Shown: one piece after another, positions 1 through 64,000 of the stretch
How the letters are laid out: each line of letters opens with the position of its first letter
Numbering within the stretch: the first letter of the stretch is position 1
Source: Candidatus Methylacidiphilales bacterium
GTDB lineage: Bacteria; Verrucomicrobiota; Verrucomicrobiia; Methylacidiphilales; CAZTYG01
Length of the DNA stretch: 64,000 nt
Assembly: GCA_033875315.1 (NCBI GenBank)
Contig: JANRJG010000003.1
Span: forward strand, 62,001 to 126,000
Direction: 5' to 3'
Program-made: the position numbers and the translations under genes
Notes under the pieces: generated by a model
What the model was told of the DNA's origin: nothing
The model's database searches: none
What the model saw: only the letters and a program-made list of their open reading frames with translations

Positions 1-1
1 C

Positions 2-1633
2 CGGTTGAAAGAAGGCCAGCAAATCGACCAGGGCACGTCCATTGAATTTCACGCCAATCCGCGCGATCTGGTGGCGATGGAATTGAAAGCAGGAGACAAG
101 AGCCTGTCCCGGAAAGTGCGGGCGGATCATTGGGGCAATACTTTTGCCCTTCGCATCAGCGGGAACCAAGTGCTCGGATTGCTCGGTGAAGGGGAACATG
201 GGCTCACCGCCATCGCAGAATACCAAAACGGCGACCGAGCCGAGGCGACCATCCGACTTCGTCTAACCAAAGGATTCTCCGGTGAGCCCTCACCGGACCA
301 ACTGGGGGCGATCAATTTTGTCGGCCGCGGCCAGGTCTCCAGTCCGAAACCGCTGGTAGCCGACGGGCGCCGTGGCGACCAGGTGATCCGATTGGCGGAC
401 GGACATGGATTCAAGCCCGGCGACAAAATCAGCCTGGTGGCACCGGCCAGCGATCGATGGAAGAACCTGGTCGGACACCACTCCCACTGGAAAATTCAAG
501 CGCAGAACCTGTACCAGATCGACTCGGTGACCGGAGGCAAACTGACGCTGAACCAGCCCCTGCGGGTGGAGTTTCTGGTTGAGGACGGCTCGTATGTGGT
601 CAAATTCACCACACTCAACATGGGCGGGATCGAGAACCTGCACTTGGAGCAGATGGTGGTGCCCGGGCAGCCAGCACCCGGCCCGCGCATCGGGCATACC
701 CTCTGGCACGCCATTGACGACCTGTGGACCACGGGCGTGAACACCCAGAACGTCTGGGGTTTTTGGATGCACGATGTGACCGTGCGCAACGTCGGGCGCA
801 ACTCGGCCTACTTCCTGATGTCAAAGCACATCGAAGTGCGCAACTGTCTGTTTGACGAAGCGATTTTCAAGGGAGGGGGCGGCACCGGCTACATCGGTTT
901 TGACCGCACCTGGGACAGCCTGATGGATACCGTGGAGGTGCGCGGCATGCGGCATGCGCCCAACCTCCAATGGAACTCATCCGGTAACGTGATCCGCAAC
1001 GGCCGCTTCCTCGGCAGCGACGGCCAGTGGCACGCGGGGTGGACACACGAGAACCTGCTTGAAAACAACTTCATCGATGCGCGGGGAGGCGACGGCAGTT
1101 ACGGACACGGTCTCTATGCATCGGGCCCTTGGAGTGGCATCCATGGCCCGCAGGGCCCACGCAATGTGGTTTACGGAAACGATGTCATGGCCCGCAAAGA
1201 CTGCCTGCACATGCTGGGAGGAAACGAAGCTTGGATGATCCTGCACAACCGCTTCGTCTCCGAAAACGGCCGCGCGGTCTATGCGCGGGAAAAAAGCTTC
1301 GATCATATCATACGCGGCAACGTTTTTGTGCTCCGCAAGGCGGTTAAACCGGCGGTCCTACTCGGTGCCGACAGCGTGGGTGTGGAACTCTTCCACAACA
1401 CTTTCTTTGGCGTGACAGCTCCATTGGTCGAATTTGCCGGTGGCCGCACCCATCTATTGCGCGACGAAGGCAACACGCTGGCATCGGACGTGCCCTCCAC
1501 CTTGCCTGACCGTCCGCAGCCGGCGGAGCCTTCTATTTTTCAGTGGCAGCGCGACCACGCCCCTGCCATCCGCGCGGCCGCTGCTACACGAATTTCCAAT
1601 CCCACTACAGAACAAAAACCCAATCCTAACTAA
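2..1633 (+). CDS. Right-handed beta-helix protein, 5' end outside the window
   Basis: The frame is open from the left edge to a TAA at 1631-1633, so the true start and any signal peptide lie upstream. About 543 codons are visible. Roughly residues 1-95 look like an Ig-like beta-sandwich. From about residue 200 to 480 the sequence is a run of short strands rich in N, G and D (for example NCLFDEAIF, GNVIRNGRF, ENLLENNFID, GNVFVLRK), the usual look of a right-handed parallel beta-helix as in pectate-lyase-like and GH28-like folds. No catalytic signature could be assigned. The gene is followed 2 bp later by a small exported protein and then by a toroid-like enzyme candidate, so a role in extracellular polysaccharide binding or cleavage is inferred from fold and neighbours. 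Confidence 0.75.
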   Translation, partial: RLKEGQQIDQGTSIEFHANPRDLVAMELKAGDKSLSRKVRADHWGNTFALRISGNQVLGLLGEGEHGLTAIAEYQNGDRAEATIRLRLTKGFSGEPSPDQLGAINFVGRGQVSSPKPLVADGRRGDQVIRLADGHGFKPGDKISLVAPASDRWKNLVGHHSHWKIQAQNLYQIDSVTGGKLTLNQPLRVEFLVEDGSYVVKFTTLNMGGIENLHLEQMVVPGQPAPGPRIGHTLWHAIDDLWTTGVNTQNVWGFWMHDVTVRNVGRNSAYFLMSKHIEVRNCLFDEAIFKGGGGTGYIGFDRTWDSLMDTVEVRGMRHAPNLQWNSSGNVIRNGRFLGSDGQWHAGWTHENLLENNFIDARGGDGSYGHGLYASGPWSGIHGPQGPRNVVYGNDVMARKDCLHMLGGNEAWMILHNRFVSENGRAVYAREKSFDHIIRGNVFVLRKAVKPAVLLGADSVGVELFHNTFFGVTAPLVEFAGGRTHLLRDEGNTLASDVPSTLPDRPQPAEPSIFQWQRDHAPAIRAAAATRISNPTTEQKPNPN

Positions 1634-1635
1634 CC

Positions 1636-2229
1636 ATGAGAATTAACGCATCCGTCACCCGCTTGTTCTTGGCAGCGTTCTTGATCCAGACGCCGATCCA
1701 CAACCAAACCCAAGCCGCCGATCTCAATATCAAACCAGAAGGCTGTCCCACCGCCGTGACTCTGGAAGCCGGGGGGCGCAAAGTCCCCACATTGAAATTC
1801 GATCCTACAGCGACCACACTGCATTTCCTGCCAGTCGCAAAAGAAGAACAAAATTGGGCGGGAAAAAGCTACCTCAACTTGGAGTTATTCAATTCCAACC
1901 CCGGTCAGACGGAATTCGTGGTCCTGCTCCGTGACGGAGCGGACACCAAGGCCGCCGATCTCTTCCCCCGGGTCTACTTTTGGACCAAGGTCAAAGCCGA
2001 CTGGCAGGGATGGAAAACCTTTTCTTTCCGGCTCGACACTTTTTATCCTTCAACCGGCGCCACCGAAGCCAGCTTGTCGCCTCCCCCCGTTTCGATTTGG
2101 CAGATCATCTTTAGCAACCAACTGGGACCGTCCGACCCCGCAGTAAACACTTGGGGGGTTCCCGTTCCCAACGGCCTCGATCTGGGCTTGGGCAAAATTT
2201 CCGTCTCTGCTTCGCCATCCTATAAATAA
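1636..2229 (+). CDS. Small exported protein, possible carbohydrate-binding beta-sandwich
   Basis: The 197-residue product starts with a signal peptide (MRINASVTRLFLAAFLIQ, cleavage near QTQAA-DL around residue 28). The mature part is about 170 residues, rich in beta-type sequence and aromatic residues (NWAGKSYLNLELFN, DWQGWKTFSFRLDTF). This resembles the N-terminal sugar-binding sandwiches attached to some lyases and glycosidases, but no named family was recognised. No catalytic motif is visible. It begins 2 bp after the previous stop and precedes a secreted enzyme candidate. It may be a stand-alone accessory module of that cluster. This function is inference; the open frame, signal peptide and operon position are seen. 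Confidence 0.65.
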   Translation: MRINASVTRLFLAAFLIQTPIHNQTQAADLNIKPEGCPTAVTLEAGGRKVPTLKFDPTATTLHFLPVAKEEQNWAGKSYLNLELFNSNPGQTEFVVLLRDGADTKAADLFPRVYFWTKVKADWQGWKTFSFRLDTFYPSTGATEASLSPPPVSIWQIIFSNQLGPSDPAVNTWGVPVPNGLDLGLGKISVSASPSYK

Positions 2230-2312
2230 AATGGGGACCAGCCTTTGAATAACCGACCCCACTTTCATATCCCCATCGAACCTCCTGAATGCGCGGATTG
2301 CCGCCCATCAGT

Positions 2313-4127
2313 ATGAAAATCCTCTGCCGAATCATGACCTTGTTTGTCCTAGCCTCTGGCCCCATTCCCATTGGGCTCTCAGGCAGCATGGCCCAGACTC
2401 CGGCTCAGGCTCATTACAAGATGGATCCGCCCCGCTCCGCCCCGCCAGTCTCCCAGCTGTTGGAACAGGCCATTTCCATCCGCGAGCGGCGATTCAATCC
2501 CGAAGTGGGATTTATCTCCGCCAAAGGCGGCGGTCCGGGCTACCACACGCGCACCACCAAAGACCAGACCGTCCACCACATACACGATACCGCCCAGTAC
2601 GCGCAGTTGCTCCTGATGCGCGGGCGGCCGGAAGACGTGACCCGCGCATCAGAGATCCTCTCCAAGCTGGTCGACCTGCAAGTCACCGATCCCGGTTCGA
2701 AGTTCTACGGTCTGTGGGGCTGGTTCGTGGAGGAACCTCCTGAAAAAATGGCACCGGCCGATTGGAACTGGGCCGATTTCATCGGCGCACGGCTTGCGGA
2801 AATCCTGAAAAATCATGCGGCGCCTCTGGATCCCGCACTCGTCGTGCGCCTGCGCGAATCACTCCGGCACGCTTCCAATTGCATCATCAAACGCAACATT
2901 GGGCCGGGCTACACCAACATCTGCGCCATGGGGGCCGCCGTCACTCTGGCCGCTGGAGAAATTCTGGACGAACCCTCCTTTGTGGACTATGGCCGGCGTC
3001 GCATCTCCGCCCAGCGTGTTTCTTTTGAGCGCAACGGCGGAGTGCCCGAATACAACAGTCCCGACTACGGCGTGGTGCTCATCCAAGAATTGGAGCGCAT
3101 CCTCCGACTCGTCGAGGACCCAGCCGCCCGCGCCGATGCGGAGTGGATGAGACAGAAAGCCTGGATCCTTACCGCAGAACAGTTCCACCCGGGGACGGGC
3201 CAGTGGGCGGGCGCCCAGAGCCGGGCCTACAGCGGTCAATTGCGCGGCTCGCTGGCCCTCTATTTGTGGCTTCGCAGTGGAGTGCCACCCCGGGGAGTCG
3301 AAACCATGCCTTTCAACGCTTTTCCAGACTTGTTGGATAACCGGACAGAGTTCGCCTGCCCTCCGGAGGCGGTCATGCGTTTTGCCCGTCTCCCTGCCGA
3401 TCCCCATGAAGTCCGCCAAGTCTGGATGCTGCCCCGGGGTTCCATTCCGGAGGTCGCCCTCACCAGTTGGTTCACAGCCAATGCCTGTCTGGGTAGCATC
3501 AATGAAGAAACCACCTGGGTTCAACACCGGCCTATCACAGCGTTCTGGGCGACGGACTCAGGCAACACTGCTTCTTTCCGGGTCAACCTCCTCAAGGATG
3601 GTAAAGAATTCGCCTCCGGAAGGCTGCGCATCCGGCAGTCCGGCCCCCGCCTGTTGGCAGTTTTGGGCCTGGCAATGGGACAGGGCGACTGGCATGTCAG
3701 TCTTGACCGCCCCAAAGACGGCGTCTTCCGAGCCTCGGATCTACGACTGCGCTGCCTGCTTGAATCCCCCGGTGCACAGGTGGAGTCTTTGCCGTCAGGG
3801 ACATGGACGCTCGGCACCGGCAGCCACCGAATGGCCATCCACCCGGGAGAAGTTCTTTTTGACGGCCAACCCGGTCGCTGGGCGAGCGGGAGCGATGCCA
3901 AGGGTGCCTTTGTCGATGCGATTTTACACACGGGCAGCCCGGTTTCATTCAAGCCCGAGGCACTGGGAGAAACCACCGCGGCTTTCGGCCTCGAAATGCT
4001 GACAGCGGCAGAATCCCCATCTCCCCAGCCCATCTCCTGCCAGGCGCTGGAAACACATCGCTCATGGCGCTGGCAACCCGTCCCGGGAGACGTTCAAGCA
4101 CCCCGCCACCTTGCCCCTCTTCCCTAA
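2313..4127 (+). CDS. Secreted toroid-like protein with E-Y-x4-Y motif, candidate glycan lyase or hydrolase
   Basis: The 604-residue product begins MKILCRIMTLFVLASG, a clear signal peptide. An in-frame ATG 24 bp upstream (2289) would add a poor leader, so 2313 is preferred. Residues 45-340 are helix-rich with regularly spaced aromatic and Asn/His motifs (HHIHDTAQY, GYTNICAMGAA, VPEYNSPDYG), as in (alpha/alpha)-toroid lyases and glycosidases. Residues 350-600 look like beta-sheet. E246, Y247 and Y252 and then R304-A-Y306 match motifs at the same spacing in the two proteins at 31491-33287 and 33284-35101. It is not a recognised CAZy family to me. A polysaccharide lyase or hydrolase acting outside the cytoplasm is the best inference. 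Confidence 0.7.
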   Translation: MKILCRIMTLFVLASGPIPIGLSGSMAQTPAQAHYKMDPPRSAPPVSQLLEQAISIRERRFNPEVGFISAKGGGPGYHTRTTKDQTVHHIHDTAQYAQLLLMRGRPEDVTRASEILSKLVDLQVTDPGSKFYGLWGWFVEEPPEKMAPADWNWADFIGARLAEILKNHAAPLDPALVVRLRESLRHASNCIIKRNIGPGYTNICAMGAAVTLAAGEILDEPSFVDYGRRRISAQRVSFERNGGVPEYNSPDYGVVLIQELERILRLVEDPAARADAEWMRQKAWILTAEQFHPGTGQWAGAQSRAYSGQLRGSLALYLWLRSGVPPRGVETMPFNAFPDLLDNRTEFACPPEAVMRFARLPADPHEVRQVWMLPRGSIPEVALTSWFTANACLGSINEETTWVQHRPITAFWATDSGNTASFRVNLLKDGKEFASGRLRIRQSGPRLLAVLGLAMGQGDWHVSLDRPKDGVFRASDLRLRCLLESPGAQVESLPSGTWTLGTGSHRMAIHPGEVLFDGQPGRWASGSDAKGAFVDAILHTGSPVSFKPEALGETTAAFGLEMLTAAESPSPQPISCQALETHRSWRWQPVPGDVQAPRHLAPLP

Positions 4128-4161
4128 AATCTCTTCCATCCTAACCACAAACACATACCTT

Positions 4162-4893
4162 ATGACATCAACTCACCAAAAGAAAACTCTTTGCTCCGCC
4201 TTCACACTTATCGAATTGTTGGTGGTGGTGGTCATCATCGGCCTCCTCGCCGCACTGGGCATTCCCTCGATCAACAGCGCACTCAATCGGGCCCGCACCG
4301 CGGAAGACATCAACAAACTCAAACAAATTGGATTGGCCATGTCTGCATTTTCATCTGAAAACGGTGGACGCCTTCCCAATGATGACATCCGGCTGCCGCC
4401 CCCGGTCCCGCAGACGGAAGCCTATGTTTGGGCCGAATCGGTGGACCGCTACTTTCCCCCAATCGCCAGCTACTGGAATCGCACGAGTTACAACTGGGTC
4501 AACCGACCCAACAGCCCCTTTTTCAGCCGGGCCTGCGACCCCTATCCGGGGTTTTCTCCCGGATCGCAGTACAAACTCTGGACCCGTCCGATCGCCTTTA
4601 GTTACAACAAATACACCAACGACCCTCAATGGGATGGATACATCAACCGCATTCCCAATCCTTCGAAAACGGTGGTCGTCGCCGAAATCAATGGACTCAA
4701 TACCCTCCCGATGAGTCCCGACCAAGCTCCCAGTACAAGCAGCAAGGTGCAGGCCAGTTACCGCGTCTCCCGCCCAGGCAACAAAGCGCTCTATCTTTTT
4801 GCAGATTACCATGTCGAGGAGCTTGTAGGGGACCGCGGTCTCAATTACTACAATTCACGACCCAACGAAACCAACATTTGGAAGTGGTGGTAA
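4162..4893 (+). CDS. Type II secretion-type pseudopilin (prepilin N-terminal motif)
   Basis: The start at 4162 gives MTSTHQKKTLCSAFTLIELL: a short basic leader, then the class III prepilin signal with processing expected between A and F, then Glu at mature position 5 and a hydrophobic helix to about residue 35. An upstream in-frame ATG at 4111 would put 17 extra residues before the leader and is less likely. The 243-residue protein ends with LFADYHVEEL, close to the FADGHV motif of the H-X9-DG (DUF1559-like) pseudopilins that are numerous in PVC bacteria. It sits between glycan-degrading genes, 34 bp after one and directly abutting the next. A role in a pseudopilus or in moving or anchoring enzymes is inferred. 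Confidence 0.85.
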   Translation: MTSTHQKKTLCSAFTLIELLVVVVIIGLLAALGIPSINSALNRARTAEDINKLKQIGLAMSAFSSENGGRLPNDDIRLPPPVPQTEAYVWAESVDRYFPPIASYWNRTSYNWVNRPNSPFFSRACDPYPGFSPGSQYKLWTRPIAFSYNKYTNDPQWDGYINRIPNPSKTVVVAEINGLNTLPMSPDQAPSTSSKVQASYRVSRPGNKALYLFADYHVEELVGDRGLNYYNSRPNETNIWKWW

Positions 4894-6963
4894 GTGTCGG
4901 GTCCTTTTTTGTCTTTGGCGCAAGCATCCAATTTATCCGGCCTTTCTGATGTGAACCATCCGCTCTTCACACACCAGCGCCAGGTCCACCTGGATTTCCA
5001 CACATCGCCCCACATACCCGGTGTGGGCGCGGAATTTGATGCCCGGGCCTTTGCCTCGACGTTCAAGCAGTCGCACGTCAACAGCGTCACGATCTTCGCC
5101 AAGTGCCACCACGGGTTCACCTACTTTCCCTCAAAAGTCTGTCCGGTCCACCCCCAGTTGTCCCCATCCCACCCCGACCTTCTCGGAGAACAAATCGAGG
5201 CCCTGCACCGGGAGGGCATCCGTTGCCCGATCTACCTCACGGTCGGCTGGGATGCCCTTTCGGCACAAATGCATCCCGAATGGCGGGCCCTGTTCCAGAA
5301 CGGCCACTTTGCCGACTGGCCTTCGCCCCAGCCCGGTGGATGGAAATTCCTCAACTGGTTGCATCCGGCCTATCAGCAACATATCGAAGATCTCACCCGC
5401 GAGGTGCTGGAGCGCTACGGGAGCGAAGTGGACGGTTTTTTCTACGACATCTGTTTTTTTCCGAAGGGAGCATGCTGGTCTCCCGAATCACGCGAGTTCC
5501 GGCAGCGATACGGATTGTTGGATGATTCCTCTGCCGGACACGAGCGCTTCCTGGCCAAGGCGCAGGAAGTATTCTCCAAGCGTTACAGCGATCTCATCCG
5601 TGCTGCCCGCCCCGAGGCCACGGTTTTCTTCAATGCCGGTTCCGACAGTTTCCTTGAACCGGGACTCGGTGCCCGGGCGCGCTATGCCCACATGAGCCAC
5701 ATGGAAATCGAGTCCCTGCCATCCGGATTCTGGGGCTACTTCCATTTTCCACGCCTGGCACGCTCCACCGCCCACTGGGGTAAACCATGGTTGGGCATGA
5801 CCGGGCGGTTCCAGACCATGTGGGGGGACTTCGGCGGCATCAAACCCCAGGCCGCACTGGAGTTCGAATGCTTCCGCCCGCAGGCCATGGGGGGGGCGAA
5901 TTCGATCGGGGACCAACTCCATCCCCGCGGCCAGCTTGATATGGCGGCCTACGATCTCATCGGCGCCGTCTACCAACAGGTCGCCGCAGCAGAGCCCTTT
6001 TATCACGGATCGGAACCCTTGATCCAGATCGGCATCGCCACCAGTGGCACCCCGGGACTGGACGCCAACCTGACGGCCCAATCGGACGAAGGGGCCATTC
6101 AAATGTGCGAAGAGGCCCATTACGAATGCCAGTTGCTGGACGCGGAAGATACCCTTCAGGGACTCGATTTGGTCATTTTAGGCGACAGCACCACCCTCAC
6201 TCAAGACTTTGCCAATCGCCTGCGCCAGTATTACGAGAATGGGGGGCATCTCCTCATTTCCCACCAAGGCGGCTGCGCGGCCGACGGACGATGGTTGCTC
6301 GACTTTCTGCCCATACGGATCAAGGGAAAGGCCGAGGCCTATCCGGCCTACTGGCGCGCCAAGCCTGCATTCTCCTCCACGCTCGCCCGCAGCGACCGTG
6401 TTTTTTACCAGCAGGGCCTGGTTGTGGAAGCGGGGGAAGGCACCGATGTGTGGGTCGAGCGCGTGCTTCCCTACTTCCAGCGAGATGATGTCCATTTCTG
6501 CTCCCATCTCCAAACCCCGCCCCGCCCGGAATCCAGCGGGCAACCAGTCGTCGTGGCCAGTCAGAGGTTCGTTTATTTCGCCGATCCGCTTTTCCGGGAA
6601 TACCGCAAAGCGGGAAACACCGCAGCCCGCGATGTCTGGCGACTGGCCGTGCGCCACCTGATCGGATCAGCCCCCTTTGGTGAGGGTCTCCCCAGCACCA
6701 TCCAAGTCTATCCCCGCCGACGCGGCCCGGACCTGATTCTGACACTGCTTCACTACATCCCGCTGCGCAAGGCACTGGACATTGATCTCATCGAGGAGCG
6801 CATGGGCTTTGCCAACGAGCTGCTTTGCCTGCCTCCGGGGGCCAACCGTGTTCAACTGTTTGGCGGAGCTCCTCTGGAGCAAACCGGCCCGAACCAGTGG
6901 AAGTTGCCCGCCGGAATCAAAGGAAGGCTCCTGCTGGAAGTGCCTGGCTTTTTTCAAAGATAG
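4894..6963 (+). CDS. GHL6-type putative glycoside hydrolase (TIM barrel plus trimerisation-like domain)
   Basis: The 689-residue protein has the N-terminal signature of hypothetical glycosyl hydrolase 6 (FHTSPHIPGVG near residue 37, then SVTIFAKCHHGFTYFPSK). A TIM-barrel region follows with DGFFYDICFF near residue 180, where an Asp could be catalytic. From about residue 370 to 600 there is a beta-galactosidase-trimerisation-like Rossmann region (LVILGDSTTL, GGHLLISHQGG). No signal peptide is seen. The only plausible start is GTG at 4894, immediately after the pseudopilin stop codon, so translation is probably coupled. The family resembles fucosidase and galactosidase-type enzymes, but its substrate is not known to me. 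Confidence 0.75.
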   Translation: MSGPFLSLAQASNLSGLSDVNHPLFTHQRQVHLDFHTSPHIPGVGAEFDARAFASTFKQSHVNSVTIFAKCHHGFTYFPSKVCPVHPQLSPSHPDLLGEQIEALHREGIRCPIYLTVGWDALSAQMHPEWRALFQNGHFADWPSPQPGGWKFLNWLHPAYQQHIEDLTREVLERYGSEVDGFFYDICFFPKGACWSPESREFRQRYGLLDDSSAGHERFLAKAQEVFSKRYSDLIRAARPEATVFFNAGSDSFLEPGLGARARYAHMSHMEIESLPSGFWGYFHFPRLARSTAHWGKPWLGMTGRFQTMWGDFGGIKPQAALEFECFRPQAMGGANSIGDQLHPRGQLDMAAYDLIGAVYQQVAAAEPFYHGSEPLIQIGIATSGTPGLDANLTAQSDEGAIQMCEEAHYECQLLDAEDTLQGLDLVILGDSTTLTQDFANRLRQYYENGGHLLISHQGGCAADGRWLLDFLPIRIKGKAEAYPAYWRAKPAFSSTLARSDRVFYQQGLVVEAGEGTDVWVERVLPYFQRDDVHFCSHLQTPPRPESSGQPVVVASQRFVYFADPLFREYRKAGNTAARDVWRLAVRHLIGSAPFGEGLPSTIQVYPRRRGPDLILTLLHYIPLRKALDIDLIEERMGFANELLCLPPGANRVQLFGGAPLEQTGPNQWKLPAGIKGRLLLEVPGFFQR

Positions 6964-7032
6964 GACCAAGTTCCATACCCATTTTCAGCCCACTCTCTTT
7001 GACCAACCGAAGGCCGAAGTGTTTTTTCTGTT

Positions 7033-7979
7033 TTAGATCGTCGCCTGTTTTTGCAAATAGAGACCGAGGGCGAGGATCAGAAGGGCGTTGAGTTGGTGCA
7101 GCGAACCCAGGACGACGGGGATGTGACCCAGGGCAGCCAGGGTGGTGGCGGTGCCCAATACCACTTGGACGAGCAGCAGGAAGACGAGCCATCCTGCGGG
7201 CTGACGGAGTCGGGCCGGGCCGCAGGCGATGATCCAACCGGCCAGGACGCTACCCGCCAGGAAAACCAACACCCCCAGCCAAGGTAGGTGAAGGCGATGA
7301 CGGTGGTGTTTTCAAAGAAATTGCGCCAGATCGGATTGATCCACGCCGAAGCCGCAGGCAACCAAGCCCCCGAAAGATTGGGGAAGGTGGGGTGTGCCAT
7401 GGCGGCTTTCATTCCGGCCATGAATCCCCCATAGATGATTTACAAAAGAAGCAGCCGCTCCCAATTTGACAGTCCCCTGCCCCAACATCCCGGGACCCCA
7501 CCCTCGCCCGTCGTCGGCGCAAACCTTGGGTGAGGATCTCGAGGGCCAGCCAGAGGACCCAGGCAAAGAGAACCAAGGCAAGGCCTAGATGGGCGGCGAG
7601 GCGTTAGGGACTGACGCTGAGACAGTCGACCAGCCCACTGGCCATCATGAAGCATCCCAAGGCCCCCTGGAGACCACCGAGAATAAAGAGCACGAGAAGA
7701 CGCCTGTGCCAGCCGCGGGTAATACCAAATCCGATTGATTGGGCGCAAAAGCGCCCCGGAGGGCCGCATGCTGTGCGGCTTGGTCGCAGGGCCTGCGACC
7801 CTCCGATTGATATAGGCACATTCAACATGATTTGGTATGATCCATCCACGCCATCAGAAGACGACCAAGGGCACGGCAAAGATCACCCCGATCATCCGGT
7901 CCCAGTAACGGTGGACCTATTCCCACCAGCAGATGTAGCGGAATTCCTCCCCCTTCATATCTGGGAAGAACAATCGGAT
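7033..7979 (-). pseudogene. ctaA: Decayed heme A synthase (COX15/CtaA-like) pseudogene
   Basis: Reading the - strand from about 7979 gives, in pieces, the hallmarks of COX15-type heme A synthase: EFRYICWWE-stop-VHRYWDRMIG, then LLVLFILGGLQGALG, FMMASGL, VSP-stop-RLAAHL, IIYGGFMAGMKA, AHPTFPN, and LGSLHQLNALLIL at the C-terminus. The frame is broken by TAG at 7917-7919, TGA at 7854-7856, TAA at 7604-7606 and TAA at 7440-7442. There are further frameshifts between 7606 and 7442 and near 7280. An insertion lies at 7720-7840. The N-terminal part before FFPDMKGEEF is not recognisable. Heme A synthase is a membrane enzyme that converts heme O to heme A for aa3-type oxidases; this copy cannot be functional. 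Confidence 0.85.
7720..7840. mobile_element. Palindromic miniature element (about 121 bp) inserted in the heme A synthase pseudogene
   Basis: The ends are inverted repeats: taATACCAAATC at 7720-7731 and GATTTGGTATga at 7829-7840 (10 bp perfect, 12 bp with one mismatch). Inside are three hairpins: GGGCGC/GCGCCC (7741-7756); an outer stem CGGAGGG/CCCTCCG (7757-7763 with 7799-7805) enclosing GCCGCA/TGCGGC; and GGTCGCAG/CTGCGACC (7782-7789 with 7793-7800). Deleting exactly 7720-7840 rejoins the pseudogene in frame as WRGW-TRGWHRRLLVLF, as expected of the family, which supports these boundaries. There is no coding capacity. It looks like a MITE or REP-type non-autonomous element. No clear target duplication was found. 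Confidence 0.7.
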
Positions 7980-8102
7980 CATGCACAGCAATGAACCGCC
8001 GCGCTCCATCCTCATGCCAAGCACGCTCCATGTGGGCGCCACCACACGGGTGGGAACCCAAAACGCTTGAGCGCCAAGCTCGCGCTTCCGCGCCCGCCCC
8101 GA

Positions 8103-10517
8103 CTACCAGCCGCGGGCCTGGATTTCCGCCGCCAGGGTTTCGGCGATGATCTGCTGTCCGGCGTCGTTGAAGTGTACGTTGTCGTTCAGGCTGCGCAGGC
8201 TGGGCGGCGGGCAATCATCGGCACGGAAGGCTTGTTCCTCGACCGTGTCCAGCGCCCCCATGACGATGGGACTGCGGATGTCCACGAACTCATGGGGAAA
8301 TTCCTTTTTCAACAGGCTGTTGAGGTTGATGGTGTTCCAATAATAGGAAACCCCCGGCCCCTCGTTCCCACCATTCGTGACCGAGACGATCAGGAAACGG
8401 CCATCGAGGGCTTTGATCTGACCGACGGCCTCGCGGAGATCGGCCAGAACCTCATGTGGCCGGCCGTTGTTGTTCCGTCCCATCCAGAAGATGAAGGTGT
8501 TGCCATCGCGGTCGGTGTGGGTGCGGAGGGTGATCGAGGTGGGACCGCCGGGATGGACCCAATCCAGGACAAACGGCCCCCGGATCGCGGTGGGGGCGCT
8601 GAAATTGGCCGCGAGCGAGACGACGGTGGAAGAAGGCGGCCCGAGGACGGCCCCGCTGTAGTTGTAGACCATGGTGAGGGCCGGCCCGTCCGGCGTATCA
8701 GCAAGGGAAAAGCCCCCGCTGTCGGCATCGCGCACATAATAGAGGCGTTCCCCATAGAGACCGGGAGGGGCGGCCCCGCGCCGGAAGGAAACAGCCGTTC
8801 CATTGCCATAGGGATGCCCGGCGGAGGCAAAGCGGCCACTGGGAGCGGTGGTGCTGGCGGTCACGGTGAATTGGGTGTCGGCCTCAACCAGGGAAAACCC
8901 GCCGGCATCGGCGTTCTGGATGTAATAGGTCTTGCCGACAATCAACGGCAAGGGCAGCGGTCCGGCGGGGAAGTGAACCACGTCGCCATTGCTGTATGGG
9001 TGGCCCGGGGAGATGAGCCGTGAGGGATTGGCCGTGCGGTTCGAAGTGACAGTGGCGGAGAGCGGGGTCGAAGACTCGCCGATTTTCACACCAAAGTTGA
9101 AGAACTCGACTTTGGATACGTTGGCGATGGTGGCGGAGTAGGAAGTCCAACTGCTCCGGTTGGACGTGTTCATGATGCGGGAATGCGTGGTGCGCGAGGC
9201 GACCAGACGAACGGGGGTTCCAGCCAGTGTGGAGACGGCATAGGCGGGAATCGGGCTGGTCAGGGTGACCCCACGGAGGCGGTCGGCAATCTGGAGGGAG
9301 GTATCGCCCCCGATACCACAGTTCTGGACCGTACGATTTCCGGGAAGCAGGACCTTGAGCTTGTCGACGTAGGTCCCGGGATTGCCGGTCAGGCTGTCGC
9401 CCCAGCAGGTGATGATGGCCGAGGGGGTGGCAGGTGAAGTCGTGCCCGGTGTCAACCGATAGAAACGGGCGGCAGACCCTCGCGCATCCGTGGCGCTGCG
9501 GGTGCCGTTGCCAGCGGTGGTGCCCAGGGTGGAATTCCCCCAGGTGGCGAGGTCGGCCGATTCTTCCAGACGAAGAGAAGCATCCAAGAGGCCGGATTGT
9601 TCGGGCCACACCAGCCCGACCGAGGCCGGGGCGGCGCTGATTTGCAGGCTGGCAGCATCCGGCGACCAAGGGTCGGTCCCCAGGAGGTATTCCAGCAGGT
9701 TGTTTTTTCTGTCGCCATCGGGATCGTCGGTGGTGCCTCCGGCCACGGCACGCCAGCCCCGGTCCAGGCCACGCGCCACGCGCCACTGCTCAAAGGTGGT
9801 GAAAGCGGGCGCCGGGCTTTGGGGAGCGAGCGGCACGGCCCGGATTTCGGTCTGGTTCTGCGAAGCGGTGCTGCCTTGATAGGCATTGACCCGGAATTCG
9901 TAAACCACGCCGGTCGTCAGACCGGAAACGGTATGCGCGGTGGTGTTGGCCGGTAGGTTGTCGATGGTGGTCCAGGAACTGTTCCCCGCGGCACGGTATT
10001 GCACACGGTATTTGGTCTCGTTCTCGAAGTTGTCGACCCAGTCTAGCCGGATGGCGGTGGCATTGACCGACAGGGCGGTGGTGTGGAAGGGGGACGTGTT
10101 GGTGAAGGTCTCGTTGTCGACCACGGTCACCGTAGCCGAAGCGGGAACGCCAGCGCTGTACCCCGCACCCGGCAGGACTTGGAGGACCACGGTGTCGTCG
10201 CCGGTTTCTTCGTTCGGATCGTTGATCGGCAGCAGAGGCACATCAAGCGTGGCATTGCCGGCGGCAAAAGTGGCCGTGGCCGGGAGGGCTTCGAAGTCCT
10301 CATCGGCAACGCCCGTGCCACTGGTCGCGAGGGCCACCGTCAGCGGTTGGGAAGTGTCGCCCGTGCGGGTCAGACGGAACAAGCCGGGATAAAGGCCGGA
10401 CTCACTGGCATCGGGGTCGGGAGCAGTCACCGTGACTGTCTGGGCCGTGAGAACCCCACACCACACCACGGAGAAGACCCCAAGCGCCGTGCTCGAACGC
10501 CAAAAAGAAAAAGTCAT
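8103..10517 (-). CDS. Exported Calx-beta / fibronectin III / SGNH-hydrolase multidomain protein
   Basis: The 804-residue protein starts with a signal peptide (to about residue 25). Domains in order are a Calx-beta-like domain (about 28-138, ending ATVTVVDNE), a fibronectin type III domain (about 143-232), a linker with a dockerin-like DPDGDRKNNLLEYLLG segment (about 265-280), and an SGNH hydrolase. SGNH blocks seen are the Ser-bearing CWGDSLTGN (near 370), GIGGDTS, a Gly/Asn block GRNNN, and the C-terminal NDNVHFNDAGQ with the catalytic His. A long beta-rich insertion holding two tandem repeats (GHPYSNG...YYIQNADAGGFSL and GHPYGNG...YYVRDADSGGFSL) splits the SGNH fold. It is probably an extracellular carbohydrate esterase, set apart from the next operon by 174 bp. 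Confidence 0.8.
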   Translation of the reverse strand: MTFSFWRSSTALGVFSVVWCGVLTAQTVTVTAPDPDASESGLYPGLFRLTRTGDTSQPLTVALATSGTGVADEDFEALPATATFAAGNATLDVPLLPINDPNEETGDDTVVLQVLPGAGYSAGVPASATVTVVDNETFTNTSPFHTTALSVNATAIRLDWVDNFENETKYRVQYRAAGNSSWTTIDNLPANTTAHTVSGLTTGVVYEFRVNAYQGSTASQNQTEIRAVPLAPQSPAPAFTTFEQWRVARGLDRGWRAVAGGTTDDPDGDRKNNLLEYLLGTDPWSPDAASLQISAAPASVGLVWPEQSGLLDASLRLEESADLATWGNSTLGTTAGNGTRSATDARGSAARFYRLTPGTTSPATPSAIITCWGDSLTGNPGTYVDKLKVLLPGNRTVQNCGIGGDTSLQIADRLRGVTLTSPIPAYAVSTLAGTPVRLVASRTTHSRIMNTSNRSSWTSYSATIANVSKVEFFNFGVKIGESSTPLSATVTSNRTANPSRLISPGHPYSNGDVVHFPAGPLPLPLIVGKTYYIQNADAGGFSLVEADTQFTVTASTTAPSGRFASAGHPYGNGTAVSFRRGAAPPGLYGERLYYVRDADSGGFSLADTPDGPALTMVYNYSGAVLGPPSSTVVSLAANFSAPTAIRGPFVLDWVHPGGPTSITLRTHTDRDGNTFIFWMGRNNNGRPHEVLADLREAVGQIKALDGRFLIVSVTNGGNEGPGVSYYWNTINLNSLLKKEFPHEFVDIRSPIVMGALDTVEEQAFRADDCPPPSLRSLNDNVHFNDAGQQIIAETLAAEIQARGW

Positions 10518-10582
10518 TATTGTAGTTTAAGATACCGTCATCTACTTGCAATTTCATTCCTTAATGGTCGTTATATTTCATT

Positions 10583-10596
10583 CTTTTGCGCAAAAG
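10583..10596. promoter_or_regulatory. 14-bp perfect palindrome, candidate operator upstream of the SGNH gene
   Basis: CTTTTGCGCAAAAG is perfectly self-complementary with a central CpG, the symmetry expected of LacI-family operators. It lies 66 bp upstream of the start of the SGNH gene (10517, - strand), in an AT-rich gap of 174 bp (10518-10691) that otherwise holds no gene. A LacI-family regulator is encoded at 40561-41625, but the link is only inference, since the motif was not found near that regulator. Confidence 0.4.
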
Positions 10597-10691
10597 GTTT
10601 TAGTATATCCGGATGTTACTTCTCCCTGCTTGTATGATGCAGAGGGAAGTTGGATGCAAAAAAAGTGGCGTATCGGTTCACTCAAGCAAAC

Positions 10692-11966
10692 TCAGGGGGC
10701 AGGCAGGAAGAACACCTCGGAGCTGGAAACGAGTCCCCGAGCGTCGGTCACATTGAGGAAGCAAAAGCGGACTCCCCGGACTAAAGGGACCTCGACTTTT
10801 CCACCTTGGATCGGCAGGGACTGGGTCTGCCAGGCTTTTTTTTCCCAAGGAGATTCGGCATCGGTGCAAAAAATCAATTCCAGCCGCTGGATGGGACGGG
10901 GGGATGAATAGAGGGCACGGAAGACTCCGCCATCCACTGAGGAAGAATGCACCGAAGGCAGAGGATCTGCTCCACAAACGAGACTGTTGGCGAAAGCCAC
11001 GACTTCTGGTGGGTCACCTTCCGGAGGATGCCCGTGTTTCATGCCCACGCGCAAACAGAGGGTGCGACGACCGGGGTCGATCATCCGGTGACTGGCCTGC
11101 CAGGCAGGTATCCAGAAAAAATGGTCGTTGGTTCCATTGACCCAGAGCATGGGGATCCGCGCCCGCGGAAGATAGAGGGAGGCGTCCCATTGCTCCCGCC
11201 AGAAGGCGGACAAAGAGGGAGGCAACCCGGCCAATTTGGCGGCGAACACCGTCTGCCCATAATCACCACAGCCGTAAACAGGAATGGCAAAGCTCAACCG
11301 GGGATCGGTTCCGGCAAAAAGGCAGGTCAGATATCCCCCCCATGAGATCCCGGTCACCCCGGTGCGTGCGGGGTCGACACAGGGTTGGGCGCGCAGAAGC
11401 GAATGGGCCCGGACCGCGGCGGTCAGGGCATGGAACGGCCACTGGTCCACAAGGGGCTCCGCCAGCTGCGCGAATACCGCACTCCCACCCGGTGGGCCGC
11501 CCACCGGGTTGCGCGAGCGGGGGTCGCCCTCGGGCTGTGGCAGCGATCCACTGGTGTCGAAGGCAATGGCCGCGTATCCCCTTTCGACCCAGAGGCCGAC
11601 CCAGGAAGCGAAGGCGGTACCGCCGCCGCCGTGGATGAGGACCACGCCGGGCACGCGGGTTCCTTCGGGGACTTTGGGCAGACCCAGCCAGGCAAAAACG
11701 CGGGTGGGCTGGCCACGCCACGGGGCCCCTTCGAAAAAGAGCGGACTTACCAAGGGATTCCCGGAAGAGAAACCCTCGGCGGGGAACACCCGCGGAATCC
11801 TCCCGAGTTCATCCGCCGGCACCACCGGCATGGGACCGGAAGACGCGGCGGACAGATGGACAAATGCAGCGGCCGCGAACAAGCCAAGAATCGCAGGGAA
11901 GCGGATCACGCCGCTCCTGCCCGGAGAAAGCCGCACGGCGACCCCTTCCACACAGCACCGTCTCAT
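10692..11966 (-). CDS. Exported esterase of the alpha/beta-hydrolase (acetyl xylan esterase / DLH-like) type
   Basis: The start at 11966 overlaps the stop of the GH36 gene as ATGA, so the two are translationally coupled. A longer frame upstream runs antisense-like through that gene and was discarded. The 424-residue product has an N-terminal hydrophobic segment (IRFPAILGLFAAAAFVHL, about 21-38). The fold motifs are an oxyanion-hole HGGGG near 112, the nucleophile elbow GISWGGY with Ser208, and later Asp (NGTNDHFFW) and His (MKHGHPPEGD) candidates for the triad. It resembles secreted acetyl xylan esterases and prolyl-oligopeptidase-like hydrolases. It is the last gene of the long catabolic operon and probably removes ester groups from the glycan. 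The exact substrate is unknown. Confidence 0.75.
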   Translation of the reverse strand: MRRCCVEGVAVRLSPGRSGVIRFPAILGLFAAAAFVHLSAASSGPMPVVPADELGRIPRVFPAEGFSSGNPLVSPLFFEGAPWRGQPTRVFAWLGLPKVPEGTRVPGVVLIHGGGGTAFASWVGLWVERGYAAIAFDTSGSLPQPEGDPRSRNPVGGPPGGSAVFAQLAEPLVDQWPFHALTAAVRAHSLLRAQPCVDPARTGVTGISWGGYLTCLFAGTDPRLSFAIPVYGCGDYGQTVFAAKLAGLPPSLSAFWREQWDASLYLPRARIPMLWVNGTNDHFFWIPAWQASHRMIDPGRRTLCLRVGMKHGHPPEGDPPEVVAFANSLVCGADPLPSVHSSSVDGGVFRALYSSPRPIQRLELIFCTDAESPWEKKAWQTQSLPIQGGKVEVPLVRGVRFCFLNVTDARGLVSSSEVFFLPAP

Positions 11967-13888
11967 GGCGTTTTCCTCCAAACGAGTACCCGTCCGGAAG
12001 TGGGCGGCAGCAGGATCTCGGTCCGGCCCCCGGATCTCTCCAAGGACTGGCCTGTCCAATAGTCGGACAGGGTTCCGCCCTCGGGAACGGCCACGAAGCG
12101 CGCCCGCAGTGCCGATTCCCAGTTCAGGAGGAAAAACCACTTCTCGTCGCCGTTGTCGAGAACCCCTTCTTCGAGACGGTCGTCGGCGAACCGCGCCGCC
12201 CGGCCCGGAGCACCCAGGGCCTTGGCGAGAAACGCCCACCTGGTCCGGTCGTAATCCACCAGCCGGTCGCCTGACAGAAGCATCCCACCGGTGGCGAGGG
12301 TGGCGGCCAGATGGAACGAAAGACGGTCCTGGGTGATGGCCTCGTTCACGCGTTTGACGCCGTCCGGACCCTCCAGGGGCGGCAAACGGGCCGGGTCCAC
12401 CGGTTGGGGCAGCAGCAAACAGTCGGGGTCATTCCACCAGAGCCGGCCGTTCATCCAATTGCGCAGCAGGTTCTGGCGCGCCACCCGCACAAAGCCCGGG
12501 AAGGAATGCCCGATGTCGTACGAGGTGCGCGAACCGTGGATGATTCCAAGCGAAGGCCAGTAGGCGTGGTTGCAACCCAGAATGAACGCATCCGGTCCGG
12601 CGCCCTCGATCACCGCACGCATGCCCATACGATAGGCCTCGACGCTCGAGGCCGCGGGATCGTACCGGCGCCCAAACGGCAGGGCGCCCCACGCGTTGGC
12701 GTCCAACTTGAAATAACGGATGCCCCACCCGCGCATGGTACGGAAAACCTGTGTGAGGTAGGCCCGGGCCCCGGGATGGGTCCCGTCGAGCATGTACCAC
12801 GGTCCCTGTCGCCAACCGGGGAAGGTCACCCCTTTGGTGCTGAGGGGGCGACCGGCGGCATCCCTAACGAACCAATCCGGATGTTTGCGGAAGAGTTCGG
12901 ACTCGGGTGAAGCAATGAAGGGGGCGACCCAGATCGCTGGCACAAAGCCCGCCTCGGAGATCGTGCGGCAAAGGGCGGGGATCCCTTCGGGGAACAAGCG
13001 GCCGGATTCCAGCCAATCGCCCATCCAAGGTTGGTAGCCGTCGTCGATTTGCACATAGCGCAGACCGGGCAAATGGGTCTTCATCGCCGCCAGATTGTCG
13101 GCCACAATCTTTGCGCTGATGCGGGGGCCGTAGCCGTACCAGGAACACCACCCCGTGGGCCGCTCCGGCCAGGGCAGGCGTGGATGGCTCTTTGCGATCG
13201 CCCGGCCGAAGGTCTCCATCAGCTTGTCGGCATCGGGGCCCGAAACCACCATCAGATCCTCCAGGGTCCATCTGGCCCCGGCCTTGAGTACCAACCCCTC
13301 GGTGGCCAGAGAAATCCGCAAGCGTTCCGCATTCCAATGCAAGCGTCCATTGAAGCGGCGGCAGGAGGTGAACCCGATGAGCACGGGCCGGCCGTCCTGC
13401 GGCCGGAGCAGGGTGTAATTGTATGTGGTCGCGAAACCCTTCAGTCCGGGCAGGCGGTAGTGGGCTTCGTCGGTGTAAGGATCACCGGGGAGGGGCTTGG
13501 CCAGGGTGCCGCCCGTGGAGCAGAACATGCTGAACCCTTCGCCATAAAAGGGAGTTTCGGGCAGGAACCCGTGGTCGAATTCCGCCAACACGACAGAGTC
13601 GAGGGCGAGGTCGGAGGAGCCGGTGTTCTCAAGGGTGAAACCGAGAGTGCCCTCGCCTTGCCGGACGATGAGGCGCAATCCGTTCCGCACCTCCGTACCA
13701 TCGAAAGCGATTCCAAACACCGTCCCCCCGGCGATGCGCTCGAGGAGTGCCCCGGCAGCGGGTGATCCGGCCGCGGCCAACCGGAGGGGCACCGCCGACC
13801 AAAGCATCAAGACCAACGCCACCATGGCAGCGCGAATATTGGAAGAATGAACATGGCAAGCCGTCGGAGGACGTTTCAAATGGGTCAT
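11963..13888 (-). CDS. GH36-type alpha-galactosidase, exported
   Basis: Starting at 13888 the product is 641 residues with a signal peptide-like segment (AAMVALVLMLWSAVPLRLAAA, about 20-40). The N-terminal beta-supersandwich runs to about 235. The TIM barrel shows clan GH-D motifs: PTGWCSWYGYG (244-254), YVQIDDGYQ (279-286), KLDANAWG with the probable nucleophile D396, and RTSYDIG with the probable acid/base D458. A C-terminal beta domain ends at 641. Family members release alpha-linked galactose (some related enzymes act on other sugars) with retention. The gene lies 26 bp after the GH106 gene and overlaps the downstream esterase by 4 bp. Removal of galactosyl side chains from the same glycan is inferred. 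Confidence 0.85.
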   Translation of the reverse strand: MTHLKRPPTACHVHSSNIRAAMVALVLMLWSAVPLRLAAAGSPAAGALLERIAGGTVFGIAFDGTEVRNGLRLIVRQGEGTLGFTLENTGSSDLALDSVVLAEFDHGFLPETPFYGEGFSMFCSTGGTLAKPLPGDPYTDEAHYRLPGLKGFATTYNYTLLRPQDGRPVLIGFTSCRRFNGRLHWNAERLRISLATEGLVLKAGARWTLEDLMVVSGPDADKLMETFGRAIAKSHPRLPWPERPTGWCSWYGYGPRISAKIVADNLAAMKTHLPGLRYVQIDDGYQPWMGDWLESGRLFPEGIPALCRTISEAGFVPAIWVAPFIASPESELFRKHPDWFVRDAAGRPLSTKGVTFPGWRQGPWYMLDGTHPGARAYLTQVFRTMRGWGIRYFKLDANAWGALPFGRRYDPAASSVEAYRMGMRAVIEGAGPDAFILGCNHAYWPSLGIIHGSRTSYDIGHSFPGFVRVARQNLLRNWMNGRLWWNDPDCLLLPQPVDPARLPPLEGPDGVKRVNEAITQDRLSFHLAATLATGGMLLSGDRLVDYDRTRWAFLAKALGAPGRAARFADDRLEEGVLDNGDEKWFFLLNWESALRARFVAVPEGGTLSDYWTGQSLERSGGRTEILLPPTSGRVLVWRKTP

Positions 13889-13914
13889 AGGGTTGGGGTG
13901 GATTGGGCGGTTCT

Positions 13915-16797
13915 TCACCGGTTCGAAGTGGGAACGGGAACCTGGATCTCCAGAACCACCGGGCCCAGAAGTCCGGCGGGAATCAGAGGCGAATCTTTGG
14001 TGAAATAGTTCCAAGTGACGAAGCACTTGCGCCCGGTGGAGGGCCGGGGGAGGCCTTGGAGAACCCAATCGGGAAAACCAACGAGCGGACGCCCGACAAA
14101 CACCTTGTCCTTGCCCCAGGTGCGTTCTTTCCCCAAAACCACGTCGGCGGGTTCCTGCTCATCGCCGATCAGGCGGTTGTGCCAGGTGTTTGAGACGGAA
14201 ACCTCCAGCGTGTTCCCGCCGGTCTGGATGGCCTGCGAGACCTCGACCCGGTATGGGGGACACCAGAGCGTGCGCAAATCGCGGCCGTTGAGACGGACGC
14301 CCGCCAGGTCGCGGACGTCGCCGAGATCGAGCCAGACCGGACCCTTCTGGGTTTCCCCGGCGGACCAATCGAACTTTGTTCGGTAAACGGCGGTCCCGGA
14401 GAAATAGCGGATGCCGGGGTCGCTATGATCCGACCAGGAAGCCAATTGCGGAAAAACGGCCTGTCCGGGAGCGCCCCATCCGGGGGTGAAGGACACTTCC
14501 CATGGGCCCTTGACGGGCAGCGGCCGGGTGGTGATGGCCGGGACCGGGGTGGCAGAAAGCCCGGCGGTTGGCCGGCGAAAGACGACAAAACAGGAATGGC
14601 CGGCGGCCAATTCGAGTGCGACCTGCGTGCGATCACCATCCACACGCCAATCGCGGGCCGGCTTGCGCGAGCCCTCCTCCGCGTCCCAGATTTCCGGCAG
14701 GCGTCCAGTGATCCGGAACGAGAGTGAGGCGCGCACCGGTTGGTCAGCGTCCGAGGAAACGAAGAACAGATCCGTGCTTTCCTCCTCCACGCGGCGGTGA
14801 AGGACCCGGACGTTGGCCGAACCTTTGTCCTGGCTCACCATCGGACGGTCCAACCCCAGATCACGCAGGGCATCCTGGGTGTTTGTCGAAGGATAGACCC
14901 GGCCCGAACCGACACGCACCGGACCGGGAGCACCGGGGGCCCGACCCCAGAGTTCGTCGGCGAGTGTGTTGACCTCGGCATCGCTGGAAGGGTAATCCCG
15001 CAGACTGGGAGATCGGGTGGGACGGGGCGAGACCAACACCGCCCCGTCACGGACCAGTTCGAGCAACCGGGCCACCTGTTGGGGCAGGAGCGCCCCCCCG
15101 TGGTTCCAGGTCAGAACGCGGTAGGAACGTCCGCCGGGTGTGAGGATGTGCCCGTTATCCACCCGCAGCTCGTCCAACACATGCGGGGGCACCACATCCC
15201 CTCCCCCCTCCGGCCGACCGATGCCAAGCACGTCCACCGGGGTGTGGCCACGCTGCAGAAGAACCTGAGTGCGAGCCAGGTAGAGGAAAAACTCCCGCCC
15301 CTGGTCGAGCCAGGTCTGGTGGCGTCCGAAGTGCACCCCCCACCAACCCATCCCGAAACCGGGCACGAAGCGGTCATCGAGCGGTTGGTGCACCCAGTGG
15401 TGGAGCACGAGGCGGTTCACCCCCGCGCTGAAGGCCCCGTCGGCGGAACGCCGCAACCGTGCCGGGGTTTCATCCCAGCGGCTGTTCACCGGCAGACCGG
15501 TGAAGGCCTCGGCCGCGATGATGCGCCGACCAGCGGCCCTCGCAGCCGGCACAATACCCGCCGAAATACCCCCCGAACTATGGTTCCAAAATTCCCCCAT
15601 CGGCACGTCGGCGAGGGCTGCACCGGCCACGGTGTCGAACGGCCCGCTGTAGGGTTCGAAGTGCAGTTCCAACCCCTCGCGATGGACCATATCCCTGGCG
15701 GGCTCCCATCCCCGGGTGCGGTAGAGTTCCTCCACCACATCGCGGTAGTCGTATTCGAAGCGGGCCGTTTCTTCCTCCGTGCCAAGAATCCGGCGTTGCC
15801 TGTTCTGTTTGTCCCCGGTGAGGATCTGCCCAAGGGTCACCAGCCAGGGCACCGGATCATAACCCTTCATGCGGCGGAACTCCTCACGGAAGCGCGGGGT
15901 CCAGTTCTGGTCCCCCGCTTCGTAGCTGTCGATGAGCACATGGCGGAAGGACCGCCCGAACTCGGGCCCCAGACATGCGCGCAGGGGCTGGAGAACCTGG
16001 GTCCAGTGGAAGCGGGTCTGCTCCGCGCTCATCTTGTCCGCCTCCATGGCCAGGCCCAGGACATCATCGGGCACAGGATGGGGCGTCGCCCCGGTGGGGG
16101 CATGGCCGAAACGATAGATTTTCCATGCCCCCAACCCCGGAGGCACTCTCCAAGTCAACGTGCCATCCTCTGCCATCCGTTCAGAGATCAACCGCACTTT
16201 GTCCCGGGTAAGGTTACCTTCCGCAGGCACCGCGAGGACCACGATGTCGCGAAAATAGGTGATTGGGGCCTTGGTCCCCCCACCCCATCCGCGGTAAGGG
16301 GGGATTTCCGGACGCGGCAGGGTGAAAGTTTGTACCCCCTCGCCTTGGACAAGAGTTTCACTCCAAACGAGTCGCTGCATGCCACGCGTCTGATCGATCC
16401 AGGGCCCCCCGGTGGTGGAGTAGCCGACTGTGTTGTGGAGGCCGAGTTCAAGCCCGAGTCGGCCCGCCTCACGGGCGGCATGGCGCATGGCGTCCCAATA
16501 AGCGGGACCGCGGTACGTGTTTTGCGGCCAGGGCGTCTTTCCCAAGGGGCTGCTGCTTTCCTGCACGCCGGAGGTGATATTGAAGATGGTGGCGCCACCG
16601 ATGCCTGAATCCTTCATGGCTTCGAGGTCCTTGGTGATTCCTTCCTTGGAAAAGTTGGGACCCATCCAATGCCACCACACATAGGGCCTGACCGAGACGG
16701 GGGGCCGGTCAAAGTCCTCTTCGATGCCGCCCGCGCAAAGCAGAACCGGCATGGCCAGAAACCCCACCAAGCCCATCATTTTCCAATGCCCGCTCAT
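13915..16797 (-). CDS. GH106-type alpha-L-rhamnosidase, exported
   Basis: The N-terminal part carries the family signature VRPYVWWHWMGPNFSKEGITKD with DLEAMKDSGIGGATIF close behind, as in GH106 rhamnosidases. A large catalytic region follows (HVLIDSYEAGDQNWTPRF near 305, FEPYSGPFDT, EAFTGL) and a C-terminal galactose-binding-like sandwich (VWLDLGDVRDLAGVRLNGRDL, then NTLEVSVSNTWHNRL). Length is 960 residues, normal for the family. ATG at 16797 gives MSGHWKMMGLVGFLAMPVLLCAGG, a good signal peptide. GTG at 16827 is preceded by an unusual good ribosome site (AAGGAAAAAG) and could be the start instead. The enzyme would release terminal alpha-L-rhamnose, typical of pectic rhamnogalacturonan side chains or of other rhamnosylated glycans. 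Confidence 0.85.
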   Translation of the reverse strand: MSGHWKMMGLVGFLAMPVLLCAGGIEEDFDRPPVSVRPYVWWHWMGPNFSKEGITKDLEAMKDSGIGGATIFNITSGVQESSSPLGKTPWPQNTYRGPAYWDAMRHAAREAGRLGLELGLHNTVGYSTTGGPWIDQTRGMQRLVWSETLVQGEGVQTFTLPRPEIPPYRGWGGGTKAPITYFRDIVVLAVPAEGNLTRDKVRLISERMAEDGTLTWRVPPGLGAWKIYRFGHAPTGATPHPVPDDVLGLAMEADKMSAEQTRFHWTQVLQPLRACLGPEFGRSFRHVLIDSYEAGDQNWTPRFREEFRRMKGYDPVPWLVTLGQILTGDKQNRQRRILGTEEETARFEYDYRDVVEELYRTRGWEPARDMVHREGLELHFEPYSGPFDTVAGAALADVPMGEFWNHSSGGISAGIVPAARAAGRRIIAAEAFTGLPVNSRWDETPARLRRSADGAFSAGVNRLVLHHWVHQPLDDRFVPGFGMGWWGVHFGRHQTWLDQGREFFLYLARTQVLLQRGHTPVDVLGIGRPEGGGDVVPPHVLDELRVDNGHILTPGGRSYRVLTWNHGGALLPQQVARLLELVRDGAVLVSPRPTRSPSLRDYPSSDAEVNTLADELWGRAPGAPGPVRVGSGRVYPSTNTQDALRDLGLDRPMVSQDKGSANVRVLHRRVEEESTDLFFVSSDADQPVRASLSFRITGRLPEIWDAEEGSRKPARDWRVDGDRTQVALELAAGHSCFVVFRRPTAGLSATPVPAITTRPLPVKGPWEVSFTPGWGAPGQAVFPQLASWSDHSDPGIRYFSGTAVYRTKFDWSAGETQKGPVWLDLGDVRDLAGVRLNGRDLRTLWCPPYRVEVSQAIQTGGNTLEVSVSNTWHNRLIGDEQEPADVVLGKERTWGKDKVFVGRPLVGFPDWVLQGLPRPSTGRKCFVTWNYFTKDSPLIPAGLLGPVVLEIQVPVPTSNR

Positions 16798-16903
16798 ACG
16801 CCCTGATCCCACAGTCCGTTCGGCCACCTTTTTCCTTTCAAGCCGTTGAACATACCGTTTATGCTGTCATATGGTTAGGCCACGGCGCGCGGATGCGGAT
16901 GAA

Positions 16904-18574
16904 TCATCGTTCCGTGATGCGAAAGGTTTGGGTGACGATCTCAGCCATCTTCACGGAAGGTTCCGTGGAACGTCCCCACTGCCAGGCCGCGATGTTGACC
17001 TCGACCGGGAACTTGGACCGCGGGGGAATGCGGGTGAATTCGAGTTGCTCCCCCTGGACAACCGCCGGACCCGAAACGACAAAGAACCGCACGGGAAGAC
17101 CCGAATCGGAAACCGCCTTGAGCGCCAGAGAGGGCGTGCCAGCCGGGACGTCCGGGATGGGATCAAAGGTGATCTTCTGGGGTTTGCCGCTTTTGTTCCG
17201 GATGGCGCCGCGCAGATCCAATCCGGCGGGCTGGACCACGCCCCGGATCTCCGCGTTCCCCGGATGCCGCAGGGCGATGTAGGTCGCCCCACCCCCGAGC
17301 CAAACACGGTCGACCGATATCCGGAAACGTCCATCTCCCAAAGCTTCGATAGGCCCACACAACCACTCGAAGACGGGTTCGCCGGGAGCGCGGTCGAGTT
17401 TTTCCCCGGCGTTGAGAAACCCCTCGGGGATGGACTCCGCCATGCCGCCGCGGACGGTGAAGGTCAGGCCGTCATCCTCGTAGGCCAGCTCCTTCAAATT
17501 GGTGATCCCGTTGAAATCGTGGGGCAGGACCTTGTTTTCCTTGTCCAAATAAACCGGCAATTGGGTCGCTGCTTTCCAGTTGATGGCCGCGATGGCCTGG
17601 GCCTCCTGGGCGGAGGCTTCGTCGAAATACCAGGGCAGCGCGGCGGGCTTGTCCGCGCGCTGCACCGGTTTGTTCTCATGACCGGGAACGGGCAGGTCGG
17701 CCAGATAACCGCTGGCCAGGGCGACCGGCTTGAGCACGGGGGAACCATCATCCGACAGGCGGGCCCGGACCGCGCACTCGATGTAGTGCACGAGGTAGGC
17801 GGTCAACCTTTCGGAACAATCAAAGTGCCCGCTGTGGCCGTCGATCACATAACTGAGCGGCCACTCCGGATTTCTGGCGCGCTGCTCGAGGATGCCCTCA
17901 TAGGTCTTGCCGATGTCATTCCACTTGGTCCGGATATCGCTCTTGTCCTGGGTCCATTCCTGGGCGGTCCCGAAAACCACCAGGGCGGGAACCTGGCGGT
18001 TTTTGGGCGGCAGGTGGCTGTTCTTGAGCCAGATGCCGGCGATGCAACGCTCCGGCCGGTTCTCGACCAGGGCATCGACCATCAGGAGGTGTCCCGACTC
18101 GCCAATGGGCAGCCAGGGCACGGTGGCGATCTCATCGTATCCGGAAGACCGGGCCAGGCCGTCGAGTTGCTGCTGGAGGAAATCGACGGTGGTCTGGATT
18201 TCGTCCTGCATTTTCTTTCCTTCCGGGGTTTTGCGGAAGTTCATGAAACTGGGCACGCTCCAGACGATGGCCAGATCAAGGGCGGCGCAAACCTTGCGGA
18301 TTTCCTCATGTCCGACCAGGCGGTGCTCCGGCACGTTGGCGCAGAGGATCAGCAGTCCCCTCACTTTCCGGCAATTCTCGGGAATCCAGAGATAGGAGGT
18401 GGCCTTGGAGGGCTGGCCGTCACTCCATGCGGTGCAGGTGCCGTTCTGCATGAACTGGAAGACCTGGTTGACCGATGTCGGGGGCGAAGCAGCCGCCCGA
18501 AGGAGCGGCGCCGGCCACAGGAAGGCCAGGCCAAGAAGGAGACACGAAACAGGCGCAGAGAGGAATCGGTTCAT
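16904..18574 (-). CDS. Exported putative alpha/beta hydrolase
   Basis: ATG at 18574 gives a 556-residue protein with a signal peptide (MNRFLSAPVSCLLLGLAFLW, cleavage near residue 29). The first half reads as an alpha/beta hydrolase: strand VRGLLILCANV, then a nucleophile-elbow-like GESGH with Ser160, PALVVFGTAQE and a late YVIDGHSGHFD that could supply His. The second half (about 340-556) is beta-rich and lacks a named domain. I did not recognise a characterised family. It lies 23 bp downstream of the GH29 gene and about 106 bp upstream of GH106, inside the same operon, so a glycan esterase is plausible. That role is inference; the fold call itself is moderate. Confidence 0.6.
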   Translation of the reverse strand: MNRFLSAPVSCLLLGLAFLWPAPLLRAAASPPTSVNQVFQFMQNGTCTAWSDGQPSKATSYLWIPENCRKVRGLLILCANVPEHRLVGHEEIRKVCAALDLAIVWSVPSFMNFRKTPEGKKMQDEIQTTVDFLQQQLDGLARSSGYDEIATVPWLPIGESGHLLMVDALVENRPERCIAGIWLKNSHLPPKNRQVPALVVFGTAQEWTQDKSDIRTKWNDIGKTYEGILEQRARNPEWPLSYVIDGHSGHFDCSERLTAYLVHYIECAVRARLSDDGSPVLKPVALASGYLADLPVPGHENKPVQRADKPAALPWYFDEASAQEAQAIAAINWKAATQLPVYLDKENKVLPHDFNGITNLKELAYEDDGLTFTVRGGMAESIPEGFLNAGEKLDRAPGEPVFEWLCGPIEALGDGRFRISVDRVWLGGGATYIALRHPGNAEIRGVVQPAGLDLRGAIRNKSGKPQKITFDPIPDVPAGTPSLALKAVSDSGLPVRFFVVSGPAVVQGEQLEFTRIPPRSKFPVEVNIAAWQWGRSTEPSVKMAEIVTQTFRITER

Positions 18575-18597
18575 GATTGGCTCAAGGATTTTGGGAT

Positions 18598-20337
18598 TCA
18601 GGGATTCACCGGTTCCAGCCAGAGATGGCGGACACTCAGGGTCTTCCATCCCTCCTTGGCCCCTCTCAGGACAAAGGAAGTCTCGCCGACGGGCAAATCA
18701 ATCGTGCCGAGGGCGATTTTCTTCCAGCTCAAGCCGGGCCCGGTGGCCTCGATCTTCACCGGGCTGATTTTTTTTGCCGCCTCGACCTCCAGAGCGGTGG
18801 CTTCCGGCGCGGCCACCTCGGCCAGCACGTTCCAGGTTGCGGCCTTGGCCGTCTTCAATTGGTACTCCAAACTCCACTTCGGGTTTTTCCAATCGGTCAG
18901 GTAGGTGTCGGCCCCGCTGCCGCGGACCTGGATGTTACCGTCGTAGTGGCCATTGGCATCGGCATCGAGCGCCCTGAAGACCACGCGTCCGTCGGGCCCG
19001 GGGGTGATGAAGGGCTCCTGGGTCACACTGACCGGTGCGGTGAAATCCAGCCGGATCACGGAAACATCGGCATCGGTGGCTTTTTCGGGCAATTCCACCA
19101 TCAGCCCTTCGGGCGTTTTTTTGCAGGAGGCAGCGGCACCACCGGCCAAAAATTTGGCCGTGCGGGGGGTGCTGGTGACCGTGGGCAAGAGGATGCGGCG
19201 GTCTTCCGGCCAGTCCCAGATTTGGGCGTAAAGCGTGGCGCTCCCGTCGGCATTGTCACGCCGGGTCACCCGACCCCAGGGCAGACGCCGGGGAAATGGA
19301 CCGGGCTGGGTGCCATGGATGGCCTCGCCGTTCACCGCCATCCATTTCCCGACCGCTTCCAGGCGCTCGACGCTTTCGGGCGGAATCTGTCCTTCGGGGG
19401 TGGGGCCGACATTGAGGAGGAAATTGCCCCCCTTGCTGGCGATGTCGGACAGATTACGGAGGATCTGGCGGACGCTTTTCCAATTGTGGTCGTTTTTCTT
19501 GTATCCCCAGGTGTCGTTCATCGTCATGCAGACCTCGAACCGCTCGCCGGGATAGCCGCGCGGCGGGATGTGCTGTTCGGGGGTTTTGGTATCGCCCTTG
19601 AACCCGGTGCCGAGCCGGTTGTTGTTGATGATCTCCGGGTGCAGGGCCATGAATTCCGCGAAGGGCTTGACCCTCTCCGCAGTCATGTTGACCGGGGTGT
19701 CCCACCAAAGGATGGCGGGTTGGTAACGCGCGACGATTTCCTTCACCTGCGGCAGGGCGATTTTCTGGAGGTATTGGTCGTAATCACCCTCCTGGGCCGG
19801 GTCCCAGCTTTTGTTTCCGGCCTTGCCGCCACCGGGATGGTTCCAATCCTGGGCCTGCGAGTAGTAGAGCCCGAACTTGAGACCCTCCTTGCGCGCGGCC
19901 GCGGCCAGCGGGGCGAGGAGGTCGCGCTTCGCCCCCGAGGCCATGACATCCCAATCGGTCACGTCGGAATCGTACAGGGCGAATCCATCATGGTGTTTTG
20001 AGGTGATAACCATGTACTTCATCCCGGCGGTGCGGGCGAGTTTGGCCCATGCGGCGGGCTCGTATTTCGCGGCGGTGAAATCCTTGGCGAAAGCGCGGTA
20101 ATCGGTCACCGGGATCTGGCCGTTTTTCATGATCCACTCCCCGATCCCGCCCACCGGTTTACCCTGCCACTCACCTGCCGGAACCGCATAAACGCCCCAG
20201 TGGATGAACAGGCCGAAACGGGCCTCGTCGAACCAGCGCATGCGCTGTTCTTCCGTCTCAACCGCGGCACCAGCAGGGCCGCACAAGGCAAGGAAACAGG
20301 AAAGCAGCAGGAAAGGGAGTGATTTTGATTTCTTCAT
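18598..20337 (-). CDS. GH29-type alpha-L-fucosidase, exported
   Basis: ATG at 20337 gives MKKSKSLPFLLLSCFLALCG, a signal peptide; 579 residues in all. GH29 motifs are in order: RFGLFIHWGVY (40-50), SKHHDGFALYDS (113-124), GLYYSQAQDW (156-165), and LWWDTP with the probable nucleophile D213. MNDTWGY and NFLLNVGPTPEG follow, then a C-terminal beta domain to 579. The enzyme hydrolyses alpha-L-fucosyl linkages with retention. It is a paralogue of the next upstream gene, but that one lacks a signal peptide, so the pair may act in different compartments. The longer upstream frame overlaps the neighbouring gene and was not used. Confidence 0.9.
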   Translation of the reverse strand: MKKSKSLPFLLLSCFLALCGPAGAAVETEEQRMRWFDEARFGLFIHWGVYAVPAGEWQGKPVGGIGEWIMKNGQIPVTDYRAFAKDFTAAKYEPAAWAKLARTAGMKYMVITSKHHDGFALYDSDVTDWDVMASGAKRDLLAPLAAAARKEGLKFGLYYSQAQDWNHPGGGKAGNKSWDPAQEGDYDQYLQKIALPQVKEIVARYQPAILWWDTPVNMTAERVKPFAEFMALHPEIINNNRLGTGFKGDTKTPEQHIPPRGYPGERFEVCMTMNDTWGYKKNDHNWKSVRQILRNLSDIASKGGNFLLNVGPTPEGQIPPESVERLEAVGKWMAVNGEAIHGTQPGPFPRRLPWGRVTRRDNADGSATLYAQIWDWPEDRRILLPTVTSTPRTAKFLAGGAAASCKKTPEGLMVELPEKATDADVSVIRLDFTAPVSVTQEPFITPGPDGRVVFRALDADANGHYDGNIQVRGSGADTYLTDWKNPKWSLEYQLKTAKAATWNVLAEVAAPEATALEVEAAKKISPVKIEATGPGLSWKKIALGTIDLPVGETSFVLRGAKEGWKTLSVRHLWLEPVNP

Positions 20338-20354
20338 GTTTGTTCGTTGTTGGG

Positions 20355-22049
20355 TTATGCGGGGGTGAGGCAGACGGCGCGAAGATTCATCACGGCCCCG
20401 ACCGGGATGCGGATCGGGAGCACACGCACGGGCAATTCCTCCTGGGCGGCGAGGGTGACCGTGCCGGCCGGGAAGCGGACGAACTCGCCCCACCCCCCGG
20501 TGCCGCCGACGACCACGGGGAGACGGTTGCCGCCGAGATCGATCTCGGCCAGGGTGCCCTGCCGGTGGGCCGGAACGGCGTAGACCAATTCCACCCGGTA
20601 GTTGCCCGCCCGGTGGAGACGCACGCGCCAGAGGGGATGGGATTCGAGCGAAGTCCAACACCCCAGTTGGGGTTCCTGGCCGGCAAGAAGGGCAATGTGG
20701 TCCCCGACCAATTCGGCGTCGGCCGCCCGCAAAGTGATGGCGCCATCGGCCGGCTGGGGAACCACCGGCGGACGGGGACGGGGTGGAACCTCCCCCAAAC
20801 GCGGTTCGGCGGCGAATTCGAGCACCAGAACACTGACTTCGGGGTCGGTGGGCCGGGGCGGCAAGGTGAGTTGAAATCCCCCCGGGCAGGGGGTTGCCGC
20901 GAGATGTCCGGAGGCATCGGCCAGAGGATGCGCCCGCTCAGGCAGGTCAAGCAAGGGCACGAACAGTTTCCCCTCTTCCGGCCATTGTTCCACCAGCAGG
21001 TGGATGGTGTTGCCTTTTTGGGTGGCAAATCCCCAGGGCAGACGGTGGGGAAAAGGGCCGGCCGAGGCGCCGCGGATGGCCCCTCCGTTGACCCGCATCC
21101 AGCGACCGATGGCCCGGAGCGCGTCCAGGGTGGGTTCCGGGATGGTGCCGTCGGCACGGGGGCCGATGTTGAGAAGGTAGTTGCCGCCCTGCGAGACCAC
21201 TTCGCAGAGCTGGCGGATGAGCAGTCCCGGGGGTTTCCAATCCTGGTCGTGCAGATTGAATCCCCACGATTCGTTGGTGGTCATGCAGGTTTCCCACGGA
21301 CGGTGGGGGCGGTTGGCGGGAATGCGTTGTTCGGGTGTCTCGAAATCGCCGGGAAAGCCCTCCCCGAGCCGGTCGTTCTGGAGGATGCCGGGAGCCAGTT
21401 CCTGGACCGCGGCATTGACCCGCGCGGAACGTTCCGGAGTCATTTTGGCCGGCGTGTCCCACCAGAGCACGGACGGGACGCCCGGGCCGTATTGGGTCAG
21501 GAGTTCGCGGATCTGTGGGATGGCCACTTGGTCGAGGTATTCGTCGAAGTCCCGGTCCTGGGCCGGATCCCAGTTGCCGGCATAGTTTGATCCTCCGTTG
21601 ATCCAGTCCTGGGCCTGGGAGTAGTAGAAACCGATGGGCAACCCGGCCCGTCGGCAGGCTTCGACCAGGGGACGCAGGACATCCCGGGCGGCGGGCGTGG
21701 CATCGACCGCATTCCAGTCGTTGACCTTGGTTTCAAAAAGGGCGAACCCGTCGTGGTGTTTGGCCCCGATGACCACGTAGCCCATGCCGGCCTCGACGGC
21801 GGCCTTCACCCAAGCGTCCGCATCATAAGCCGAGGCGGTGAAACCGGCGGCGTGGGTTTTGTATTCGTCCACCGGGATGGGCACCGAGTGCATCAGCCAC
21901 TCGCTGGCACCGGCCACGGGTCGACCGCGGTGCACACCGGCAGGGACGGAATAGACGCCCCAGTGGATGAATAACCCAAAGCGGGCTTCGCGCCACCAGG
22001 CGGGGGGTCGTGGGCTGGAAGAATCATCAGGTAGCAGGGCATCATTCAT
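20355..22049 (-). CDS. GH29-type alpha-L-fucosidase without signal peptide
   Basis: The start at 22049 lies 4 bp after the stop of the SASA gene, and the first residues (MNDALLPDDSSSPRPPAWW) contain no signal peptide. This suggests a cytoplasmic enzyme. The 564-residue protein has EARFGLFIHWGVYSVPAG, KHHDGFALFET, GFYYSQAQDW, LWWDTP with the probable nucleophile D198, and NYLLNIGPRADG. The C-terminal 110 residues form a beta-rich CBM-like domain containing GGTGGWGEFVRFPAG. It is clearly paralogous to the exported fucosidase 17 bp downstream. A division of labour is inferred: outer trimming by the exported copy, and intracellular breakdown of imported fragments by this one. Confidence 0.88.
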   Translation of the reverse strand: MNDALLPDDSSSPRPPAWWREARFGLFIHWGVYSVPAGVHRGRPVAGASEWLMHSVPIPVDEYKTHAAGFTASAYDADAWVKAAVEAGMGYVVIGAKHHDGFALFETKVNDWNAVDATPAARDVLRPLVEACRRAGLPIGFYYSQAQDWINGGSNYAGNWDPAQDRDFDEYLDQVAIPQIRELLTQYGPGVPSVLWWDTPAKMTPERSARVNAAVQELAPGILQNDRLGEGFPGDFETPEQRIPANRPHRPWETCMTTNESWGFNLHDQDWKPPGLLIRQLCEVVSQGGNYLLNIGPRADGTIPEPTLDALRAIGRWMRVNGGAIRGASAGPFPHRLPWGFATQKGNTIHLLVEQWPEEGKLFVPLLDLPERAHPLADASGHLAATPCPGGFQLTLPPRPTDPEVSVLVLEFAAEPRLGEVPPRPRPPVVPQPADGAITLRAADAELVGDHIALLAGQEPQLGCWTSLESHPLWRVRLHRAGNYRVELVYAVPAHRQGTLAEIDLGGNRLPVVVGGTGGWGEFVRFPAGTVTLAAQEELPVRVLPIRIPVGAVMNLRAVCLTPA

Positions 22050-22053
22050 AAAC

Positions 22054-23586
22054 TCAAGGAGCGGTGATGGGGAGGCTCCATGGGGAAACCGGAAGTCCCT
22101 CGTCCGAATAGAGGGAGAGGGCACAGAAATTCCTCCAGGCATAGCGGAGGGTCATGGGTTCGTCCGTGGTTTTCGGAAGGGTCACGATGAGCTGGCGGGC
22201 GTCCGGGGAAAGAACGGCCTGGACCGGCTGCCAAGGCCCCGCCGCAGGACCAACCTCCAATGTCGGCAGCGCGGGGTCGCGCAGTTCCAATTTTCCGGGC
22301 AAATCGGCGAACTCCACCCGCACCCGGTCCCCCTCGCGCGAAGCGCGGACGGCGCTCGCACTTTGGGCCGCACCGACAGACTGTCCATATACTCGCGCCA
22401 AGGCCAGCCGGGCAAAACGCTCACCCACAGGCTGCTTCTGGATGGGATGCACATTGCCGCGTTCCCCGTAATCCAGGCTCACCACAAACCCCGAGTGGGC
22501 GTCGGCCACGGCAGTGGCACGTTGGGCCTCGCGGATGACAGCGTAGGGGTCCTGATCATCCGGCCAGTTGGCAGTGGGCGAGGCGATCTGTCCGATGAAG
22601 AAGGGCCAATCCGGGCGCGACCAATCGGCGCGGCAGGTGGCGATGAAGGCGCGCAGCAGGGCGGCGTAGTCTTCCTTCCGCCCGGCGTTGTTCTCCCCCT
22701 GATACCAAAGCATGCCGCGGGCCGTGTAGGGCGTGACGGGGGCCAGCATCGAGGAGCGAAGAGTCGTCGGACGGCTTTTGGTGCGGATGCCGTAGGGTTC
22801 CTTGGGCTGGGGTCCGAGTTCCGTTTCCGGTGTTCCGGCTTTCTTGCGCGCTTCCCAATCCTTGCGGGCCGTGTTGTAGGCCTGCCAGGCTTCCTCATAG
22901 GCGGCAGGGTTCGGATAGACGGCCAGCTTGCGGGCATCCTCGTCCAGCATCTGCGGGTGACCGGATGCCCGGATGGCGTCGGCATCCATCCAGGCCTCGA
23001 TGGGCGTCCCACCAAAGGCGCAGTTGACGAGACCCACCGGAACATCGAGTTTGCTTTGCAGTTGCGCGGCAAAGTAGTAGGCCACCGCGCTGAAATAGGG
23101 GGCCGAAGGCTTGTCAAACCGCTTCCACTCGAACTTCGGGAGGGGATCACCGGCGTAGGCGCGCAAGGGCACCTTGATTTGGCGGATGCGCGGGTTGTCG
23201 GCCGAGGCCAGGAGGGCGTCCGTGTGGGGCGGACACTGGTTCAAGCGCCACTCCATGTTGGATTGCCCGGAACAGATCCAGACTTCGCCCACGGCGACAT
23301 CTTCAAGAACGATCTCCTTGTCCGAGCGCACCCGCAGGGTGGTGGAGGCCTCCGCCGCGAGCGGCGGCAACTGCACCTGCCAGCGCCCGTCCTTGGCCGT
23401 GGTGGTGGCGGACTTGCCCTGGATTTCGACCGTGACCGCCTCCCCTTCCCTCCCCGTGCCCCAAAGGGTCAGCGGCAGCTCGCGCTGCAGGACACAACCC
23501 GGGGTGAAAACCTCGGCCAGTTCGGCCGCACCCAGGCGTCCGACGAGGAACAGGAAAAGAAGAAGGATTCCGTTGGATTTTTTCAC
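22054..23586 (-). CDS. SASA-family acetylesterase (sialate O-acetylesterase-like), exported
   Basis: Translation starts at a GTG (23586), giving MKKSNGILLLFLFLVGRLGA, a signal peptide. The 510-residue protein has an N-terminal beta-sandwich (about 22-98) and then the SGNH-like SASA domain: EVWICSGQSNMEW with Ser109, the NCAFGGTPIEAW block near 190, WYQGENNAG near 295, and GNVHPIQK near 400 carrying the His. These are the family catalytic blocks. Despite the family name, sialic acid is unlikely here. In plant-glycan loci such enzymes remove O-acetyl groups from pectin or xylan. It is one of three SASA paralogues in this operon, 18 bp below the next. Confidence 0.88.
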   Translation of the reverse strand: MKKSNGILLLFLFLVGRLGAAELAEVFTPGCVLQRELPLTLWGTGREGEAVTVEIQGKSATTTAKDGRWQVQLPPLAAEASTTLRVRSDKEIVLEDVAVGEVWICSGQSNMEWRLNQCPPHTDALLASADNPRIRQIKVPLRAYAGDPLPKFEWKRFDKPSAPYFSAVAYYFAAQLQSKLDVPVGLVNCAFGGTPIEAWMDADAIRASGHPQMLDEDARKLAVYPNPAAYEEAWQAYNTARKDWEARKKAGTPETELGPQPKEPYGIRTKSRPTTLRSSMLAPVTPYTARGMLWYQGENNAGRKEDYAALLRAFIATCRADWSRPDWPFFIGQIASPTANWPDDQDPYAVIREAQRATAVADAHSGFVVSLDYGERGNVHPIQKQPVGERFARLALARVYGQSVGAAQSASAVRASREGDRVRVEFADLPGKLELRDPALPTLEVGPAAGPWQPVQAVLSPDARQLIVTLPKTTDEPMTLRYAWRNFCALSLYSDEGLPVSPWSLPITAP

Positions 23587-23604
23587 AGCATTGCGCCCGG
23601 CGGG

Positions 23605-25146
23605 TTACTCCACATCCGACCGGAAGGGTGAAGCGGGCAACCCGGCGGCGTTGACCAGGTTGACATCTGGGACGTTGGCCCATCCATAGCGCACAGCGTT
23701 CGGTTGGGGAACATCCGGACTGGAAACCCGGACCTCGCTTCCCTTGATTTCCGCGCTGGCAGGGAAAAACCGGCGGTCTGCCCCGGCCAGGATGAACCCG
23801 CGCAGGGGACCGTCGGAGGACGCCAGGCCTCCGGCGTGGGAAAACGTCACCACGGCCTGGCCGTTCTCAAAGCGGGCGGATTCGAAGACCGGACCGGAAT
23901 ACTCGAGCTTCTCGCCATAAACGAGGGCCCGGGCCGCCAGGGCCAGACGGGCCCCAACCGGCTCCTTCCGGGTGGGGTGGATGTCGTTGGCATCCCCCAC
24001 GTCGGTGGTGACGACCATCGCCGTGGCGGGCGTTTTCTTCCAAGTGAGAAGTTGGGCTTCACGGATTTCGGGATTCTGGTTTTTGAATGGCGCGATTTGC
24101 ACGAAAAGGAAGGGGAAATCCCCGAGCCCCCATTGTTTGCGCCAGTCGGAGATCATGAGCGGAAAGAGCGTTTGATAGGCCTTGGCCCGGCCGGCATTGG
24201 ATTCGCCCTGATACCAGATGACCCCGCGGATGGCGAACGGGATGAGCGGATGGATCATGCCATTGTAGAGGCAGGAGGGACGGTTCTGGGTCGTGAGGGG
24301 ATCGCGTGGTGGCGCCGGCTTGCGGGGCTCGGGCTGGCCGGCGGCCTTGGCTTTCTCCACGGCGGCTTTCCATTCCTCCAACAAACGGGGCTCGTCGGCC
24401 TGGTATTGGGCCAGGGCGGGGGCGTAGCCGGCGACCGCTTTCTTCTGGGCCTCGATCACGTCCGGCATTTTTTCCGCCAAGGCCTCGTTGCGGGTCCAGG
24501 ATTCGGCGGGGGTTCCGCCCCAGGAAGTGTGGATCAACCCGATCGGGCGCTTCAGCTGTTTGTGAAGATCGCGTCCGAAGTAGTAGCCGACGGCCGTGAA
24601 CTGCGGCACGGTTTGGGGACTGCACACCTCCCATTTGCCGGCCGTATCCGGAAGGGGGGTGTCCGAGGGCTTGCGATCCACGGTGAAATGGCGGATGCCG
24701 GGATATTGGGCCGAAGCGGCCTCCTGCTCCCAGTTGACCAGGGGCTGCTGGCCGCTGCGGGGACCAAGCTGGCGTTCCATGTTTGACTGCCCGCTGCAAA
24801 TCCACACTTCGCCGACGAGCACATCGGCCACTTTCAAGGGAGCGGGCGACTTGTCGGAAGACACGGCCAACTCGCGGGGCTCCTCCGAAGTGGTGAGCGA
24901 GCCAAGCTCGACCCTCCATCTGCCCGAGGCATCGGCGGTGGCGCTTTTTTCCTGTCCGGCAAAGGACACCTTGACGTTTTCTCCAGGATCGGCGGTCCCC
25001 CAGACAGGCACGGTGGTGCCCTGCTGCAAAACCATGTGGTCGGTGAACAACGCGGACAACCGCACCGCGGCGGAGAGATTGATGGGACCGAGGCATCCGA
25101 TGACGAGCACCAGAAGTGCGGGCCCCTTTTGGCAATGATTTTTCAT
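23605..25146 (-). CDS. SASA-family acetylesterase (sialate O-acetylesterase-like), exported
   Basis: The 513-residue protein starts at an ATG (25146) and has a leader to about residue 26 (LLVLVIGCLGPINLSAA). A beta-sandwich (VRLSALFTDHMVLQQ, TVPVWGTADPGE) precedes the esterase domain: EVWICSGQSNMER with Ser121, LIHTSWGGTPAESW, IWYQGESNAGRA, and NDIHPTRKEPVG with the His. All catalytic blocks are present. It is closer in architecture to the downstream copy than to the 669-residue paralogue at 29377. Gaps of 6 and 18 bp tie it to its neighbours. Three paralogues in one operon suggest different acetylation positions or linkages on the substrate, which is inference. Confidence 0.88.
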   Translation of the reverse strand: MKNHCQKGPALLVLVIGCLGPINLSAAVRLSALFTDHMVLQQGTTVPVWGTADPGENVKVSFAGQEKSATADASGRWRVELGSLTTSEEPRELAVSSDKSPAPLKVADVLVGEVWICSGQSNMERQLGPRSGQQPLVNWEQEAASAQYPGIRHFTVDRKPSDTPLPDTAGKWEVCSPQTVPQFTAVGYYFGRDLHKQLKRPIGLIHTSWGGTPAESWTRNEALAEKMPDVIEAQKKAVAGYAPALAQYQADEPRLLEEWKAAVEKAKAAGQPEPRKPAPPRDPLTTQNRPSCLYNGMIHPLIPFAIRGVIWYQGESNAGRAKAYQTLFPLMISDWRKQWGLGDFPFLFVQIAPFKNQNPEIREAQLLTWKKTPATAMVVTTDVGDANDIHPTRKEPVGARLALAARALVYGEKLEYSGPVFESARFENGQAVVTFSHAGGLASSDGPLRGFILAGADRRFFPASAEIKGSEVRVSSPDVPQPNAVRYGWANVPDVNLVNAAGLPASPFRSDVE

Positions 25147-25152
25147 AAAGGA

Positions 25153-27828
25153 CTAGGGATTGTTGGGTTGGGTGGCAGCGAGGGGGGTGATTTGTTTTTT
25201 GACTTCGACCAATACCTTGCCTTCGCGCGAGACCGCCACATCGGTCTTGCCCAGACTGCCGGTGGTAAACTGGATCTGGTCGTTCATTTTGCCGATCGAA
25301 ACCTGGAGCGCATCCCGTTTCGCGTTCCAAGTGGTCTGGGGAAGCGGATCACCGAAGCGGTGGGGATAAAGCAGGACCTTGAAATCGGGCGACACCGAAA
25401 GACTGGGAATGAGGAGGCGGCGGATGCGTCCATACTTTTTCGGATCGCTCTGATTGGGCTGTTCGACCACTTCCGGGTCGGGGCATTCGCGCGACGCGTC
25501 CGTGTTACGATTCAGGACCCTTACCAACAGCATGGGAGATCCCTCCTTGATGTCGACCGGCTTTTCCGGAACGCCCGGGAGGGCCTCATCCGGACGTTTC
25601 GCGGTTTGATCGGGATCGCTGCCCCAGAGCAGAATGTCCATCTCCTGCGGGCTCTTCTTTTGCAATTGCACGATCTGGAGGTCGTACTCGAGGAAAAGGG
25701 CCCAGTCATAGCGCTGGACGGCGTCGTCTTTTTGGATGTCATCGATGACCAACGCATAGGGATGCGGCCCGCGCACCAGTCCGGCGGTGCGGAAAGCCTT
25801 GCGTACCGGAAGAAACGGTTTGCGCACGTAGGGGGAGAGGGCGCCATTCGGTTGGATCCAGTGCGCATACTCAAATATGGGGCGATCCAGATAAGCATGG
25901 GGTTGCTTTGTGTAGGCGAAATCATTGCTGGTCTGTCTGACCGGTTCCCAGCCCTCTGGAATTTCCACCCGGTTGTTGCGCACATCATCTAGCGTGTAAT
26001 AGCCGCGGCTTTTCTCCAATCGCTTCCAGTTCCAATCCCAGGCATATTTGGCGTCTCCCACGGCAAAGGTGGCATCAGGTTGGTCGACGAAGTCCACCAC
26101 GCGTCCAGGGCTGCGGAGATCTTGGGATTCCCCATTGATGACAACAATGCTGTTTTCCGTCGATTTGAAGTTGGCGTAGCCATTGGGTGACCAGATGCGT
26201 CCGGCACCCGCCACCATGAGGGCATTACGGTCGGCGTATTCGTGTCCCCCATTTGCACCACGGGTGTGCATGTTGAGCATGAGGGCCTGGCGGTCCCATG
26301 AACTGCGGGTCATGAGGAGGGACCGTTCCCCACAAAAGAAGGTGTTGCCGAGGCCGAGTTTCGCCGGATCGTTGTTCGCAGGATCGAAATCGGCGGCATA
26401 CACGGCAAAGAAAATCATGGCGTTGAAATACCCGTCCGGACGGTCGGGCACCTTGCTGTAATCCTCACCCACCGCCTGGCGGAAATACCAGTCGACGGCT
26501 TTGTCTTCCGGGAAGACAAACTTCAGTCCCATCGTGTCCATGGAGGCGAATCCGCCCTGGCTGCCCCGGCTTCCGCCCAACAGGTCATATTTGTGGAAGC
26601 CGGTGAGCATCGGATTGGCACTGTGGGGCAGAAACGACCGGGCGTAGGCCTGGAGGTAGGGGTGGGCGGCGAGGTTCTCGAATCCGTAGGCCTTCTGGCG
26701 GCGCGAGAACATGATGACGCCGTCCATGCCGATCTGGTTTTTGGCCTCGCCCTCGAAGGTGGCCCCGGATTGGAACCAACCATAGGTGAGGAGATTGCGC
26801 CAGCCCCGGTACATCCCGCGCACTTTGAGGTCGTTGAACCCCTCCTCCCCCTCGATGGCCAGGACCTGGTAGAGCCAGTAGGAGAAGGTGGCCCAGTTGC
26901 TGCGGGAACTTTCAGCGGTGTTGAAGGTGCCGTAATTGTCGTGCGACCACGTGGTGGCGGCCAGTTCGGCGTGGATCTCCCGCCGCTGTTCCTGGGTCAT
27001 GGTGTTGAAGAGGAAGTCGTAGACGAAGGCCAGTTGGAACCCCCCGATGGGCTGGGCGATGGGGGGCAGGGTTTTCTTTTTCTTCTCCGCCTCGGCGGCA
27101 CGGGCCTGGGCCCTTTTGGCCTGGTCAATCCGGAGTGCGGTGATGACCGCCCGGGCCAGTTTGTCGGCGGCAGGACGGTCTTCTTCGACCAGACAACGCA
27201 GCGCCTCGAGGGCGAAGACATTCCAGTAGTAGGGCGGGACATCGGTGGCGCTGCCGTCGGCGAGGCTTTGGTAAAATTCGGCGGCTGCAGGGTTCTTGTA
27301 GTAACCGCTCTGTCCTTTGGCGGGCGACGGGTGTTTGGGTTGACCCATGCGAAAAAGGGGAACGCGTCCACGCAAACCCCCGAAGCTGCCATTCCACCGG
27401 TCGGGCTTGGCGTAGTCTGCGTTGTCGTCATAGGTTCCCTTGAGTGACTCCGTCCAGCAAAGGATGTTCTTCCAGATTTCCTGGCCGCAGCGGGTTTCCT
27501 TGATGCGTCTGCGCACCTCCGGCAGTTCAGACGGTCCGAACAGGATGCGGGGATGAATGCCCGGCTTGGGGGCCTGTGGAAGCTCGCGCACGCCTTTCGG
27601 GTCCATGGTGACCTGGCGCGAACCAAAATCGAAGAAGGGCGCCTGGCCCCAGATCGGATAGACGGTGGCCCCGTCGGGACCATTGTAGTTGCTGTAGGAA
27701 TCACAGGGCTTGTCCCGGAAGGGGGATTGCTCGACCGGGTAGATGCCCTGTTCGGGGGCGGCCGTTGCCCCCGGGTTCCATGAGCCCGACGTGCAGACCG
27801 CGACAATGAGAGTGATGAGGTGTTTCAT
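25153..27828 (-). CDS. Heparinase II/III-like polysaccharide lyase, exported
   Basis: ATG at 27828 gives MKHLITLIVAVCTSGSWNPG, a signal peptide; the product has 891 residues. Residues 90-460 are an alpha-rich toroid (HPRILFGPSELPEVRRR, DYAKPDRWNGSFGG, NNYGTFNTAESSRSNW-type segments around the mid part). A beta-sandwich region follows with GANGGHEYADRNALMVAG, matching the heparinase II/III motif where His and Asp face the sheet. Family enzymes cleave uronic-acid-containing polysaccharides by beta-elimination. Here it sits between a GH43 and a SASA gene (gaps 5 and 6 bp), so a lyase acting on an acidic plant-type backbone or side chain is inferred. A subfamily number cannot be given from sequence alone. 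Confidence 0.75.
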   Translation of the reverse strand: MKHLITLIVAVCTSGSWNPGATAAPEQGIYPVEQSPFRDKPCDSYSNYNGPDGATVYPIWGQAPFFDFGSRQVTMDPKGVRELPQAPKPGIHPRILFGPSELPEVRRRIKETRCGQEIWKNILCWTESLKGTYDDNADYAKPDRWNGSFGGLRGRVPLFRMGQPKHPSPAKGQSGYYKNPAAAEFYQSLADGSATDVPPYYWNVFALEALRCLVEEDRPAADKLARAVITALRIDQAKRAQARAAEAEKKKKTLPPIAQPIGGFQLAFVYDFLFNTMTQEQRREIHAELAATTWSHDNYGTFNTAESSRSNWATFSYWLYQVLAIEGEEGFNDLKVRGMYRGWRNLLTYGWFQSGATFEGEAKNQIGMDGVIMFSRRQKAYGFENLAAHPYLQAYARSFLPHSANPMLTGFHKYDLLGGSRGSQGGFASMDTMGLKFVFPEDKAVDWYFRQAVGEDYSKVPDRPDGYFNAMIFFAVYAADFDPANNDPAKLGLGNTFFCGERSLLMTRSSWDRQALMLNMHTRGANGGHEYADRNALMVAGAGRIWSPNGYANFKSTENSIVVINGESQDLRSPGRVVDFVDQPDATFAVGDAKYAWDWNWKRLEKSRGYYTLDDVRNNRVEIPEGWEPVRQTSNDFAYTKQPHAYLDRPIFEYAHWIQPNGALSPYVRKPFLPVRKAFRTAGLVRGPHPYALVIDDIQKDDAVQRYDWALFLEYDLQIVQLQKKSPQEMDILLWGSDPDQTAKRPDEALPGVPEKPVDIKEGSPMLLVRVLNRNTDASRECPDPEVVEQPNQSDPKKYGRIRRLLIPSLSVSPDFKVLLYPHRFGDPLPQTTWNAKRDALQVSIGKMNDQIQFTTGSLGKTDVAVSREGKVLVEVKKQITPLAATQPNNP

Positions 27829-27833
27829 ACAGA

Positions 27834-29363
27834 TTATTGGGGGAGATACTCGAACCAATCGAAATCGGCCGGGCCCGACGCCAGTTGGCCTGTTCCGGTG
27901 GCGTAAAGTGCGATGACCACCCCGTTGTATCCCCCGGTGACCTCGGTGCCGAGATAGCGGCTGTTGATGGTGGCGATCTCCTGGAAACTTCCGTCCGTTC
28001 CGACAAACCCGAAGTGATACAACTCCTTGGCCGAGACGATCCGCAGGTGAACCGGGCCGGCCTCCGGGAGAACCACCATGGCGGCCCGGTGGTGGATCAA
28101 TTCCAGGCGCGCCTCCACAACCAGCACCCGCTTGCCATTCTCCCGCGTGACAAAGAGGTCGTAGTGGTGCTCATGGGTCATGAACAGACTGAGACCCGCA
28201 CGATCCCCCGGATGGCACGGCTCGAATTCCAAATGCGCCGTAATCGTGGCGTGAAAATGCTGTTGGCGGCGGGCAACAAACGTCGGCGATGAGGGGTCAG
28301 AAAGGGATTCCGCCGTGCCGTGCAATCGCAGAAAACCCGGACGTTCCGTCAGTGAATAATGTTCCTCGACCGGATTGCGAAGGCGGATCCAGGGCAGGCC
28401 CAGTTGAGGGGCATCAAAATCATCGCGCACGGGAGGAACGGGAAACGGGTGGGCCGGAAGGACGGTGGCATCGACCTCGAGGGAGTTGGTGCCGTTGCGG
28501 TTGACCACCGGCCAGCCGTTTTCCCAGGTCACCGGGGCCAGACAGGTTTCGCGTCCCAGGGTGTGGACATCGCCGGCTGTTTTGCGGAAGGCCAGATGGA
28601 CCATCCACCAGGACCCGTCGGCGGCCTCGACCAAGTCGCCGTGCCCGGTGCCGTGCAGTTCTTCGTAGGCGTGTCGATTGGAGAGGATGGGATTGTGGGG
28701 ACAGGAGTCGTAGGGTCCCCGGATGTTGAGGCTGCGGGCGATGGTGACCATGTGGCCGTAGGCCGTCCCCCCCTCCGCGGCCAGGAGGTAATACCAGCCA
28801 TTGCGCTTGTAAATGTGCGGACCCTCCACGTAGCAACCTCCCGTGCCGCCCCATATTTTGTCCGGGCCGGACAGACGGCGGCCGGTTTGGATGTCGATTT
28901 CGCTTTGATAGATGGCACGCTCCATCCGGAAAACCAGGCCGCGGTTGGTTTGGAAGTAGGCCCGTCCGTCGTCGTCGAAAAAGAGGGAGGGATCGATTCC
29001 GCTCTGATCGACCCAGATGGGATCGGACCAGGGACCGGAGGGATCGGTGGCGGTGACATAGAAGTTCCGGTATTGCCCGGATTTGACCAGGGTGGTGGCC
29101 ATGTAAAAGACCCCGTTTTGGTGGCGCAGCGTCGGGGCGTAGATCCCGTCGGAACAGGGGCAACCCCCGAGATCGAGTTGGGACCTGCGGGTGAGCACAT
29201 GCCCGATCTGCCGCCAGTGCACCAAGTCGCGGCTGTGCCAGATCGGAACGCCGGGAAAATACTCGAAGGTGCTGTTGACCAGGTAATAGTCCGATCCCAC
29301 CCGGCAGACGCTGGGGTCCGGATAGAAACCAGGGAGAATGGGATTGGAGTATCCGCTTTTCAT
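27834..29363 (-). CDS. GH43-type glycosidase (beta-xylosidase / alpha-L-arabinofuranosidase group)
   Basis: ATG at 29363 gives a 509-residue protein with no signal peptide, so probably cytoplasmic. The GH43 five-bladed propeller shows the three acidic residues: YPDPSV with D16 (base), SGIDPSLFFDDDG with D124 (modulator) and YVEGPHIYK with E180 (acid). GHGDLVEAADGSWW follows. Residues about 315-509 are a concanavalin-like C-terminal domain as in beta-xylosidases (SPTFVARRQQHFHATI, GDRAGLSLF). Such enzymes usually remove xylose or arabinose from short oligosaccharides. It lies 13 bp after a SASA gene and 5 bp before the lyase. Together with the divergent GH52 gene it points to a xylose-bearing substrate. 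Confidence 0.87.
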   Translation of the reverse strand: MKSGYSNPILPGFYPDPSVCRVGSDYYLVNSTFEYFPGVPIWHSRDLVHWRQIGHVLTRRSQLDLGGCPCSDGIYAPTLRHQNGVFYMATTLVKSGQYRNFYVTATDPSGPWSDPIWVDQSGIDPSLFFDDDGRAYFQTNRGLVFRMERAIYQSEIDIQTGRRLSGPDKIWGGTGGCYVEGPHIYKRNGWYYLLAAEGGTAYGHMVTIARSLNIRGPYDSCPHNPILSNRHAYEELHGTGHGDLVEAADGSWWMVHLAFRKTAGDVHTLGRETCLAPVTWENGWPVVNRNGTNSLEVDATVLPAHPFPVPPVRDDFDAPQLGLPWIRLRNPVEEHYSLTERPGFLRLHGTAESLSDPSSPTFVARRQQHFHATITAHLEFEPCHPGDRAGLSLFMTHEHHYDLFVTRENGKRVLVVEARLELIHHRAAMVVLPEAGPVHLRIVSAKELYHFGFVGTDGSFQEIATINSRYLGTEVTGGYNGVVIALYATGTGQLASGPADFDWFEYLPQ

Positions 29364-29376
29364 GGAAGTTTCCGGA

Positions 29377-31386
29377 TCATTCTCGGTTGATGCTTTCGCC
29401 GGGCCAATCATCGGTGCGGAATGGACGCGCCGGCAATCCACTGGCATTAGTTAGGTTACAACCCACCGGGTCGTTGACAAAGGCATAGCGTGCCGCCACC
29501 GGCGCGGGAACGTCGGCATGAGAAACAACCACGCTATCCCCATCGATGCGGGCATCCGCATAGACAAACTTTCTATCCTCCCCGGCAATGGCAAAGCGCT
29601 TGAGCGTGCCGCCATCCGCGGATTTCAAACCGCCCGCGTGGCGGAATTTCAATCGCACGGACGAACCCTCGATGGCCATCGATTCATAAACCGGCCCGTA
29701 GGCTTCCACCGGCCTGCCATAAACCTCGCGAAGGGCCACCAAGGCCAGACGCCGGCCGACATCGCGCTTGTTGACCGGATGGACATTGTTGGAATCACCG
29801 ATATCAATGGCCACGGAAAGGTGGCATTGGGCCACCGTGTCGGCGGTGAGCGCCTGGGCTTCCCGCAATTCGGCCCAACCCGTTGTTTCCGCACCGGCGG
29901 CGGCCCAGTTGGGCAGTTGTTGCACAAGGAATGGAAAGTCGCCCCGGCCCCATCTCTGGCGCCAATCTTGGATCAGGATGGGAAGCAGGCGACGGTAGGC
30001 AAAGCCACGGCTTCCGTCCTGTTCACCCTGGTACCAAAGCACGCCACGGAAGGCAAAGGGAATGAGAGGGTGGACCATGCCACCGAAGAGTCCTGAACTG
30101 GTTCCAGACAAACCACCCTCGGGCACGGGAGGACGCAGCCCCATGGCCTCCGGAGTCAAGGGGGGGAAGGTTTTCTCGACGACAAACTGGCATTCGTCAC
30201 CGACCGAAGGAGAACCCAGTGCCTTGAAGCCGAAGGAGTCGAAGCCCCGGTTCAAGGGCGGCTTTTGACCGGTGTGAACCCGAAAACGGACGGCCAATAA
30301 GTTGGTCCCCTCCTTCACCAAGGAGGCCGGCACATCAAAATGGGCGTAACTTTTATAGAACGAAGGCGGCTCGGTGCCGAAGTCACCCAACTTTTGTCCG
30401 TTGAAGTAAACGGTGGCATAGGCCTCATCGATCTGGCCGAAGTCGATGCGGAAAGCTTTGCCGCTGCCACTTGCAGGCACGACGATCTCCTTGCGGATCC
30501 AACCAATACCACCGTCGGGCAGGCCGGCATTTTTCCATGCCGTTTTCAGCGGCAATAGCTTGCCGCCGGGCACCTGCCGATCAGCCAAATGCCACCCATT
30601 TTTTTCCCCTTCGTTGCCGGGATCGACGCGGCCGTTGGCTTGTTCCCATGTTTTCAGGGAAGCAGGGAATGCTTCGATCTGCTGCGGAAGCTGGAGCACA
30701 TTGGCGATTTGTTTTTCCGCGCGCTTCTTGAAACCCGGATCGCGGTCGAGCGCCTCTTTGCTGACCCAGGTTTCCGCAGAAGTGCCTCCCCAGGCCGCCA
30801 GAATCAGGCCGACCGGGACATCGAGTTGTTGTCGGATTTCCCTGGCAAAGTAAAAACCCGCTGCGGTGAATTCCCCCACACTCTGGGGAGAGCAAACAAC
30901 CCATTTCATAGCGGTTTCGTTGAGAGGCTGCAAAGATGGCGTGCGTGGCACGGCGGCATGTCGGATCAGCGGATGGTCAGCCGACGTCAGATCGCCCGCA
31001 TAATCCGGTGCTTTTTCCAGTGACTTCATCGTGGAAGCCATATTGGACTGGCCCGAGCAGAACCAAACTTCACCGACCAGAATGTCTTTGAGCGAAACCG
31101 ATTCAGCAGGCGAGCGGACGCGCATCTCCGCGCCCCCGGCATTTGCGGGCATCGGATCCAACCGAATCATCCATTTTCCATCCGCCGTGACCTGCGTGCT
31201 CTTGCTCTGGCCGGCAAATTCCACCGTCACGGTTTCCCCCGGTTGGGCCATTCCCCATACCGGGACCGGAACATCCCGCTGTAAGACCATGCCATCGGCA
31301 AAGACCCCTGAAAGAACCTTCCCCGAAAGCAATCCTGGAATCATGCATCCCGCGTAAATCAGCCAAGATGCACGCATATGTATCAT
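29377..31386 (-). CDS. Large SASA-family acetylesterase with an internal jelly-roll insertion, exported
   Basis: The 669-residue protein starts at an ATG (31386; another ATG lies three codons in). It has a short hydrophobic leader (LIYAGCMIPGLLSG). Blocks are a beta-sandwich (30-105), GEVWFCSGQSNM with Ser114, and LILAAWGGTSAETW near 195. Then comes an insertion of about 150 residues resembling a glycosidase-type jelly roll (IGWIRKEIVVPASG, ATVYFNGQKLGD, NLLAVRFRVHTG). The esterase resumes with VLWYQGEQDGSR and SNNVHPVNKRDVG. This split architecture is known in longer SASA proteins, where the insert may bind sugar. It is the first gene after a 104-bp gap, so it may begin its own transcription unit. 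Confidence 0.87.
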   Translation of the reverse strand: MIHMRASWLIYAGCMIPGLLSGKVLSGVFADGMVLQRDVPVPVWGMAQPGETVTVEFAGQSKSTQVTADGKWMIRLDPMPANAGGAEMRVRSPAESVSLKDILVGEVWFCSGQSNMASTMKSLEKAPDYAGDLTSADHPLIRHAAVPRTPSLQPLNETAMKWVVCSPQSVGEFTAAGFYFAREIRQQLDVPVGLILAAWGGTSAETWVSKEALDRDPGFKKRAEKQIANVLQLPQQIEAFPASLKTWEQANGRVDPGNEGEKNGWHLADRQVPGGKLLPLKTAWKNAGLPDGGIGWIRKEIVVPASGSGKAFRIDFGQIDEAYATVYFNGQKLGDFGTEPPSFYKSYAHFDVPASLVKEGTNLLAVRFRVHTGQKPPLNRGFDSFGFKALGSPSVGDECQFVVEKTFPPLTPEAMGLRPPVPEGGLSGTSSGLFGGMVHPLIPFAFRGVLWYQGEQDGSRGFAYRRLLPILIQDWRQRWGRGDFPFLVQQLPNWAAAGAETTGWAELREAQALTADTVAQCHLSVAIDIGDSNNVHPVNKRDVGRRLALVALREVYGRPVEAYGPVYESMAIEGSSVRLKFRHAGGLKSADGGTLKRFAIAGEDRKFVYADARIDGDSVVVSHADVPAPVAARYAFVNDPVGCNLTNASGLPARPFRTDDWPGESINRE

Positions 31387-31435
31387 AGTGGATTAAGGGA
31401 GGGAAAAACAGCCTTGGGAGACAAAGTAATGACTA

Positions 31436-31464
31436 AATTGCACTCTAATATGCAATTGTTTGCA
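31436..31464. promoter_or_regulatory. Array of TGCAA/TTGCA half-sites, candidate operator
   Basis: AATTGCA (31436-31442) and TGCAATT (31451-31457) form a 7-bp perfect inverted repeat with an 8-bp spacer. TGCAA (31451-31455) and TTGCA (31460-31464) form a second, overlapping one with a 4-bp spacer. The array lies 50-78 bp upstream of the start at 31386 (- strand), in the largest gap of the operon (31387-31490), which is AT-rich and codes for nothing. It could control an internal promoter for the eleven genes from 31386 to 10692. Confidence 0.4.
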
Positions 31465-31490
31465 TTTACAACCAAAAAAGCTCCGAGCCT

Positions 31491-33287
31491 TCATTCATGG
31501 GTTTTGATCGTCCAGGATGAAAAATCATAAACCCGCCTATGTCCATTATCGAGCAGAAGGGTCAAGGGCCCATTGGGCTGTTGATCCACGCTTTGGGTAG
31601 ACAGGATGGGGCGCAGTTCGGCTGCTGCCGGGTTGCCATCCCGGCATCTGGCCAGTGGGTCGGGTTTACCGGGAAGCCCGGCACGCAGACGGAGGGTGTG
31701 ACCGTCCAAATTGCGGAAAGAAATCCAGGGAGGATCGGCGGAGAGGTCGGAATCGATCTGGGTGTCCTGAGTGACAGCCCGGGCAAAGGCTTCCAATTGC
31801 CCGACTTCATCCGCTCCGGGATACCGGGCCGGAGGGGCGGTCTCGAGGATCCAACCGTTGCAACGATCCTCCGAACGGTAGAGATCCAGCTGTTCGTTTT
31901 GATCGGGCTTCTCCCAAGTGCCGGGCACCAGGGTCCGGAAGGCAAAAAGCACACGGCCCCCATGGCAGAAAATCCATCCCCCACGCTCGATTCGATGAAG
32001 GATGGCCCCTTGCCGGGTGAAGGGTGCGCGCAGCGTGCCAAATCCGTAGGCCTCCGGCACCCGGTGGATGCCGATGAGGGTCCCCTCATCCTGCATCACC
32101 CAAGCGTAGGGATTTTCCCCGTAGGCAAAAGCGTTGGGGATTTTCTCCCGGGGCCGCCGCCGGTTTTCCTGGAGGACGGAAAAGGTGCTGTCGGGTTTGT
32201 CGGATACCCATTTGAGCAGGGTTCGCCGTAATTCCTTGTAGTGGTAGCTGTCGGCGGGGATGTTGTCGCTCGTTTCGCTGGCAACAGCGTAGCCAGGGGT
32301 GACCCAAGCCATGGCGTAGGCACGGTCTTTCCCATCAGGTGAAACAAAAGCGCTTTGAACCGTGCGCCGGGGCGGGAGGGCGGCCTGCCAGGACGAAAGC
32401 CAGGGGGCGGGAAAGACCCGGCCGGGATGGGCGAGCCAATAGGTGCAGGATACCCCGCCCAGCCGGGCCGGGCGTTCACCGCCAAAGAAAAGATAGGCCA
32501 TGCCGGTGGTCGCACCGGCGCTGTCCGGACTCGTTTTGACCGAGCCCCAGTATTTGGCCCGGGCGGCCGCAGTGGTGTAATAGCCCTGGTGCCAGTGGGC
32601 CCCGGTATGGATGAGCATCCATTCCAGAGTCATCTGCGCCGCCCTCTGGAGCTCGGCGTCGCGGGCATATTCGGCCAACAAGCGCAGGGCCATCATGTCG
32701 GTCCCGAGGTAGAGCGGAGCGCCATATTCCGAGGCATTGCCCTTCACCGTGTCCTCCATGAGTTTCATCAGGCGCAATTTGCACATCTCCCGGATGCGCG
32801 GAGCCGGGTTGCCCGCGCGGTCGACGAGGTCGGGCCACTCTTGGGCGGCGATCCAGCCGCCGCCGTCCCGCATGAGCATGTAGTTCAGGGAAACCCCGAT
32901 GGATTTGGTATAGTCCCAAGTGGCGGCAAATGCGCGGAAACGGCCCGCGAGGTCGGACGGGATTTTTTCACGGTTGAGGCAGTAGCCATGCATGACGGCG
33001 TGCAGATTGAAAGGATCGGGTTTGGCCCGGAGGGTCGCCTCGATCATCCGTCCCATGGAAACGAGGGCTTCCTCCGCACGGATGCCGGTTTGGAGACGGG
33101 CGGCGTAGTGGGGCATCGCTTCCTTGGGAAAATCCGGATGGGCCGGGTCGTTTTCCGACAACCACCGGGCCAGGCCCTGGCCGCGTTCCTCCCAGTCGCG
33201 GCCAGCGATGTAGCCCCCGACCTCGGCGGAAAACAGGGACCCCGTCGAAAGCAAGAGGGCCAGGATGGGGACCGGGGCCTTGATCAT
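31491..33287 (-). CDS. Exported toroid-like protein with E-Y-x4-Y motif (paralogue 2)
   Basis: ATG at 33287 overlaps the upstream stop as ATGA, and the leader MIKAPVPILALLLSTGSLFS is a signal peptide. The 598-residue product is helix-rich to about residue 320 and beta-rich after it. E187, Y188 and Y193 (SEYGAPLY) and R243-A-K-Y246 correspond in spacing to the same residues in the proteins at 33284-35101 and 2313-4127. The C-terminus ends YDFSSWTIKTHE, very like YDFSRWTVEHNR of the neighbouring paralogue. No named family was recognised. Architecture and context suggest a polysaccharide lyase or hydrolase acting outside the cytoplasm, which remains inference. Confidence 0.68.
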   Translation of the reverse strand: MIKAPVPILALLLSTGSLFSAEVGGYIAGRDWEERGQGLARWLSENDPAHPDFPKEAMPHYAARLQTGIRAEEALVSMGRMIEATLRAKPDPFNLHAVMHGYCLNREKIPSDLAGRFRAFAATWDYTKSIGVSLNYMLMRDGGGWIAAQEWPDLVDRAGNPAPRIREMCKLRLMKLMEDTVKGNASEYGAPLYLGTDMMALRLLAEYARDAELQRAAQMTLEWMLIHTGAHWHQGYYTTAAARAKYWGSVKTSPDSAGATTGMAYLFFGGERPARLGGVSCTYWLAHPGRVFPAPWLSSWQAALPPRRTVQSAFVSPDGKDRAYAMAWVTPGYAVASETSDNIPADSYHYKELRRTLLKWVSDKPDSTFSVLQENRRRPREKIPNAFAYGENPYAWVMQDEGTLIGIHRVPEAYGFGTLRAPFTRQGAILHRIERGGWIFCHGGRVLFAFRTLVPGTWEKPDQNEQLDLYRSEDRCNGWILETAPPARYPGADEVGQLEAFARAVTQDTQIDSDLSADPPWISFRNLDGHTLRLRAGLPGKPDPLARCRDGNPAAAELRPILSTQSVDQQPNGPLTLLLDNGHRRVYDFSSWTIKTHE

Positions 33288-35101
33288 CGGTTGTGCTCGA
33301 CGGTCCATCGGGAAAAATCGTAGGTTAGGGATTCCGTGCGGTTGCCAAGAACCAGCGGCCCGGCGCGGCCCTGCCGCATCCAGGGATTCTCCAGAAGAGG
33401 CCAGTTCGCGTAATCCACCTCCACCCCGTCGATGCGATCACTCCCGGCGTGATCACAAGCGAGCCGGTGCCCACCGCGATCGGTGTACTCCGCGGCGACC
33501 GGGGCGGTGCGGAAAACCAGTTTGGAAGAAGTGTCCAGTGCCTGGCGGAAGGCTGCCAGTTGCCCCGGGGGATCGGCGGCGGGAAATTCTTCCGGGAGCG
33601 CCGTTTCAAGGGCCACCGCGGCCTGGCGTTCAGGGATACGGAACTCGGAATCACCGGCTGCCGGCTTTCCCGCCGGCTCCGCCACCCCGGCAAGTGGATT
33701 CCAAACAAAGGGGGCACTGCTCTGCATGGCAACCAGTACCGTGCCGTAGTGGAGGAACAGACGCCCCCGGGCTTCCTCGCGCAGCACGGCCCGGTATCCG
33801 CCCGGCACAAAAACGAGGAGGTGGGGGAAGCGGTCCTTTTCCGGGATGTCATAAACCGACAGGACGCTTCCCTCGCGCTGGACCTGGCGTTCATACCGGC
33901 TGGCGCCGTGCGTATGGATGCCACCGGGGACATGATCGGCATCACCGTCGGCATCGGCCACCGGATGGGTCACCCAGAGGAAGCTGGTGCGGTCGGAATC
34001 CGCATCTTCCCACATCACCCCGCACGGATAGACCTGGCCGTTGAACCAGGGTTTCCCGCCCTTGGGGGATCGACTGAAAAGGGCATAGGTACGATTGATG
34101 AAATGGGTCATGGCCCATTGGCTGATGAAAGCCCGGTGAACGTAGGGCCGGGTGCGGTCGGTGGCGGCCCGCACCGCCATCTCGGGCGGCCGATAATCCG
34201 AAACCGCGGCGAGGAGGTGATACCCCCTGCCGGCTTTTTCCGGCGCCACTCCCCCGTAATTCAACCAAAGCAGGAGACCCAGGCCCCAGGGTTGTTGGCT
34301 CAGGATATCCGGATAGGACCTGAGGGAAAAGGTGGCCAGGTGTCCGGAGAGCCAGCAGGGGGCCAGCTGCATGAGACTGCGCTCATAGGCCAGGCGGGCC
34401 CGGTGGGCCATTTCCCTGTCGGCCGCCAGGTCGGCCAGGGAAAGCAGCGGGAGCAGGTTCTGCATCCCGTAGGGCCGCGAAGCGTATTCACCGGGGGCAT
34501 CTCCGGCCGTGGATTCGATGATACGATGGAGATAATTCACACCAGTCGGGTCGTCCTTGGCAAAGCGGCTGCCATCCGGGTCGGGGTAGAACGGATCAGG
34601 GTGAAAGACCCCCTCTCCCCAGGCCTGCGTCGCCAGCGTGCGCGTGACAGCCGCCATGATCTTGTGGTTGCTGGTCGACATGCGGCGGTAGAAGACGGCC
34701 CCGCCGTAAACCTTGCGGAACCGTTCCTTCAAGGCCGGGTCCATCCTGCCCTGCCACCGGAGATAACAATCGATGCCAGGCCAGGCGGCGAATCCGCTGT
34801 TGCCATTGTGGTGCCAGCGATTGAATGTGTTCCCGGGTTCAAGCGCATCGAGTCCGAATCCGGCCAAACGGCAGGCCTCGGTATCGCGCCCGAGGGCGAA
34901 GAGTGCCGAGGCCATGGGAAAGCAATCGCCCCAGCCCGGGCGGGCTCCCGGAGCCATGGCCGAAACTTCCGCCGCGACCGCTTCCAAGCAAGCCGTGCGC
35001 CGGGAATCAAAACCGTCTTGTTTGTCTCCGGAGGCGCGCCCCTCCACCAACAAGCAGATCAACCCGTATCCCAGGAGCTGGAAGCACAGGAACCGGGGCA
35101 T
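33284..35101 (-). CDS. Exported toroid-like protein with E-Y-x4-Y motif (paralogue 3)
   Basis: ATG at 35101 gives a leader MPRFLCFQLLGYGLICLLVE and a 605-residue product. The upstream beta-helix gene ends 13 bp before it, and its own stop overlaps the next start (ATGA). Residues 35-345 are helix-rich with GNSGFAAWPGIDCYLRW, MSTSNHKIMAA and GEYASRPYGM (E205, Y206, Y211), then SLRSYPD (R261, Y263). This is the same motif spacing as the two related proteins in this window. A beta-rich part to 605 ends YDFSRWTVEHNR. The tandem arrangement with its paralogue suggests duplication followed by divergence, perhaps to handle two linkages. Enzymatic activity is not proven by any recognised family signature. 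Confidence 0.68.
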   Translation of the reverse strand: MPRFLCFQLLGYGLICLLVEGRASGDKQDGFDSRRTACLEAVAAEVSAMAPGARPGWGDCFPMASALFALGRDTEACRLAGFGLDALEPGNTFNRWHHNGNSGFAAWPGIDCYLRWQGRMDPALKERFRKVYGGAVFYRRMSTSNHKIMAAVTRTLATQAWGEGVFHPDPFYPDPDGSRFAKDDPTGVNYLHRIIESTAGDAPGEYASRPYGMQNLLPLLSLADLAADREMAHRARLAYERSLMQLAPCWLSGHLATFSLRSYPDILSQQPWGLGLLLWLNYGGVAPEKAGRGYHLLAAVSDYRPPEMAVRAATDRTRPYVHRAFISQWAMTHFINRTYALFSRSPKGGKPWFNGQVYPCGVMWEDADSDRTSFLWVTHPVADADGDADHVPGGIHTHGASRYERQVQREGSVLSVYDIPEKDRFPHLLVFVPGGYRAVLREEARGRLFLHYGTVLVAMQSSAPFVWNPLAGVAEPAGKPAAGDSEFRIPERQAAVALETALPEEFPAADPPGQLAAFRQALDTSSKLVFRTAPVAAEYTDRGGHRLACDHAGSDRIDGVEVDYANWPLLENPWMRQGRAGPLVLGNRTESLTYDFSRWTVEHNR

Positions 35102-35114
35102 GGCCGCGGTCGCT

Positions 35115-37274
35115 TCAGGGCTGCTGCTGTTGGTTGGTGGCCTCGATGTCCTGCAGTGAATCGAAACGACGCTCGGTCTTGCCTTCACGCAGCAACTTCA
35201 TGTCGCGCGGCGGCACCACCTTGCGGAACTCGTCCTGCTGGAGGCCGATTTTTGCCAACGGGATGGCGCGGAGGGGCGCCAACGAAGCCGGCAATTGCGC
35301 GGCTTCAGGGATGCTGAAATCCAGTTCCTGGGCACCGGGCAGCAGGGTGGCATCGGCCGACTCCACGTTATCGACGTTGGAGAATCCGGGTGATTCGGCG
35401 ATGTTGGAGAAGTAGCGCGTATGGCGGACATTCGCGACGAGGAGGTTGGACTCGATCTTGAGACCCGAGGGGGCATCGGGGCGTCCGTCCAGTATGCCCA
35501 CCAAGGCAGGATATTGTTCGCTCCAGGGAGGGCTTTGGTAGGGCACGGAATCGAGATCGCCGCGCAGTCTCTTGTCGGTGGCGACGTATTTGCGGGAGAT
35601 ACCGCGATCATCGATGTGGATCCCGATCGAACACTCCGCAAAAATATTGTTTTTGAGCAGATGGTCATGGCCGCCCCCGATGAATCCGCCCGAGGCCGCC
35701 TTGTAGACGATGTTTTCTTCCACGATCGAACCGCAACTTCCGTCATCGAGGTAAAAGGCATTGGCATTCATGCTGTGGTGGACGAAGTTGTGCCGTATGA
35801 TGTTGCCGCGGGCGGTCCAACCGGAATTGGTGTAAAAGGCCCCGAGATCGCCCGCACCCAGGCCGCAGCGGTAGATGTCATTCAACTCCATGAGGTTGTT
35901 GTTGCCGGCGAAGACGATGCCGGCCGAAGGAACGTCGTGGATGCGGTTCTGGGACACGTGATTGCCGACAGTGGGGGATTTCGTTCCCTCGCCGACGACA
36001 ATGCCGGGGGCCGGGAAATAGACCCCGATCCCGGTGACGAGGTTGTTGGTGATTTGGTGTTTGCCAGGTGTGAGGGTCGCGCGGTCACCCCCGGTCAGAC
36101 GGATGCCGGACTGGCCGGTGCCACTGATGTCGCAACTGCGGACCTCGTGGTTTTTCCCACCGTCGATCCACACGCCGTGATCCCCGGCCTGGCGGATGGT
36201 GCAACCGAGGATACGGATGCCCTCGCCCCCCTTGATGGAAACGGCATGGCCGAGCGAGCATTCCAGGGTCAATCCGCGCAGGACGATATGGGAGGCATCC
36301 GAGAAGGAAACCAGCGGGACATTGCGGTCGGCCAGCAGGAGGCTTCCCTCGGTGATTGGCGCCGGCGGCCAGAGGTAGAGGATGCCGGTGGCGAAATTGA
36401 GCGACCATTCGCCGGGCTGGTCGATTTCCTCCAGCAAATTGAGGGCATGCCAGGGCTCCTTGCCATCGCCGTTGCCGATGCCGTTTTTGTCACGGGCGTA
36501 TTTGGAACCGATGCCGTTGCCCACCGGGGCGGCGAAGGTGATGGTCCGGGTAACCGGATCGATCTTGGCCACGCGCACGACCTCGATGTGCCAGGGAACC
36601 CGCCAGAAACCCCGGAGCCAGACCCCGCCGTCCTCCAGCGCGGTCAACCACCGGGCCGGATCGTCCTCCCGGTAGATGAACGTTCCCGGGCCGGGGGGCT
36701 TGAGGCCGCTTTCAACCACTTCTTTCATGGTGCTGTACACCTGGCCGTTGGGCCAGCGGGAGAGCGGGAGCCGGTTGCCCTTGAAAAAGACTTCAAGGAA
36801 TTCAATCTTGCGGAAGACATTGGAAAAAGAGGCCGGGGTCAGACCGAGTGCCTTGACGTCAATCGCCACCACTTGGCCGCGGGCCTCGGGCCGGAGACGC
36901 TCCAGGAGGGCGGCATCCTCGACTTTTTTGACGGCAGCAGGCGGCACACGAAAGCCGGCCGAGATACGGGCCACCCCGCCTTCGGAGGAGCGGTAAGTGA
37001 CCGGATTGGCGGCGGTGCCGGATTCGGCCGAACCAAATGAGATCCCATCACGCTGGAGATGAAGCCCGGGGGCGAGCCAGACCGTGACCGGCTGGGCGGG
37101 GTTTTTCTCGCGCTCCGCCACCACCGCCTGTTGGGCGCGTTCGATCGTGGCAAAGGGCTTGGAACCGGTCCCCGGATTGCTGTCGGAGCCGGAGGGGGAA
37201 ACATGGAATTCGGCGGACAACAGAACAGAGGGCAAAAGCAATGCCGGAGAAAGGATCAGGAGGATGGGCTTCAT
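35115..37274 (-). CDS. Exported right-handed beta-helix enzyme, GH141/GH120-like
   Basis: ATG at 37274 gives MKPILLILSPALLLPSVLLSA, a signal peptide, then FHVSPSGSDSNPGTGSKPF and ATIERAQQAV. That opening is shared by beta-helix glycosidases of the GH120 and GH141 type. The 719-residue protein continues with a beta-sandwich-like insertion (about 120-290) and a long helix of short strands (HIVLRGLTLECSLGHAVSIKG, GIRILGCTIRQAGDHGVWIDGG, NHEVRSCDISGTGQSGIRL). GH141 members include a fucosidase acting on rhamnogalacturonan II and a xylanase, and GH120 contains beta-xylosidases. Either would suit this operon. The gene lies 7 bp after GH28. The family choice is tentative, the fold is not. Confidence 0.7.
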   Translation of the reverse strand: MKPILLILSPALLLPSVLLSAEFHVSPSGSDSNPGTGSKPFATIERAQQAVVAEREKNPAQPVTVWLAPGLHLQRDGISFGSAESGTAANPVTYRSSEGGVARISAGFRVPPAAVKKVEDAALLERLRPEARGQVVAIDVKALGLTPASFSNVFRKIEFLEVFFKGNRLPLSRWPNGQVYSTMKEVVESGLKPPGPGTFIYREDDPARWLTALEDGGVWLRGFWRVPWHIEVVRVAKIDPVTRTITFAAPVGNGIGSKYARDKNGIGNGDGKEPWHALNLLEEIDQPGEWSLNFATGILYLWPPAPITEGSLLLADRNVPLVSFSDASHIVLRGLTLECSLGHAVSIKGGEGIRILGCTIRQAGDHGVWIDGGKNHEVRSCDISGTGQSGIRLTGGDRATLTPGKHQITNNLVTGIGVYFPAPGIVVGEGTKSPTVGNHVSQNRIHDVPSAGIVFAGNNNLMELNDIYRCGLGAGDLGAFYTNSGWTARGNIIRHNFVHHSMNANAFYLDDGSCGSIVEENIVYKAASGGFIGGGHDHLLKNNIFAECSIGIHIDDRGISRKYVATDKRLRGDLDSVPYQSPPWSEQYPALVGILDGRPDAPSGLKIESNLLVANVRHTRYFSNIAESPGFSNVDNVESADATLLPGAQELDFSIPEAAQLPASLAPLRAIPLAKIGLQQDEFRKVVPPRDMKLLREGKTERRFDSLQDIEATNQQQQP

Positions 37275-37281
37275 AGAGGGG

Positions 37282-38616
37282 TTAGCGGAGAGTGAGGAAT
37301 TCCTTGTCGGAGGCCATGGACCTTCCTTGGATGCGGATGTCCTCCCAATGGAGATCCGAGGCGTCCTCGGCGACACAGGGCGGACGCTGGTCATCGCCGC
37401 GCAGATCAAGCCGGATGTTGCGGAAGCGCAGGTCGCGGACGTGGCGGAGGTAAAGCCCCCAGGCGGGAAGGGGGTGGAAGGAGGGGAACTCGGGATAGGC
37501 CGTTTCCTGTTCCTCGACCACTGCGGCCGCATCGGCCGCGCTGCCCCCGCCGGGGAAATCGAAACGGATGTTTTCCATTTCCAGGCCTTCGATGCAATGG
37601 CCGGGGATGCCGGTGATGATGATGCCGGCCTTGCGCTTCAACTTGCCATAGAGAGGGTAACCCTCTTCCCACACGCTGCCGCTCACGTTGCGGATGGAGA
37701 CGTTGCGCAGGATGCCCACCGGCCGTTCGGGCTGGTCGGCATGGTAGCGGCGCATGCGGGAGCCCAGCCGGATGAATATGGGACCGGAGACGTTGTCCAT
37801 GATGATGTTGTTGATCTGCACGTTCTCCAAGCGGGAGCCGTCCATGCTGATGATCTTCAGTCCCCCGCCATGGGTGTCGCGGATCACGCAGTCGCTGATG
37901 ATGATGTTGCGGAAATCACCCGCCGACTCGGTGCCCAGCTTGAGCGCACCCCAGACACTCCGGATGACACAACCGGTGACCACGATGTTCTCGGATGGTG
38001 TGGCGCGGGTCGATTTGATGCAGATGGCGTCATCCCCGCAGTCCAGGTCACAGGCGCTGATGCGGAAGCGGCGGCAGGAATCGATGTCGATGCCGTCGTT
38101 GTTGCCGTTGGTGTGGCTGTGGATGGTGATGCCCTGGACCAGGACGTTTTCGCAACCGAGGTAATGGCTGACCCAGCCGGGGGAATCCCGCAGGGTGATG
38201 CCGGTGACCTGGACGTCACGGCAATCGACGAAGCGGAGGAGGAACGGCCGGCCGTCCTCTTCATAGCCGAAGGCCCCGCCGTTGCCATCGATGGTGCCCT
38301 GGCCGGAGAGCCCGACCCCGGTGGCGCCAACGGCGTACAGGAGGCAGCGGTTGCGCTTCTGGCCGACGGCGTCGGTGAAGCTGCCCTCAATTTCCGGGTA
38401 ATCGACCAGGTCGGCACTGCCCTTGAGACAGGCCCCGTTTTCCAGGTGGAGCGTGACACGGTCCTTGAGTTGGAGCGTTCCTGTATGATAGATCCCTGCG
38501 GGGACCAGGACGGTCCCCCCGCCGGTGGCGGCACAGGCATCGATGGCGGATTGGATGGAGCGGGTCTGGGCGGTGGCGATCCCGGCCACGGCCCCGTATT
38601 CAGTGATGACGATCAT
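37282..38616 (-). CDS. GH28-type polygalacturonase-like glycosidase without signal peptide
   Basis: ATG at 38616 gives MIVITEYGAVAG, the normal beginning of the GH28 beta-helix (DFGA-like), so no signal peptide is present. The 444-residue protein has GSADLVDYPEIEG near 67, NNDGIDIDSC (172-181) and GDDAICIKS (194-202). These hold the paired aspartates of the family, followed by a GALKLGTES block in place of the usual GHG motif and GGLKIISMDG for RIK. GH28 enzymes cleave galacturonate linkages; exo-acting and rhamno- or xylogalacturonan-active members exist. Lack of export suggests action on imported oligosaccharides. The altered GHG block suggests an unusual specificity. Confidence 0.83.
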   Translation of the reverse strand: MIVITEYGAVAGIATAQTRSIQSAIDACAATGGGTVLVPAGIYHTGTLQLKDRVTLHLENGACLKGSADLVDYPEIEGSFTDAVGQKRNRCLLYAVGATGVGLSGQGTIDGNGGAFGYEEDGRPFLLRFVDCRDVQVTGITLRDSPGWVSHYLGCENVLVQGITIHSHTNGNNDGIDIDSCRRFRISACDLDCGDDAICIKSTRATPSENIVVTGCVIRSVWGALKLGTESAGDFRNIIISDCVIRDTHGGGLKIISMDGSRLENVQINNIIMDNVSGPIFIRLGSRMRRYHADQPERPVGILRNVSIRNVSGSVWEEGYPLYGKLKRKAGIIITGIPGHCIEGLEMENIRFDFPGGGSAADAAAVVEEQETAYPEFPSFHPLPAWGLYLRHVRDLRFRNIRLDLRGDDQRPPCVAEDASDLHWEDIRIQGRSMASDKEFLTLR

Positions 38617-38647
38617 GCGAAGACTCGGCGGAAGGATGTGCCAAGGT

Positions 38648-39346
38648 TCAATTGAACTTGGGCAGGGAGATCTGGAGATCGGCAATGCGGCCGGTGAAGG
38701 CACGGCCGTTGGCGAAGCCCACACCGACGACATTGCTGTCGGTTTTTTTCGTCCCTTCACCCGGGATGGTTTGGGTCATGACCAGGCCGTTGACGCGCAA
38801 TTCCATTTTGGAGCCGACCACGGTGGCTTCGATGTCGTTCCATTTGTTGGGATTGATCGGGCAACCAACCTCGGCGGCGGTTTTGCCATCCGCCCCGTAC
38901 CAAACGATGAAGAGGATCTGCCCCCGTTTGACGGCGTAGCGCAGTTCACACTGTTGGAAGATGTAAACCACGGTCTGCCAGTCGACCATGTTGGCACTGT
39001 CGACCGGTTTGACCTGCGCGGCCAGGCGGATGTTTTCCCCGATGACCAGTTTTTGCAGGGAGGAAGCGGCGGCGGTCTGGGTGCCATCAAAGACCAGGGC
39101 CTTGCCCCCGCGGGCCTCGGTGTCGGCTTCGATCTTGGTCGAGTTCCCGCTCAGGAAGACAATGTTGTTGCCGCTGCTTTTTTCCTCAATGGCCGTACCG
39201 ACGGGTGTTTCCACGGTCTGGGACATGTCCCATTTGAAGTTGAAGTCGGGCGCCGAAGGTGCCGCTTGCAGGCCGGGAAGCGTGGCAGCCATGGACAAGA
39301 TCAGGGCTGCGGATCTGGAAATAAGGGTGATGGGTGTGTTTTTCAT
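38648..39346 (-). CDS. Exported LamG/concanavalin-like domain protein
   Basis: ATG at 39346 overlaps the oxidoreductase stop (TCATGA). The 232-residue product has a signal peptide (MKNTPITLISRSAALILSMAA, cleavage near LQAA-PS). It then forms a single beta-sandwich of LamG/concanavalin type (KALVFDGTQT, ENIRLAAQVKPVDS, NKWNDIEATVVGSKMELRVNG, FTGRIADLQISL). No catalytic residues are visible. Proteins like this usually bind sugar or serve as an adhesion module. Its place as second gene of the operon, coupled to a cytoplasmic oxidoreductase, suggests co-regulation with the enzymes and not a shared compartment. Confidence 0.72.
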   Translation of the reverse strand: MKNTPITLISRSAALILSMAATLPGLQAAPSAPDFNFKWDMSQTVETPVGTAIEEKSSGNNIVFLSGNSTKIEADTEARGGKALVFDGTQTAAASSLQKLVIGENIRLAAQVKPVDSANMVDWQTVVYIFQQCELRYAVKRGQILFIVWYGADGKTAAEVGCPINPNKWNDIEATVVGSKMELRVNGLVMTQTIPGEGTKKTDSNVVGVGFANGRAFTGRIADLQISLPKFN

Positions 39347-40455
39347 GAGTAAATATAGGCCGGCCGCGCCGGAATTTCCACATTCTCTGTCTGGCCGGTC
39401 CGACCGGCCCGGGCGATGGCGGCGAGAAGCTGCAGCCCATAGAGGACCCCGTCGCGGTTCTGCGGCGGAACGCCGGGCTCCCCGCGCACGGCCCGGGCGA
39501 AGGCCTGCCATTGGTACCAACCGGCGTAGGCGCCCGGGGGCGTCTGGAAACGGGCCATGCCATTCGGGGACTGCAATTCCAATACCGCGTAATCTTCCCC
39601 CATATCCGGGGCATCCAGGCGCACCATCCGTCGCCGGATCGTGCCGTGTTCATAATTCAGGACCACTTCATCCTGGTAGGGTTTGCCGTCCCCGACACAA
39701 AACGAGGCCATGACACTGGCGGTGGCACCGTTGGTGAATTCAATGCCGGCCTGGGCATGGTCCACCGTGGGCCTGCCGGTGAACATCCGCGATTGCAGCA
39801 CATGGACACGTGAGGGAGTGCCGAGCAGGGGCAGGAAATCGTTCAGAAAATAGATGCCCAAGCGGAGGATGGGGGCCACCGGGCAAAGCGCGGGATCGTC
39901 GTACCAGGTGCCGTTGGCCTGCTCCCGGTACCGGGCCCAGGTCGAGGCCTGCATGGAAACCGGCCGCCCCAAATCGAACTCGGCCACCCAGGTTAGAATC
40001 TGGTTCACATCGACCGCCGGCACGGGCGTGGGGGAATTGAGATGGATGGTCAGACCCCGTTCGCGGGCCTCGTCCAATACGCGGGCCGCGGCGACCACGT
40101 CGGTCTCGAACGGTTTGGTCGTCATGACATGACGGCCGGCGGCGATGATGCGCGAGATCAACGAGGCCCGCCCGAGCGGTCCGGTGAATACCCCGATGGC
40201 TTCGATCCGGGGATCTTCCAACAGCACATCCAGATCCCGCGCATGATCCAAGCGGAATTCTTTGGCCAACTGCCCGGCCTTTTCCTGGTTCTGGTCACAA
40301 AGGCTGACCAGTTCAATGTGGGGAACCGAGCGTCGGATGTGGCGAGCCACGCCTTCACCAAAGTTCAACCCAAGCATCCCCATCCGAACCGGAGCGGACC
40401 CGTTTAGGCCGACCCCGTTGGCGTTCACCTCGGGCCTCGCGGTCGAAAGTCTCAT
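39343..40455 (-). CDS. Gfo/Idh/MocA-family oxidoreductase
   Basis: ATG at 40455 is preferred to a TTG three codons upstream. The 370-residue cytoplasmic protein has an N-terminal Rossmann fold (RMGMLGLNFGEGVARHI), VSLCDQNQEKAGQLA, then the family motif in the form MTTKPFE, and a C-terminal alpha/beta substrate domain. Members oxidise or reduce sugars and cyclitols with NAD(P). Being first in the large catabolic operon, it probably processes a monosaccharide released from the glycan. No substrate-specific residues could be read. It lies about 105 bp downstream of the lacI stop on the same strand. Confidence 0.82.
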   Translation of the reverse strand: MRLSTARPEVNANGVGLNGSAPVRMGMLGLNFGEGVARHIRRSVPHIELVSLCDQNQEKAGQLAKEFRLDHARDLDVLLEDPRIEAIGVFTGPLGRASLISRIIAAGRHVMTTKPFETDVVAAARVLDEARERGLTIHLNSPTPVPAVDVNQILTWVAEFDLGRPVSMQASTWARYREQANGTWYDDPALCPVAPILRLGIYFLNDFLPLLGTPSRVHVLQSRMFTGRPTVDHAQAGIEFTNGATASVMASFCVGDGKPYQDEVVLNYEHGTIRRRMVRLDAPDMGEDYAVLELQSPNGMARFQTPPGAYAGWYQWQAFARAVRGEPGVPPQNRDGVLYGLQLLAAIARAGRTGQTENVEIPARPAYIYS

Positions 40456-40475
40456 GTAGTGCAAATGCTGGATCT

Positions 40476-40522
40476 TCTTTGCTGAGAAATAAAGAAAAAT
40501 AAAGAGATATCGCCAGCAAAGA
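40476..40522. promoter_or_regulatory. 9-bp inverted repeat in the leader of the large operon
   Basis: TCTTTGCTG (40476-40484) and CAGCAAAGA (40514-40522) are perfect inverted copies 29 bp apart. They lie in the gap between lacI (ending 40561) and the first operon gene (40455). The spacer is AT-rich (aataaagaaaaataaag). It may be an operator pair or an mRNA hairpin. The loop is too long for a typical intrinsic terminator and no T-run follows. Confidence 0.3.
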
Positions 40523-40560
40523 GTCCCTATGGCGCCGTTTTCGGCCGTTCTGGGGGCTTT

Positions 40561-41625
40561 CTAGGTCGCCAGGGTGCTCTCGCCCTGCAGGAATTCACAG
40601 GGGAGCAGGATGGTGCGTCGCGACTCGTTGGGGTTGGTGATCCGGGTCACCAAGCGACGGAGGGCGGCTGCACCCAATTCTTCCGAGCTGGAGAGGGTGG
40701 TGGTCAGGATGGGCCTGCCGTAGGCCCTTGATCCTGAAGCGCCATGGAAGCCGGTCAGGGCCAGGTCCCGCGGGATGGAAAGACCGCGCGCCAAAGCCAG
40801 CCCGTGGATCGACTGGGAAAGATTTTCGCTCGCCCCCACCCAGTGGCGCACCCCTTCCCCCATTTTTTGGAAGACCTTCGACGCCCCCGCCAAATCGGCC
40901 AACTGCCTCTCGTCCAGGGTTTCCGCCAGCGAAGTCTCGACCACCAGGTCCTGCTGGAAAGGAAGCCCATTTTCGGCCAGCGCTTCGACATAGGCCCCGA
41001 AACGGGACCGGGACCAACTGACTTCGCGACAAAAGCCGAAGAATCCGATTTTGCGTGCCCCCTGGGCCACCAGATGGGCCACCAAAAGCGACATGCCTTC
41101 ACGCTCTTGGATGCCGATGCAGTCGAGCAGGACGCCCGGATAGGTATGGACCACGGTCACCACCGGAATCCGATCGGCCAGGTAACGCACCACACTGTCA
41201 GGCCAGCGGTGCAGGAGGATGACCCCCTGGGCTTCTCCCGAGCGAAGGACATTCGGCTGGAACTGCGGGTCCAGCAACCGCTCGCAATCCTCCGGACGCG
41301 AATGGTGTGAAATCAGGGTGAGGTTCTGCTCGACCGAGGCCGCGCTCAAGCCGGACAGATAGGCCCCGTCCACCGAGGCATCGCCCGCTTGGGAAAGCAT
41401 CAGGACGGTGCGGTTGGCCTGCGGCGACTTGTTCCGGTTCTCCACCTGGTATCCCAGACTGCGCGCCACTTCCAGGACCCGCTCCCGCGTCGTCGGGTGG
41501 ATGCTCGGGGAATTGCGCAGCGCCCGAGAAACGGTGGAGGCCGAAACCCCCAGTTTTTTGGCAATCACCGCCAAGTTGACTTCGGTCTTGGCAAACCCCA
41601 TTTCCACCAATGATCTTCTCGGCAT
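40561..41625 (-). CDS. LacI-family transcriptional regulator
   Basis: ATG at 41625 gives a 354-residue protein. An N-terminal helix-turn-helix reads VNLAVIAKKLGVSASTVSRAL, followed by the hinge ERVLEVARSLGYQVE. The effector domain is of the periplasmic-binding-protein type (TVLMLSQAGDASVDGAYLSG, IPVVTVVHTYPG, ALTGFHGASGSRAYGRPILTT). LacI regulators bind palindromic operators and are released by a sugar ligand. The gene lies between the divergent GH52 gene and the co-directional large operon, so it probably controls one or both. The ligand is not evident. The upstream in-frame ATG codons at 41649-41655 give a less typical N-terminus. Confidence 0.9.
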   Translation of the reverse strand: MPRRSLVEMGFAKTEVNLAVIAKKLGVSASTVSRALRNSPSIHPTTRERVLEVARSLGYQVENRNKSPQANRTVLMLSQAGDASVDGAYLSGLSAASVEQNLTLISHHSRPEDCERLLDPQFQPNVLRSGEAQGVILLHRWPDSVVRYLADRIPVVTVVHTYPGVLLDCIGIQEREGMSLLVAHLVAQGARKIGFFGFCREVSWSRSRFGAYVEALAENGLPFQQDLVVETSLAETLDERQLADLAGASKVFQKMGEGVRHWVGASENLSQSIHGLALARGLSIPRDLALTGFHGASGSRAYGRPILTTTLSSSEELGAAALRRLVTRITNPNESRRTILLPCEFLQGESTLAT

Positions 41626-41764
41626 AGCTCCCTTTGTTGGGCAAACCATAACCATTCATTTTCAAGTGGCAAGGCCCGTCTTCTTTATTTGGGTATTGTT
41701 TCTATCTTAGTATGCCGCGGAATGCATGATAATGACTTGAGGCCGGTCTTCTTCTTGAGCTACC
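41626..41764. other. Divergent promoter region between lacI and the GH52 gene
   Basis: This 139-bp gap separates two divergent genes and is AT-rich around 41680-41715, where promoters are expected on both strands. No perfect operator palindrome was found; the only weak symmetry is ATGC-N8-GCAT at 41713-41728. No ribosome-binding site precedes the GH52 ATG at 41765. Confidence 0.4.
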
Positions 41765-43858
41765 ATGGCTTTTCCTATGAACGCCTCCGACTTTTACAAC
41801 ACCCAACACAGTCCCATCGGCGCCTTCGCCAGCTTCACCCTCGGCGCCAAGGGCCCCCGCGGCGGCTTCGGACTGGAAATCGGCAAACCCGCCGACGAAC
41901 ACGTGCTCATCGGCTTGGAAAATCGTGAGGACGACAGTTTCTCCTACCTTCCTTTCTGCCAGGAAATCCTGGACGACAGTTCCAATTTCGACCTCGCCAC
42001 CGATCCCCGCCAAAAAGCCTTCCGGATGGACGCCTTTGCCGACGAGGCCATCACCCGGACCCTGACCCCCGCCACCGACACCTGGGTGGCGGGCGACCTG
42101 ACCTTCACCATCCACACCCCGGTCGGCGAGGCCCCCCCACCCTCGGCCCCGCGGGCGGTGCGTGAGCTGGCCTATGCCCCGGCCCTGGCCGTTGAAATCA
42201 CCGTCGACAACCGCCAAGGCCGCAAGCCCCGCCGCTGCTTCTTCGGCTTCCAAAGCAACGACCCCATGCGCCACATGCGCCGCCTCGACGATACCGCCCC
42301 CTTCCCCGGCCTGGCCTGTGGGTTGACCACCGCCATCGCCAGCAACACCCCCGGCGTCTGGTCGGCCCAGGCCTTCACCTGCGAGCAGATCCTGGCCGGG
42401 GCCCACGACTTCAACCGCGGCTGGGGGCTCGGCCGCGTCGGCCTGCTCGTCGGCACCACCCCCGCCGGCAAGACCCGCACCTTCCGCTTCGCCGTCTGCT
42501 TCCACCGCGCGGGCATCGTCACCACCGGCATGCCCGCCAGCTACCACTACTACCGCTTCTTCAAGGACCTCGAGTCCGTGGCCTCCTACGCCCTGAAAAA
42601 CTTCCCGGCCCTGAAGAACCGCGGGGCCGCCTTCAACCGCCGCTTCCTCAAATCCAAGCTTTCGCCCGAACGCAAGTTCATGCTCGCCCAGGCCCTGCAC
42701 AGCTACTACGGCAGCACCCAGTTCCTCGATATCGGCAAGGAAAGCATGTGGATCGTCAACGAGGGCGAATACCGCATGATCAACACCTTCGACCTGACCG
42801 TCGACCAGCTCTTCCTGGAAATGGAATTCCATCCCTGGACGGTGGCCAACGAGCTCGATTGGTTCACCAAGCGCTACGCCTACCGCGACAAGGTCCGCCT
42901 GCCGGGCTCCGAACGGGAATTCCCCGGCGGCCTCAGCTTCGCCCACGACATGGGCATGGCCAACCACTTTTCCGTCCCCGGGCGCTCGGTCTACGAGAAA
43001 GCCGGCCTGCATGGCTGCTTCTCCCACATGACCCACGAGGAATTGGTCAATTGGCTGGTTTGCGGCCTGGTCTACCAACACCACACCGGCGACAAAGCCT
43101 GGACCCGCAAAAATCTCCCCGTTTTCCGCGACTGCCTCGACAGCCTGCTCCGTCGCGACCACCCCGATGCCGCCCGTCGCGACGGTCTCATGTCGGCCGA
43201 CAGTTCGCGCTGCCAGGGCGGGAGTGAAATCACCACCTACGACAGCCTCGACGTCTCCCTCGGCCAGGCCCGCAACAACCTCTACCTCGCGGTCAAGACC
43301 TGGGGTGTTTACACCGGACTGGAGCACTTTTTTGCCCGGCAAAAGGATCCCCGTCGCGCCGCCCTCTGCCGTGAACAGGCCCTCCGCGCCGCCGCCACCC
43401 TCACCGCCTCGGCCGATGCCGACGGCCTGCTGCCCGCCGTCATCAACGAAAACGTCACCAGCCGGATCATCCCGGCCATCGAGGGTCTGGTCATCCCCTG
43501 GTCGCTCGGCCTGAAGGAAGCCCTCGACCCCAAGGGGCCCCACGGCCCGCTCCTGGCCGCCCTCAAGCGCCACCTCCAGGGCGTCCTGCGCCCGGGCCTT
43601 TGCCGGTTCCCCGACGGCGGATGGAAAATCAGTTCGACCAGCGACAACTCCTGGCTCAGCAAGATCTACCTCTGCCAGTTCATCGCCGAAAGCATCCTCG
43701 GCCTCGAACCCGACCGGGAAGCCGACCGGGCCCACGCCGCCTGGCTGCAGGACGCACGCAACCAGTATTGGGCCTGGAGCGACCAGATGGTCGCCGGCGA
43801 AGCCAAGGCGAGCAAATACTACCCGCGCGGCGTCACTTCCATCCTCTGGATGAGCTGA
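41765..43858 (+). CDS. GH52-type beta-xylosidase
   Basis: The 697-residue protein matches GH52 along its length: NTQHSPIGAFASFTLG (12-27), GGFGLEIGKPADEHVLIGLE (33-52), the nucleophile block VNEGEYRM with E335, and the acid block TTYDSLDVSLGQARNN (490-505). It ends with a C-terminal (alpha/alpha) barrel. GH52 enzymes are about 700 residues, retaining, cytoplasmic beta-xylosidases acting on xylo-oligosaccharides. No signal peptide is present, in agreement. The gene is divergent from lacI, the usual position for a regulated target. It is not preceded by a Shine-Dalgarno sequence; an ATG four codons downstream is a possible alternative start. Confidence 0.92.
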   Translation: MAFPMNASDFYNTQHSPIGAFASFTLGAKGPRGGFGLEIGKPADEHVLIGLENREDDSFSYLPFCQEILDDSSNFDLATDPRQKAFRMDAFADEAITRTLTPATDTWVAGDLTFTIHTPVGEAPPPSAPRAVRELAYAPALAVEITVDNRQGRKPRRCFFGFQSNDPMRHMRRLDDTAPFPGLACGLTTAIASNTPGVWSAQAFTCEQILAGAHDFNRGWGLGRVGLLVGTTPAGKTRTFRFAVCFHRAGIVTTGMPASYHYYRFFKDLESVASYALKNFPALKNRGAAFNRRFLKSKLSPERKFMLAQALHSYYGSTQFLDIGKESMWIVNEGEYRMINTFDLTVDQLFLEMEFHPWTVANELDWFTKRYAYRDKVRLPGSEREFPGGLSFAHDMGMANHFSVPGRSVYEKAGLHGCFSHMTHEELVNWLVCGLVYQHHTGDKAWTRKNLPVFRDCLDSLLRRDHPDAARRDGLMSADSSRCQGGSEITTYDSLDVSLGQARNNLYLAVKTWGVYTGLEHFFARQKDPRRAALCREQALRAAATLTASADADGLLPAVINENVTSRIIPAIEGLVIPWSLGLKEALDPKGPHGPLLAALKRHLQGVLRPGLCRFPDGGWKISSTSDNSWLSKIYLCQFIAESILGLEPDREADRAHAAWLQDARNQYWAWSDQMVAGEAKASKYYPRGVTSILWMS

Positions 43859-44143
43859 TGAAATGATGGGTTAATCGGTTGATGACGGACGGCGGACGTC
43901 AGATGACGGAGGTCGGCTTGGTGGAGCGGCTGGTGCAAGAAAGCTTCGATCTCGTCTATCTTACTCGATCTCGTGCTCGTTCTCTCCCATTCAGAGAGTA
44001 CGAGTAGCAGATTAAAGGCAGCAGGCTCTTGATCCCGAATCCAACTAAGGAGGCCGCGGGGTCGACTCCTGAAGGCCTGTTGACTCCATCCCGAACGGCG
44101 ACCTTTCATTGACTTGCCCCCGCTGCATCGATTTTATCAGGGG
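43859..44143. other. Intergenic stretch with repeated word, no gene seen
   Basis: This gap follows the GH52 stop. It contains low-complexity text (repeated gacgga/gatgacgg around 43880-43915) and, at 43969-43986, an 18-bp word that recurs exactly at 45516-45533. No open frame with coding character, RNA gene or clear terminator was found. Confidence 0.5.
43969..43986. repeat. 18-bp dispersed repeat, copy 1
   Basis: TCTCGTGCTCGTTCTCTC occurs here and again in the same orientation at 45516-45533, on the other side of the MurF-like gene. A related run (ctcattctcgtgctctcgg) lies near 53295-53312. Confidence 0.6.
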
Positions 44144-45475
44144 ATGGAGGAAGGGGGGAATCTGTCGGACAGGGCCATGCCGGGTGGGATCAAGTCCTTG
44201 CGCCGGTTGCTTTGGCTTTTGCCCCTTGCTCTCCTGGATTTTTCCCACCGGGTGGATTTCGGCGTCCAATTCAACCAGTTCCTCTGGCCGGTCATGGAGC
44301 ACGTGGGGCGCTGGTATCGGGGCCTGACACGGAAACGACAGTCTGTCGTCGTGGTGGTCGGTTCCCTGGGAAAAACAACGACCACCCGATCCCTCATGCA
44401 AGTGCTCCAGGGCAAGACGCCCCATTGGATTCATGCCTGGGACAATTGCTTTTCCCTGGTCAGTTTCAACCTGATGCGCCAGGGCCTGTGGAAACGCTGG
44501 GCGGTTCTCGAGGTCGGGATCGGCCGGAAAGGCCAAATGAAACGCTATGTCCCGCTTTTGCAACCGGACATCGTGGTCGTTACGGCAATCGCCTCGGACC
44601 ATCAGCGTGATCTGGGCGGCCCGGAGGGCGTGTGGCAGGAGAAGGCCGAAATGGTCCGGGCCCTCGGGGCGGACGGATGGGCCGTGCTCAACGGCGATGA
44701 CGCGAATGTCCTGCGCATGGGCACGATCACCCGGGCGCGGATCCGCACCTTCGGGTTCCATGCATCCTGCGACGTTTATGCCGCGGATCAGGAGACCGGT
44801 CCCGAGGGCAGCCGGTTTCACCTGCACGCCGAGGGCCGGACGATTCCCGTCCGCAGCCGTTTGATCGGGTGCGCGGCCGTCCGGGCCCAACTGGCGGCCG
44901 TCGCGGTGGGGCGGCTGTGCGGCCTGTCATTTGACGCGATCAAGCAAAGGCTGGAGACGCAGGAGCCGACCCCGGGGCGGATGCAGCCCATCGTGCTCCA
45001 GAGCGGCGCGATCGCGCTGTGCGACGACTTCAAGGGAAGCTTCGAAACCTTTCATGCGGCGTTGGATGTGCTGTCGCCGATCCGTGGAGGAAATCGGGTG
45101 GTGGTTTTGGGCGGACTCTACCAACCTCCAGCCCCCCGCCTTTCACGCTACATCAAGATCGGCCAACATCTGTCGGAATCAGCCGACCGGGTGATCCTGC
45201 TGGGAAACCACACCGGCCTTTACCGGAGATACCTGCATGGGGCCCTGAAAGAAAAGGAAAACGGGGTGACCGTGGCCCGGACCGTTGGAGAAGCCGTGCA
45301 GCAACTAAGGGCCGAACTCCGGGCGGGCGATGTGGTGCTGCTCAAAGGGCGGGGCGAGCAGAAACTCTCCCGGATCGCCCACGAACTGGCCGGGAAGAAA
45401 GTGGATTGCCGACTGGCTTTCTGCACCTTTGAGAATGTGCTTTGTCAGGATTGCCCTAAGTTGGCCAGAGGCTAA
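44144..45475 (+). CDS. MurF-like Mur ligase family protein lacking the usual N-terminal domain
   Basis: Taking ATG at 44144 gives 443 residues; TTG at 44114 and ATG at 44177 are alternatives. Residues 18-60 are hydrophobic and helical (RLLWLLPLALLDFSHRVDFG) in place of the normal MurF substrate domain. The central ATPase domain has the P-loop GSLGKTTTT (73-81), VLEVGIGRKGQMKRY and the WQEKAEM block with the Lys that is carbamylated in Mur enzymes. A C-terminal ligase domain follows (VVVLGGLYQPP, LLKGRGEQ). The tail CRLAFCTFENVLCQDC holds four cysteines. Mur ligases join amino acids to a carboxylate with ATP. The target here is unknown; a cell-wall or polymer ligase is inferred. Confidence 0.75.
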   Translation: MEEGGNLSDRAMPGGIKSLRRLLWLLPLALLDFSHRVDFGVQFNQFLWPVMEHVGRWYRGLTRKRQSVVVVVGSLGKTTTTRSLMQVLQGKTPHWIHAWDNCFSLVSFNLMRQGLWKRWAVLEVGIGRKGQMKRYVPLLQPDIVVVTAIASDHQRDLGGPEGVWQEKAEMVRALGADGWAVLNGDDANVLRMGTITRARIRTFGFHASCDVYAADQETGPEGSRFHLHAEGRTIPVRSRLIGCAAVRAQLAAVAVGRLCGLSFDAIKQRLETQEPTPGRMQPIVLQSGAIALCDDFKGSFETFHAALDVLSPIRGGNRVVVLGGLYQPPAPRLSRYIKIGQHLSESADRVILLGNHTGLYRRYLHGALKEKENGVTVARTVGEAVQQLRAELRAGDVVLLKGRGEQKLSRIAHELAGKKVDCRLAFCTFENVLCQDCPKLARG

Positions 45476-45515
45476 AGTGTTTTCTGTTTCATCTGAAAAT
45501 CGTTCTCATACTCGC

Positions 45516-45533
45516 TCTCGTGCTCGTTCTCTC
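45516..45533. repeat. 18-bp dispersed repeat, copy 2
   Basis: This is an exact second copy of the word at 43969-43986, same orientation, 40 bp after the MurF-like stop. It lies in a 134-bp gap (45476-45609) that contains no other recognisable feature. Confidence 0.6.
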
Positions 45534-45609
45534 TCTTCCCGAGAAAATCGCAAACTGCTTCGATTTCCAATCCATCAAGAGTCGCGGGTTGACCCCGTGC
45601 GCACTCTTT

Positions 45610-48576
45610 TCAATCAGCCGGAAACTGACGCGCCTTATTTAACCAATCGCAATACTTTCTATCTATTTGCCAGTCGAGAAGTTCAAGGTAATCCACACTG
45701 ACTCTATTTGAAAGCCTTTGCTGTGAAGCTACGGCACGTTCAAAGCGCTGAGGAGAAGTCAACTTCCACTTTAATGCTGCTCGTCGATAAAAGATGTAAG
45801 CTAAATCAGAATTATGCTTCTCAAAAAGCTCCCCAAGCCAAGCCGCAACCCACCCCTGATTGATGAGCACCAACTGGTCTTTTGCCTTTTCGAGGCACCA
45901 AGCAGACTTAATCAAACACGTCTCAGCCCAAGTATTGTCGCCCTTGAAGAATAAACATCGCCCAATATTACCATAAAAAGAACCACCTCGTTCTCTATCA
46001 ATTACAAGTGGATTGATAACATCTTCAAGACTGGTAGCGCCGAGAAAATAAATCAAAGCCTGCTCAACCTCTCCCGAGTCACGTTGCGCCAATGCAAGGT
46101 TGTGCTCACAATCGTGACGGGTATCTAGATTGCCAGCTGTTTTCACTTCAACCCCACGCTTCCCCCATTCTTTTGCAAGCTCAAATTCCCCGCGCGTCCA
46201 ATACATATATGTGCGCATGCCACATGCAGCTACATAACGCGCAGTTGCTCCTGCTACGCCCCGCTCAAATCTAACTATAAATTCCTCAGCATCAGCAAAT
46301 CTACCTAACTGTGTAAGCGCTTCCACCAATTCAATCAATACATCGTCCTGAATCTTCTGATCGGCTCCAGCTGGTAAACTAAGGTCAATGTTGGCATATA
46401 AAGCACTGGCCCATTTTACAAACTCTTCTGCATATCCATTACGGAGTAGAGGCTTCCTAATTTCTTCTAAAGCCAACAAGGCCTTAAGCACTTCTCCACT
46501 ATTGATTAACAACTCTACTTTAGCCGTCCAGTTTTGTAAAACTTCATATGAAACGTCCTGACCCAAAGTAGGGCGGAGCTTCACAATCATCTGATCAAAA
46601 AACAATAGGATCGCAGAAATATAAGGGCTTCGCTCAGACTGTGAAAATTGTCTTCGAACAAATTCTCTCAATAGCGGGTGTAATTCAATAGTATCTGGAG
46701 CACTTGACGGTGTTTTCACAACAACCAGATCTAGTGCAGTTAATTGACGAAGAGCCTTAGTGAACTGATTAGAATTCAACTCCAGTGCAACGCATTGAGC
46801 GATTTCTCTTTCAGTCTCGGGTCGCACCATTTCGGCTAAGTAACGTAAAAGCTTTTGATGCTTCGGTTTCAAAGAACGCCATATCTCTTGGAGCATTGCG
46901 TTTGGAAGTCCAGCATCTTTGCCTGCGCGAATACGTCTAATCAAATCGACGAGTTCAACTCTATTTGTCAGAACCTGCATCGCGATTAGGTTTATCCATA
47001 AAGGGTGCCCTTGAGTTAAATCGTGAACCTCATTTATATGTTTTGGTTCTACGGTAAGACCCCGAGCAGCGAATAACAGTTGAGCTTCAGCAACAGTTAG
47101 GCCATGTAACTCTAATTGCAAAAATGTTGGTTGCTCATAAAGTAACTTTGGTCTACAAGTGAATACGTACTTTGACGTGCCAGCGTTTTTCGCAGCACCC
47201 TCAATTAGTAAATTCATTGCCTCTACTGCTTTTGCGCGATAAACATCTACATATTGATCAATGTTATCAAACACAAACACCGCCCGTAATGATAGGGTAA
47301 TGTTCAAAAAGAGCTTGATTATTGATTCCGTACTTTCCTCTAGAAAGTCTTCTGCTCGACGTTGCCCATTGGTCAGTCGAATAATTATTCGAATTAATTA
47401 CGTATGCAGGGTGTTGCTTTCCTCTTTGCAATCACGCCAATCCCAGAATACTCCTTCTTTCTCAACTTCTGCTAAATATCTAGCTACCAATGTAGATTTG
47501 CCTTGACCTCCGATGCCAGTAACAGCAACAACTTTAGAATCTATACTTCTTAAAAGTCGCAACTCTTCTTCTCGCCCCACCCAATGAGTAGTAGGAGGCG
47601 GGGTGTCTGACGTTCCTTCGAAAGCGTCTGTAGTATTGTTGAGCAAAACTACAGAGGCTTCATTTTCATCATGATCTGACGTAACAATGATTCCATGAGT
47701 ATTTTCAGTAGATTCTTTTCCTAACGTTTGGACTAAACTTTCGAGCCCTGGCCCGTACTCGGCGAATTCGATGAGCTCGATACCAGGTAGTCTTTGTGCT
47801 TTCACAGTTTCTACGCTGCTCGAGTGGACAAGAGCATAATGAGGGCCATTCGCGCCGACAAACATGTCGCTAATTGCTTTAAGTTGAAGACCGAAAGCAT
47901 GATCGTTTAAGCTATATCCAATAAACAAGAAAGAATGAGTTGCTAAAAGTGTACGCAGGGTCTCTTGAGCAGCAGTAAATCTATTTTGTGTAGTTGAGGT
48001 AGGATAGAGACGATCATATCCGTCAGGTGTTAGAATAATATTTGATGCGTCATCTATGCTCCCGTGCAAATGCCAAATCACAGGGCGCTTTAACCCGTCG
48101 CGGATTGCAGCAGCTTGTTCCGCTGGCGCTTCGATATTCCAAAGCCCTACATCATCTTGCTTTGCGCAGGACCAACGAAGTACCCTATCATAATTAGTGG
48201 TTACGATTAAATTGCTTCCAAGTGTCCAAACTGCTCGAGCAAGCGTAAGAGTTTCGTCCGATGCTGCCTCTCGTTGATGATCAAATTGCTCTTTTAAAAA
48301 ATCAAACCACACTGGTCCAAGTCCCTCTTTAGCGCGCTTCGCGGCATCTAGGAAGTCAGGCTTATCAATCGCAAGTAGATTACGTACAACTCCAGCGTAA
48401 GCAGGCTTTTGCTCGCGATCGAGTCTTCCGGCGGCACGTTCTAATAACGTGCGCCAACTAGGGAATAGCGGCTCACTATTGCCAGCTGCTTTCACAGCCA
48501 TCGAAACGCCGGCCCCAATAAATGGCAGAACACGGTTCGAACGCAATCGTTCGACTAGTGTGGCGGGAAGAGTCAC
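45610..48576 (-). pseudogene. SIR2-STAND-TPR antiphage-type protein interrupted by one in-frame TAA
   Basis: The start is probably GTG at 48576 (VTLPATLVERLR); a TTG 96 bp upstream would add a poor extension. The N-terminal SIR2-like NADase domain has FIGAGVS, TTNYDRVLRW, WHLHGS and FIGYSLND, all the usual motifs. A STAND/NB-ARC ATPase follows: WVGREEEL, Walker A VTGIGGQGKST, Walker B VFVFDNID. Then come a winged-helix-like part and TPR-like helices to the C-terminus. A TAA at 47398-47400 (after NTLHT) lies between Walker A and B. Reading through it in the same frame gives LIRIIIRLTNGQRRAED and continues perfectly to Walker B, so one base change (for example CAA to TAA) breaks a 988-codon gene. 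The base composition is visibly AT-richer than the flanks. The family senses phage and depletes NAD. Confidence 0.8.
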
Positions 48577-48759
48577 AGGTATTTCAGCCCACAAAAATTG
48601 AATTAGTATGAAACAATTTGAAACCTTAAATGAGCCTAATTGTAGATTGTGACATGAAACTTTCCTAGCCAAAAGTAAGGGAAAGGCAAGACGGGGTTTG
48701 ACCAGCCGAAGACTGGTCGTTTACGTTGCCAGTTTGAGTTTAAGGAGGAGCTTGGGAGG

Positions 48760-48777
48760 CAGGTTCTTCGTTCTTGG
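48760..48777. repeat. 18-bp repeat (CAGGTTCTTCGTTCTTGG), copy 1
   Basis: An exact second copy lies at 49156-49173, same orientation. The gap 48577-48852 upstream of the defence gene holds this word and several near-copies (ggttcttcgttt, gtccttgg) but no gene except possibly upstream leader sequence. Confidence 0.6.
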
Positions 48778-48852
48778 TGCCTGGTTCTTCGTTTCTGCTG
48801 GCGCACCGGCCTTTTAGTCCTTGGTCATTTGTCCTTGGATTCTGTTCCTGGC

Positions 48853-49053
48853 TCACTTGCGTTTATGTCCGGCCAGATAATCTTCCAGGGGACGATAGGC
48901 GAGCCCCTTCTTGCGGGCGCGCTTCAGGTAGGCCACGTCAGCCACATCCTCCGCCCGTTCCAACAGTTCTTTATAATCCTTGATGGGGATGATGACGGAA
49001 ACGGGCTTTCCTTTCCGTGTGACGATTTCGGGTTCGGCCAAAGTCGCTTTCAT
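48853..49053 (-). CDS. Orphan Phd/YefM-type antitoxin, N-terminally short
   Basis: The 66-residue protein (start ATG 49053) contains EIVTRKGKPVSVIIP, the central motif of Phd/YefM antitoxins, followed by DYKELLERAEDVADVAYLKRA, the helix before the toxin-binding tail. Family members normally have about 20 more residues before this motif, forming the DNA-binding part. Here the motif starts at residue 9, so the N-terminus is shortened. No toxin (RelE, ParE or Doc type) follows; downstream DNA to 48680 is repeat-rich and noncoding. Either an orphan or remnant antitoxin is likely. Confidence 0.65.
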   Translation of the reverse strand: MKATLAEPEIVTRKGKPVSVIIPIKDYKELLERAEDVADVAYLKRARKKGLAYRPLEDYLAGHKRK

Positions 49054-49502
49054 GTGATCAAGGTATCATTTGAGGGATCTTTAGTAAATCCCAGTTCTCC
49101 AAGCGCGAGATGGCTTTGGGCGGCCAGCTATCGGCTATCGGGGAGACGGGGGAAGCAGGTTCTTCGTTCTTGGTTACTCGTTCTTCGTTTGCAGACGCCC
49201 TCCGGGGGGGCATGGTTTTCTGGTTCCTTGTCCGCCACGGCGGATCCTTGATTTCTGGTTTTCAGATACCGACCGGGGAAAAGATTCCCCGGCTACAGGA
49301 GATTTCTGCTTAAAACTTAATTCTTAAAACTTAAAACTTGTCTCCCCCCTGCGCCTCTGCGTCTCTGCGCGAGGAAAGGAAAGCAGACAGATGTCGGATG
49401 TCGGATGACAGATGTCGGCAAACAGATTCAGGCGTCTGACGTCTGATCTCCGTCGTGCCGCCTTCGCTCAATGGCTACGGCGTGCCCAGCGGGCTGCCAT
49501 CA
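49054..49502. other. Repeat-rich intergenic region, no gene seen
   Basis: About 450 bp without convincing coding sequence. It holds the second CAGGTTCTTCGTTCTTGG word (49156-49173), A/T-rich runs of the type aacttaattcttaaaactt (near 49314-49340), a ctctgcg-based run (49351-49376) and a run of GATGTCGG units (49389-49418). Confidence 0.6.
49156..49173. repeat. 18-bp repeat (CAGGTTCTTCGTTCTTGG), copy 2
   Basis: Exact copy of 48760-48777 on the other side of the antitoxin gene, followed by the near-copy ttactcgttcttcgttt. Confidence 0.6.
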
Positions 49503-52052
49503 TCAGCCTTCGGCTTCGGGCTCGGGCTCGGCCTTCTTGACGACTTTCTTCCCCTTACCTTTCCCTTTGCCCTTGGCACCGGGGACCTTGGGTTCGCGGG
49601 GGGGGAATTCGAAGGCGGTCGTCCCGTCATCCTTCAACACCATGTAGGCCTTGAAGGGACGGCGGTTCTTCTTGCTGATGAAGGCGGTCAGCAGATCGGT
49701 CTTCTTGGTCGTCAATAGTTTCACCACCTGCTCGCGGGTGATTTCCTGCTCGAGGATCTTCTTGGCCATGCGGAAGCCCTTCTTCCCGTCCTCGCCCGCC
49801 TCGGTGACGTAGGCGTTGGGGGCTTCGTAGATCTTCCGACCGGTGATGGGGCAAAGCCCGACCGGTTCCTGGCCGGTGAAGTCCTGGGCCGACTCCCCGT
49901 TTTCGTTCGAGGCCCCCCAGTCCAAGTTGACTTCGCCCTTCTCGTCCATCTTGACGAAGGCGCTGAATTCGCGCCCGAGGCGGCTGCGGAAGCCGGGCAG
50001 CGGGCCGACGACGCGGTCCTTGATGAGGACGCGGACTTCCTCGATGTCCATGACGCGTCCGGCGATGACCTTGGGGACAGCGAAGGTGCCGTCCTCGGTG
50101 CGGAAGTCGCGCAGGGTCTTGATCATCTTCCGGCCCTGGTAGGGGTCCAACAAATCGGTGTCGTGCAACTTGACCCCGCCGGGGTCGCCCTTCATGCGCA
50201 GGTGGTCGACAACGTCGCGGGTCATGCCCTCGATCTCGGCCATGAAGGCGGGGCGGGTGAGTTTCTTTTCCTCGATGAGCTTGAGCTTGTATTCCCAGTC
50301 GCCGGTCATTTCGGGCGAGGAGAGGACGTTGATCTTGAGGGTCTCCAGCGTCTCGATGAGGTCGAAGGCCTTGACGGCGGGGATCAACTCGCGGCCGCGG
50401 CGCTCGACGTATTTGGTGGCGATCAGATTTTCAATGATGGCCGCGCGGGTGGCCGGGGTGCCGAGGCCGCGCGCGGACATGGCGTCGCGCAGTTCCTCGT
50501 CCTCGACCAGTTTGCCCGCGCCTTCCATGGCGGAGAGCAGGGTGGCTTCGGAAAAACGGGCGGGCGGGCGGGTGCGTTCGGCGAGGACATCGACTTCCCG
50601 GGTGTCGACTTTTTCCCCTTCCTTGACGGCCGGGAGCGAGGGGGATTCATCGCCGTCATCGAGTTTGACCTCGCCCTTGCCATAGATGGCGAGCCAACCG
50701 GCTTCCTTGAGGACCTTGCCCTCGGTCTTGAAGGCGTGTTCGCCCACGCGGGTGATGCGGGTGGTGACCTCGAAGACGGCGGGCGGATAGAAGATGGAGA
50801 GGAAGCGGCGGACGACGAGGTCGTAGATCTTTTGCTCGGTCTCGCTGAGCTTGGTCGGGATTTCCTGGGTGGGGATGATGGCAAAGTGGTCGGAGACCTT
50901 GGCATTGTTGAAGACGCGCTTGACCGGCTTGACCCATTTTTCCTGGAGGATCTTCTCGGCGTAGGTGCCGTGCTCGCCCTTTTTCAACTGGCCGAGGGTG
51001 CTGATGACGGTGGGGACGTAGTCCTCGGGCAGGCAGCGGCTGTCGGTTCGGGGATAGGTCAGGGCCTTGTGCTTCTCGTAGAGCGACTGGGCGATGGAGA
51101 GGGTCATGCGGGCGGGGAAGCCGAACTTGCCGTTGGCTTCGCGCTGGAGGGAAGTGAGGTCGAAGAGCAGGGGCGACATCTGGGTCGCGGGCTTGCTCTT
51201 TTCCTCGACGAGGCCCTTCTTGCCCGTGCAATCGGCGACGATCTTCTCGGCCTCGGGGAGGGACCAGAGGCGCTCGGCTTTCTCGTCCTTGCGCGGGTCG
51301 GCCTCGTCGGCCACTTCGGGTTTCTTGAAGGACTCGAGGAACCAGCGTCCGGGGTAGTCGCCGGAGGCGGCGCCGAAGGTGGCGTGGACTTCCCAGTAAG
51401 GGCGGTCCTGGAAGGCGCGGATCTGGGCCTCGCGTTTGACCAGGATGGCGAGGGTGGGGGTCTGGACGCGGCCGACGGGGGTGAGGTTGAATCCGCCCGC
51501 CTTGGAATTGAAGGACGTGAGGGCGCGTGTGCCATTGATGCCGATGAGCCAGTCGGCCTCGGAACGGCAGCGGGCGGCATCGGCCAGGGGCATCATTTCT
51601 TCGTCGGAGCGCAGGACCTTGAAGCCCTCGCGGATGGCGTCGGGGGTCATGGACTGCATCCAGAGGCGCTGGACGGGTTTCTTGCAGCCGGTGAGCTGGA
51701 TGATGTAGCGGAAGATCAGTTCGCCCTCGCGGCCGGCGTCACAGGCGTTGATGACGCGGTCGACGTCCTTGCGGGCGAGGAGTTTCTTCAGGACCTTGTA
51801 GCGGGCCTCGGACTTCTCGATCGGCTTGAGTTCGAACTCCGGGGGGATGACGGGAAGATTGTCGATGTTCCACTTGCCGCGCTTGGGTTCGACGCTGGCG
51901 GGGGCGCCGATTTCGACCAAATGACCCACGGCGGAAGAGATGACAAATTCGTCGTTTTCAAAGAAGTCCTTGTCTTTTTTGAACTTCCCCAGGACCTTGG
52001 AAAGGTCGGTGGCGACGCTGGGTTTTTCGGCGATGATAAGGGCTTTCCCCAT
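49503..52052 (-). CDS. topB: Type IA DNA topoisomerase, topoisomerase III-like
   Basis: The 849-residue protein opens with the TopB-type Toprim motif LIIAEKPSVATDL (5-17), then NACDAGREGELIFR (102-115) and the active-site block LTYPRTDSRCLPEDY with Tyr333. The middle resembles the family strand-passage domain (DAMSARGLGTPATRAAIIE). The C-terminus has topoisomerase repeat-like units (LCPITGRKIYEAPNAY, LLTAFISKKNRRPF) and a Lys/Gly-rich tail (KGKGKGKGKKVVKK). It relaxes negatively supercoiled DNA or decatenates through a 5'-phosphotyrosine link. The gene starts 14 bp after dprA on the same strand; in many bacteria topA occupies this place. Confidence 0.9.
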   Translation of the reverse strand: MGKALIIAEKPSVATDLSKVLGKFKKDKDFFENDEFVISSAVGHLVEIGAPASVEPKRGKWNIDNLPVIPPEFELKPIEKSEARYKVLKKLLARKDVDRVINACDAGREGELIFRYIIQLTGCKKPVQRLWMQSMTPDAIREGFKVLRSDEEMMPLADAARCRSEADWLIGINGTRALTSFNSKAGGFNLTPVGRVQTPTLAILVKREAQIRAFQDRPYWEVHATFGAASGDYPGRWFLESFKKPEVADEADPRKDEKAERLWSLPEAEKIVADCTGKKGLVEEKSKPATQMSPLLFDLTSLQREANGKFGFPARMTLSIAQSLYEKHKALTYPRTDSRCLPEDYVPTVISTLGQLKKGEHGTYAEKILQEKWVKPVKRVFNNAKVSDHFAIIPTQEIPTKLSETEQKIYDLVVRRFLSIFYPPAVFEVTTRITRVGEHAFKTEGKVLKEAGWLAIYGKGEVKLDDGDESPSLPAVKEGEKVDTREVDVLAERTRPPARFSEATLLSAMEGAGKLVEDEELRDAMSARGLGTPATRAAIIENLIATKYVERRGRELIPAVKAFDLIETLETLKINVLSSPEMTGDWEYKLKLIEEKKLTRPAFMAEIEGMTRDVVDHLRMKGDPGGVKLHDTDLLDPYQGRKMIKTLRDFRTEDGTFAVPKVIAGRVMDIEEVRVLIKDRVVGPLPGFRSRLGREFSAFVKMDEKGEVNLDWGASNENGESAQDFTGQEPVGLCPITGRKIYEAPNAYVTEAGEDGKKGFRMAKKILEQEITREQVVKLLTTKKTDLLTAFISKKNRRPFKAYMVLKDDGTTAFEFPPREPKVPGAKGKGKGKGKKVVKKAEPEPEAEG

Positions 52053-52066
52053 AACTAAGTTGTTCT

Positions 52067-53161
52067 CTAGTCGGTCTTTACAAACGTTTTACCGGGCAAC
52101 TGACGGACCAGTTTCCGCATTTCAAGTCGCAGCAACGTAGGAGTAACGACCGCGGAAGGCAACCCGCATTTTTGGATGAGGGCGTCGAGGGCGATTTCAT
52201 CCAGGTCCATGGCTTCCAAGATCTTGCGCTCTGCCGGGGTCAAATCCTCGGGCCAGGGGCGCTTGCCCTCGTCGGGACCGGGGGGAAGAAGGAGGCCGGA
52301 TTCGTTGAGGATGTCCTCGACGCCCTCGACCAATTTGGCGCCTTCTTTGATCAGGCGGTGGCAGCCTTTGGCGTGGGGTTGGTCGATGCGGCCGGGGACG
52401 GCGAAGACATTGCGGCCCTGATCGAGGGCCATGCGGGCGGTGATGAGGGCGCCGCTGGCTTCGCCGGCCTCGACCACGACCAGGCCGGTGCTGAGGCCGC
52501 TGACGATGCGGTTGCGCATGGGGAAGGTCTGGCGGTCGGGCGGGGTGCCGAGGGGGAATTCGGAGAGGAGGGCGCCGCCCTGTTCGGCGATCATGTCGGC
52601 CAGGGCGCGGTTTTCCGGCGGGTAGACCTGGTCGAGCGAACAACCGAGGACGGCCACGGTGCGGCCCTTGGCGGCCAGGGCGCCCTGGTGGGCAAAGGTG
52701 TCGATGCCGCGGGCCAGACCGCTGGTGACGGTGAGTCCGGCGTAAGCGATTTGATAGGCCAGCTTCTTGGCCATTTCCTGCCCGTAGTGGCTGGTGTGGC
52801 GCGAGCCGACGACCGCGATGGGCCGGCGGTTGCAGGCCGTGAGGTCGCCGCGGTAGTAGAGCACGAGCGGCGGGTCGTAGATTTCCTTCAGGAGGGCGGG
52901 ATAGGCCGGGTCCTCCTGGTCGATGACCCGGAGTCCGAGTCGGGCGATGGCGGCCAGTTCCCCGGCCAGGTCCCAGTTCTTCTCCCACTCGGTGATGGCG
53001 CGGGCGGCCTCGGGGCCGACGCCATCGACCGCGGCCAGGCGTGAGGCGGGGGCGGAGAGGATGGCTTCCACCGAGCCGAGGGACTCGAGGAGTCGCCGGA
53101 CGCGGACGGGGCCGATGAGGCGGACGCTGTTGAGGGCCAGATAACATTCCGTTCGCGTCAT
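52067..53161 (-). CDS. dprA: DNA-processing protein DprA
   Basis: The 364-residue protein has a SAM/HhH-like N-terminus (LGSVEAILSAPASRLAAVDGVG), the Rossmann-type DprA core (VVGSRHTSHYG, VTSGLARGIDTFAHQGAL, FPMRNRIVSGLS, VFAVPGRID) and a C-terminal winged helix (LDEIALDALIQKCGLPSAVV). DprA loads RecA on incoming single-stranded DNA in natural transformation. It is in the cytoplasm. It is followed by topB at 14 bp and preceded by a 343-bp repeat-bearing gap, so a promoter is expected between about 53162 and 53300. Confidence 0.93.
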   Translation of the reverse strand: MTRTECYLALNSVRLIGPVRVRRLLESLGSVEAILSAPASRLAAVDGVGPEAARAITEWEKNWDLAGELAAIARLGLRVIDQEDPAYPALLKEIYDPPLVLYYRGDLTACNRRPIAVVGSRHTSHYGQEMAKKLAYQIAYAGLTVTSGLARGIDTFAHQGALAAKGRTVAVLGCSLDQVYPPENRALADMIAEQGGALLSEFPLGTPPDRQTFPMRNRIVSGLSTGLVVVEAGEASGALITARMALDQGRNVFAVPGRIDQPHAKGCHRLIKEGAKLVEGVEDILNESGLLLPPGPDEGKRPWPEDLTPAERKILEAMDLDEIALDALIQKCGLPSAVVTPTLLRLEMRKLVRQLPGKTFVKTD

Positions 53162-53504
53162 GCCGGAGGTTTACCACGAGGACGTGGGCGAAGCAACGTC
53201 CCAAGTAGGACGCGGAGGTTTTTTGTCCCGGATTTTTCGACAGACCTTCCAGACCCTTATCAGTTTAACCAGCCGCTCGTTCTCGCACTCTTTCTCATTC
53301 TCGTGCTCTCGGGTATTGGGTGAACGGCCACGAGAGCGATTCATACCCAATCCTCATGACTGGGTGATAGGCGCAACGGGAGGGCGATCCGCCTGAGGGG
53401 GACTGCCGAGCCGGTTTGAGGTCATTCTTCCAAGGGCGGCTCAGCGGGAGCTTCGCCCTCCCGTCAGGGAGTTTGTCGCCCGCTCACCGGGCAGGCTAGA
53501 TGAA
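53162..53504. other. Intergenic gap between aroB and dprA
   Basis: The 343-bp gap contains a T-rich run near 53219-53231, a ctcgttctcgcactctttctc-type low-complexity segment (53275-53312) and the large inverted repeat at 53376-53464. No open frame with coding character was found. Confidence 0.5.
53376..53464. repeat. REP-like long inverted repeat
   Basis: ACGGGAGGGCGA (53376-53387) and TCGCCCTCCCGT (53453-53464) are perfect 12-bp inverted copies. A nearly complementary inner pair (gccgagcc at 53405-53412 and ggctcagc at 53438-53445, one mismatch) would extend the hairpin. It lies just downstream of aroB (end 53505) and could act as a 3' hairpin of that operon or be a dispersed extragenic element. 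Confidence 0.55.
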
Positions 53505-54587
53505 TCAGTTGGTGCAGAGGGTGACGGCCTGGCGGATGAGGGAATCGGGCACATCGGAACGGAGTTCGGTTTTCCCCAGCTCCGGGCAGAGGATCCAGCG
53601 CAGGCCTTTTGCGGTGGCTTTTTTATCGCGGCCCATCGCTTCGGCCAGGGCTTCGTAGGTCAAACCCGGATGGGTCAAGGGGAGACCGGAGGCCCGGAGG
53701 GCGTTGCGGACGCGCGCGGAAACCGCCGGATCCAGACCGCAGACTTTTTCCGAGAGGAAACAGGCGGCGCTCATGCCGATGCTGATGGCCTCACCATGCA
53801 GCAGCACGCCATAGCCGACCGATTGTTCGATGGCATGGCCGAGGGTGTGGCCGAAGTTGAGGATGGCGCGCAGACCGGTGGTTTCTTTTTCGTCGCCGGC
53901 CACCACCTCCGCCTTGATCTCCACGCAACGGCGGATGACGGGGGCGAGGTCGGCGGGCGGGCCGTTTTCCACCCGCGCAAAGAGTTCCGGGTCGCGGATG
54001 ATGCCGTATTTGATGACTTCGGCCATGCCGGCGGCGCGTTCGCGGGCGGGCAGGCTGCCGAGGAAATCGAGGTCGATGAAGACGGCAGCGGGTTGGTAGA
54101 AGGCGCCGGCGAGGTTCTTGCCCTCGGGGAGGTTGACGCCGGTCTTGCCGCCCACGCTGCTGTCCACCATGGCCAGGAGGGTGGTGGGGATCTGGATGAA
54201 CCCGACGCCACGGAGGTAGGAGGCGGCGACATAGCCGGCGAGGTCGCCGACGACCCCGCCGCCGAGGGCGACGACGGTGCAGGAACGGCTGAGGCGGGCT
54301 TCGGCCAGACGGCTGAGGATGGAAGCGAATTGGGTCAGGGATTTGGTTTCCTCGCCGGGCGGGCATTCGACCACGACCGATTTTTGGGCCCGGGCCAGGA
54401 GGGTGTGGATGAGGGCGCGGGCGGGCGCGACCCCGGCGACGTGGCGGTCGGTGATGACCGCGACTTCACCGGGCAGGGGAAATTCCGCCGGCCAGGCGGA
54501 GGCGGAACCCGAGCCGATGTGGATGGGGTAGGCGTGTCCGGAGAGGCGAACTTCTACGTTGGGGAGGGAGGGAGGCCGGGGCGCCAT
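53505..54587 (-). CDS. aroB: 3-dehydroquinate synthase
   Basis: The 360-residue protein shows the AroB motifs: EETKSLTQFASILSRL, VALGGGVVGDLAGYVAASYLRG, QIPTTLLAMVDSSVGGKTGVN, AEVIKYGII and ILNFGHTLGHAIE with the zinc-binding His, then HGEAISIGM. It converts DAHP to 3-dehydroquinate with NAD as cofactor in the shikimate pathway. The start lies 1 bp after the pgsA stop, so the two are co-translated. Length is normal. No other shikimate gene is near; it is the last gene of the ftsK-rodZ-pgsA operon. Confidence 0.95.
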   Translation of the reverse strand: MAPRPPSLPNVEVRLSGHAYPIHIGSGSASAWPAEFPLPGEVAVITDRHVAGVAPARALIHTLLARAQKSVVVECPPGEETKSLTQFASILSRLAEARLSRSCTVVALGGGVVGDLAGYVAASYLRGVGFIQIPTTLLAMVDSSVGGKTGVNLPEGKNLAGAFYQPAAVFIDLDFLGSLPARERAAGMAEVIKYGIIRDPELFARVENGPPADLAPVIRRCVEIKAEVVAGDEKETTGLRAILNFGHTLGHAIEQSVGYGVLLHGEAISIGMSAACFLSEKVCGLDPAVSARVRNALRASGLPLTHPGLTYEALAEAMGRDKKATAKGLRWILCPELGKTELRSDVPDSLIRQAVTLCTN

Positions 54588-54588
54588 G

Positions 54589-55164
54589 TCAGGTGGGAGG
54601 GGTGGATCCGTGGTTGAGGACGAGCTGGCGGTTCTTCCAGAAATAGGCCCCGCCGGACCAGAAGGTCACGATGAGGGCGAGGTAGAGCAGCGCGGGATAG
54701 ACGACATGTTCCACCAGCGGGAAATGGTAACCGAGATCGCGGGCGGCGAGGAGGGCCAGGCCGACGATGACGGCGGTGATCTGGCTGATGGTCTTGTGCT
54801 TGCCCAGTTTTTCCGCGGCCAGGATCAGGCCCTTGGCGGCGGCCAGGGTGCGCAGACCGGTGATGAGGAATTCCCGGGCGATGATGCTGCTGACGATCCA
54901 GGCCGGGGCGAGGTGGTTGGAGACGAGGCCGATGTAGGCCGCGCTGATGAGGATCTTGTCGGCGAGCGGGTCGAGGAGTTTGCCCAGGTCGGTGATGAGG
55001 TGGTATTTGCGGGCGAGGTGGCCGTCAAGCCAGTCGGTCAGGCTGGCCACGATGAAAATGACCAGGGCGAGTGATCCGGTCCAGGGGGCGTCGATCTCCA
55101 TGCAGGCCACCAGAACGGCGCAAAGGATGATGCGCCCGAGAGTGAGCTGGTTGGGCAGGTTCAT
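54589..55164 (-). CDS. pgsA: CDP-diacylglycerol-glycerol-3-phosphate 3-phosphatidyltransferase
   Basis: The 191-residue membrane protein has the CDP-alcohol phosphotransferase signature with correct spacing: TDWLDGHLARKYHLITDLG then KLLDPLADK. At least four hydrophobic segments are present (LGRIILCAVLVACM near 9, LALVIFIVASL, IVGLALLAA, ALLYLALIVTF). It makes phosphatidylglycerol phosphate in the inner membrane. It starts 18 bp after the rodZ-like gene and ends 1 bp before aroB. The order ftsK, rodZ/ymfM-like, pgsA is conserved in several phyla, supporting the call. Confidence 0.92.
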   Translation of the reverse strand: MNLPNQLTLGRIILCAVLVACMEIDAPWTGSLALVIFIVASLTDWLDGHLARKYHLITDLGKLLDPLADKILISAAYIGLVSNHLAPAWIVSSIIAREFLITGLRTLAAAKGLILAAEKLGKHKTISQITAVIVGLALLAARDLGYHFPLVEHVVYPALLYLALIVTFWSGGAYFWKNRQLVLNHGSTPPT

Positions 55165-55182
55165 GCGGCGTCCGCTGGAAAA

Positions 55183-56157
55183 TCAACGCCCGGGGAGGGT
55201 GATGTGCTGGATGCCGGGCTTGTCGTAACGTCCGTAATTGTTGCCGTTGAAAATGATGTCCACCGCGGAAGCCTCGCGGAAGCTGACGACAAACTCATCG
55301 GCCACCCAGGGACCCACGGTGTCGCCGGGCACGACCTGGCCCGGGGGGAGCAGGTCTTCGTAAAGGGTGATTTCACGACCGCCGCGGATGGCGACGACGC
55401 GCACCCAGCGTTCATTTTCCGAGGAGGCGGCATCGGCCTGGAGTTGGAGACGGTTGGTGCCGGTGGCGGCCTCGTGGGCGGTGTCATCGACGGGTTCGGC
55501 CACCGGAGTGGCGGCGGGGGGAGCGGGGGCAACGACCACGGGCGCGGAAGCCGAGACGGGCGGGGCGACCGGAACCGCCGCGGGCGGGTTCGGCGTGGCC
55601 ACGCGTTCGGCCACAGGAGGCGTGGAAGCCGTCTGGTCAGCCGATGGGACGGAGGCCGTGTCCTTGTTCACCGGGGGCTGGCTGGGTTCGATGGGCTGGA
55701 GTTGGGTCTCGGGCGCTTTGCGGGCCGCCGCCATCCATTCAGGGAAGGAAAGATAAAGCTGGATACCTCCGATGACCAGGGCGCAAAGGACCACGCCGAT
55801 GATGACCATTTGACCGACGTTCTGGGGCGTGGCCGCCGCGGGTTGTTGGCGGCGGGGGATGGCTTCGAGGTCGTGCGGTTGCAATTCCAGGACATCGTAG
55901 CCGCTTTCGACTTCGCCGTTGAATTGCCGGAGAAGCGCCCATCCGTCGAGGCCGAGTTCACGGGCGTAGATGCGGATGAAGCCACGGGCGTAGGCCAGAC
56001 TGGGCAGGAGGTCGAACTGGTTTTTTTCCAACCGGTCGAGTTGCTCCAACTTGACCTTGGTGCGCTTGGCCACCTCGGCCAGGCTCCACTCTTTGAGTTC
56101 GCGGGCGGAGCGGAGCTGGTCTCCGATGGATTTCTGGGTGGGCGTTGGGGCGGGCAT
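55183..56157 (-). CDS. rodZ: RodZ-like helix-turn-helix membrane protein
   Basis: The 324-residue protein has an N-terminal helix-turn-helix of the HTH_25 type (SIGDQLRSARELKEWSLAEVAKRT split over residues 10-33; SLAYARGFIRIYARELGLD about 53-71). One membrane segment follows (VGQMVIIGVVLCALVIGGIQ, about 113-133), then a long Pro/Ala-rich linker (about 145-230) and a C-terminal beta domain (about 245-324) like DUF4115. RodZ links MreB to the cell wall machinery. It lies between ftsK (12 bp) and pgsA (18 bp). The symbol reflects architecture; a less specific name would also fit. Confidence 0.8.
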   Translation of the reverse strand: MPAPTPTQKSIGDQLRSARELKEWSLAEVAKRTKVKLEQLDRLEKNQFDLLPSLAYARGFIRIYARELGLDGWALLRQFNGEVESGYDVLELQPHDLEAIPRRQQPAAATPQNVGQMVIIGVVLCALVIGGIQLYLSFPEWMAAARKAPETQLQPIEPSQPPVNKDTASVPSADQTASTPPVAERVATPNPPAAVPVAPPVSASAPVVVAPAPPAATPVAEPVDDTAHEAATGTNRLQLQADAASSENERWVRVVAIRGGREITLYEDLLPPGQVVPGDTVGPWVADEFVVSFREASAVDIIFNGNNYGRYDKPGIQHITLPGR

Positions 56158-56169
56158 GGCGGCGGGTTC

Positions 56170-58662
56170 TTACAACAATCTATCCAGATCAAAGGTGTCC
56201 AAGTCCACCAGAATCTCACGGTCTTTGGCCCCGTCTTTGCCACCGACAATGCCATTTTGTTCCATCCAGTCGGTGATCCAGGCGGCGGTGTTGTAGCCGA
56301 TGCGCAGCCGGCGCTGGAACATCGAGGTGGAAGCCCGCTTCTCCTGGCGCATGACCTCGAAGCATTTCCGCACCATGTCGGCATCCTCTTCGGAAAGCTC
56401 GACCTCGTCGGCACCGGCCGATTTGCTCAGCTTCTGGTGGATCTCGGCCTCGTAGGAGGGACGGCTTTGTTTCTTGATGAAATCGACCACCTGGGCCACC
56501 TCGTCGTCGGAAACAAAGGCCCCTTGGGCGCGGATGAGCTTGGAGGAACCGGGCGGCAGGTAGAGCAGGTCGCCCTTGCCCAGGAGGTTTTCCGCGCCGT
56601 TTTCGTCCAGGATGACACGGGAATCGAGGGCGCTCGGCACTTGGAAGGCGATGCGGCAGGGGACGTTGGTCTTGATGACGCCGGTGATGACCTGGGCGCG
56701 GGGGGTCTGGGTGGCGATGATGAGGTGGATGCCGGCGGCGCGGGCCTTGGCGGAAAGGCGGGCGATGGCCAGTTCGACGTCGGCGGGCGAGGTGGCCATG
56801 AGGTCGGCCAACTCATCGATGATGACGACAATGAACGGCATCCGCGTGGGCATGTCGTTGACCGGATCGGGCGAGATGCCGGGGAGTTCGTCCATGGGAA
56901 GGGCTTCGCCCTTGCCTTCTTGGGCCAGGGTCTGGTCGAGGTCGAGGGTCTCGGGTTTTTTCTGCGGGGCGGGGCGGTTGTTGTAGGCGGCGATGTTGCG
57001 CACGCCGGCGCGGGCCATGAATTGGTAGCGTTTTTCCATCTCGTTGATGACCCAACGGAGGGCGATGAGGACTTTCTTGGCCTCGGTGACCACGGGCACG
57101 ACAAGGTGGGGGAGCTGGTTGTAGACCTGGAGCTCGACGACCTTGGGGTCGACCAAGATGATCTTGAGATCGTCGGGACTGAAGCGATAGAGCAGACTGA
57201 GGAGGACGCAGTTGATGCAGACGGACTTGCCCGAGCCGGTGGTGCCGGCGATGAGCAGGTGGGGCATGTCGGCGAGGTCGGCGACGAGGACCTGGCCGTA
57301 GACGTCCTTGCCCAGGGCGATGGGCAGTTTGGCCTTGGAGGAACCCCAGAGATCGGACTCGAAGAGGTCGCGGAGGACGATCTTGGCCTTGGAGGAATTG
57401 GCCACCTCGATGCCGACGGAATCCTTGCCGGGGATGGGGGCGAGGATGTTGACTTTTTCCGCCTTCATGGCCCGGGCGATGTTTTTCTCCAGGCCGGCGA
57501 TCCGTTCGACCCGGACGCCGGGGGCGGGATAGACTTCGTAGCGGGTGATGGTGGCACCGCGGGTGATGTCGCCCGGGGTGACCTCGATGCCGAATTGCAG
57601 GATGGTCTCGACCAGCAGGTTGCGGTTGGCCTCGAGATCGGCCTTGCTCATGGGGGAATGGCCGGCGTGATCGTTGGCAGAGAGCAGGGTGTTATCGGGA
57701 AGTTGATAGGATTCGTAGGTGGGCTGGGGCGAGGCCGGTACGGCGGGATTGGAAGAGGAAGAGGCGGGGGTTTTCTTTTCCTGCGGTTTGACCGTGACGG
57801 GGCCGGGGGCGTTGGTGTCGACCACGGCGGGTTCCGGGCGTTCCACCGGCTTGGGGAGCGGATCGGGGGCGGAATCGGGTTTGGTTTTCGAGCGCGGGCG
57901 GGGTTCGCTGGTGTCGATGACCTGGGGGGCGGGCCGACCGGTCTCATCGGCCGGGGGCTTGGCCAGGGCGAGATCCTCGAGGGGGCGGCCCTGTTTGATG
58001 AGCTGGCGGCGGAGCTTCTTTTCCTCCCGGGCCAGTTTGGCCTGCTCGTAGGCGATGCGTTCCAGGGGATCGGCTTCGGCCAACTTGGCCTCCTCGCGGG
58101 CTTTTTGCCAGGCCAGGATCATCTCCCAGGTGCGCTTCATCAATTCGACCGGACGGATTTCGAAGAGCAACACGAGGGCGACAAAGTAAACGACGAGCAG
58201 GGTGATGAGGGCGCCGGCACGGCCGAGCCAGGCGCTGAGGGTGACGTCGTTGATGAAGTGGCCGATGAATCCACCGGGCCATTCCATGCCGTTGAAATTC
58301 ATGCCCAGGGGCTGGAAGATCTGGAGTAGGGCGGATCCGCTGAGCACCACCAAGGTGAACCAAACCGGCTTGAGCCGGTAATCAATCGAGCCGTGGTAAA
58401 AAAGCAGGGCCAGACCGCCGACCAGCATCAGGGCCGGGAAGAGAAACGAGGCCACCCCGATGGCCAGAACCAGGGCCGCCGAAACCCAGGCCCCGACCGG
58501 GCCGATGTAATTCAAAACCGGCTGGTTGGGCGGATCCTTGAAAAAAGCGAGATCCCCGCAGTCGAAGGAAAACAGGGCCAGAAACAAAAGGACACCGGTC
58601 CCGATGAGGAAAATCCCCGCGATTTCCTGGACCAATCGCGATTCAACCTCCGCTTTCGCCAT
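56170..58662 (-). CDS. ftsK: DNA translocase FtsK/SpoIIIE
   Basis: ATG at 58662 gives 830 residues. The frame is open further upstream to 59265, but that part is antisense to two real + strand genes and has no coding character. About four membrane segments lie in residues 12-170. A Pro-rich linker (about 235-320) is followed by the motor: alpha/beta part from 345, Walker A GTTGSGKS (473-480), Walker B VVIIDELADLM (near 610) and a C-terminal winged-helix gamma domain (about 760-830) that reads KOPS sites. FtsK pumps chromosomal DNA at the septum and activates XerCD. It heads the operon with rodZ-like, pgsA and aroB. Confidence 0.95.
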   Translation of the reverse strand: MAKAEVESRLVQEIAGIFLIGTGVLLFLALFSFDCGDLAFFKDPPNQPVLNYIGPVGAWVSAALVLAIGVASFLFPALMLVGGLALLFYHGSIDYRLKPVWFTLVVLSGSALLQIFQPLGMNFNGMEWPGGFIGHFINDVTLSAWLGRAGALITLLVVYFVALVLLFEIRPVELMKRTWEMILAWQKAREEAKLAEADPLERIAYEQAKLAREEKKLRRQLIKQGRPLEDLALAKPPADETGRPAPQVIDTSEPRPRSKTKPDSAPDPLPKPVERPEPAVVDTNAPGPVTVKPQEKKTPASSSSNPAVPASPQPTYESYQLPDNTLLSANDHAGHSPMSKADLEANRNLLVETILQFGIEVTPGDITRGATITRYEVYPAPGVRVERIAGLEKNIARAMKAEKVNILAPIPGKDSVGIEVANSSKAKIVLRDLFESDLWGSSKAKLPIALGKDVYGQVLVADLADMPHLLIAGTTGSGKSVCINCVLLSLLYRFSPDDLKIILVDPKVVELQVYNQLPHLVVPVVTEAKKVLIALRWVINEMEKRYQFMARAGVRNIAAYNNRPAPQKKPETLDLDQTLAQEGKGEALPMDELPGISPDPVNDMPTRMPFIVVIIDELADLMATSPADVELAIARLSAKARAAGIHLIIATQTPRAQVITGVIKTNVPCRIAFQVPSALDSRVILDENGAENLLGKGDLLYLPPGSSKLIRAQGAFVSDDEVAQVVDFIKKQSRPSYEAEIHQKLSKSAGADEVELSEEDADMVRKCFEVMRQEKRASTSMFQRRLRIGYNTAAWITDWMEQNGIVGGKDGAKDREILVDLDTFDLDRLL

Positions 58663-58704
58663 AAAGTCTTGATCATAGCCGTGGTTGCGTTGAGATAAAG
58701 CACG

Positions 58705-59163
58705 ATGTTTTCCTTTGGCCCAAGTTCCCAAACCCGCCTGCTGGCCGCAGGGTGCCTTCTGCTCCTGGCGGGGATTTGGTGGGCCACCCGCCCCGATGCC
58801 AAGGAGGCCTTCCGCCGCGATGTCGAAGGGATGCTGCAGAAGGCCAATGCGCGGGAACACCACCGTCTGCTGGACCGTCTTTCGCCCGAGGCCGATGCGC
58901 GCATCCGTGAGGAATTCATGCCCCCGGCGGCGGCACTCCGTTGGATCTGCCAACGCGACACCGACCAGAACCGGGTTTACCGCCTGGTCGGGGTGACCGT
59001 GTTCCATCCCGGCGACTACGCCGAGGTGGAAATCGAGCGCTCCCAGTCCGGGGCGGAGTTCAACGGCCAGGGGATCTTCCCCCTGCCCTTTGTCTGGCGT
59101 GCCGGGAAATGGTGGCTGGCCGCGGCTTTCCGGGGCGAGAGGGACTGGACTTTCCCCGAATGA
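58705..59163 (+). CDS. Small membrane-anchored or exported protein of unknown function
   Basis: The 152-residue product begins with a hydrophobic segment (LLAAGCLLLLAGIWWAT, about 12-28) and continues with a helix-rich part (EAFRRDVEGMLQKANAREHHRLLDRL kept in one stretch of helix from 34 to 60). It ends with a beta-rich portion (YRLVGVTVFHPGDYAEVEIER, about 92-112; WRAGKWWLAAAF). That pattern resembles NTF2-like domains, but no family was recognised. A lipobox is possible at LAAGC. The gene is divergent from ftsK with a 42-bp gap, and its stop overlaps the next start (ATGA), so it is coupled to the phosphatase gene. Confidence 0.65.
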   Translation: MFSFGPSSQTRLLAAGCLLLLAGIWWATRPDAKEAFRRDVEGMLQKANAREHHRLLDRLSPEADARIREEFMPPAAALRWICQRDTDQNRVYRLVGVTVFHPGDYAEVEIERSQSGAEFNGQGIFPLPFVWRAGKWWLAAAFRGERDWTFPE

Positions 59164-59831
59164 ACAGCAATCCCCCCACCACGCGCCTGACCCTGCTGCG
59201 CCATGGTGAAACCGTCTGGAACCGGGAAGGCCGCATGCAGGGCCACGGGGACAGCCCGCTCTCACCGGACGGAGAACACCAAGTGGAAGCCCTGGCCCGG
59301 CGGATGGCCGGCAGCTCCAGCTCCTTCACCCACCTTTACTCCAGCGATCTCGGGCGGGCCATGTCCACCGCCGAAGCGATCGCCCGCCGCACCGGGCTGG
59401 AGGTTCTTCCCGCCCCCGAACTGCGCGAGCGCGCAATGGGACTTTTTGAGGGACTGACGCGTGAGGAAGTGCGCATCCGGCACCCCGGGGCCTATGCCGC
59501 CTGGAAAACCCAGGACCCGACCCGCCCGAGCCCGGGAGGAGAATCCATCGAGGCCAGCACCGCCCGGATGCTGGCCTTTTGCCAAACCCTGGCCGAACGC
59601 CACCGCGGCGGACACGTGGTGGCCGTCTCCCACGGGGGCGTGATGGCGGGTTTCCTGCGCCACATTCTCGGCATCCCCGAGGAAACGGCGCGTCACTTCA
59701 AAATCCCCAACGCCAGCGTGAATGTTTTCCTCCACGACGCCCAGGGTTGGTGGCTCCAAAGTTGGGGGGACACCGCCCACTTGGAGGGACTTTCGGAAAC
59801 AGGCCGGAAGAGCCACATGGCGGTAAGGTAA
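59160..59831 (+). CDS. Histidine phosphatase family protein (phosphoglycerate mutase-like)
   Basis: ATG at 59160 overlaps the previous stop. The 223-residue protein carries LTLLRHGETVWNREGRMQG with the phospho-accepting His near residue 15, then SSDLGRAMSTAEAIA, LRERAMGLFEGLT and VVAVSHGGVMAGFLRH with the second catalytic His. This is the branch that includes cofactor-dependent mutase-like phosphatases such as CobC and GpmB types. The substrate cannot be read from the sequence. It probably acts in the cytoplasm. No cobalamin gene is near, so a cobC name would be unfounded. Confidence 0.88.
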   Translation: MNSNPPTTRLTLLRHGETVWNREGRMQGHGDSPLSPDGEHQVEALARRMAGSSSSFTHLYSSDLGRAMSTAEAIARRTGLEVLPAPELRERAMGLFEGLTREEVRIRHPGAYAAWKTQDPTRPSPGGESIEASTARMLAFCQTLAERHRGGHVVAVSHGGVMAGFLRHILGIPEETARHFKIPNASVNVFLHDAQGWWLQSWGDTAHLEGLSETGRKSHMAVR

Positions 59832-59894
59832 CATTGCCATGGCGCAACCCATTCGGGTTGTTCCCTAGCGCGGGGTGAACTAGGATGGGCAGTT

Positions 59895-61259
59895 GTGTCG
59901 ATCCGACCCCACCCCCACGACCGGGATACCCGGACCATTTCCATGGCGCCGTTGGAAACACGCGCCATTCCGGCCTTGCCGGAAACTCGCACCACCGGCT
60001 CGGGTCCCCAAGCCCCCGAACGTGAGGATTCCGGGCGTATCCTGGTGGTCGACGACGACATCCTGATCCGCGAAATCGTGGCCGAGAGCCTGATGGACGC
60101 CGGGTACCAGGTCGTCACCACCAGCACTCCGGACAAGGGCCAACAATACATCCTCCGACAAACCGGCAATCACTTCGACTGCGTGGTGACCGATTACCTG
60201 ATGCCCGGAACCAATGGGATCGAATTCGCCCGTTGGATCATCCGGCAGGATGAAACCCTGAAGGTCCTCCTCCTCACCTCCGAGGACGACAAGGAGGTGG
60301 TGAAAGCCAGCCTGCGCGGGGGAATCTACGACTTCCTGGAAAAACCCGTCTCACCCCCGATGTTGCTGGAATCCGTCCGGCGGGCCGTGCAGGAAAGCCG
60401 CAAACTCCGCGCGGCCAAACCACGCCGCTACCTCGTCGAACAGGCCCAACCCATCGGCGAGGGCGGCATGGGCACGGTTTATCTGGCCCGCGACATCGAA
60501 CTCAACCGCAACGTCGCCCTCAAGCGGCTCAAGCCGCGCGGCGGGCTCGGCAACCGGGGCACCCACGCCATTTTCAAGGAGGCCCTCACCCTTGCCTCCC
60601 TCCAACATCCCAACATCGTCCAGATCTTCGACTGCGGCCAGGACGCGGAGGGCCCCTACATCGTCATGGAATTGATCAAGGGAGCGGGCCTGGATGACTT
60701 CGTCAAAAACCGCCCGCGCCTCAACGAAAGCGAATTGTCGGATCTGGCCCGTCAGTGCCTCCAAGGCCTGATCGCCGCCCATTCGCTCGGTTTCCTCCAC
60801 CGCGATCTCAAGCCCTCCAACATCATGATTTCGGAACTGGCCGGGGGCTACCTCCACGCCAAGCTCCTCGACTTCGGCCTGGCCAAGTTCGCCACCGCCC
60901 CGGGTTTGCAAACGGCCGACGCAGCCGGGAACATCAGCGGATCGGTGCACACCATGGCGCCCGAGCAGTTGATGAAGGAACCGATCGACCACCGCACGGA
61001 CCTTTACGCGCTGGGTTGCGTCTTTTACTTCGCCGCCAGCGGCTTCATGCCCTTCGATGGGGCCACCCTGGCCGAAGTCATCCAGAACCACCTCCAGCAC
61101 CGCACCCGCCACCTCGGCGATGTCCGGCCGGATTTCCGTGCCCCCTTTTGCGATTGGATCATGAGCCTGATGGCCTACCGCCCCGAGGACCGCCCGGCCA
61201 CCGCTTCGGATGCCCGTCGCCTGCTCGATTACGAGGCTTGGACCGGCAGAAAATCCTGA
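59895..61259 (+). CDS. Response-regulator receiver fused to a Ser/Thr protein kinase
   Basis: The frame starts at GTG 59895; ATG at 59943 is an alternative that loses only a disordered start. Residues 47-170 form a receiver domain (ILVVDDDILIRE, phospho-acceptor D100 in VVTDYLMPG, Thr near 128, FLEKP with K150). Residues 180-450 form a Hanks-type kinase: IGEGGMGTVYLARD (187-200), VALK with K210, HRDLKPSN (302-309), DFG (326-328), APEQL and RTDLYALGC. There is no membrane segment or sensor domain. Phosphorylation of the receiver by a histidine kinase would plausibly switch the kinase, joining two signalling types. The partner histidine kinase is not in the window. Confidence 0.87.
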   Translation: MSIRPHPHDRDTRTISMAPLETRAIPALPETRTTGSGPQAPEREDSGRILVVDDDILIREIVAESLMDAGYQVVTTSTPDKGQQYILRQTGNHFDCVVTDYLMPGTNGIEFARWIIRQDETLKVLLLTSEDDKEVVKASLRGGIYDFLEKPVSPPMLLESVRRAVQESRKLRAAKPRRYLVEQAQPIGEGGMGTVYLARDIELNRNVALKRLKPRGGLGNRGTHAIFKEALTLASLQHPNIVQIFDCGQDAEGPYIVMELIKGAGLDDFVKNRPRLNESELSDLARQCLQGLIAAHSLGFLHRDLKPSNIMISELAGGYLHAKLLDFGLAKFATAPGLQTADAAGNISGSVHTMAPEQLMKEPIDHRTDLYALGCVFYFAASGFMPFDGATLAEVIQNHLQHRTRHLGDVRPDFRAPFCDWIMSLMAYRPEDRPATASDARRLLDYEAWTGRKS

Positions 61260-61281
61260 CCCTGCCGTGCCCCTCCCCGGA

Positions 61282-61707
61282 TCAGCGCACCGGGAACCAC
61301 TGGTAGAGAAAGAGGTAGACCAACACCCCGGTCACCGAAACATACATCCAGACCGGGAAGGTCCATCGGGCCAGGCGCTTGTGTTCCTCGTAGCGCCCCT
61401 TGGCCGAAAGATAGAGGGTGCGCAGGATCAGCGGCAGGTTCACCACCGCAAGCACGGTATGGGTGAGCAGCAGGGTGAAGTAAACCGGGCGGATCCAGCC
61501 CTCCCCGGTAAACCGCGTCGGGCCGACGGTGAATTTGTGCAGGAGGTAACACACCAGAAACAAGGTCGAGGTCACAAACGCCGCGGCCATCAGCAACCCG
61601 TGCGCCTGCTGCCGCCCGCGCTTGATTTGGATGTAGCCCGAAACCAACAGGACCGTGGTCACGGTGTTCAGGGTGGCGTTGACGAGGGGTAGGTCGGTGT
61701 AGGTCAT
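61282..61707 (-). CDS. DUF420-family membrane protein (cytochrome oxidase assembly-type)
   Basis: The 141-residue protein starts at 61707, overlapping the SCO stop as ATGA. It has four membrane segments (NTVTTVLLVSGYIQI, LLMAAAFVTSTLFLVCYLL, YFTLLLTHTVLAVVNLPL, FPVWMYVSVTGVLVYLFLY). Conserved histidines lie in QQAHGLLM, LHKF, LTHTV and EEHKRLARWT, as in DUF420/CtaM-like proteins associated with heme-copper oxidase maturation. It is co-translated with a SCO1 homologue, in keeping with that role. No oxidase subunit genes lie in the window. Confidence 0.83.
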   Translation of the reverse strand: MTYTDLPLVNATLNTVTTVLLVSGYIQIKRGRQQAHGLLMAAAFVTSTLFLVCYLLHKFTVGPTRFTGEGWIRPVYFTLLLTHTVLAVVNLPLILRTLYLSAKGRYEEHKRLARWTFPVWMYVSVTGVLVYLFLYQWFPVR

Positions 61708-62363
61708 GGTTTTTCTTGGTGGAGTTGGCGCAAACGTTCCGCGGCCCGCGCAGCCAATCCCGGGTCGGTGCCGGAAAGGAACCCGCGGATCATGCCTTTC
61801 CGGTCCACCAGCGCCACCATGGTGCCGTGGATCACCTGGTCGCTGTCTGGCACCGGCTGCCATGCGGTCAAAAATCCCCCCTGCACCACCCGTTTCATTT
61901 CGTCCTCGGGGCCGGTGAGGAATTGCCACCGGTTGCCGTCAGCCTTGAACCGCGCCCCGTAGCGCCGGAGCACTTCCGGGGTGTCTCTCACGGGATCGAT
62001 CGAAAACGACACCAGGCGCACATCGGGGAGATCGGCCGTCTTCGACTGGAGTTCGGCCATGTGCCCGGTGATCATGGGACAGGGACCCTGGCAGTGCGTG
62101 AAGACAAAGGACGCCGCCCATACCCGGCCCCGGAGATCGGCCAGCGACACCGGCCTTCCTTCCTGGTCGGTCAACCGGAAGTCCGGGGCGGGTCGCACCA
62201 GTGTTTCCAGTGAAGGGGTGGCGGCCTGGCGGCTCTGGGCCGCCTGTTGGATTTTGCGGTAGCCGGAATAAATACTGGCCACGCTGAGAAGCCCGCCCAC
62301 GACCGCCACCACGAGAATCGCACGCTGGGTGAATTTGCCGGGCTCATCGGATAAGGCGGACAT
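61704..62363 (-). CDS. SCO1/SenC copper-delivery protein
   Basis: ATG at 62363 gives 219 residues. One membrane anchor (AILVVAVVGGLLSVASIYSG, 15-34) precedes a thioredoxin-like domain: FRLTDQEGRPVSLADLRGR (62-80), FVFTHCQGPCPMITG with C91 and C95, VSFSIDPVRDTPEVL, and VIHGTM with the metal-binding His. SCO proteins deliver copper to the CuA site of cytochrome oxidase or reduce its thiols on the outer face of the membrane. It is coupled to the DUF420 gene by a 4-bp overlap. Confidence 0.92.
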   Translation of the reverse strand: MSALSDEPGKFTQRAILVVAVVGGLLSVASIYSGYRKIQQAAQSRQAATPSLETLVRPAPDFRLTDQEGRPVSLADLRGRVWAASFVFTHCQGPCPMITGHMAELQSKTADLPDVRLVSFSIDPVRDTPEVLRRYGARFKADGNRWQFLTGPEDEMKRVVQGGFLTAWQPVPDSDQVIHGTMVALVDRKGMIRGFLSGTDPGLAARAAERLRQLHQEKP

Positions 62364-62436
62364 GGGGCGCAAGTTAAGCCACCCTGCCGCGCGGCGCAAG
62401 GATGCTGACCGGGATCCCGGGTGAAAACCGACCCTC

Positions 62437-62823
62437 CTACCTGCCCGGGAAACAGAAGCGGCCCGCGCCATAGCCCGCCACCACGGCGGCCAGACAGAGC
62501 ACCACCGATCCCGTCACATTCAGCGCGAACCCCGTCCAGTCCCCTGCCCTCATCAGGTTCAGGCTCTGCAAACTGAAAGCGGAAAAGGTCGTGTATCCCC
62601 CCAGAAAGCCGACCAGCACCAACTCGCGCCAGCGGCCCTCGGGCCCAAGCGCCACCGCCAGAAACCCCATCGCCAGACACCCACTGGTATTGACCGCCAG
62701 GGTCCCCCAGGGGAAGGCCTCACCCCATCGCGCCGCCGCCCAAAGGGAAAGCGCATAACGCGCCATGCCTCCGCACGCACTCCCCAAACCCACCCATAAG
62801 AATCCTGCCATGCCCGCCATCAT
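62437..62823 (-). CDS. crcB: Fluoride channel CrcB/FluC
   Basis: The 128-residue membrane protein (ATG 62823; ATGs at 62820 and 62811 also possible) shows the family motifs GLGSACGGMARYALS, TLAVNTSGCLAMGFL and VGFLGGYTTFSAFSLQ, with four hydrophobic segments. FluC forms a dual-topology dimer that exports fluoride. It is divergent from sufS with 72 bp between the starts. A fluoride riboswitch was looked for and not found there. The frame upstream of 62823 is antisense to sufS and is not coding. Confidence 0.93.
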   Translation of the reverse strand: MMAGMAGFLWVGLGSACGGMARYALSLWAAARWGEAFPWGTLAVNTSGCLAMGFLAVALGPEGRWRELVLVGFLGGYTTFSAFSLQSLNLMRAGDWTGFALNVTGSVVLCLAAVVAGYGAGRFCFPGR

Positions 62824-62895
62824 GCGCAAAAGGAGCCGGTTCCCAACCCTGTTTTTTCTTCGCGCACCATCCTCGCTTGGCGGTAGATTGTCCGC

Positions 62896-64000
62896 ATGTT
62901 CGATCCCGCCGCCCTGCGTGCCGACTTTCCCGCCCTCCAGCAAAAGGTCAACGGCCATCCCCTGGTCTACCTCGACAACGGCGCCACCACCCAGAAGCCC
63001 CGCCCCGTACTCGACGTCCTCACCCACTATTACGAAAAGGACAACGCCAACGTCCACCGCGGCCTGCACGAACTGAGCAACCGCGCCACCACCGCCTACG
63101 AAAACGCCCGCGCCCGCGTCGCCCGTTACCTCCATGCCGCCTCCCCCGAGGAAATCGTCTTCACCCGTGGCACCACCGAGGCCGTCAACCTCGTGGCCCA
63201 CGGCCTCGCCGCCCGCCTCCGGCCGGGCGACGAAATCCTCCTGACTGAAATGGAGCACCACAGCAACCTCGTCCCCTGGCAAATGGCCGCCGAGCGGTCC
63301 GGTGCCACCCTGCGCTACGTCCCTGTCACGGAGCATGGCAGCGCCCTCGACCTCTCCGGGCTCGACTCCCTGCTCAGCTGCAAAACCAGGATCTTCGCCT
63401 TCACCCATATTTCCAACACCCTCGGCGTCATCAATCCGGTGAAAGAACTCTGCCAACGCGCCCGCGCCGCCGGCGCCCTCACCTTCGTCGATGCCGCCCA
63501 AAGCGCCGGCCACGAAAAAATCGACGTCCAGAATCTTGGCTGCGACTTCCTCGCCTTCTCCGGCCACAAATGCGCCGGCCCCACCGGCATCGGCGTACTT
63601 TACGGCCGTTTCGAGGCCCTCGACAGCCTGCCTCCCTACCAGGGCGGCGGCGAAATGATATCGACCGTCCGTTACGAGGGCAGCACTTACAAGGCCGCCC
63701 CGCAAAAATTCGAGGCCGGCACCCCCAACATCGCCGACGCCATCGGGCTGGCCGCCGCCCTCGATTACCTCGATGGGGTGGGCCTGGCCGACATCTTCGC
63801 CCATGACCGCGCGCTCGCCGCCTACGCCCACGAACAGATGGCCGCCCTTGGTTTTCTCCGCATTCTCGGGCCCGGCCCGCAGGACCGGAGCGGCCTGGTC
63901 ACCTTTACCATGGACGGCGTCCACGCGGCCGATGTCGTCACCACCGCGAACCAATTCGGGATCGCCCTCCGCGGCGGCCACCACTGCACCGAACCCCTGC
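62896..64000 (+). CDS. sufS: Cysteine desulfurase SufS, 3' end outside the window
   Basis: From ATG 62896 the frame stays open to the right edge, about 368 residues of the usual 405-415. Motifs are LVYLDNGATTQKP (23-35), NVHRGLHELSNRAT (52-65), EEIVFTRGTTEAVNLVA, EMEHHSNLVPW, FVDAAQSAGH and FSGHKCAGPTG with the PLP-binding Lys. RGGHHCTEP near the edge holds the active-site Cys. SufS takes sulfur from cysteine for Fe-S cluster assembly by the SUF system. The rest of that system would be expected beyond 64000. Confidence 0.95.
   Translation, partial: MFDPAALRADFPALQQKVNGHPLVYLDNGATTQKPRPVLDVLTHYYEKDNANVHRGLHELSNRATTAYENARARVARYLHAASPEEIVFTRGTTEAVNLVAHGLAARLRPGDEILLTEMEHHSNLVPWQMAAERSGATLRYVPVTEHGSALDLSGLDSLLSCKTRIFAFTHISNTLGVINPVKELCQRARAAGALTFVDAAQSAGHEKIDVQNLGCDFLAFSGHKCAGPTGIGVLYGRFEALDSLPPYQGGGEMISTVRYEGSTYKAAPQKFEAGTPNIADAIGLAAALDYLDGVGLADIFAHDRALAAYAHEQMAALGFLRILGPGPQDRSGLVTFTMDGVHAADVVTTANQFGIALRGGHHCTEPL

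What the first reader, a model, noticed from the sequence alone, without database searches (positions are those of the whole stretch)
45610..48576. SIR2-STAND-TPR defence gene broken by a single in-frame ochre codon
The SIR2 motifs, Walker A, Walker B and the TPR-like part are all intact and in one frame. Only the TAA at 47398-47400 interrupts it, between Walker A and Walker B. The sequence on both sides is uneroded, so the stop is recent, suppressed, phase-variable or a sequencing error. If read through, it is a complete Avs-like NAD-depleting sensor. If not, the cell makes a SIR2 half without its sensor.
Basis: partly seen in the sequence, partly recalled or inferred. Interest (0 to 1): 0.7.

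Follow-up and report, generated by a model that had tools for sequence, protein, structure and literature searches.

The report
Recently broken SIR2-STAND phage-defence gene
A horizontally acquired bacterial gene for an immune sensor that would destroy NAD on phage attack carries one stop codon in its switch domain; intact relatives elsewhere show that this is most likely an ordinary, recent loss of function.

Summary
On the minus strand, 48576-45610 is one reading frame of 988 sense codons interrupted once, by TAA at 47398-47400 (codon 393), between Walker A (354-361) and Walker B (433-440). The halves belong to one protein: a relative in a Verrucomicrobiaceae MAG is a single 998-aa ORF, 54% identical over 985 residues. 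That copy and 12 more distant homologues carry varied sense codons (His, Gln, Ile, Lys) at the stop column. The stop cuts an NB-ARC/STAND nucleotide-binding domain, so neither half has a complete switch. Alternatives to a plain nonsense mutation found no support: all 44 tRNAs found have sense anticodons, no slippery tract or unusual RNA fold lies at the site, and the break is not conserved. The downstream half is no more eroded than the intact relative's, so the lesion is recent, or a consensus error that only reads can exclude. Intact, it would be a known kind of single-gene defence protein (SIR2 NADase, STAND ATPase, TPR sensor); it is not shown to be Avs5. Two other homologues are independently broken in the effector or P-loop region, which fits loss of costly defence genes. 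Interest is low.

The parts
45610..48576 (-). Interrupted SIR2-NB-ARC(STAND)-TPR gene: 988 sense codons plus one internal TAA
   Evidence: full-length single-ORF relative L002, 54% identity
47401..48576 (-). Upstream open part (392 codons): SIR2 domain plus the start of the nucleotide-binding domain, through Walker A
   Evidence: PF13289 SIR2_2 E 8e-25, AAA_16 E 1.5e-5
47713..48567 (-). SIR2 NADase-like domain, residues about 4-288; catalytic pair N128 and H171 kept
   Evidence: alignment with KomC N107/H146; KomC Z 13.9, SeThsA Z 14.0
47494..47517 (-). Walker A GIGGQGKS, residues 354-361
   Evidence: invariant GIGG-GKS in alignment A1
47398..47400 (-). In-frame TAA (codon 393) within the nucleotide-binding domain
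   Evidence: relatives have sense codons for His, Gln, Ile or Lys in this column
47257..47280 (-). Walker B-like VFVFDNID, residues 433-440
   Evidence: F436, D437, N438, D440 invariant in A1
45613..47397 (-). Downstream open part (595 codons): rest of the STAND core and the C-terminal TPR sensor
   Evidence: AAA_35 E 2.6e-7, weak TPR matches; PH0952 STAND-TPR structure E 3e-4
45613..46626 (-). TPR-like helical repeat sensor, residues about 651-988
   Evidence: predicted helical repeats, mostly pLDDT 75-94; many TPR structures matched at Z 14-21

Best explanation
This is a horizontally acquired, single-gene defence protein of the SIR2-STAND-TPR kind that has recently been inactivated by one nonsense mutation inside its ATPase domain. 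In the intact form (inferred from relatives and solved homologues, not shown here), the TPR array binds a phage product and releases autoinhibition; the NB-ARC/STAND domain exchanges ADP for ATP and oligomerises; the clustered SIR2 domains hydrolyse NAD+ and stop infection. In this genome, translation should end at codon 393, giving SIR2 plus about the first 69 residues of the nucleotide-binding domain. That product lacks Walker B, the rest of the switch and the sensor, so the system should be non-functional. Shown here: one gene, domain order, position of the stop, absence of erosion, unsplit relatives. Inferred: defence role, NAD hydrolysis, loss of function, recency.
For: Unsplit 54% relative spanning both halves. 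The stop column holds varied sense codons in 13 homologues. Pfam scores for AAA_16, AAA_22 and NB-ARC rise when the halves are joined. Relative-rate test: at strongly conserved columns after the stop, this copy deviates 7 times and the intact L002 10 times; among columns where the two differ, each is the less typical one 129 times. Only one lesion, no frameshift. The 44 tRNAs found include no TAA-reading anticodon. No repeat tract at the stop; RNA fold unremarkable, z -0.74. Low-GC islet (about 40-48%) between higher-GC housekeeping genes, and no full-length relative in overlapping sets of 142, 384 and 388 genomes from its order, class and phylum, which fits horizontal gain. SIR2 catalytic residues aligned with KomC; fold matches to PH0952, MalT, Apaf-1, KomC and ThsA.
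Against: No reads were available, so a consensus error or within-population polymorphism cannot be excluded. No close relative exists at species or genus level to date the mutation. Absence of erosion is also what a functional read-through gene would show. The draft genome is about 96% complete, so one tRNA could be missing.
Confidence: 0.72

Rival explanations
1. The stop is an artefact: a consensus error, or a minority or polymorphic variant in the assembly, and the gene is intact in most cells.
For: The sequence is from a 42-contig draft, possibly a MAG. A single-base event with otherwise perfect conservation would look the same.
Against: Single-base substitution errors are uncommon in an assembled consensus (general knowledge); no homopolymer or repeat at the site.
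Confidence: 0.17
2. The stop is read through or suppressed, so that some full-length protein is made as a dose-limited sensor.
For: Downstream half uneroded; NAD-depleting effectors are costly when misregulated (general knowledge).
Against: The 44 tRNAs found include no TAA-reading anticodon. No unusual RNA structure near the stop. No relative has a stop there.
Confidence: 0.04
3. Phase-variable or programmed on/off switching at the stop.
For: A 14-bp palindrome lies just downstream (47378-47391).
Against: No frame change or tract-length change is involved. No slippery or direct repeats or invertible arms at the site; relatives show no such mechanism.
Confidence: 0.02
4. The halves act as two separate polypeptides: a SIR2 protein and a restarted STAND-TPR protein.
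For: A TTG at 47307 could start a 565-aa ORF.
Against: The restart would lack Walker A and begins inside the nucleotide-binding domain. No clear Shine-Dalgarno sequence upstream. Intact homologues are fused.
Confidence: 0.02

Closest known systems
Intact relative in Verrucomicrobiaceae MAG C1_MAG_00076 (JAIXPW010000217.1; L002)
   Same: Same SIR2-NB-ARC-TPR order, 54% identity over 985 residues, same catalytic and Walker motifs
   Different: Single uninterrupted 998-aa ORF; function also untested
PH0952 (PDB 6mfv), STAND ATPase with a TPR sensor (PMC6468293), and MalT
   Same: STAND core followed by a TPR-type sensor; best Foldseek E-value
   Different: PH0952 and MalT are not SIR2 defence proteins; identity only about 15%
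Avs5 (AVAST type 5, SIR2-STAND; PMC12931631, PDB 9jap, 9nc9)
   Same: SIR2 effector, STAND ATPase and C-terminal repeat sensor; among the top Foldseek rows
   Different: Avs5 has nSTAND3 (PF20720), for which this copy gave no match; no Avs model among the PADLOC hits; whole-chain TM-score only about 0.2
KomC, ThsA, DSR2 and FAM118B SIR2 domains
   Same: Homologous SIR2-like domain with the conserved Asn and His
   Different: The parts outside the SIR2 domain showed no sequence match to this protein
Disrupted homologues in Jiella pelagia (L011) and Rhizobium phaseoli pRphaN161c (L036)
   Same: Same STAND-TPR core family, also broken in the effector or P-loop region
   Different: Broken by a transposase insertion plus a frameshift, and by a frameshift; a distinct SIR2 subtype

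Membership tests
SIR2-NB-ARC(STAND)-TPR single-gene proteins | SIR2-type domain with catalytic Asn and His | tested here: met
   PF13289 E 8e-25; N128/H171 aligned to KomC N107/H146
SIR2-NB-ARC(STAND)-TPR single-gene proteins | STAND nucleotide-binding core with Walker A and B | tested here: met
   Motifs invariant in 11 sequences; Apaf-1, MalT and NRC1 folds matched over residues 320-725. NB-ARC score slightly below the Pfam cut-off in this copy (21.5 vs 23.5), above it in L002
SIR2-NB-ARC(STAND)-TPR single-gene proteins | TPR-type sensor | tested here: met
   Helical repeats and TPR folds; Pfam TPR models above cut-off in L002, below it here
SIR2-NB-ARC(STAND)-TPR single-gene proteins | One continuous coding sequence | tested here: not met
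   TAA at codon 393: a broken copy, not a working member
SIR2-NB-ARC(STAND)-TPR single-gene proteins | Anti-phage activity and NAD+ depletion | not testable with these tools
   Needs experiment
Avs5 (AVAST type 5) | nSTAND3 (PF20720) NTPase | tested here: inconclusive
   No match at E up to 0.1 in this copy; weak matches below cut-off in homologues L003, L004 and L035
Avs5 (AVAST type 5) | Avs5-type SIR2-STAND-repeat fold | tested here: inconclusive
   Foldseek ranks EfAvs5 second (E 1.4e-9) but TM about 0.2 and rmsd 31

The most novel reading that the evidence does not exclude
Proteins of this SIR2-STAND-TPR family are repeatedly switched off by disabling mutations in the effector or P-loop half while the sensor half stays intact, meaning that carriers commonly hold them as silenced alleles because the active form is costly.
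Probability: 0.08. Interest if true: 0.45.

Novelty: new member of a known kind. Interest (0 to 1): 0.2.

Why it matters
As a single case it matters little: defence genes are gained and lost often. It documents a STAND-TPR lineage whose related core is joined to SIR2 or TIR effectors across several phyla, and one recent loss. If such losses proved unusually frequent, they would measure the fitness cost of NAD-depleting immunity in nature.

Tried and rejected
Conserved split at the stop: rejected, since 13 homologues have sense codons in that column. Suppressor tRNA: none among 44 tRNAs. Phase variation: no tract or repeat at the site. Recoding by RNA structure: z -0.74. Second copy in the genome: none. 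Viral origin: no relative in phage records or viral contigs. Closer relatives to date the stop: none in overlapping sets of 142, 384 and 388 genomes of its order, class and phylum. Larger census of broken homologues: searches of 397 genomes in the order of L004 and 300 in the order of L008 added only two full-length intact homologues. Of 17 full-length or near full-length homologues, 3 are broken, this one included. The sample is small and mixed and no background rate was measured, so no claim is made.

Full report
What is there. On the minus strand, a frame runs from GTG 48576 to the stop at 45610-45612: 988 sense codons with a single internal stop, TAA at 47398-47400, codon 393. The gene is present once in a 3.15 Mb, 42-contig draft genome about 96% complete. 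It sits in a low-GC islet (about 40-48% GC against roughly 57-70% on either side) between a Mur-ligase-like gene and a DNA topoisomerase/dprA pair, which points to horizontal acquisition.

Are the halves one protein? Yes. The closest relative found, in a Verrucomicrobiaceae MAG (L002), is one uninterrupted 998-aa ORF, 54% identical over 985 residues and crossing the stop without a gap. More distant homologues (about 31-37% over the STAND-TPR core) from Alphaproteobacteria, Bacteroidota and Acidobacteriota are mostly fused too. In 13 aligned homologues the stop column is a sense codon of varied identity: His, Gln, Ile, Lys. The column is thus tolerant, and the split is not conserved. Joining the halves raises the scores for AAA_16, AAA_22 and NB-ARC.

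What it would be if whole. Residues about 4-288 are a SIR2_2-type domain (E 8e-25) that keeps the catalytic Asn and His, aligned here with N107 and H146 of the KomC NADase. Residues 320-725 match the nucleotide-binding core of Apaf-1, MalT and plant NRC proteins. The rest is a TPR-like array. The model is of moderate confidence (mean pLDDT 69.6; SIR2 part weakest), so single-domain matches are trusted more than whole-chain ones. The best Foldseek match is PH0952, a STAND with a TPR sensor (PMC6468293). The core is combined with other effectors: a more distant SIR2-like domain in most homologues and, in L009, a TIR domain.

How it most likely works. By analogy with Avs5 (PMC12931631) and the STAND switch (PMC6468293): the TPR array senses a phage product, the STAND core opens and oligomerises, and the SIR2 domain hydrolyses NAD+. 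None of these steps is shown here. In this copy, translation should stop about 69 codons into the nucleotide-binding domain, after Walker A and before Walker B, so no working switch or sensor is expected.

How old is the break? At conserved columns after the stop, this copy deviates 7 times and the intact L002 10 times. Among all differing columns, each is the less typical one 129 times. There is no other lesion. The stop is therefore recent relative to the divergence from L002, or is not real. Reads are needed to decide; none were available.

Alternatives. The 44 tRNAs found include none that reads TAA (one could be missing from a 96% genome). There is no repeat tract and no unusual RNA fold. 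A restart at TTG 47307 would lack Walker A and has no clear ribosome-binding site. A consensus error or polymorphism is the only serious rival.

Wider pattern. Two other homologues are broken. In Jiella pelagia (L011) a transposase gene interrupts the SIR2 part and a frameshift lies at Walker A. In Rhizobium phaseoli pRphaN161c (L036) a frameshift separates the SIR2 part from the STAND part, which are annotated as two genes. Three of 17 is suggestive, but the sample is small and no background rate was measured.

Verdict. Observation confirmed; interpretation partly supported. It is an ordinary, recently disabled copy of a known kind of defence gene, and it is not shown to be Avs5.

Noticed in passing
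window 48853-49053 (-): Small Phd/YefM-type antitoxin ORF (66 aa, PF02604 E 2e-7) between the SIR2 gene and the topoisomerase gene, with no obvious toxin ORF beside it.
   Followed up: partly
window 47378-47391: Perfect 14-bp palindrome CGAATAATTATTCG just downstream of the stop; probably chance in AT-rich coding sequence.
   Followed up: partly
L011 2523-6970: Jiella pelagia homologue interrupted by a transposase gene resembling the IS256/Mutator type (type recalled, not tested) and by a frameshift at Walker A.
   Followed up: yes
L036 4958-8013: Rhizobium phaseoli plasmid homologue annotated as separate 'SIR2 family protein' and 'ATP-binding protein' genes; it looks like one gene with a frameshift near 5818-5827.
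   Followed up: yes
L009 4506-7064: Hymenobacter homologue carries a TIR domain in place of SIR2 on the same STAND-TPR core, so effectors are swapped.
   Followed up: partly
window 41765-43858 (+): Glycosyl hydrolase family 52 gene (PF03512 E 1.8e-148).
   Followed up: no
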